Shown: positions 1 to 23,330 of the stretch, piece by piece
How positions within the stretch are numbered: position 1 is the stretch's first letter
Layout: each line of letters opens with the position of its first letter
From: a virus
Length of the DNA: 23,330 nt
Virus record (IMG/VR): IMGVR_UViG_3300048997_000107
Location: 1-23,330 of that record
Reading direction: 5' to 3' (one strand)
Translations under genes and position numbers: made by a program
Notes under the pieces: model-generated
Databases searched by the model: none
Seen by the model: only the letters and a program-made list of their open reading frames with translations
Told to the model about the DNA's origin: nothing

Positions 1-1662
1 CATTCGAAGGTACATGGGGGGACTGGCGATAGAACCGGTATTGCGGAGTCGTATCCTGACTTGAATGGACGCGGCGACGGGCACCGGAGAGAATGACGTC
101 CTGAAACTCGGCGAGGACCCTACTGGACGGTGGCCGATGGGGACGGCCACCGTCCAGAACTCTCGCGTCTCAACAAGAGTGAATGCGCCGCCGTTCACGG
201 ATACGTACACATCCAGTAGCGCGGCCGATCCGAAATCATCGTCCTCGTTTTCGATGCAATATTCGGCATTGATTCCGATGGAGATGCTGGCGGTTGTCAC
301 TGACCGCATTTGCATCGTGGCGAAGGTAAAGGTAAAGCTCCAGCCGGGATCGATCTGTATGCCCGCCTGGTAGCCGTCGACACCGGGGGTGGCGTACCGC
401 TTGGTGTGCACGTGCTGCATGGACTGGCGGGCATCCCTCATGATCCCCGAACCCAGCCACCGGGCCCCCAGGGACAAGCGGCCGTCGGCCTCCCATGCGG
501 AGATGACCTCCGGTGTTTCCCCGGTCATGCGGTGCGCTTCAAGGAAACGGGCCGAGAGATCCGTGTAGCGCTTTAAGGTCAAGTTGACCCCCGACGTCCC
601 CAGCGCCTGGGTGAGCACGATGGGGGTGCGCAGCAGGGCCGAGGCCCGACTGAGCGAGAACGCCGTCTCATCCAACGCCGGGTTCCCCGGCGTGCCGGTG
701 TCCGCGCGGGCGATCTTCCAGAGCACGGAATCCGCGTCGTAACCGACCAGCCGATGCGTCATCTGCCGGCCGGCCACGGCCAGGGAGCCCCCGGAGGTTC
801 CGTCGCCCCACGCCAAACGACCCAGGGTGATGGCGTCTCGGCCCACGTTGACAATCGGCGCGGTGTCGGCCAGGTCGCGCCGTAGCTGGAGAATCGTTTT
901 CGACGTCGCACCGGACTGGCCGTGCGCGAGCAGGCCGATGCTCACCCCGTCGCCGGCTGCCGAGGTGGGCGCCACGGTCACGGCCGCCCCGGCGTTGATC
1001 GCGCCCCCGCCGAATCCGGCCAACGAGCGGGCGCGTAGGTACCCGGCGGCATCGATGGTGACAACATCCTGGCCGCCAGGCTCCAGCGCGGTGAGCATGT
1101 TTCCCGCGTCGGTGGCGTGCGGCGCCAGCACCAGCCCCTTGTCCGCGGTCTGGCGGGTACGTACGTACAGCCGCCCCAGGGTGTCGGGGTCATGGGCCGC
1201 GTTCGTGCCGACGTGCACCGACCCTCGCGTCGCGTCGTTGGGGTCGTAGACCGTGACCCGGCCGAACGCGGCTTGCCCGTCGTAGGTGACCGACGCGGCC
1301 GGGTTCGTCAGGTCCGGGTGCCGGAACACCGCCGCCGCGGTGTCCACGGCTTGGGCCCCGGAGGTGTGCGGCCGGTAGGTGATGGGCGCGGGCAGGGTGT
1401 TTCCGATGACCGGTTCCCAGGACCCGTTTTGCGCGGTCGCGCGGAACAGGGTGCGGTAGGGGCTCGCGGCGGCCTGGAACATCACGTACCGGCCGGCCAG
1501 GGTGTCCGCTACCAGGGGCAGGGTGGCGTAGGTGGTGCCGTCGTCGTAAGCGCTGCGCGCCTCTACCGCCGCGTTGTCGGCGTTGTAGTCGGTGCGGCGG
1601 AACGAGTCGAGCCCGGAGGAGTATTGCCCTTGACCCATCCGGGGGGTGATCGTTTTCGTCAC
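1..1662 (-). CDS. Tail fibre / receptor-binding-type protein (partial, C-terminus off window)
   Basis: This reading frame stays open from a GTG at 1662 to the first base of the window (554 codons seen), so the gene is truncated by the window edge. The start overlaps the stop of the gpI-like gene by 4 bases (GTGA) and has a strong GGAGGAA ribosome site about 5 bases upstream, which fixes the start. The protein is long, rich in Ala, Gly, Thr and Asp, has no membrane segment and no enzyme motif I recognise, and its composition suggests a beta-rich trimeric fibre. Its place directly after wedge, gpJ and gpI genes is where P2-like and related phages carry fibre genes. The distal part (roughly positions 1-340) is visibly less GC-rich than the rest, which fits exchange of receptor-binding tips. 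The fibre role is inferred from position and composition, not from a recognised domain. Confidence 0.7.
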   Translation of the reverse strand, partial: MTKTITPRMGQGQYSSGLDSFRRTDYNADNAAVEARSAYDDGTTYATLPLVADTLAGRYVMFQAAASPYRTLFRATAQNGSWEPVIGNTLPAPITYRPHTSGAQAVDTAAAVFRHPDLTNPAASVTYDGQAAFGRVTVYDPNDATRGSVHVGTNAAHDPDTLGRLYVRTRQTADKGLVLAPHATDAGNMLTALEPGGQDVVTIDAAGYLRARSLAGFGGGAINAGAAVTVAPTSAAGDGVSIGLLAHGQSGATSKTILQLRRDLADTAPIVNVGRDAITLGRLAWGDGTSGGSLAVAGRQMTHRLVGYDADSVLWKIARADTGTPGNPALDETAFSLSRASALLRTPIVLTQALGTSGVNLTLKRYTDLSARFLEAHRMTGETPEVISAWEADGRLSLGARWLGSGIMRDARQSMQHVHTKRYATPGVDGYQAGIQIDPGWSFTFTFATMQMRSVTTASISIGINAEYCIENEDDDFGSAALLDVYVSVNGGAFTLVETREFWTVAVPIGHRPVGSSPSFRTSFSPVPVAASIQVRIRLRNTGSIASPPMYLRM

Positions 1663-2885
1663 GAGTTCCTCCGTAGGTAAGCGGCGTCGGTATCGAAGAA
1701 TTCTGCCGCGCCCATGCCGAGCCCGCGAACAAAGAAAACGATCTTGTTGCAGGTGGCGGGCGCGGTGAATGTTCCCCCGGCTCGAGTCCAAGCATCCGCC
1801 GGCAAGATGCCCTGCCCGAGGGTTTGGGCTGACAGAAACGTGGCGCCGTTGTAGTAGTTGCCCACCACCTCGAACACGCGCGCCAGGTCCGGGCGCACGG
1901 ACAGTGAGAATCCGTAGTCACCGGGCGTCACGGGGGTACTTACGGAGCCGTCGTGCTGGAGCAGTGCGGCGCCGGCCGCGGTGGCGGCGACCCGGCACAT
2001 CGCCACCCCGTCTATTCCGCCGAGTACCCGGCCGATCGTGGTGTTCGCCCCCGCGGACCAGTGTGTGGTGTCCGTCTCGAACGACGGATTGAGCAGAAGG
2101 TTGCCCGGAACAGGGGAGTAGGCGACGCCGATCTGCTCCATTTCGTCCCAGGTGGCGGCTTCGAGATGGTCCCAGGTGGGGTAGAAGGCCTCGATCTGAT
2201 CCCACGTCGACCCGTAGTAGGCGACGTAGAGGACCACGCCAGCCGGTTTCACCCCCTTGCGGAGGATGGCGCCCAACACCGCGTCCGGGTCCGGGGTCTC
2301 CGAGGTGCGGGTCATCACGGTCACGTCCCAGATGCCACCGCTGGACACCCCACCCCCGGGCAGGCCGATGGTGTGCGGCATAACCTTGGCGTACCGGGTG
2401 CCGGTGAGTGCCGTTTTGGCGGCGTCGGCAATGGCCTGGCGGGTGCCGGCGCGCCACCCGGAGGTGGCGTACCGGATGGTGTCACGCCGCTCGAGCTCCG
2501 TGGCGGCCGGATCGAGGCGGGCGCCGACCAGTTGGGCAAGCCATGGCAGCCAGGCGGTGTCAGCCTGGTCGGGGTCGGCGAGCGCGGAGGGACGGGTCTG
2601 TCGGGACGCTCGCCAGTTGTCCAGTTCCTGCCCGTCAAGAGCCCACGGTTCCGGGGTCACCGGACCCACCGGGTTGTCTCCGGCGATACGGGTAATGGTG
2701 TCATCGATGACACCCGCCTGGTTCATGGCGGCCGCCAGGTAGCGCTTGAATGCCCACTGCAGGTTCCGGGCGTCCAGGGTGCGGTATACCTCGGGCAATC
2801 GACTGTAGAGCCGGTCTATCAGCACCGTCATGAACGGCACCTGGCCGTCGCCGGTGACCGGTTCGGAGGCGAGCGGGGTAGTCAT
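1659..2885 (-). CDS. Baseplate/tail protein gpI-like with C-terminal carbohydrate-binding-like domain
   Basis: A 408-residue protein starting at an ATG immediately after the gpJ stop codon. Residues about 20-225 match the P2 gpI type: an N-terminal segment with RLPEVYR, then WLPWLAQLVG and a Trp/Arg motif near GWRAGTRQAI. The protein is about twice the usual gpI length. After three short TWD-type repeats (residues 227-252) comes a segment beginning near residue 262 with NLLLNPSFE and a THW motif. That opening is characteristic of family 4/9-like carbohydrate-binding modules, which are jelly rolls. gpI normally helps attach fibres to the baseplate; the extra module could bind cell-wall glycans during adsorption. 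Both the neighbours (gpJ upstream, fibre downstream) and the N-terminus support the gpI call; the sugar-binding role is inferred. Confidence 0.82.
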   Translation of the reverse strand: MTTPLASEPVTGDGQVPFMTVLIDRLYSRLPEVYRTLDARNLQWAFKRYLAAAMNQAGVIDDTITRIAGDNPVGPVTPEPWALDGQELDNWRASRQTRPSALADPDQADTAWLPWLAQLVGARLDPAATELERRDTIRYATSGWRAGTRQAIADAAKTALTGTRYAKVMPHTIGLPGGGVSSGGIWDVTVMTRTSETPDPDAVLGAILRKGVKPAGVVLYVAYYGSTWDQIEAFYPTWDHLEAATWDEMEQIGVAYSPVPGNLLLNPSFETDTTHWSAGANTTIGRVLGGIDGVAMCRVAATAAGAALLQHDGSVSTPVTPGDYGFSLSVRPDLARVFEVVGNYYNGATFLSAQTLGQGILPADAWTRAGGTFTAPATCNKIVFFVRGLGMGAAEFFDTDAAYLRRNS

Positions 2886-4040
2886 CTAGGCCGCTGTCGC
2901 CGTGACGGTGCCCGCTTTGGGCAAGACGGCCGGGCCGCTGATGGTGTAGTCGCCCGCCACCCCGTTGATCGTTACGTCAATCACGTAATCAACACCGTCC
3001 ACCCGGTCGGACAGGGAGATGATCTCGTTGCGGCGAATCTTGCCGCCCCACGTCCAGGTGAGCGGGTCCACGTACGACACCAGTGCGTCGTGCACGGCGG
3101 CCAGGGTCGTGGTCGAATCGAACCCGGCCAGAAGATGGACTTGGGCGGTCAACGGCACCGTCACCAGGGTCACATCCACGACATGGACGTCGAGCACAGC
3201 GACCGCCCGGTTTTCCATGTCGGTACGGATCTCGTCTTTCGCCTCCGTGGACAGTGCGGCGCCATTCTCCCCGAGCACGGCGACCGTCATATGGCCCGGA
3301 TTGTCACCCGGGCTCGGGCCGACCGTGGGGTCGTACAGGTCGATCCCTACCGCGCGGGCCACCTCCGCACGCTCCAGCGCGGCCGCCTCGAAATGCCGGG
3401 GCACAACCAGCGCGTCGGAGAGCCGGGACAACCGCTCGACCCCGCGGTCGCGCCACTCGTTGTCGGTTTCCGGGTCCCGGCCATCGGCTACCGCGGTAGC
3501 CAGCTCCACGGTTTCGATGAACGGCACCGGGTCGGCCATGACCATGCGGGCACCGATCGGCATCCCGTTGGCGGCTGCGGTGAACGTGTCTCCGATGATC
3601 GACACGTCGCCGGTGTCCTCGCCTGCCGGGATCACCAGGCCGGGCGGTTCCACAAGAAACGTGGTCGACGTCCCGTTCTCCAGGGGCAGGTAGATGCGGG
3701 TGCCGGCGGGAATGGTGTAGCCGTTGGTGTCACCCAGGATGAAAGTTGCCGACCCAATGGGCGCGGCCCCGTAGTCCCGGTCGACCCCTGCCAACAGAAG
3801 CAGTGCCTGCACTACCGCGCCCGGTAGCCGGTTTACCGCCACGATGGCCTCGGCCATCTCCAGTGCCAGCGACTCCAGAATCAGAACTTCGGTGTTGCCT
3901 TCACGGGGGATCCAGCCGGGCAGATTGAGCTGCAGCGCGGCGATCGCGGCCTCGACGATGGCCTGATCGGACAGATCGAACGGTCGAAGATCCACATAGG
4001 CGGTGAGGTCCGGAGACGGGGCGATGTTGGGGCTGGTCAC
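2886..4040 (-). CDS. Baseplate J-like protein
   Basis: A 384-residue protein of the gpJ / T4 gp6-like family, which forms the wedge ring of contractile baseplates. Diagnostic features are the N-terminal helical region ending in LLLLAGVDRDYGAAPIG (about residues 78-95), a beta region with TIPAGTRIYLP, the segment DPETDNEWRDRG (about 190-200) typical of gpJ proteins, and a C-terminal region predicted to be mixed alpha/beta. It starts at a GTG that overlaps the stop of the gp25-like wedge gene by 4 bases and ends directly before the gpI start. Wedge, J and I in this order are the standard baseplate module of P2-type and many actinobacterial contractile tails. Length is normal for the family and nothing appears broken. 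Confidence 0.93.
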   Translation of the reverse strand: MTSPNIAPSPDLTAYVDLRPFDLSDQAIVEAAIAALQLNLPGWIPREGNTEVLILESLALEMAEAIVAVNRLPGAVVQALLLLAGVDRDYGAAPIGSATFILGDTNGYTIPAGTRIYLPLENGTSTTFLVEPPGLVIPAGEDTGDVSIIGDTFTAAANGMPIGARMVMADPVPFIETVELATAVADGRDPETDNEWRDRGVERLSRLSDALVVPRHFEAAALERAEVARAVGIDLYDPTVGPSPGDNPGHMTVAVLGENGAALSTEAKDEIRTDMENRAVAVLDVHVVDVTLVTVPLTAQVHLLAGFDSTTTLAAVHDALVSYVDPLTWTWGGKIRRNEIISLSDRVDGVDYVIDVTINGVAGDYTISGPAVLPKAGTVTATAA

Positions 4041-4363
4041 GCGCGCGGGGCCTCTCGGGTGTCATCGGGCCGCTGCCATGAGATCGACACTTCCTCCGCG
4101 TCGGCCGCGGTGAGCCTGGCAGAGACCGCTTGAATCCGCACGTCCGGCCCGAAATCCAGACAGTGGCGCTGCAAGGAGCTGACTAGGAACCGGGCGAACA
4201 CCGGGTCCGCCACGCCGAACGTGGGCACCGTGACCCGCTCCCCGGGGCGGGTCAGAGTGGCGATGGCCAGGTGTTCCTCGACGTCTTGGTCGCTGTCCTG
4301 GTCGACTGTGGCCAGTGACCCGGTGGGGTCCAGGCGGAACGGGAAACTGATCAGTCGCGGCAC
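4037..4363 (-). CDS. gp25/gpW-like baseplate wedge protein
   Basis: A 108-residue protein with the signature of the gp25-like lysozyme-related wedge family. SFPFRLDPTGS opens the protein, followed by an acidic DQDSDQDVEEHLAI helix, LTRPGERV, and the FGVADPVF motif near residue 50. In contractile tails this protein sits in the inner baseplate and is thought to help start sheath polymerisation. The start is a GTG preceded by GAGG about 8 bases upstream. The gene is separated from the preceding minus-strand gene (ending at 5212) by the plus-strand cassette, so its transcription probably relies on read-through across that cassette. It overlaps the gpJ start by 4 bases, so translation of the two is likely coupled. 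Confidence 0.92.
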   Translation of the reverse strand: MPRLISFPFRLDPTGSLATVDQDSDQDVEEHLAIATLTRPGERVTVPTFGVADPVFARFLVSSLQRHCLDFGPDVRIQAVSARLTAADAEEVSISWQRPDDTREAPRA

Positions 4364-4442
4364 CGGGTCATCCTCGCATCGTGGCTACGGTTCACCGGGG
4401 ACCGGCGCGCCTCGCTCCTGCTGCGTTGGGGTCACCGGGAAA

Positions 4443-4494
4443 CTTAACGAGTTAGAGTTTGACACTACGACAGGAAGGGTGTAGTGTTTTACAC
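4443..4494 (+). promoter_or_regulatory. Plus-strand promoter with overlapping inverted repeats (putative operator)
   Basis: A perfect -35 box TTGACA (4459-4464) is followed after exactly 17 bases by TAGTGT (4482-4487), which fits the actinobacterial -10 pattern TAnnnT. Transcription would start near 4494 and run into the three small plus-strand genes. Several dyads overlap it: ACACTAC (4462-4468) with GTAGTGT (4481-4487), GTGTA (4479-4483) with TACAC (4490-4494), and TAAC/GTTA just upstream (4445-4454). These are plausible binding sites for the DNA-binding-like proteins encoded by the same cassette. The boxes are seen; repression is inferred. Confidence 0.75.
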
Positions 4495-4524
4495 ATCGGG
4501 CGGACACGCCGCCCCTCACACCCT

Positions 4525-4531
4525 GAGGAGG
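4525..4531 (+). promoter_or_regulatory. Strong ribosome binding site of the plus-strand cassette
   Basis: GAGGAGG lies 7 bases before the ATG at 4539. It is one of the strongest ribosome sites in the window and settles both strand and start for the first cassette gene. Confidence 0.8.
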
Positions 4532-4538
4532 CCACCCG

Positions 4539-4793
4539 ATGGCCACCACCACCCTCCCTTCCCCCGCTACCCACTTCTGCACCACCAAGGGCTGGTTCGC
4601 CTACAGCGACCTCACCCCCGCGGTGCGGCGGGCGATCCTGTCCGCAGAGGATGGCGTCGGCTACCTCGCCAACTGGGTCAGTACTCAGACCGCGAAGAAG
4701 CTCGTTGCGATGGGCATCGTCGAGGACCGCGTTTGCGGCCTGCACCTGACCCACCACGGTCAGGTGCTGTGGTGCGAGATTGACGAGGCCTGA
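4539..4793 (+). CDS. Small protein, possible winged-helix DNA-binding protein (moron cassette gene 1)
   Basis: An 84-residue protein on the strand opposite to the surrounding tail genes. I do not recognise it by name. Its second half has the layout of a small winged helix: a helix beginning VSTQTAKKLV (about residues 47-56), the turn AMGIVED typical of the segment after a recognition helix, then LHLTHHGQVLW like the beta wing LT..G seen in MarR/PadR-type regulators. There are two cysteines in the body (C14 and C67) and one near the end (C79). A consensus-like promoter and a GAGGAGG ribosome site precede it. Its stop overlaps the next start by one base (TGATG), so the two are co-translated. 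A regulatory role is inferred from fold-like features and from being encoded beside a ribbon-helix-helix-like protein. Confidence 0.75.
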   Translation: MATTTLPSPATHFCTTKGWFAYSDLTPAVRRAILSAEDGVGYLANWVSTQTAKKLVAMGIVEDRVCGLHLTHHGQVLWCEIDEA

Positions 4794-4996
4794 TGCCTCG
4801 CCCGCTACCGCCCGGCGGCCAGCGCCGCCGGGCGGTACCCCTGCGGCTCTCCCTCGAAGAGGAAGCCCCCGTGCAGGCGGTTGCCGACATCGAGCACGAC
4901 GGGAATCTCTCAGCCGCCATCCGGGCACTACTCGCGGAGGCGATTGCCGCGCGCACCATCCGGGCACTGCAAGGCATCAACGACCAGGAGAAATGA
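4793..4996 (+). CDS. Ribbon-helix-helix-like DNA-binding protein (moron cassette gene 2)
   Basis: A 67-residue protein with a basic N-terminus (PGGQRRR) followed by VPLRLSLEEEAPVQAVAD. This alternating strand and helix look like the ribbon-helix-helix (CopG/Arc/MetJ) fold. A second helix, LSAAIRALLAEAI, matches the usual SxAIRxLL pattern after the turn. Such proteins bind DNA as dimers through the beta ribbon and often repress their own promoter; the inverted repeats around 4445-4494 would suit this. It overlaps genes 1 and 3 (TGATG and ATGATG junctions), so all three form one tight operon. It could also be the antitoxin half of a toxin-antitoxin pair, but neither neighbour looks like a known toxin. 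Confidence 0.8.
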   Translation: MPRPLPPGGQRRRAVPLRLSLEEEAPVQAVADIEHDGNLSAAIRALLAEAIAARTIRALQGINDQEK

Positions 4997-5211
4997 TGAA
5001 CCAGCCAACCCGTCCCGGGGTTGAACACCGCACGGTGACCTGGCAACTTTCCTCCGGCATCGTATGGCGCCCGGGCCCGAACCGGCGGAACGAGTTCCGG
5101 CAAGACCGTGCGGCAATGTGGAAGTGCACGTGCGGCAAAACCGGCGCCGGTGCAACCCGTGATGAGGTTCGGCGTCGAGCTCGCCTTCATCGCGCAGGGG
5201 ACCTTGCGTAG
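4996..5211 (+). CDS. Small CxC-containing protein of unknown function (moron cassette gene 3)
   Basis: A 71-residue basic protein, not recognised. It has a C-terminal WKCTCG motif followed by a short Arg-rich helix (DEVRRRARLHRAG). The two cysteines plus the histidine could bind metal, but only two cysteines are present, so a classical zinc finger is not supported. The ATG at 4996 is preferred because AGGAG (4986-4990) lies 5 bases upstream; an in-frame ATG at 4993 is too close to it. The gene ends with TAG at 5211, directly abutting the stop of the convergent minus-strand gene at 5212, with no terminator between. Co-transcription with the two preceding DNA-binding-like genes is clear from the overlaps. 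Confidence 0.72.
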   Translation: MNQPTRPGVEHRTVTWQLSSGIVWRPGPNRRNEFRQDRAAMWKCTCGKTGAGATRDEVRRRARLHRAGDLA

Positions 5212-6234
5212 CTAGGCCGCCAGCGCCAACCAGGCTTTGCGCACCCCGGGCGTCCAGGTCCCGTCGGTGAAGTCGAACCCGGAGGGGAACGCGACACCGG
5301 CTTTCGTGACCACACTATTGAGCGCCACCGTGGGATTGAGCGCGGAGCTGTGCGGCACGGTCGGGGACGTCGCCACCTGGGGAGCCGAACTGTAGCCGGC
5401 GGCGAGCAGGCCGAGCGCGACGTAAGGAAAGCCAGCGAACATCGTGCCGCCGGCGAACGTGGCCTCGACATGCCCCAGCGTGCCAAGGGCGATGCCGTTG
5501 ATGGTGAACAGCACCATGGTCGCGGGCGTGGTGCCGACGTACACGGCGGCGTTGGCCGTACCCCCGACCCCGGCGACGGCCACCACGGCGCGGAGCTTCG
5601 AGAAGGCGAACACACGATTGGTGCGCAGTTTGTACAGGTACAGGGTACCGTTGGCGATCGTCTCGACCCCGGACATGGAATGCCGGGGCAGGGTGCTGAG
5701 CAGGTCGCCGTACAAGTCGATCTCGTTGTAGGTGTACGGCTCGCGGGCCTGCAGCCCGGTCAGCGCCGTGGTGTTGGTGGCGATATTCGCCGTGTTGGTG
5801 GCGATGGCCGTGCCGTTCGCGGAGATTGCCGATCCTTGGGCGGTGTTGACGCCCTCGATGGCAGTGGCCCGAGTCTCCAGCGCGCTGGTACGTCCGGTCA
5901 ACCCGGTGATCAAACCGCCTTGGCTGGTCACTGTGCCCGCCAGCGCGGTGAGGTCCGTGGCGTTGGCTTTCGCGTTCAGTGCGTCCAGCAGGCCGTCGAT
6001 ATCTCCGATGTCCGGGAACGCGGCGCCGATTTTCGCCAGGATGACCAGATCATCGCGACTGGTGCCCTTGGCACCCAGGATCACCCGGTCGCCGGCCGTG
6101 AGCCCTGGCACGCATGAGGGCACCGGACCCCACTTCGAGGTGCGCGCCAGGCCCACGGACTGCAGCTCGTAGCCGCCACTCGCCGCGTCCTGGCGTAGGA
6201 CGCGGCCGAGATGGAGGTAGCCGTAGTCACTCAT
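5212..6234 (-). CDS. Baseplate spike/fibre-like protein with possible N-terminal OB-fold
   Basis: A 340-residue protein. Residues 1-70 (GYLHLGRVL, then LTAGDRVILGAKG, then DLVILAKIG) look like a small five-strand OB-type barrel as in spike/gpV-like baseplate proteins, though this is by eye. Residues about 75-160 are low complexity with Ala, Thr, Asn and heptad-like spacing, including near-repeats such as AIATNTANIATNT, and suit a trimeric coiled coil. The C-terminal 175 residues are Gly/Ala/Val-rich and probably a beta-structured tip. The ATG at 6234 is chosen because it overlaps the preceding 53-residue gene; an upstream in-frame ATG at 6249 has no better ribosome site. It lies between the hub gene and the wedge gene, where a spike or short fibre is expected. 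The convergent cassette stops immediately at its end. Confidence 0.75.
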   Translation of the reverse strand: MSDYGYLHLGRVLRQDAASGGYELQSVGLARTSKWGPVPSCVPGLTAGDRVILGAKGTSRDDLVILAKIGAAFPDIGDIDGLLDALNAKANATDLTALAGTVTSQGGLITGLTGRTSALETRATAIEGVNTAQGSAISANGTAIATNTANIATNTTALTGLQAREPYTYNEIDLYGDLLSTLPRHSMSGVETIANGTLYLYKLRTNRVFAFSKLRAVVAVAGVGGTANAAVYVGTTPATMVLFTINGIALGTLGHVEATFAGGTMFAGFPYVALGLLAAGYSSAPQVATSPTVPHSSALNPTVALNSVVTKAGVAFPSGFDFTDGTWTPGVRKAWLALAA

Positions 6235-6388
6235 CGGTGTCCGTCTCATCCAGGGGAACTAGGGACACGTTCGTTTGCAAGCCCTCGAGCGCCAGGCCGG
6301 CTGCCGTCCGGCTGAATGCCTCAATCGCGCGGGTGGCTTGTTCGGGGTCACTCGTGCACACGGATACACTGATGCTGATTTCTTTCAC
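6227..6388 (-). CDS. Small overlapping gene between hub and spike-like genes, unknown function
   Basis: A 53-residue frame starting at a GTG that overlaps the hub stop codon by 4 bases (GTGA) and ending with TGA inside the start of the next gene, 8 bases past its ATG. The product begins KEISISVSVCTSD, has a central amphipathic helix (QATRAIEAFSRTAAGLALEG) and an acidic end (LDETDTDE). The overlap at both ends and the lack of any other coding frame between 6249 and 6385 argue that it is real. I do not recognise the family. Its place suggests a small baseplate component or assembly factor; this is inference only. Confidence 0.65.
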   Translation of the reverse strand: MKEISISVSVCTSDPEQATRAIEAFSRTAAGLALEGLQTNVSLVPLDETDTDE

Positions 6389-8202
6389 CGGTAGCCTTGC
6401 GCTCCGGGAATGAGTCCCCCCGATTTAAAGCGATTTCCAACCGTTCCTTTGCGAACGCCGCTACTAGGGTTCATTGCCTCTATGGTACTCCCGTTGCCGA
6501 GTGAGATGGCCACGTGGCCAGGCACGAACAGCAGCGCGCCCTTTGTATTCGCCGCTTGCGCCACGCTAATGGGTTTGCAGTGAGCTTTCTGCGCGCTTGA
6601 TCCGTCCGGTACTTTCGGGCTGATTCCGACTCGCGCGGCGGCCCATTCAACAAGCTCGGAACAGTCGAACGCGCGAGGGTTCGGATCACTGGGTGAGGCT
6701 TCCGCCCCGAATACGTACCGTTTTCCCGCCTGCGAAAGTGCTAAAGCAACGAACCTGTCTATCTGTCCGTCATTTCCCGACCCATCCCCTGAGCCGCTGG
6801 TGTCCCCCCCGTTGACGCCGGCCGCCGTAGGCGCCGGCGGGGGCTGCGGCGGTGGGTCCACCGGCTCGAGAAACGTCACCGTCGCCCCGTCTGTGTCGGT
6901 GGCGAGGTTGTGCGCGATGTGCGACACCATCATCGTGATGGGGGTTCCGGCCACGATGGACGCGAACGATTTCATCTGTACCGCGACACCGGGGCGGAAG
7001 TACTTGGCCCGGTTCAGCGGGATCTGCCCGACAACCTGCATGACACCTTGACGGTTGCCGACGCTGACTGACGTGGCAGTCGGGTAGGTCAAGAAGTTCA
7101 GCGCCTCGACTTGACCGTCGAGCTGGAGCACCCCGGAGGACGCCCATTGCATGGAGAACGCGGCCGACCCGAAAATCAGCCGGTGCCCGGAGATGAATAT
7201 CCGCTTGCCGAGCTCTTTGGCCAGGCGCACCATGGTTGTCCAGGCGCTGGGCTGGTCTCCGATACCGGAGTTCGAGCCCGCCTGGTCCGCTTCATCGCGA
7301 GCGATCATGGACTGGCTGGGCACCGACTCCCCGAGGAAGCAGACGTTGGGGTCGAACCCGGCGAGCTGGAGCTCTTGGGAGATCCATTCGGTGGCCGAGA
7401 TGCCAGCCGCGGTGCGCGGACCCCGGAGGCTCATAAGCCCGTACACGATGTCATCGGCGGCGGTGACGGTGAGCTGGCCGGTGGTGTGCGAACCCGGTTC
7501 GAATTTGATCTGGTCCATGCGCAGGTACAGGTCTTCGTACTGTACGTGGCCACCGCGGCTCCAGAAGTACCCTTGCAGGTCCAGGCTGTAGAGGAGGTCG
7601 CCGTCGGGTGCGGCGACGGTGAACATGACGTGCGGAGTGGTGTCCACCCCCGCCTCATAGGACGGTTCACCGATGATGACGCCGGCGAAATCGCCTTGAA
7701 CCTGGGTGCCGCGTATCCAGAAATTGCTCAGCGGGCCGGAGATGTCTTCGGCCGCGGCGAGCGGGGTACCGACTCCGGCGTTGGTGATCTGGGGGCCGTT
7801 GGGCCCGTAGGTGATGCCCGTGGAGCCGCTGGAGCCCGAGGTGGGAATGGAGGCATTGCCGGTGACACTGGCGGCTTGGGCCACGCCTTGGCGGGCTTCG
7901 TTCATGTACTGCTGGTATTTGCCGCTGGAGTACACCACCCATGCCCGTTTTCCCTGGGAGTTGTAGATGTCGAGGGCAGCGTGAGCGTTGTACTCGGCGT
8001 CATTGAGCAGTCTGCGCTGGTCGTACTGTTTGTGCACTTTCCAGAGGATCTGCCAGAGCCCGCTCGCCGAGCTCGGGTTCAGGGCTTCCACCCGGAACCC
8101 GGATTCGCCTTTACAGATAGCGACCATGATCACTTGATCGGCCTCGGGGAAGCCGACCTTCTTGACCAGCGCCGCGACTTGGGCGGCGTTCAAGGTGGTC
8201 AT
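6385..8202 (-). CDS. Tail hub protein with lytic transglycosylase and NlpC/P60 peptidase domains
   Basis: A 605-residue three-part protein. Residues about 1-100 form a lytic transglycosylase (SLT-like) domain: the catalytic Glu is E33 in CKGESGF, followed by ALNPSSASGLWQI. The middle (about 140-440) resembles gpD/gp27-type tail hub proteins, ending in a Pro-rich linker (VDPPPQPPPAP, then a Gly/Ser stretch). The end (about 480-605) is an NlpC/P60 cysteine peptidase with C514 in FDCSELVEWA and H563 in PGHVAISLG, the latter followed by TIEAMNP. The protein should sit at the tail tip and cut both glycan strands and peptide stems during DNA entry. It follows the LysM protein, the usual neighbour of the hub. 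The peptidase segment (about 6385-6790) is less GC-rich than the middle, suggesting separate ancestry. Confidence 0.92.
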   Translation of the reverse strand: MTTLNAAQVAALVKKVGFPEADQVIMVAICKGESGFRVEALNPSSASGLWQILWKVHKQYDQRRLLNDAEYNAHAALDIYNSQGKRAWVVYSSGKYQQYMNEARQGVAQAASVTGNASIPTSGSSGSTGITYGPNGPQITNAGVGTPLAAAEDISGPLSNFWIRGTQVQGDFAGVIIGEPSYEAGVDTTPHVMFTVAAPDGDLLYSLDLQGYFWSRGGHVQYEDLYLRMDQIKFEPGSHTTGQLTVTAADDIVYGLMSLRGPRTAAGISATEWISQELQLAGFDPNVCFLGESVPSQSMIARDEADQAGSNSGIGDQPSAWTTMVRLAKELGKRIFISGHRLIFGSAAFSMQWASSGVLQLDGQVEALNFLTYPTATSVSVGNRQGVMQVVGQIPLNRAKYFRPGVAVQMKSFASIVAGTPITMMVSHIAHNLATDTDGATVTFLEPVDPPPQPPPAPTAAGVNGGDTSGSGDGSGNDGQIDRFVALALSQAGKRYVFGAEASPSDPNPRAFDCSELVEWAAARVGISPKVPDGSSAQKAHCKPISVAQAANTKGALLFVPGHVAISLGNGSTIEAMNPSSGVRKGTVGNRFKSGGLIPGAQGYR

Positions 8203-8230
8203 ATCAGTCCACTGTGTACCATGTCTAACC

Positions 8231-8914
8231 TCACGGTATTACGAAAACTTGGTTAGGGTAGATCCAGTGGGGGTCCTTGATCAAGTTTCGATTGGCATCA
8301 AAAACCCGCGGCCAAAGGGTCCCCTTGCCATAAAACTGTTGGGCGATTCCCCATAGCGTGTTTCCCTTAACTACTCGGTATGTTCGTGGCGCCGCTGGCG
8401 CCCCGCCCGGCGCCGGTGCGGTACCGCCGCTGACCGGACCGATGGCGACCGCGGGGTCGCTGGCGCGGGTGAGCGAGATGGACGCCATGGCGCGGGTGAC
8501 CTCGTTAGTGTCGGGGTGGCGCAGCTCAGAGGTCACGGTGACGTCGGTGATACGCCAGAGTCCGGCCTCTTGGGGCCCGTAGCGCACCAGCATCCGCTCG
8601 CGGGACTTGGCGAGCCCTTTCAACGTGTTGAGGGCTTCGGTTTGCTGGAGATGCAGGACCCGGAGCCCGGTCAGCATGAACGAGAATTTCAGGGTGTCAA
8701 GCTTGTCGCCTTTGCGCAGCAGGAGGGGCTCGCGCCCAGTGCGCGAGGTTTCCACCCACTCCTGCGACCAGCCCCCGTACTCGATGGCACGGGGAGCGAG
8801 GTCGAACGCGAAAGACTGCTTGCCGGATTCGGAGAACAAATACATCCGGTGCCCGGACCAGCCGGTGAACTCTTTACCCGATTGCGCGTCCCGGACCACC
8901 ACAGTGTCAGGCAT
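8231..8914 (-). CDS. LysM-domain baseplate/tail protein (gp53/XkdP-like)
   Basis: A 227-residue protein with a C-terminal LysM motif (about residues 177-227: YRVVKGNTLWGIAQQFYG, then WPRVFDANRNLI and a final PNQVFVIP). LysM modules bind N-acetylglucosamine polymers, but in contractile tails this small protein usually links the tube or hub to the baseplate. The first 150 residues are a beta-rich domain of the type found before LysM in these phage proteins, and an Ala/Pro/Gly linker joins the two. The start is supported by AGGAGG just upstream, overlapping the tape measure stop codon. Position between tape measure and hub is the standard one. The LysM-coding bases (8231-8380) are noticeably richer in A and T than the rest of the gene. 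Confidence 0.9.
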   Translation of the reverse strand: MPDTVVVRDAQSGKEFTGWSGHRMYLFSESGKQSFAFDLAPRAIEYGGWSQEWVETSRTGREPLLLRKGDKLDTLKFSFMLTGLRVLHLQQTEALNTLKGLAKSRERMLVRYGPQEAGLWRITDVTVTSELRHPDTNEVTRAMASISLTRASDPAVAIGPVSGGTAPAPGGAPAAPRTYRVVKGNTLWGIAQQFYGKGTLWPRVFDANRNLIKDPHWIYPNQVFVIP

Positions 8915-8925
8915 GCCCGCCCCTC

Positions 8926-11900
8926 CTAGTACCGGTACTTGCCGCGGAGCTCGTGCTCGCGATCACGTTGCCGAAGCACGGCTTCGACTTCGGCGGCGAT
9001 GTCCGCTCCGTTGGCGATGATGGGTGGCGGTCGTTCGGCGACGGCGACGGCCAGGGCGCGAACCTCGCGTGCCAGGCCGCCGTCCCCGCGGGGCACGGAC
9101 ACGGCGCCGGCGTACCCGGGGACGCTGCGCGCGACCGCGGAGGCGACCCCGGCCGGGAGCGTTTTGGCCAGCCCGGGCAGTGCGGCGAGGGTGGCGAGGT
9201 TGGGCACGACGTAGCCGCCGGCGGGGATGCGCGCGAGCTCGGGCCCGTTCTGTCCGACCATGCCGACGACCTGGTTGCCGCGGACCAGGGGCTCGGGGCC
9301 GTGCTCGCCGACGATCGCAGCCCCGCCGGGCGCTTCGCCACCGTGCCAGAGGGTGGGGAGTTTCGGTAGGCTGAACGTTTTGCCACCGATGACGGGTATC
9401 CAGTCGGGTACGGTGATGGACGGGATGCCGTTCCAGCCGCGGGCGATGAAATTCCATGCGCCCTTTACCGCGTCCACGATGCCGTTCCAGATCCCTTTGA
9501 CGACCCCGGCGACGGCGGACGCGGCGGCACTGATGCCATCCCAGACGCTGCGCCCGGCTCCGGAAATGGTGTTCCAGAGGCCGCTGAGGAAACCCCATAG
9601 CGTGTCCCAGCCGGACCGGATCGCACCCCACACGGCGGACGCGGCGCCGGAGATGACCGACCAGATCGCGGAGCCCGCTGAGCCGATGGCGGCGAAAATG
9701 GGTTGCAGGAATCCCCAGACGAGCTGAGCGGCGGCAACGATGCCGCCCCAGACCGCTTGCGCGACGAAAAGCATCCCGTTCCAGAGAAAACTCCATGTCA
9801 TTTGAATCATGGTGATGATCGGCAAAAGAATGGTATTCCAGAACCAGGACACGGCGGCGGCAATCGCGTTCCAGACCGCTTGCGCGACGACAACTATGCC
9901 ATTCCAGATCGCTGTGAAAACAGACCCTATCATCTGGAATATTGGCAGCAGGATAGTATTCCAGGCCCACTGAGCTGCGGCAACGATGCCATTCCAGACC
10001 GCTCTCACCGCGATAGCGATAAGGGTAACGATGCCCACGATAATATAAATGGCCGTCTGAACAATCCCTTTGATAATGGACCAGGCGACCGAGAAAATAG
10101 TGACCAGTACGTCGACTACCGGCTTGATGCCCTGCCAGATTAATTGAGCGGCACCCACGATTCCGGCCACGGTCACCGTGAAAGCGTTCTTTGCCCAGTT
10201 CCAGGCCGCCACAAAGAAGTCGATTACCGCGCTGACCGCTACTTTGATCGCGTTCCAGACGGCCATCGCGGCAACCTGGATCGCCGTCCAGACCGCTTTC
10301 ACCGCGTCCCGGAACCACGCGCATTTCACCCACAACAGAATGATGATCGCGATGATGGCCATGATCCCCAGGATCAACCAGCCCACCGGCGTGGTGAACA
10401 GGGCCGTGGACAGGGTGCGCAGCGACCCGACCCCGGCGATGGCGATGGATTTCAGCGCCGGAATCACGTAAGCACCGATAATGACCTGGAGATTTCCGAA
10501 CATATTACTGATCCAGCCCACGCTAGCCCCAAAGAGCTTCTGTGCGGCGCTGAGTTTCTCCGTGTCCGAAACCGCTGTCTTCATCCAAGCGAACGCTTTC
10601 AGGCCGCCCCCGATCCCGGAGAACACCGGCCCCAGAAGCTTGAACCCGAGCAGGGTGCCGAGCAGACCTGACACCACGAAACTGGCTCCGGGAACGTTCT
10701 GCATGAGCCAGACAATGCCGTTCACCACCCCGGCGATACCCTGAACGAACAAGGTGAGGGAGGAAAAGTCCAGGTTGGCGAACATCTGCGCCAGAGCGGT
10801 TGCCGCACTGATCAACGCCGGACCTAGCCCGCCTTGGCCGGCGAGTTTCTGCACGAGCTCACCCAGCGCGGGGGCAAACTCTGTACGGATCTGCGCGAGC
10901 AGGGGCGCCACGTTCTGGCCGGCACCCAGTCCAAGGAGACCCTTTGTGGCCATGCCGAGCAGGAGGCCCATTTCGTGTAGTGCGGGCAACGAGTCCTGAA
11001 AGTACTTGTTGATCCGGGCTTGCCCCTCGGCCGAGCCGGTCCAGGCCCGGAACGACCGGGCGGCGTTTTCGACAGAGAGGCCCATTTGCCCGGCGTACTG
11101 GCCGCCAATGCGGAAGATGTTGAACAGGCCGATCAGAATATCGACGATGACACCCACGGCGCGGGTGAAAATCACCCATGACTGGTTCAGCCATTGGGTC
11201 ATTTTGCCACTGGCCAGCATCTCGCCGGTCCAGTTTTTCAGCCACAAAGCCCCTTGCGCGAAAGCTTGTGACATTCGTGTCGCCATAGGCAGCGCGGCCT
11301 GGGTGACATTCAGAATCACCCCGAACAGACTGATCAGACCTTGCAGCAGGTAGGCGAGGATCGGCCGGAGCCCGCCGAAGATCGTGGACACTTGAGCCAG
11401 GAACGGCGCCGATCGGATCATCACCGCGGCCGAGCTGGCGGCCGTGCCCATTTCCGCGCCGATACCAGCCATGCCTTTGCCGATGACCCCGGACGACGAT
11501 TTCACGGCGCTGAACAGGTCCAGGACCCCGGTGCGTAGGCCTCCGGCTGCGATCTGCTCGCCGAGCTGGGCCTTGAGGTCCTTGACGTCGGCCTTCATCT
11601 GTTTCCCGGCCAGTGACCAGGCCATCATGGCCAGTTTGCCGGCGAGCAACAGCGGGAGCATGCCGCCGAGCACGCCGATCATGGGGGAGAGACCACCAAT
11701 GGCGATGGCGCCCCCGGCGCCGAGCGCGGAGATGCCACCGGCCAGGGCGAACGCGCCAGTGATGAGGCCTGTCCATTTGAACACTTTGAGAATCGAGCCC
11801 AGGTCGCCGCCCTTTTTGCCCGCCTTCTCGAACTTGTTGCCCAGCTCGTTGAACCCTTTGGCGCCGAGCTCGGCCTTGGCCCCGGATTTAAGGGCCTCAT

Positions 11901-12132
11901 CGCCGGCCTCGCCGATGGGGCGTTGAGCTTTCTCCGCTTTGCGCCCGGCCTCCGACACCTTGTCGCCGAAATTCTCCATGCCGGACCCGGCAGCCGTACC
12001 GGCGGCTTTGCCTTTGACGCCGAGTTTGTCGATCTCATCCTCAACGCTTTTAAGCCGCTGCTCGATGCGACCCAGTGCCTCCGAGAGGTCGCCGCCCATG
12101 GACGCGGTGAGGCGTACCTCTTCCTCGGCCAC
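8926..12132 (-). CDS. Tail tape measure protein
   Basis: A 1068-residue protein, by far the longest here, in the place expected for the tape measure, which sets tail length and helps DNA entry. The N-terminus is a charged coiled coil (about residues 5-110). There is a strongly hydrophobic stretch around 113-175 and another around LILGIMAIIAIIILLW. From about residue 600 to 860 it is Trp-rich with repeats of 41 and 11 residues (see the repeat entry). The C-terminus contains GEHGPEPLV and GQNGPELARIPAGG, common at tape measure ends. The start is set at the GTG at 12132 because GGGAGG lies 5 bases upstream; an in-frame GTG at 12138 overlaps that site. No lysin domain is seen in this protein; the hydrolases are on the hub instead. 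Confidence 0.95.
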   Translation of the reverse strand: MAEEEVRLTASMGGDLSEALGRIEQRLKSVEDEIDKLGVKGKAAGTAAGSGMENFGDKVSEAGRKAEKAQRPIGEAGDEALKSGAKAELGAKGFNELGNKFEKAGKKGGDLGSILKVFKWTGLITGAFALAGGISALGAGGAIAIGGLSPMIGVLGGMLPLLLAGKLAMMAWSLAGKQMKADVKDLKAQLGEQIAAGGLRTGVLDLFSAVKSSSGVIGKGMAGIGAEMGTAASSAAVMIRSAPFLAQVSTIFGGLRPILAYLLQGLISLFGVILNVTQAALPMATRMSQAFAQGALWLKNWTGEMLASGKMTQWLNQSWVIFTRAVGVIVDILIGLFNIFRIGGQYAGQMGLSVENAARSFRAWTGSAEGQARINKYFQDSLPALHEMGLLLGMATKGLLGLGAGQNVAPLLAQIRTEFAPALGELVQKLAGQGGLGPALISAATALAQMFANLDFSSLTLFVQGIAGVVNGIVWLMQNVPGASFVVSGLLGTLLGFKLLGPVFSGIGGGLKAFAWMKTAVSDTEKLSAAQKLFGASVGWISNMFGNLQVIIGAYVIPALKSIAIAGVGSLRTLSTALFTTPVGWLILGIMAIIAIIILLWVKCAWFRDAVKAVWTAIQVAAMAVWNAIKVAVSAVIDFFVAAWNWAKNAFTVTVAGIVGAAQLIWQGIKPVVDVLVTIFSVAWSIIKGIVQTAIYIIVGIVTLIAIAVRAVWNGIVAAAQWAWNTILLPIFQMIGSVFTAIWNGIVVVAQAVWNAIAAAVSWFWNTILLPIITMIQMTWSFLWNGMLFVAQAVWGGIVAAAQLVWGFLQPIFAAIGSAGSAIWSVISGAASAVWGAIRSGWDTLWGFLSGLWNTISGAGRSVWDGISAAASAVAGVVKGIWNGIVDAVKGAWNFIARGWNGIPSITVPDWIPVIGGKTFSLPKLPTLWHGGEAPGGAAIVGEHGPEPLVRGNQVVGMVGQNGPELARIPAGGYVVPNLATLAALPGLAKTLPAGVASAVARSVPGYAGAVSVPRGDGGLAREVRALAVAVAERPPPIIANGADIAAEVEAVLRQRDREHELRGKYRY
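9595..9963 (-). repeat. 41-residue Trp-rich tandem repeats within the tape measure gene
   Basis: Two units of exactly 123 bases (9841-9963 and 9718-9840) each begin WNTILLPI and share WNG, then VAQAVW at the same positions. A third, weaker unit (9595-9717) follows, beginning WGFLQPIF. Inside each unit Trp recurs at 11-residue spacing (WNGIVVVAQAV, WNAIAAAVSWF). Regular aromatic spacing of this kind is known in tape measure proteins and suits an extended helix running along the tube. Confidence 0.8.
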
Positions 12133-12224
12133 CCGCACCTCCCGCGTATCCCCATGTCAGACCAGATTCGGGGATGATCGTGTCAGAGCGCTCGGGTACC
12201 GGGGCAGCACCACGCGGACGAAAC

Positions 12225-12253
12225 TTGACGCTTCGTATTATGTTGACTAAACT
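12225..12253 (+). promoter_or_regulatory. Sigma70-like promoter on the plus strand, antisense to the late operon
   Basis: TTGACG (12225-12230) is followed by a 17-base spacer and TAAACT (12248-12253), matching the consensus at 5/6 and 4/6 positions. It lies in a locally AT-rich gap between tape measure and chaperone genes and points away from the tape measure gene. No plus-strand gene follows; instead a terminator-like hairpin lies at 12283-12330. The AT-rich block also contains CATAAT on the minus strand, so a role as a tape measure promoter is an alternative, but no good minus-strand -35 box was found. Confidence 0.5.
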
Positions 12254-12282
12254 GACCGGTGTTCCCCCCTCGACGGAACGCT

Positions 12283-12330
12283 GACCAGCCCCCACGCACG
12301 TGATGCGTGGGGGCTGGTCACTTTTTCTTG
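12283..12330 (+). terminator. Strong hairpin with T-run between chaperone and tape measure genes
   Basis: A perfect 16-bp stem (12283-12298 with 12304-12319) encloses a 5-base loop. On the plus strand it is followed by ACTTTTTCTT, the layout of a factor-independent terminator. On the minus strand the same stem follows the chaperone extension stop codon (12318-12320) but lacks a T-run; stem-only terminators are accepted in actinobacteria, so it may act in both directions. Part of the T-run is simply the complement of Lys codons at the end of the chaperone extension. Confidence 0.75.
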
Positions 12331-13144
12331 GCGGCCCTGGCCGCTTCCTCTTCGTCGCGGTTCGCTACCAGCATCGCCGCGATCCGCAAATGGACCCGGA
12401 AATCGTCACCCCGGTCCTCCAGCACGGCCACCGGGTCCATGCCGAACGTTTTCGCCACCCGCGCCACCGTCACCACATACGGGTTGCGGGACAGCCACTC
12501 GATGCGCCCCTGGATGCGCTCGGACCGCGACGACCGGGCCGGCGCGTCAGTGGCTACCCCGTAGGGTTTTCGTCGGCACCTTCCGCGGCCATCGCCTCAC
12601 CCTCTGGGCCGCCGTACCCACTGGCGTTGACTACCGACTGGCCGGCGTTCAGCAACCACGCGTCCCGCTTGAACAGCTTTTCCACCATCGCGCGAGCCGT
12701 CATCTGATTGAATTTCCGCAACATCTCATCAGAGTCCAGCGCCAACGGTTCCCCATCGTTCCCGGTGATCGGCGCCCAAGTGCCCTCTGGACCGCGGTAC
12801 TCGAGGTGCTGGCACGTGTGGGTCAGCACCAGTGTGGCGAGCACACCTTGCTGAATATCGGTTGCCACCGGGCGCCGGCGCTTCTCTTTCGGGATGGACA
12901 GTCGCTGCCATTTCTCCCAATCGGTGGCGCTGAAATCCAACGAGCACATCAGCCGGACATTCAGGCCGGGAATCTCCACGGGAAACAGCTCTTCGTCTTC
13001 GGCTTCCCGCTCCAGAACCTCGGTGCGCAGCAGGTCCAGCGCGCTCACCGGCGGGCTGTAGTCCTGGACGCCGGCGTCCCCTTTCTCCTCCGGGGCGGTA
13101 GTGGGGTACGCGGGCTCACCGGTCGAGCCGTCGAAGCTGGTCAC
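12318..13144 (-). CDS. Tail assembly chaperone, -1 frameshift fusion product
   Basis: The second frame of the tail assembly chaperone has no start of its own. It runs in the -1 frame from the slippery site to a TGA at 12318-12320. The extension reads through VATDAPARSSRSERIQG and NPYVVTVARVAKTFGMDP to ANRDEEEAARAAKKK. If ribosomes slip at 12563-12569, the product has 194 residues of the first frame plus 81 more, about 275 in all. This mirrors the gpG/gpGT system of lambda and the equivalent in many tailed phages, where a minor frameshifted form is needed to load the tape measure for tube assembly. Position just upstream of the tape measure gene is exactly as expected. The slip is inferred from the sequence; its rate cannot be seen. 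Confidence 0.82.
12554..13144 (-). CDS. Tail assembly chaperone, non-frameshifted product
   Basis: A 196-residue acidic protein between tube and tape measure genes. It has an N-terminal low-complexity segment (TSFDGSTGEPAYP, acidic and Pro-rich), then a helical core with FPVEIPGLNVRLMC, LSIPKEKRRRP and MLRKFNQMTARAMVEKLF. This matches the family of actinophage tail assembly chaperones that carry a frameshifted extension. The GTG at 13144 is taken as the start, since AAGGA sits about 8 bases upstream and the in-frame sequence further upstream passes through the hairpin 13157-13211. The frame ends with TAG at 12554-12556, two codons after the slippery heptamer. The shorter form is normally the more abundant one. 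Confidence 0.88.
   Translation of the reverse strand: MTSFDGSTGEPAYPTTAPEEKGDAGVQDYSPPVSALDLLRTEVLEREAEDEELFPVEIPGLNVRLMCSLDFSATDWEKWQRLSIPKEKRRRPVATDIQQGVLATLVLTHTCQHLEYRGPEGTWAPITGNDGEPLALDSDEMLRKFNQMTARAMVEKLFKRDAWLLNAGQSVVNASGYGGPEGEAMAAEGADENPTG
12563..12569 (-). promoter_or_regulatory. Slippery heptamer AAACCCT for -1 programmed frameshifting
   Basis: Read on the minus strand, A AAC CCT fits the X XXY YYZ rule in the frame of the chaperone gene. After a -1 slip both tRNAs re-pair on AAA and CCC. It lies two codons before the zero-frame stop, and the -1 frame then stays open for 81 residues. Confidence 0.8.
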
Positions 13145-13156
13145 AGGAATGTCCTT

Positions 13157-13211
13157 CCCAAGGGTGTGGGGTGCCGCTAACGACGGGCCGGGCACGGCAC
13201 ACACCCTTGGG
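13157..13211 (-). terminator. Hairpin between tail tube and chaperone genes
   Basis: CCCAAGGGTGT (13157-13167) pairs with ACACCCTTGGG (13201-13211) over 11 bp, and an inner GTGCCG/CGGCAC stem extends it after a 3-base bulge. It fills most of the 109-base gap after the tube stop codon. There is no T-run, so it may be a partial terminator or an mRNA-stability element that keeps tube output above chaperone output. Confidence 0.65.
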
Positions 13212-13253
13212 GAGGAAGCGCCGCACCCGGCCCGCCGGCACCGGCGGGAATGG

Positions 13254-13661
13254 TCAGGCGGCTGAACCGACCGCGAAGGTGAGCTCGAAGTCCGCGGCGT
13301 CCCCACTGGACGCGTCGGACTCCGGCTCGCGCACCCCGATCAACAGGGCGTTCGGGTAGACCCGGGGTTTCACTTTCGCCGCGGTCAGGTTGGTCTCCGT
13401 TGGTGAGATAGAGATCGTGGTAAACCACTCCCCGACCATGTTGACCAGCCGGTTCAAAAGATCCTGATGTTGTGCCGGATCGTATGGGCGGGTCAGCACC
13501 ACGTCCCCGGTTTCCGCCGGTGAGGCCACGATGTCGGGTTTCTTCTGCCCACCATCCCAGACCTTGTTCGCGTCGCTGGTGACCTCGCCGCCGCTCTTGG
13601 CCGCGAAATACCCGTCGATCCCGTCCACTTTGTTGAGGAATTGCCTCTGTGCCGCTTTCAT
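13254..13661 (-). CDS. Tail tube protein
   Basis: A 135-residue protein directly after the sheath gene, the usual place of the tube protein in contractile tails. It has VASPAETGDVVLTRPYDPAQH (given here in part as motif positions about 45-65), NMVGEWFTTISISPTE in the middle, and a Gly/Asp-rich end; these strands fit the beta-barrel tube fold shared with Hcp-like proteins. It carries the best ribosome site of the window, AAAGGAGGT, 6 bases before the ATG, which overlaps the TAA of the sheath gene and suits a highly produced protein. A strong hairpin follows the gene. No other frame is plausible. Confidence 0.9.
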   Translation of the reverse strand: MKAAQRQFLNKVDGIDGYFAAKSGGEVTSDANKVWDGGQKKPDIVASPAETGDVVLTRPYDPAQHQDLLNRLVNMVGEWFTTISISPTETNLTAAKVKPRVYPNALLIGVREPESDASSGDAADFELTFAVGSAA

Positions 13662-13674
13662 GGCGGTACCTCCT

Positions 13675-15132
13675 TTAGAGTTGCGCCGTGACAGCGGCCT
13701 TGGACACCATGAGGAAGATCATCGCCGCCGTGGGAGACACCCGGAGCCCGGCGTTGGCGTACACCTGGTTCAGCGCCAGCGAAGACGTGGGGTTCAGCGA
13801 ATCATCCACGTTGATCACATAGCCGGGGTCGATTCGGTCCCCGTCCTCGTTGAACCGCTCGAATAGGCCCTTGGCGTCGGCCATGGGCTGCGCGATCCCG
13901 GTCAAAGTGCCTTGCACCGCGGCGAGAAAATGCCCGGAAGAGTCGATGGTGCCGAACACGTACGGCTCGAGCTGCTTCTCCGCTTCCACCACATAGCGGT
14001 TGATCACATCGGCGCCGGTGAGCATCCGCCAGTTGTCGAAATCCGCGGACAGCGAGCGCCACCCGTATAGCCGGGTCGACCCGGCGATGGTGCGAATGAT
14101 GTTGACTTTGGCGGTGTCCAGGATTTCCGCGTCCGCCGGGGTGAATTCCTGATCCGGTGCCACCACGTACCGGGCTTTGGCGTTCTCCCCGCTCGCCGCC
14201 CGCCACGGGCCGGCCGCCTCGTGCGCTTTGGCCCGGCACGCCGCCACATAGCCCTCTGGGGACACCGCGCGGGTACCACCGAAATCGTCCGGGATTGTTA
14301 CCCACGGGGCGAACAGCCCGGCGCGTTTGGCGTCCAGGGACGCGGCGTAGCTGGACAAAGTGGCCAGACTGTCGCCTCGGGCCGAGGCAAGGATCGCTAC
14401 TCGGTTGTTCGCGTCGGCATGCGCGATCAGGGCGGCGTGCACACTGGTGCCCACCCCGGGCAGCGCGATCGCCCCATCCCCCAGGCCCTTGGCGAACTTG
14501 TCGAGGGAGGCGATGTGCACGGCGGCGTTGACGCTGGCGCGGTCGTCGGTGCCGGCGGCCAGGGTCACCGGGCCGACCGCGGCCGGGTTGTTGGTGGGCG
14601 CCACACTGGCCGAGCCGGCGTCCGCGAGCCGGATGTACAACGAGTTGGCGTTGACCCGGCTGACCGCGTGCTGCGGGCTGGTCAGCGCCGAGAAGTCCTC
14701 CACGAGGATGCCGTCGAGCAGCACCTGGATCCGGAATGTGGCGGCGGTAGGTCCGTCGAGGACTTTCAACGACACCCGCGACGACCAAGCCCCGGCGTTG
14801 GTGGCCGCCACTGTCAGCGTGTCATCCGGTGTGCTGGCACGGTCGGAGAGCGGGGTGGCCAGGGCGCCGATCGTGGCGGCCGGTCCCACCGATCGCACCA
14901 CGTACGCCCGGGAGCCGCCTTCCTCGAAGAAAGTGCGCACGTCGTCCCACAGTGACCCGTAGCTGGGGCGCGCCCCGAACCGGCTGGTGAACGCGGCGAA
15001 CGAATCGACGCGCATGGGCGTGTCCGTGGGGCCGCGGTCGGCCAGCCCGGCAGCGAAATAGGTACTAGACGGGGCTCGAGCTGGCGCGCTCGGACCCGAG
15101 ATCGTGCCGGTGGTGACGGACACTCCGGGCAT
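13675..15132 (-). CDS. Contractile tail sheath protein
   Basis: A 485-residue sheath protein, which identifies the particle as contractile. The N-terminus PGVSVTTGTISGPSAP is typical of sheath N-arms. SFAAFTSRFGARPSYGSLWD and VRTFFEEGGSRAYVVR (about residues 44-82) match the conserved sheath core. The C-terminal domain with SLSADFDNWRMLTGADVINRY (about 360-380) and the final beta strand region is the part that interlocks neighbouring subunits. The ATG at 15132 is preceded by GAGAGGAAG. It is followed 13 bases later by the tube gene. Length is normal. Confidence 0.95.
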   Translation of the reverse strand: MPGVSVTTGTISGPSAPARAPSSTYFAAGLADRGPTDTPMRVDSFAAFTSRFGARPSYGSLWDDVRTFFEEGGSRAYVVRSVGPAATIGALATPLSDRASTPDDTLTVAATNAGAWSSRVSLKVLDGPTAATFRIQVLLDGILVEDFSALTSPQHAVSRVNANSLYIRLADAGSASVAPTNNPAAVGPVTLAAGTDDRASVNAAVHIASLDKFAKGLGDGAIALPGVGTSVHAALIAHADANNRVAILASARGDSLATLSSYAASLDAKRAGLFAPWVTIPDDFGGTRAVSPEGYVAACRAKAHEAAGPWRAASGENAKARYVVAPDQEFTPADAEILDTAKVNIIRTIAGSTRLYGWRSLSADFDNWRMLTGADVINRYVVEAEKQLEPYVFGTIDSSGHFLAAVQGTLTGIAQPMADAKGLFERFNEDGDRIDPGYVINVDDSLNPTSSLALNQVYANAGLRVSPTAAMIFLMVSKAAVTAQL

Positions 15133-15187
15133 GTGATGCTTCCTCTCCTATCGAGGCCGCGCGCCGCGCGGTACCAGCGTGAATAAT

Positions 15188-15231
15188 GGCACCCGCCGTG
15201 ATGATCGCCAGGGATCAACGCGCCGGGCGCC
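15188..15231 (-). other. Weak hairpin between small acidic protein gene and sheath gene
   Basis: GGGCGCC (15225-15231) pairs with GGCACCC (15188-15194), 7 bp with one G-U pair on the minus-strand transcript, around a 30-base loop, and ATTATT follows the stem on the minus strand. The long loop makes it uncertain as a terminator; it lies in the 106-base gap that otherwise shows only the sheath ribosome site. Confidence 0.3.
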
Positions 15232-15238
15232 GGGGGTG

Positions 15239-15517
15239 TCAGTCGGTTTCGACCAGGTAGCCGCGTGCAATGGCGGCCCGCCCCACGGGATCGATCTCTT
15301 CCACCCGGGCGCGCTCGCCGCCCCCCAGGGAACGGCCGTCCTCGGTGTAGACCACCGTGGACCCCCCCGGATTGAGCAACCCCACCGTGCCCGACGGCTC
15401 TGTGTCGTCGTCGGCGGCGGTGTCCTTTTCCGGTGCGATTGGGGCGGGTGCCGGCTTGTCGTCCTGCTCCGGTGCCACGGTGCCGGCGGTCTCTTTGCGG
15501 CTGCGATTGGTGGTCAT
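15239..15517 (-). CDS. Small acidic protein upstream of the sheath, unknown function
   Basis: A 92-residue protein. The first 45 residues are disordered-looking and rich in Ala, Pro, Asp and Thr. The second half is compact: LLNPGGSTVVYTEDGRSLG followed by ARVEEIDPVGRAAIARGYL. This ending resembles small proteins often found beside head-completion and sheath genes in actinophages, but I cannot name a function. The ATG overlaps the preceding stop by 4 bases and has AGGAG upstream. Tight coupling to the terminator-like gene suggests a role in joining head and tail. Confidence 0.75.
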   Translation of the reverse strand: MTTNRSRKETAGTVAPEQDDKPAPAPIAPEKDTAADDDTEPSGTVGLLNPGGSTVVYTEDGRSLGGGERARVEEIDPVGRAAIARGYLVETD

Positions 15518-16143
15518 GGTTCTCCTGTCTCCGGGAAGGGTTCGGTGGGACCTGCCGCGTCTGCGGTCACGGTGATCTGTTCACCGACACCAATCGGGGT
15601 GCGGGTGGACCCGTCCTCGAGGGTTTCCTGGCAATCCAGGTCGACGGCCAGCACCCCGGCGGCCCACACGCGCCGCCCTTTGGCGGCGTTGAGGCGCACC
15701 GGCTCGCCGAATTCCTCCACATAAGTGTTCTCGTGCAGCCGGTACCCGGTGTCACTGTTGCTCATGTTGTCCAAGTTCGGGTACTGGAGCAGCGAGAGCC
15801 GGCAGGCGACGGCCAGGTTGTCGCGGGCGGCGATGGCGTCCTCCCAGGTGTCGCCCTTGCCCCAGATGTAGATCCGGCACGCGTAGCGGGTCATATACTC
15901 CGGCAGACCGTCGATGATGTCTGTCCGGCGGGTGTTGAGCAGCCGGGGGTTGATGACCAGGACCCAGGTGTCACCGATGGAACTCAGCGCGTTGTCGGGA
16001 GCCTCGCCGGATACCACTTCGTCCAGGTCCGGCAGGGTCACCGAATCCCGTACCCAGGCGGCGCGCAACAGTGGGATTTTGCGGGGCACTTCGGATCGCA
16101 GCAGTGCGGCCAGTTTGTCGCGCACCCCGTCCGCGCCTCTCAT
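15514..16143 (-). CDS. Putative tail terminator / tail completion protein
   Basis: A 209-residue protein between the HIT-like gene and the sheath block. Residues about 10-30 form a helix (VRDKLAALLRSEVPRKIP), followed by alternating strands with WVLVINPRLL, RYACRIYIWGKGDTWEDAIAAR and LAVACRLSLLQYP, a layout seen in tail terminator and completion proteins. The end (about 165-209) is acidic and Pro-rich. The start is the ATG at 16143, which overlaps the HIT stop by 4 bases, rather than an in-frame codon at 16158 inside the HIT gene. The assignment is based on layout and position; no enzyme motif is seen. Confidence 0.72.
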   Translation of the reverse strand: MRGADGVRDKLAALLRSEVPRKIPLLRAAWVRDSVTLPDLDEVVSGEAPDNALSSIGDTWVLVINPRLLNTRRTDIIDGLPEYMTRYACRIYIWGKGDTWEDAIAARDNLAVACRLSLLQYPNLDNMSNSDTGYRLHENTYVEEFGEPVRLNAAKGRRVWAAGVLAVDLDCQETLEDGSTRTPIGVGEQITVTADAAGPTEPFPETGEP

Positions 16144-16478
16144 GTGCGCCCGGTCCACGGCAGCGCCAGCCCGTCCGCGACCCGCCTCGGAACTATGTGG
16201 ATGCCCAGGTGCCGCACGGTCTGGGTGGCGGACTGCCCTACGGAGGTGATCAGATTGCAGTCACCGACGCTGGCGGCGTACTCGGCGGCGCACCGCATGG
16301 TGCGCGCGGTGACGTCGGGCCGAGCGGTCGCATCAGGGACGTGAGCGTGCGGGATGACGAGCGTATGCCCGGAGGTGACCGGGCCCCGGGGTGCGAGGGC
16401 GATCACGTCGCGCCACCGCTTGAGCACGGTGGCGCGGGCGTTGCCGGCGATGATGGCGCAGAACGGGCAGTCGTTCAT
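16140..16478 (-). CDS. HIT-family-like protein lacking the central catalytic histidine
   Basis: A 112-residue protein with the histidine-triad fold. It opens with NDCPFCAIIAG, the usual CxFC start of HIT hydrolases, then APRGPVTSGHTLVIPHAH (about residues 28-45) and ATQTVRHLGIHIVPRR near the end. The family motif is H-x-H-x-H, whose central His is the nucleophile in nucleotide hydrolases such as HINT1. Here the sequence reads HLGIH, so Gly replaces that His; the codon is GGC, several changes from CAC. The other conserved segments remain, so the fold is probably intact while nucleotidyl transfer is doubtful. The ATG at 16478 overlaps the preceding stop by 4 bases. HIT-like genes among structural genes occur in actinophages; their role is not established. 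It may bind nucleotides without cutting them. Confidence 0.85.
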   Translation of the reverse strand: MNDCPFCAIIAGNARATVLKRWRDVIALAPRGPVTSGHTLVIPHAHVPDATARPDVTARTMRCAAEYAASVGDCNLITSVGQSATQTVRHLGIHIVPRRVADGLALPWTGRT

Positions 16479-16702
16479 GGGCGGACTTCCTGCACCAGGG
16501 CTTCCGCCAGCTCCATCACATACCTGACCGGTTTGCCCAGGAGGGTCGGACTGGTGACGCACAACTCCACCGTCGCCCGGAGCATGGCGACAATCGGCTC
16601 CCGGGCGCCGGGGGGCTCGATCAGGTGGACGTACCCCAGGGCCTCGGTGAGCACGCTGGCGGCACTGCGCGGGTTGTGCTGAGTGGGGGCGCCGGTCATC
16701 AT
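16475..16702 (-). CDS. Small helical protein of the head-completion block, unknown function
   Basis: A 75-residue, mostly helical protein: ASVLTEALGYVHLIE, then EPIVAMLRATVELC, then KPVRYVMELAEALVQEVRP. It starts at one of two adjacent ATGs (16702 or 16699) overlapping the stop of the virion morphogenesis gene, and its own stop overlaps the HIT start by 4 bases. I do not recognise the family. The strict overlap on both sides supports a real gene; a role in head or tail completion is inferred from place only. Confidence 0.7.
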   Translation of the reverse strand: MMTGAPTQHNPRSAASVLTEALGYVHLIEPPGAREPIVAMLRATVELCVTSPTLLGKPVRYVMELAEALVQEVRP

Positions 16703-17184
16703 TCCACTTTCAGACTGCGGGTCGACTTGCGGCCGGACACGATCCAGTTGATTACGGCGGTGCTGCTGACTCCCTCGAGTTGCACCTGGCGGGCGTTGAC
16801 CAGGGGGCGCGCCGGCATGTGCTTTGTACCGTCCTGGTGAAAATGCGCGTACCGAACCCCGGTTCCGGCCTCCATGTCGTGTGGTCGGAGCCGCTCGATA
16901 CCGAGCGGGCGCACCGTGAGGGAGGTGCGCAGATGTCCGGTGCGCACCAGAATGTCCGCCGGGTATCCGAGTTTCAGCTTCTCCGCGACAGTCTCGGGGG
17001 CAAGGGGCTTCCAGGGTGTTTTCCACCGGTTGCCCCGGTTGCGGAAGTGGGTGACGTTGCGTTGTGCCCACCATGTCAGTAGCGCGTCCCACGCCGGGGA
17101 GAGATCCTGGGTGCGTGTTCGCATGCCCTGCAGCTGGCGGCGCGCGGTGGTGAACCCTTGGGCGTTGAACGTGATCGCGACCAT
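16699..17184 (-). CDS. Virion morphogenesis / tail completion protein (P2 gpS / Mu gpG type)
   Basis: A 161-residue basic protein. The central segment reads W, then KPLAPETVAEKLKLG (about residues 58-73), then LVRTGHLRTSL, then GVRYAHFHQDGTK and MPARPLV. That series (W-PL-P-T, TG-L--S, YA--HQ-G, PARP) is the signature of the phage virion morphogenesis family, involved in finishing the tail or joining it to the head. The ATG at 17184 is preceded by GGAAG and follows the connector stop by 4 bases. The gene is complete and of normal length. Confidence 0.88.
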   Translation of the reverse strand: MVAITFNAQGFTTARRQLQGMRTRTQDLSPAWDALLTWWAQRNVTHFRNRGNRWKTPWKPLAPETVAEKLKLGYPADILVRTGHLRTSLTVRPLGIERLRPHDMEAGTGVRYAHFHQDGTKHMPARPLVNARQVQLEGVSSTAVINWIVSGRKSTRSLKVE

Positions 17185-17188
17185 GGCG

Positions 17189-17773
17189 TTACTTCCATGC
17201 CGAGTGGATGCGAAATCGGCTCAGGTCGGCGAGTTCGGAGGCCGTCCAGTCCTCCGGGGGCAGGCTGCGCGGCTCGCCGGCGTTGAGGTCACGCACCACC
17301 ACCGTGTCATCATGGCGATTGATCATGATCACCCCGGCCTTTTTGAGGATCGCCAACCGGACCGGGGGCACACTGCCCAAGCCTGCCATGTACTCCACCG
17401 CCACCGTGCCCACGCTGTCGACCCGGCTCGACATCCAGTCCGATAGGCGGAACGCGCTGTAGGTGAGAAAAGCCCCGGTGGCCGGGTTCGCTGTCCGCAA
17501 CCAGTGATCGTCCAGCGTCCAGCCGTCGGGTAACGCGCCCCCGACGATATCCACCCCGTTCAGGGCGGTCACCGATGCCACGTGAAACGTGGTCATCACC
17601 AGGCCGGACGCCAGGATGGGCGCGGTTTCGCTCGCCGGAACCGGGGTGATCTTGGTGTTGAGTCGGTTCCCCAGACCTTCCTCGACACTCTCGATGACAT
17701 CCTGGGCTTCCAGCGTCTGGTCGTCGTCCCACACCGGGTTTCCCAGGAACCGCCGGAGCCGGGCGGCGTCCAC
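17189..17773 (-). CDS. Head-tail connector (adaptor) protein
   Basis: A 194-residue protein. The N-terminal VDAARLRRFLGNP followed by LEAQDVIESVEEGLGNRLNT is an opening typical of adaptor proteins that dock on the portal (gp6-like). The middle is beta-rich with VASVTALNGVDI and LPDGWTLDDHWLR; the end has AGEPRSLPPEDWTASEL. The GTG at 17773 is chosen because the upstream part of the open frame overlaps the preceding gene and reads like a shadow frame; GGGG lies about 5 bases upstream. It follows the preceding stop codon within 20 bases. The call rests on position after the capsid gene and on the N-terminal helix pattern. Confidence 0.72.
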   Translation of the reverse strand: MDAARLRRFLGNPVWDDDQTLEAQDVIESVEEGLGNRLNTKITPVPASETAPILASGLVMTTFHVASVTALNGVDIVGGALPDGWTLDDHWLRTANPATGAFLTYSAFRLSDWMSSRVDSVGTVAVEYMAGLGSVPPVRLAILKKAGVIMINRHDDTVVVRDLNAGEPRSLPPEDWTASELADLSRFRIHSAWK

Positions 17774-17790
17774 AATGGCCCCGATCGTCC

Positions 17791-18198
17791 CTAGTCCCCG
17801 CTGGCCGGTGCGACAACCGGCTCGAGGGTGGCCAGATGCAGCTCGTAAATGTCCCTGCGGACCAGTGCGCCCTTGCACCAGAGGATGCGGGACACCGGGG
17901 TGCGGGCGTTTTTCGGGACGAACGATTCGGTGACGTCACACTCGGCGCGCACGTAGTCGCCTATCAGGGTGGCCTCGGGGGCGAACCCGCCGGCCTGCAT
18001 CACCGCCGGCTGTTCACCGGGCTGGAAGAGCACTTTGGAGGACCGCCGCATCGCGGCCCCCACGGTGCCGGAGTCCGGTCGGGTGTCGGGCGCCTGGGAC
18101 AGGATGGTGTTCTGCACGGTGCGGACGGAACGGGCGGCCGCGGTCCTGCGCCGTCCCTTGAGCTGTGCGGCGTCGTCGCCCGGGTCCGTGGTGGTCAT
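17791..18198 (-). CDS. Protein of unknown function directly after the capsid gene
   Basis: A 135-residue protein. The N-terminal third is basic and disordered-looking (KGRRRTAAARSVRTVQ). The rest is compact, with SSKVLFQPGEQPAVMQAGG, VRAECDVTESFVPKNA and ILWCKGALVRRDIYELHL. I do not recognise it. The ATG at 18198 is chosen over an in-frame start at 18243, which would lie closer to the hairpin at 18261-18303, although no strong ribosome site is visible at either. It is the first gene after the strong hairpin behind the capsid gene, so its output is probably lower than that of the capsid. A head-completion or decoration role is possible. Confidence 0.68.
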   Translation of the reverse strand: MTTTDPGDDAAQLKGRRRTAAARSVRTVQNTILSQAPDTRPDSGTVGAAMRRSSKVLFQPGEQPAVMQAGGFAPEATLIGDYVRAECDVTESFVPKNARTPVSRILWCKGALVRRDIYELHLATLEPVVAPASGD

Positions 18199-18260
18199 GG
18201 TCGAAAGCGTAAAGGCTGGATCACGCCGGGGCCGACTCGCCACGCATGGACCGGTGTAGA

Positions 18261-18303
18261 GGAGAACCCCCGACGCACATCGGGGGGACGCCGGGGGTTC
18301 TCC
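18261..18303 (-). terminator. Perfect 12-bp hairpin after the major capsid gene
   Basis: GGAGAACCCCCG (18261-18272) pairs exactly with CGGGGGTTCTCC (18292-18303), with a 19-base loop, 14 bases beyond the capsid stop codon. No T-run follows on either strand. A GC-rich, stem-only element fits an actinobacterial attenuator or an RNA 3' stabiliser that raises capsid mRNA over downstream genes. Confidence 0.75.
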
Positions 18304-18317
18304 GTCTGGGGGTCCGG

Positions 18318-19652
18318 TCAGGAACAGAGGCTCGCGGGCAGGTCGATCTTGATAAACGATTCCGGCCGGGAAACGGTCATGCCGACCCTTTCCTCAGCGA
18401 GGATCGCCACCGCGTTGCGCAGGAACAAGTCGGCGTGCTGCTCGGCGACCCGGATGTTCGACTGCTGGCGGTCGTAGACTTTGGCGCCCAATCCGAACGC
18501 ACCGACCAGCGCGGTGCCTTCCTGCTGTGCCGGGGTGGAAATGACCGGCATCTGCCAGATGCGTTTCTCTGCGCCGATGGCGACGTTGACGGCCACGATA
18601 TAGTTGCCGTTCGCATCCTTGATCGTCTCCATGTTTTCCCAGTCGAACGGGTGTGCCACTACCCCGGTGGGCTCGTAGTAGGCGAGCATGACCCGGGTGG
18701 CGGCGCGGCGCACCGCGTCCACGTAGGTGTCCATGGGCTGAATCGGCGAGGGGGTCGGCACGGGGCTGCCCGGGTACTCCTGAATACCGGGGGTGCGCAG
18801 AATCCCCAGGATGTTCTCCCCGGTGCCGTCACCGTTGAGCAGCTGGTCGTCCTCGGCCAGGCGCAGGCCGTAGAGCAGTTCCGTATCGATGATCGACTGG
18901 AGCTGTGGTTCATCGTCCAACGTGTTGCGGTGCGCCACCTCGTAGTGGGCGATGGTGCGGATCGGTGCCTGGGCCGGCTGGAACGCCAGCCCCGTGTGCG
19001 GCTTGAGGGCAAAGTTCGTGCCAGCCCCGTCGCGCTCGGCTACGGGCGCGGCGTTATTGTCGCCGTCCAGGTAGCCCAGCACACGCACGTATTCGATCAG
19101 GTTGGACGTCGTGTTGGCGTTGGGGAACAGATCCCGGACGCGGCCAGACCGGTAGGGCCGTTGCACCATGGGTTCGCGCTCGACGGTGCCGAACGCGAGG
19201 TTGGTGAACGTGCCGCCGACAGTGGAGTAGATGTCCTTCGACTCCATGCCACTCAGACCGTGGAGCAAGTCGTCTTTGAGCTCGAACTGGGAGCGCATGA
19301 GGCCGCCGGAGTCGCGGCCCTTGAATTCTTCGGACTCGATGAACCGGCGTCCGATGGACTTGCCCTCCAGGTTTGCCCGGGGAGCGTTGACTTGGGGCTG
19401 GCTGACCACGGAGCCGGCGGCGGGGGTGGCGAGGAACGCCTCGATTTCCTCGAACGCGCCGGCGCCCTTGAGTTCGGTGGTGATCTCCCTGGCCTTGACC
19501 GACAGTGCCCGGAACGCCTTGGCTTTGTCCGGGTCGATGACGACGTTGCCACCGTCCTCGGTTTTGTACATCGAGTTGAACGCTTCGTCCATCTCGGATT
19601 TCACTTCGGCGGCGCGAGTGCGCAGCACCTTCTGCATTTCGGCGACAGACAC
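18318..19652 (-). CDS. Major capsid protein (HK97 fold)
   Basis: A 444-residue HK97-type capsid protein. The first 110 residues are charged and helical and look like the N-terminal delta/scaffold region removed by the prohead protease. The core follows, with SIGRRFIESEEFKG, then TFTNLAFGTVEREPMVQ, then a P-domain and LLNGDGTGENILGIL (about residues 268-282), a motif widely shared by HK97-type capsids. The C-terminal part has GVVAHPFDWENMETIKDANGNY and the FGLGAKVYDRQQSN and ILAEERVG segments. I place the start at the GTG at 19652: GAGG lies 7 bases before it. The GTG four codons upstream (19664) would bury that ribosome site inside the gene and has none of its own. Confidence 0.95.
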   Translation of the reverse strand: MSVAEMQKVLRTRAAEVKSEMDEAFNSMYKTEDGGNVVIDPDKAKAFRALSVKAREITTELKGAGAFEEIEAFLATPAAGSVVSQPQVNAPRANLEGKSIGRRFIESEEFKGRDSGGLMRSQFELKDDLLHGLSGMESKDIYSTVGGTFTNLAFGTVEREPMVQRPYRSGRVRDLFPNANTTSNLIEYVRVLGYLDGDNNAAPVAERDGAGTNFALKPHTGLAFQPAQAPIRTIAHYEVAHRNTLDDEPQLQSIIDTELLYGLRLAEDDQLLNGDGTGENILGILRTPGIQEYPGSPVPTPSPIQPMDTYVDAVRRAATRVMLAYYEPTGVVAHPFDWENMETIKDANGNYIVAVNVAIGAEKRIWQMPVISTPAQQEGTALVGAFGLGAKVYDRQQSNIRVAEQHADLFLRNAVAILAEERVGMTVSRPESFIKIDLPASLCS

Positions 19653-19771
19653 GGTGATCCTCACGTGATATGTGGACAGACTGGCGGGTTACGCCGGTCA
19701 GTACCGTGCGTCTGAGCAGGAAGGCTACGCACCAACGCGCGCACGCGAGAGGTGACACGCCGTGGTGTTGA

Positions 19772-21652
19772 TCAGGCGGCGGCCGCGTGCTGGTCGGCCC
19801 CGGCGGGGGCGGGGGCGGGGCCGCCGTACGCGGCCGGGTCGAGCTTGCGGCGCCGGAGTTCGGCGTCGTAGTCGGCGAGCAACGCCACGATGCTGGTGTA
19901 GTCGAGTTCCAGTGCTGCGCGCTGGTTGCCGTCGCCGGTAGTGTCCGGGGTGGCGTCGCCACCACTTCGCTTGATCCCCCTCGCGGCCGAAGCGGGGGCG
20001 GCGCCGTTTTCGCCTTGCTGAACGATCGCGGCCTGCAGGTGCGCCTCGTTCACCAGGTCGTGACGCTGGTCGGTCAGCGTCGTGTCATCTTCGCTGGCGA
20101 GATCTACTTTGCCCTGGTCGAGCAGCGTTTTCACCCGGTCCTGCCGGTCGGCCACATCGGTATCCACCTGCAATGCCCCGTTGGCGTCCGCGGTGAGCCC
20201 CAACGCCTCATTGGCGTCCGCCGTAGCCGCGTCTACCTCCCGGGTGCTGACCTGCTCACCCGGTGGCGGGTTCTGCTCGCTCGCCGGTGGGGTCTGGCCG
20301 CCGCGCAATGTCGTGAGCAGCGCTTCGGGGGCGCCGGGTTCCCCGCCCGCCTGGCCGGCGGCAACCCGGGCTTGGGTGAACGCCGGGAATTCGGCGGGTT
20401 CGATGCGCATGCGGGCGGAGCTGATGTCGGTGAAAAACGCGCCCTCATCAGCGAGCCAGACGGCGACCGGGACGGACCCGGCGGCTACGGCCAGGAATGA
20501 ACCGGCGCCGAACTGGTCGACCAGCGCCGGGGCATCCCAGGGGGTGAGGCCGTTCTGGTCGACCAGCGCCCGAGCCCCGGCTTCGGTGGGAGTGTCCGAT
20601 GGGGCGGCCTGGTTCTGCGAGGCCGGCGGCGTCTTGTCGGGCGGACCTACGCCCTCGGCCGCCGGGGGCGTCTTGTCGGGCGGCTCTGGCGGTGTTTTGT
20701 CCGGCGGCCCGGCATCCGCGGGCGGTGTTTTGTCGGGCGGTCCCGTGGTGTCGGCCGCCGGGGGCGTCTTGTCGGGCGGGCCGGAGGCCTTCGGCGGCGC
20801 GGCAGGAGTTTTGTCGTCAGGTGCCGGTTCCGGGCTGCTCGCCGGTTGGCGTCGCCCGGCCCGCCGGTTCCGGATGCCGTATTCGGTCACCGCGTCATCA
20901 ATGAGTTGACCGCGGTCATTGTCGCTCAGGTCGCTCGGCCAGTCCGATGAGTTCTGGAGATCTTGGGTCAGTTGCTCCGGGGTGACGCCTTCCTCCGCGA
21001 GCCCTTGGAGAGCATCGGCGCGCGCCGTGTCGTCGTGCGCTGTTTCAGCCTTGATCAAGGCGAGAATCCGCTCGCCGCCCGCGGCCTTGTCTTCCAGTGC
21101 GTCAGGCTTGCCATTCTTGATCATTTGCAGACTGGCCAATCGGTTGGCGGGATGCAGCACAGGCGAGTACTCGTGCAAGTCAAGATCACCGATGTAGCGG
21201 ACACCGCCGGCTTTGCGTGTCTTGGCAGGAACGACCTTGTACCCGATGCTGAACGAGGATTCCTCGGGGCCGTAAAAATCCAGCGCCCGGTATGCCCGCA
21301 ACCCGTCCGGTTCGTTCAGGTTGAACTGCGCTCGTGCGAACACCGCGCCCGCCTCGGCCGGCCACGGCGCGCCCTGCGCGGTCGTCGTCGGCAGCTCCGA
21401 GTCACCCGGCAGCAGTTCCTTGATCGCCAGCGTTTTCCCGATAGGTCGATTCCAGTCGTGCCCCAGGCACACCTTGGGCTTGCGCTCGGCCAGCGTCCGG
21501 GCGAACGCGCCGGGCACGATGACGTCGTTCACGTCGTCTTTGACCCCGGTGACCGCGATCAAGGTTTCCACGATGCCCTCGGGCTGGACGATCGGTGTCG
21601 TGTCCGGCCCGATGGCGCTCGCCGCCTTGTACTCCAGCTCAGGCGCGGTCAC
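19772..21652 (-). CDS. HK97-type prohead protease fused to a long proline-rich, scaffold-like extension
   Basis: A 626-residue protein. Residues 1-185 are a U35 prohead protease: VIVPGAFARTL (44-54), catalytic His65 in VCLGHDWNRPIG, a Ser cluster in ESSFSIGYKV (131-140), and EYSPVLHPANRLASL (161-175). It should cut the scaffold and capsid N-termini during head maturation. The usual protease is about 200 residues, so some 430 are extra. Residues 279-343 contain five GPPDKTPP-like repeats. A compact segment follows (about 362-433, with PALVDQFGAGSFLAVAAGS). The rest is acidic and helical (about 470-600), resembling a scaffold. No separate scaffold gene is seen before the capsid gene, so the extension probably supplies it. 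The GTG start overlaps the preceding stop by 4 bases. Confidence 0.9.
   Translation of the reverse strand: MTAPELEYKAASAIGPDTTPIVQPEGIVETLIAVTGVKDDVNDVIVPGAFARTLAERKPKVCLGHDWNRPIGKTLAIKELLPGDSELPTTTAQGAPWPAEAGAVFARAQFNLNEPDGLRAYRALDFYGPEESSFSIGYKVVPAKTRKAGGVRYIGDLDLHEYSPVLHPANRLASLQMIKNGKPDALEDKAAGGERILALIKAETAHDDTARADALQGLAEEGVTPEQLTQDLQNSSDWPSDLSDNDRGQLIDDAVTEYGIRNRRAGRRQPASSPEPAPDDKTPAAPPKASGPPDKTPPAADTTGPPDKTPPADAGPPDKTPPEPPDKTPPAAEGVGPPDKTPPASQNQAAPSDTPTEAGARALVDQNGLTPWDAPALVDQFGAGSFLAVAAGSVPVAVWLADEGAFFTDISSARMRIEPAEFPAFTQARVAAGQAGGEPGAPEALLTTLRGGQTPPASEQNPPPGEQVSTREVDAATADANEALGLTADANGALQVDTDVADRQDRVKTLLDQGKVDLASEDDTTLTDQRHDLVNEAHLQAAIVQQGENGAAPASAARGIKRSGGDATPDTTGDGNQRAALELDYTSIVALLADYDAELRRRKLDPAAYGGPAPAPAGADQHAAAA
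20624..20818 (-). repeat. Proline-rich GPPDKTPP-type tandem repeats in the protease gene
   Basis: Six DKTP cores recur within 65 residues, five of them as PPDKTPP at spacings of about 9 to 15 residues. At DNA level the unit shows as a repeated GTCTTGTCGGGCGG-like block on the plus strand, with TTTTGTC variants. It is a flexible linker; recombination slippage could change its length. Confidence 0.85.
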
Positions 21653-22974
21653 AGGGAGACCGTTTCCCTAGTTTGACGCAGCGCGGCGAACAAGGCGGCC
21701 AGCGACTCATCCCCCGGCGCGGTCACGTCGTCGGAGGTGAGAGTGCCGTCGGGCTCCAGGTCCCAGGTCACGTCGTCGGCGAGCGCCTGCTCGGTGGCGT
21801 CCTCCTCGGTGGGACCGTCGCTCGGCTCCTCGCCGTCTCCCACCAGGTTGGTTTCGTCTTCACCTGCCAGGGCGTCGGTGAGCGCGGCCTGGGCTATCTC
21901 CAGCACTTCGCGAAGGTCCCCCAGATCCAGCATCTTGGCTTCCAGGGGCGCGCCATCGTCCAGCCAGTCCAATGCGGCCTTGTGGTCGTGCGCGTGCGGA
22001 CCCGGCCAGGTGCCGGTGGCCATGTGGTGGATGTTGGCGGCCAGACCCTTGAGGATATGCGGGTTCTGGACGTATTTGCGCAGGTGTCGCACCAGGCGCA
22101 TGAAATCGCCCGGGGTGCCGGGCCGCCACTTTTTGACACCCTCACCGTGGGCCCAGTACTCCCGCAACTTCTCGGCGCGGGGGTCGGGGCTTGCCACCTT
22201 GTGCTCCAGCCACGCCGCGTCATAGATCGATTTCTGCGCGTCCTCGGGTAGCCCGCTGAGCATTTTCGTAGCATTGAGCCGCTTCGCCGCGGCGGTCAGT
22301 TGCGCACGGCGAGCCGGCTTGTCCGCGTCGGGAATCTTGGCGAAACCCTTGATTGCTTTGGCCAGGTCGCCGATGTTGTTGATTCCGGCGTCGGCCGGCG
22401 CGCTCGTGCCGCCCTTTTTCTTGAATCGGCCGGCGAGCCCGGGCGGCATCTTCCCTTTGGTCTCCAATTCGGCGACCAGCTTCTTGATCTGTGCGGGGTC
22501 ACCCAACGGAAAGTCGAGCACCTGGTCGGCCAGCGCCACACGCAGACGGTCAAACACCACGGGACCGGTGTAGGCCAGTCGGGCGAACGGGATGCCGTAG
22601 CCGGCGGTCATGTGGGCCGTGAAGGGGGCGTGCTGTTCCTCGGCCGCGTACTCGACCAGCAACTGCTGCAACGGGCCGATCATCGGAGACTCACCGACCA
22701 GGTACACGCAGCACGGCCAGTGCTCCTCCGCACCATCCGGGTTGAACACGGCATGGCCGAACACCCGCGCCTCCACGGGGGGGATATCGATCGCGCAGAA
22801 CGCGGCGGACGCGACCACCTGAGCGCGCTGGCGCGCGGTCCACCCGGTCACGTCGTCACCCAGGTAGATCAACGTCAGGCGCAGGGCGTCCGGGGTTTCC
22901 CCGCCGGACACCGCCAGCGCCGTGGCGTCCTCCGCGCGGGGAATGAGGGCCACCATGCCCCCGGTGTGCTCCAT
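21649..22974 (-). CDS. 2H-fold (LigT/RNA-ligase-like) domain fused to a virion/head-associated region
   Basis: A 441-residue protein between the anti-CBASS gene and the protease gene. The first 155 residues match the 2H phosphoesterase fold (LigT, 2'-5' RNA ligase-like): LRLTLIYLGDD near residue 32 and FTAHMTAGYG near 121. The family needs two H-x-T motifs. The second is intact (HMT) but the first reads RLT, Arg in place of His, so catalysis is doubtful. The rest is helical and basic, with EYWAHGEGVKKW, then WRPGTPGDFMRLVRHLRKYV and IHHMATGTWPGPHAHDH (about 273-331), a segment type I associate with actinophage head proteins near portal and protease genes, and an acidic end. The ATG at 22974 is preferred (GAGGGAAG 9 bases upstream); a GTG at 22980 overlapping the acb2 stop is possible. 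Confidence 0.75.
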   Translation of the reverse strand: MEHTGGMVALIPRAEDATALAVSGGETPDALRLTLIYLGDDVTGWTARQRAQVVASAAFCAIDIPPVEARVFGHAVFNPDGAEEHWPCCVYLVGESPMIGPLQQLLVEYAAEEQHAPFTAHMTAGYGIPFARLAYTGPVVFDRLRVALADQVLDFPLGDPAQIKKLVAELETKGKMPPGLAGRFKKKGGTSAPADAGINNIGDLAKAIKGFAKIPDADKPARRAQLTAAAKRLNATKMLSGLPEDAQKSIYDAAWLEHKVASPDPRAEKLREYWAHGEGVKKWRPGTPGDFMRLVRHLRKYVQNPHILKGLAANIHHMATGTWPGPHAHDHKAALDWLDDGAPLEAKMLDLGDLREVLEIAQAALTDALAGEDETNLVGDGEEPSDGPTEEDATEQALADDVTWDLEPDGTLTSDDVTAPGDESLAALFAALRQTRETVSL

Positions 22975-22979
22975 GCCCA

Positions 22980-23231
22980 CTATCTTCCCTCGCCTCTCGT
23001 CACCAGATCACTGTCGACATTTTGCTGTCGGGCGATCGCCGCGTTGGCATACATCACGGTGTCGTCGACCGCGGTCAACGCCTGCGATTTCTCCCGGCAC
23101 TCGGGAAGCAGCTGGTTCAGCCAGGCGGCGAGCGCTGCCCCTTTGACCCGTACCTGCTCATGCGCCGACCGGATCGTGTCATCCCTCGGCGGATGGTAGG
23201 TGAAGCGGTTCGCCAATTCCTCGCTGTTCAT
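22980..23231 (-). CDS. acb2: Acb2-family anti-CBASS protein (cyclic-nucleotide sponge)
   Basis: An 83-residue protein with the full pattern of the Acb2/Tad1-hairpin family. NRFTYHPP (8-15) is followed by a helix with HEQVRVKGAALAAWL, then LPECREKSQALTAVDDTVMYANAAIARQ (42-70, given in family order: P, C-R-E-S-Q-A-L-T, then M-ANAAIAR). Known Acb2 proteins from Pseudomonas phages form hexamers that bind and hold the cyclic di- and trinucleotides made by CBASS, so the host suicide effector is not triggered. Tyr12 matches the tyrosine known to stack on the nucleotide. The ATG at 23231 starts exactly at the conserved region; a GTG seven codons upstream adds residues without family similarity. The stop overlaps a possible GTG start of the next gene, so it is the first gene seen of the capsid operon. 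Binding is inferred from family likeness. Confidence 0.9.
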   Translation of the reverse strand: MNSEELANRFTYHPPRDDTIRSAHEQVRVKGAALAAWLNQLLPECREKSQALTAVDDTVMYANAAIARQQNVDSDLVTRGEGR

Positions 23232-23265
23232 GCGCCCATCGTCGCAGGACACCGAAGTCCACGCG

Positions 23266-23310
23266 GTGTGCGACTCGCGCGAAGTGTGCGATCACCCCTC
23301 ACTCCGGGTG
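23266..23310 (-). promoter_or_regulatory. Direct repeats and small hairpin upstream of acb2
   Basis: GTGTGCGA occurs twice (23266-23273 and 23284-23291), 18 bases apart, flanking the palindrome TCGCGCGA (23275-23282). Just upstream is a small stem, CACCC (23293-23297) with GGGTG (23306-23310). These could be an operator or leader element for acb2. No convincing -10/-35 pair can be assigned because the window ends 20 bases further on. Confidence 0.35.
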
Positions 23311-23330
23311 CTATCTTGGATGCGCTTGGT

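Follow-up and report, generated by a model that had tools for sequence, protein, structure and literature searches.

A portable cargo cassette with a ribbon-helix-helix protein and a two-box palindromic promoter in actinobacterial-type phages: a probable self-repressing moron

Main finding

In this study, a three-gene cassette on the plus strand of a 23.3-kb viral record (the window, meaning this whole stretch of DNA) was investigated, and we consider it probable, at roughly two chances in three, that it is a portable moron operon in which the middle gene, X2, encodes an autorepressor, X1 and X3 together encode the effector, and the cargo is swapped between phages. At the level of sequence, we observed an operon, two palindromic boxes in its promoter, a family of X2 ribbon-helix-helix (RHH) proteins linked to these boxes, cargo that changes from cassette to cassette, a fusion of X1 with X3 in another phage, and an insertion hotspot. 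At least eight further viruses have X2 and the promoter switch as well, next to entirely different cargo genes. These patterns suggest that X2 would bind the boxes directly and repress, that expression would come as an early pulse, and that X1 and X3 would act against the host or its defences.

Organisation of the cassette

The minus strand of the window holds phage head and contractile-tail genes, including those for the sheath, the tube, the tape measure, a gp25-like protein and baseplate J. By baseplate J, the nearest named relatives are Brevibacterium and Gordonia phages of 83-93 kb (~37-42% identity), together with Arthrobacter phages of ~50 kb, and the window phage is of the actinobacterial type, with its contractile-tail operon on the minus strand. 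X1-X3 run on the plus strand between two minus-strand genes, so that the strand switch and the three-gene cassette among baseplate genes, as described by an earlier sequence-only reading, are confirmed. The features are as follows.

4364-5211: inserted segment, the gap between the gp25-like gene (4037-4363) and the spike-like g5212 (5212-6249)
4453-4467, plus strand: putative operator box 1, TAGAGTTTGACACTA, palindromic, holding the -35 TTGACA (4459-4464)
4482-4496, plus strand: putative operator box 2, TAGTGTTTTACACAT, holding the -10 TAGTGT (4482-4487)
4525-4531, plus strand: ribosome-binding site of X1, GAGGAGG, read from the sequence, 7 nt 5' of the ATG at 4539
4539-4793, plus strand: X1, 84 aa, ATG start, putative part 1 of the cargo/effector, based on codon usage and a match to the N-terminal half of an EMoore protein
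4793-4996, plus strand: X2, 67 aa, ATG start, RHH protein, proposed autorepressor
4996-5211, plus strand: X3, 71 aa, ATG start, basic CxC...H protein, putative part 2 of the cargo/effector

The GAGGAGG ribosome site and the overlap of the three genes, both claimed before, are likewise present: the X1/X2 and X2/X3 junctions are TGATG stop/start overlaps, which makes the three genes translationally coupled. X1 and X2 show the codon bias of phage genes, which their antisense frames do not, and since the codon score of X3 is neutral, X3 was accepted as a gene on account of its homology to the EMoore protein. Between X2 and its homologue in the viral contig L003, dN/dS stands at ~0.35/1.61. Two long antisense ORFs across the cassette (4452-4967 and 4678-5190) were discarded, as codon scoring marks them as shadows. 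A very stable 14-bp hairpin lies at 4806-4837 (plus strand), inside the first codons of X2, with a 12-bp stem as its counterpart at about 10014-10045 of L003; third-position changes are fewer there than in the surroundings, and it may reflect codon composition or be a translational control element. The stops of X3 and g5212 abut at 5211/5212, and no plus-strand terminator-like site was found in 3800-5800, the cassette end included; a terminator of its own, one mark of a moron, is thus lacking here, and moron-like working is independent of it.

Promoter and two-box operator

The promoter consists of TTGACA, a 17-bp spacer and TAGTGT, and is built of two 15-bp palindromes, TAGaGTTTGACACTA over the -35 and TAGTGTTTTACACAT over the -10. 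The earlier reading had correctly named the TTGACA and missed these palindromes, which are the main feature of the locus. In the window, box 1 and box 2 are 29 bp apart and box 1 has one symmetry-breaking base (TAGAGT). Transcription would be expected to start near 4494. A generic sigma-70 scan of the window did not return this promoter, as its -10 (TAGTGT) follows the TAnnnT form of actinobacteria; the predicted promoter is nevertheless supported by the recurrence of both boxes in nine other cassettes. Altogether, the TTGACA-17-TAGTGT arrangement is kept in ten cassettes, as a moron with its own promoter should have it, the spacing between the boxes is 29-30 bp in all ten, and the consensus of box 1 is TAGTGT-TTG-ACACTA. 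Searched with at most two mismatches in the records examined, box 1 occurs at cassettes only and once per genome, while G014, which has two cassettes, has three. The ATG within ACACATG is itself the start codon of the first gene in G001, G016 and G021, implying a leaderless mRNA.

A recurring family of cassettes

With the strict promoter pattern, L003 was the only viral contig recovered besides the window, and genome contigs gave no match; this pattern and one two-sequence query make up the coverage of cellular genomes. The relaxed pattern, TTGACACTA-N12-16-TAGTGTnnnACAC, was found on 13 viral contigs. In all nine high-GC matches the same strand encodes an X2 homologue 0.2-1.0 kb further downstream, usually with the TGATG overlap, whereas none of 17 control records (the four low-GC matches, 11 relatives of the window phage and two Gordonia phages) contains one. 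The low-GC matches L035, L038, L044 and L045 were rejected as chance hits, lying inside coding sequence without X2. Apart from the window, L003 and the second copy in G014 (reached through X2), the cassettes were reached through the promoter, so that the linkage to X2 was a prediction, and it held. The upstream TAGTGT arm, the ACACAT end and the TGATG junction are also conserved, none of these being part of the search pattern.

Counting that of the window, ten distinct cassettes were recognized, G016 and G020 sharing one. The boxes of L003/G001 have the same spacing as those of the window and agree with them at 29/30 box positions and 6/14 spacer positions; the X2 homologue of L003 is 61% identical and keeps the TGATG junction, and X1 is replaced there by an unrelated gene. 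A 33-aa cysteine-rich ORF stands in the place of X3 (L003:10273-10374), its GTG start overlapping the stop of X2. At L003:11284-13998, a MobF-relaxase-like helicase adjoins the cassette at the tail end of this tailed-phage contig, and a phage-plasmid or a neighbouring integrated element is possible there.

The cassette runs against its neighbours in the window and, by simple gene call, also in G014 (first copy), G017, G018, G019 and G021, and the second cassette of G014 (L057:4550-5878) adjoins an integrase and XRE-type regulators. These placements, the integrase neighbourhood included, indicate that the cassette is used by different phage types. Directly in front of the second X2, G014 has an additional box with a promoter-like site, which suggests that X2 may also be expressed alone there. 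The family members are metagenomic contigs, save three named phages (plus EMoore for X1/X3).

The X2 regulator

The X2 proteins start with MPRPGPRR and, judged as a family, are clearly of the RHH kind. Seven of ten members match the RHH_1 profile (best E 5.2e-8) and the family profile matches the RHH domain of NikR (E 6e-4), a strand-helix-helix match that places the family, rather than the window X2 alone (no RHH_1 match), with RHH_1/CopG-like proteins. When the window and L003 were left out of the family HMM, it placed the window X2 at the top of 4021 six-frame segments (E 6.6e-12). The predicted model has an extended stretch followed by helices 21-35 and 39-66, and a fold search with this monomer of moderate confidence returned no RHH structure. 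Thus, of the two DNA-binding proteins proposed earlier, the RHH assignment of X2 stands at the family level, while X1 shows a winged-helix-like pattern without statistical support.

Rhodococcus phage Finch and the Gordonia phages Stormageddon and RedWattleHog encode more distant X2 members, in operons that also contain nuclease genes and lie behind the terminase. No boxes were detected at these loci, although both share a TTAACACTACGAG stretch ahead of the first gene. The Finch ORF (L065:3501-3683) lies in a frame other than that of the annotated gp6, which may be misannotated. A 40% match to X2 in L004 was set aside, being seed-selected and inside an unrelated 224-aa ORF.

Cargo genes

Direct homology searches with X1, X2 and X3 (Pfam, PHROGs, NCBIfam, PADLOC, PDB, phages and plasmids) gave few matches, and none to PADLOC models. 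X3 is, as the sequence-only reading had it, a CxC protein (CxC...H), small, basic and with no known domain. An unannotated 137-aa ORF of the Gordonia phage EMoore (NC_053243; L018:2222-2635) matches X1 and then X3 with its two halves, in the same order. Located behind the terminase, it has a TTGACG-17-TACATT promoter with overlapping palindromes (9-10 bp) and is apparently leaderless; similar promoters precede other small genes in sister phages of EMoore. The AlphaFold model of the fusion (pLDDT 37.5) is too poor for use. Since X1 and X3 are fused there as one protein, they probably work as one unit.

Among 16 proteins tested from the ten cassettes, no two cargo proteins of different cassettes were detectably related, and only one described domain (DUF7736) was recognized. 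The idea of two regulators with a third partner is therefore not upheld: X2 is the conserved regulator, and X1 was dropped as a second one because it does not travel with X2 and is replaced by unrelated genes.

Insertion hotspot between the gp25 and spike genes

Presence or absence at the same junction, which the earlier reading had put forward as a check, bears out its view of the segment as a moron, an independently promoted insertion that includes an RHH protein and is missing from the same junction in relatives. The gap between gp25 and the spike gene is 45-72 bp in six relatives (L005, L007, L012, L013, L014 and L016), about 280 bp in L006, and the genes are tightly packed there in the named relatives. 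Other cargo occupies the junction elsewhere: L008, L009 and L010 (one lineage, L010 being placed solely by its identical gp25 match) and L011 encode a secreted SGNH hydrolase, its gene reversed and equipped with a separate promoter (TTGACT/TTGCCT) and an inverted repeat; in L015 an SGNH protein is encoded on the same strand. The SGNH/GDSL hydrolase genes are as follows.

L008:5178-5903, opposite strand: SGNH/GDSL hydrolase at the gp25-spike junction
L011:1685-2431, opposite strand: SGNH/GDSL hydrolase at the gp25-spike junction
L015:761-2626, same strand: SGNH/GDSL hydrolase at the gp25-spike junction

The L008 and L011 loci share a conserved CTAGCC...GGCTAG inverted repeat. As the junction is either empty or filled with other cargo in relatives, it is a cargo site, or insertion hotspot, and the cassette adds a transcription unit where relatives have the two flanking genes side by side.

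Proposed mechanism and alternative explanations

The host-type promoter is predicted to be strong and to fire when phage DNA enters, or while the late genes are silent, and host RNA polymerase would transcribe the cassette early, before late minus-strand transcription runs through it. One mRNA would carry X1-X2-X3, and X1 and X3, a single fused protein elsewhere, would jointly form the effector. X2 dimers are predicted to bind both palindromes, and bound X2 would block RNA polymerase and limit expression to a short pulse. The effector slot would be exchanged freely between phages with the operator and X2 staying together, as expected of fast-evolving anti-defence or host-takeover proteins. Because the boxes overlap the -35 and the -10, we infer that X2 represses the promoter. 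With an RHH gene in each operon, a box 1 confined to cassettes and the exchange of cargo, this placement argues for negative autoregulation of the cargo operon, in which X2 very probably switches off its own promoter. It is the architecture that leads us to infer an effector in X1 and X3, and architecture and exchangeability, rather than any cargo match, that point to an anti-defence or host-takeover role. Counting against this autorepressed, acr-aca-like reading, X3 of the window is downstream of X2, whereas the published acr-aca regulator is downstream of its cargo; the asymmetric base in box 1, the EMoore fusion without X2 and the fold search without an RHH structure are further points on that side.

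RHH antitoxins autorepress at palindromes, and a toxin-antitoxin-like addiction module, with X2 as an RHH antitoxin autorepressing its operon with the toxin X3 or X1, would account for the boxes. X3 is indeed small and basic, X2 of L003 has a weak RelB match (0.045) and one family member a weak CopG_antitoxin match (0.024). Nevertheless, an antitoxin must fit its toxin, and X2 has unrelated neighbours in every cassette; with no constant, recognisable toxin partner it is not of type II, no cargo matched a toxin family, and in EMoore the X1-X3 fusion occurs without X2. We therefore regard such a module as unlikely.

A role in lysogeny control or superinfection exclusion, in which X1 and X2 would be DNA-binding regulators that silence phage genes in a lysogen, seems to us still less likely. 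It would agree with the cassette's own promoter, the opposite strand, the RHH protein and the integrase and XRE-type neighbours of one G014 cassette. However, a box 1 confined to the cassette leaves X2 without a visible second target in the phage, X1 is neither conserved with X2 nor supported as a DNA-binding protein, and the 128-kb and 102-kb relatives of the window phage showed neither a Phage_integrase nor a Resolvase domain. The exclusion, defence or lysogeny-control function suggested earlier thus gained no specific support, and the architecture is more in keeping with a self-limited unit that would act early, against the host or its defences.

Alternatively, a host regulator common to actinobacteria could recognise the boxes, with X2 a cargo-associated DNA-binding protein acting elsewhere; we consider this improbable. 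TTGACA and TAGTGT are ordinary actinobacterial hexamers, and box conservation could partly be promoter conservation, yet it also covers the parts of the palindrome arms that lie beyond the hexamers. The phage genomes searched showed no further boxes, and in the records examined X2 is present with each high-GC box pair and missing where there is no such pair.

Comparison with known systems

Anti-CRISPR operons of the acr-aca kind are often inserted in phage structural regions. In the published examples, a repressor encoded within the operon accompanies a strong core promoter that has one or two inverted repeats (PMC9410906), and the cassette resembles them in its small unrelated effector genes, its one conserved DNA-binding regulator (X2, in ten cassettes) and its strong predicted promoter with inverted repeats, here boxes over the -35 and -10. 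Unlike the bacterial Aca families tested there, which are helix-turn-helix (HTH) proteins (PMC9410906), the cassette regulator is RHH; X3 follows X2, and the window cargo has no PADLOC match. The cassette would work like an acr-aca operon, but with an RHH instead of an HTH regulator it is not filed as one, nor X2 as an Aca family member.

Reg(p576), an RHH repressor of establishment genes in pLS20-family conjugative plasmids, is similar in its promoter-flanking operators and in that anti-host genes, ardC among them, are presumed to be expressed only briefly upon entry (PMC8708921). That system belongs to plasmids, where repeated operators put several operons under one repressor, whereas here box and regulator make up one cassette, box 1 being found once per genome (three in G014). 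Since phage repressors of this kind are stated to be HTH proteins (PMC8708921), an RHH version in phages is new. The Aca8 group of archaeal viruses also has a shared regulatory promoter sequence before diverse small early genes, several of them HTH/RHH (PMC11065993), yet its promoters and viruses are archaeal and the motif precedes many separate genes in each genome, as against one cassette here (two in G014). Compared with RHH_1/CopG-NikR repressors, whose profiles the X2 family matches, X2 lacks a ligand-binding domain and is extended at its N terminus by the conserved MPRPGPRR. The EMoore ORF is alike in its X1-X3 order and its own palindromic promoter, and differs in lacking X2, in its operator sequence and in its location.

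Searches for anti-defence genes have so far leaned on guilt by association, with HTH Aca proteins as the marker, and the 12 Aca families known in 2022 come from Proteobacteria and Firmicutes, except one from archaeal viruses (PMC9765179). A portable RHH regulator-operator pair with freely exchanged cargo could serve as bait in the same way for actinobacterial phages, about whose counter-defences little is known; some 16 mostly unannotated small proteins become testable candidates with directly addressable targets, and the regulator and its switch offer a search route to viral genes used against hosts. With about as much belief as doubt, we propose that these cassettes form an undescribed class in actinobacterial-type phages, minable by promoter, in which an MPRPGPRR RHH autorepressor and a two-box operator would govern exchanged anti-defence or host-takeover effectors, X1 and X3 among them, as an RHH counterpart of acr-aca.
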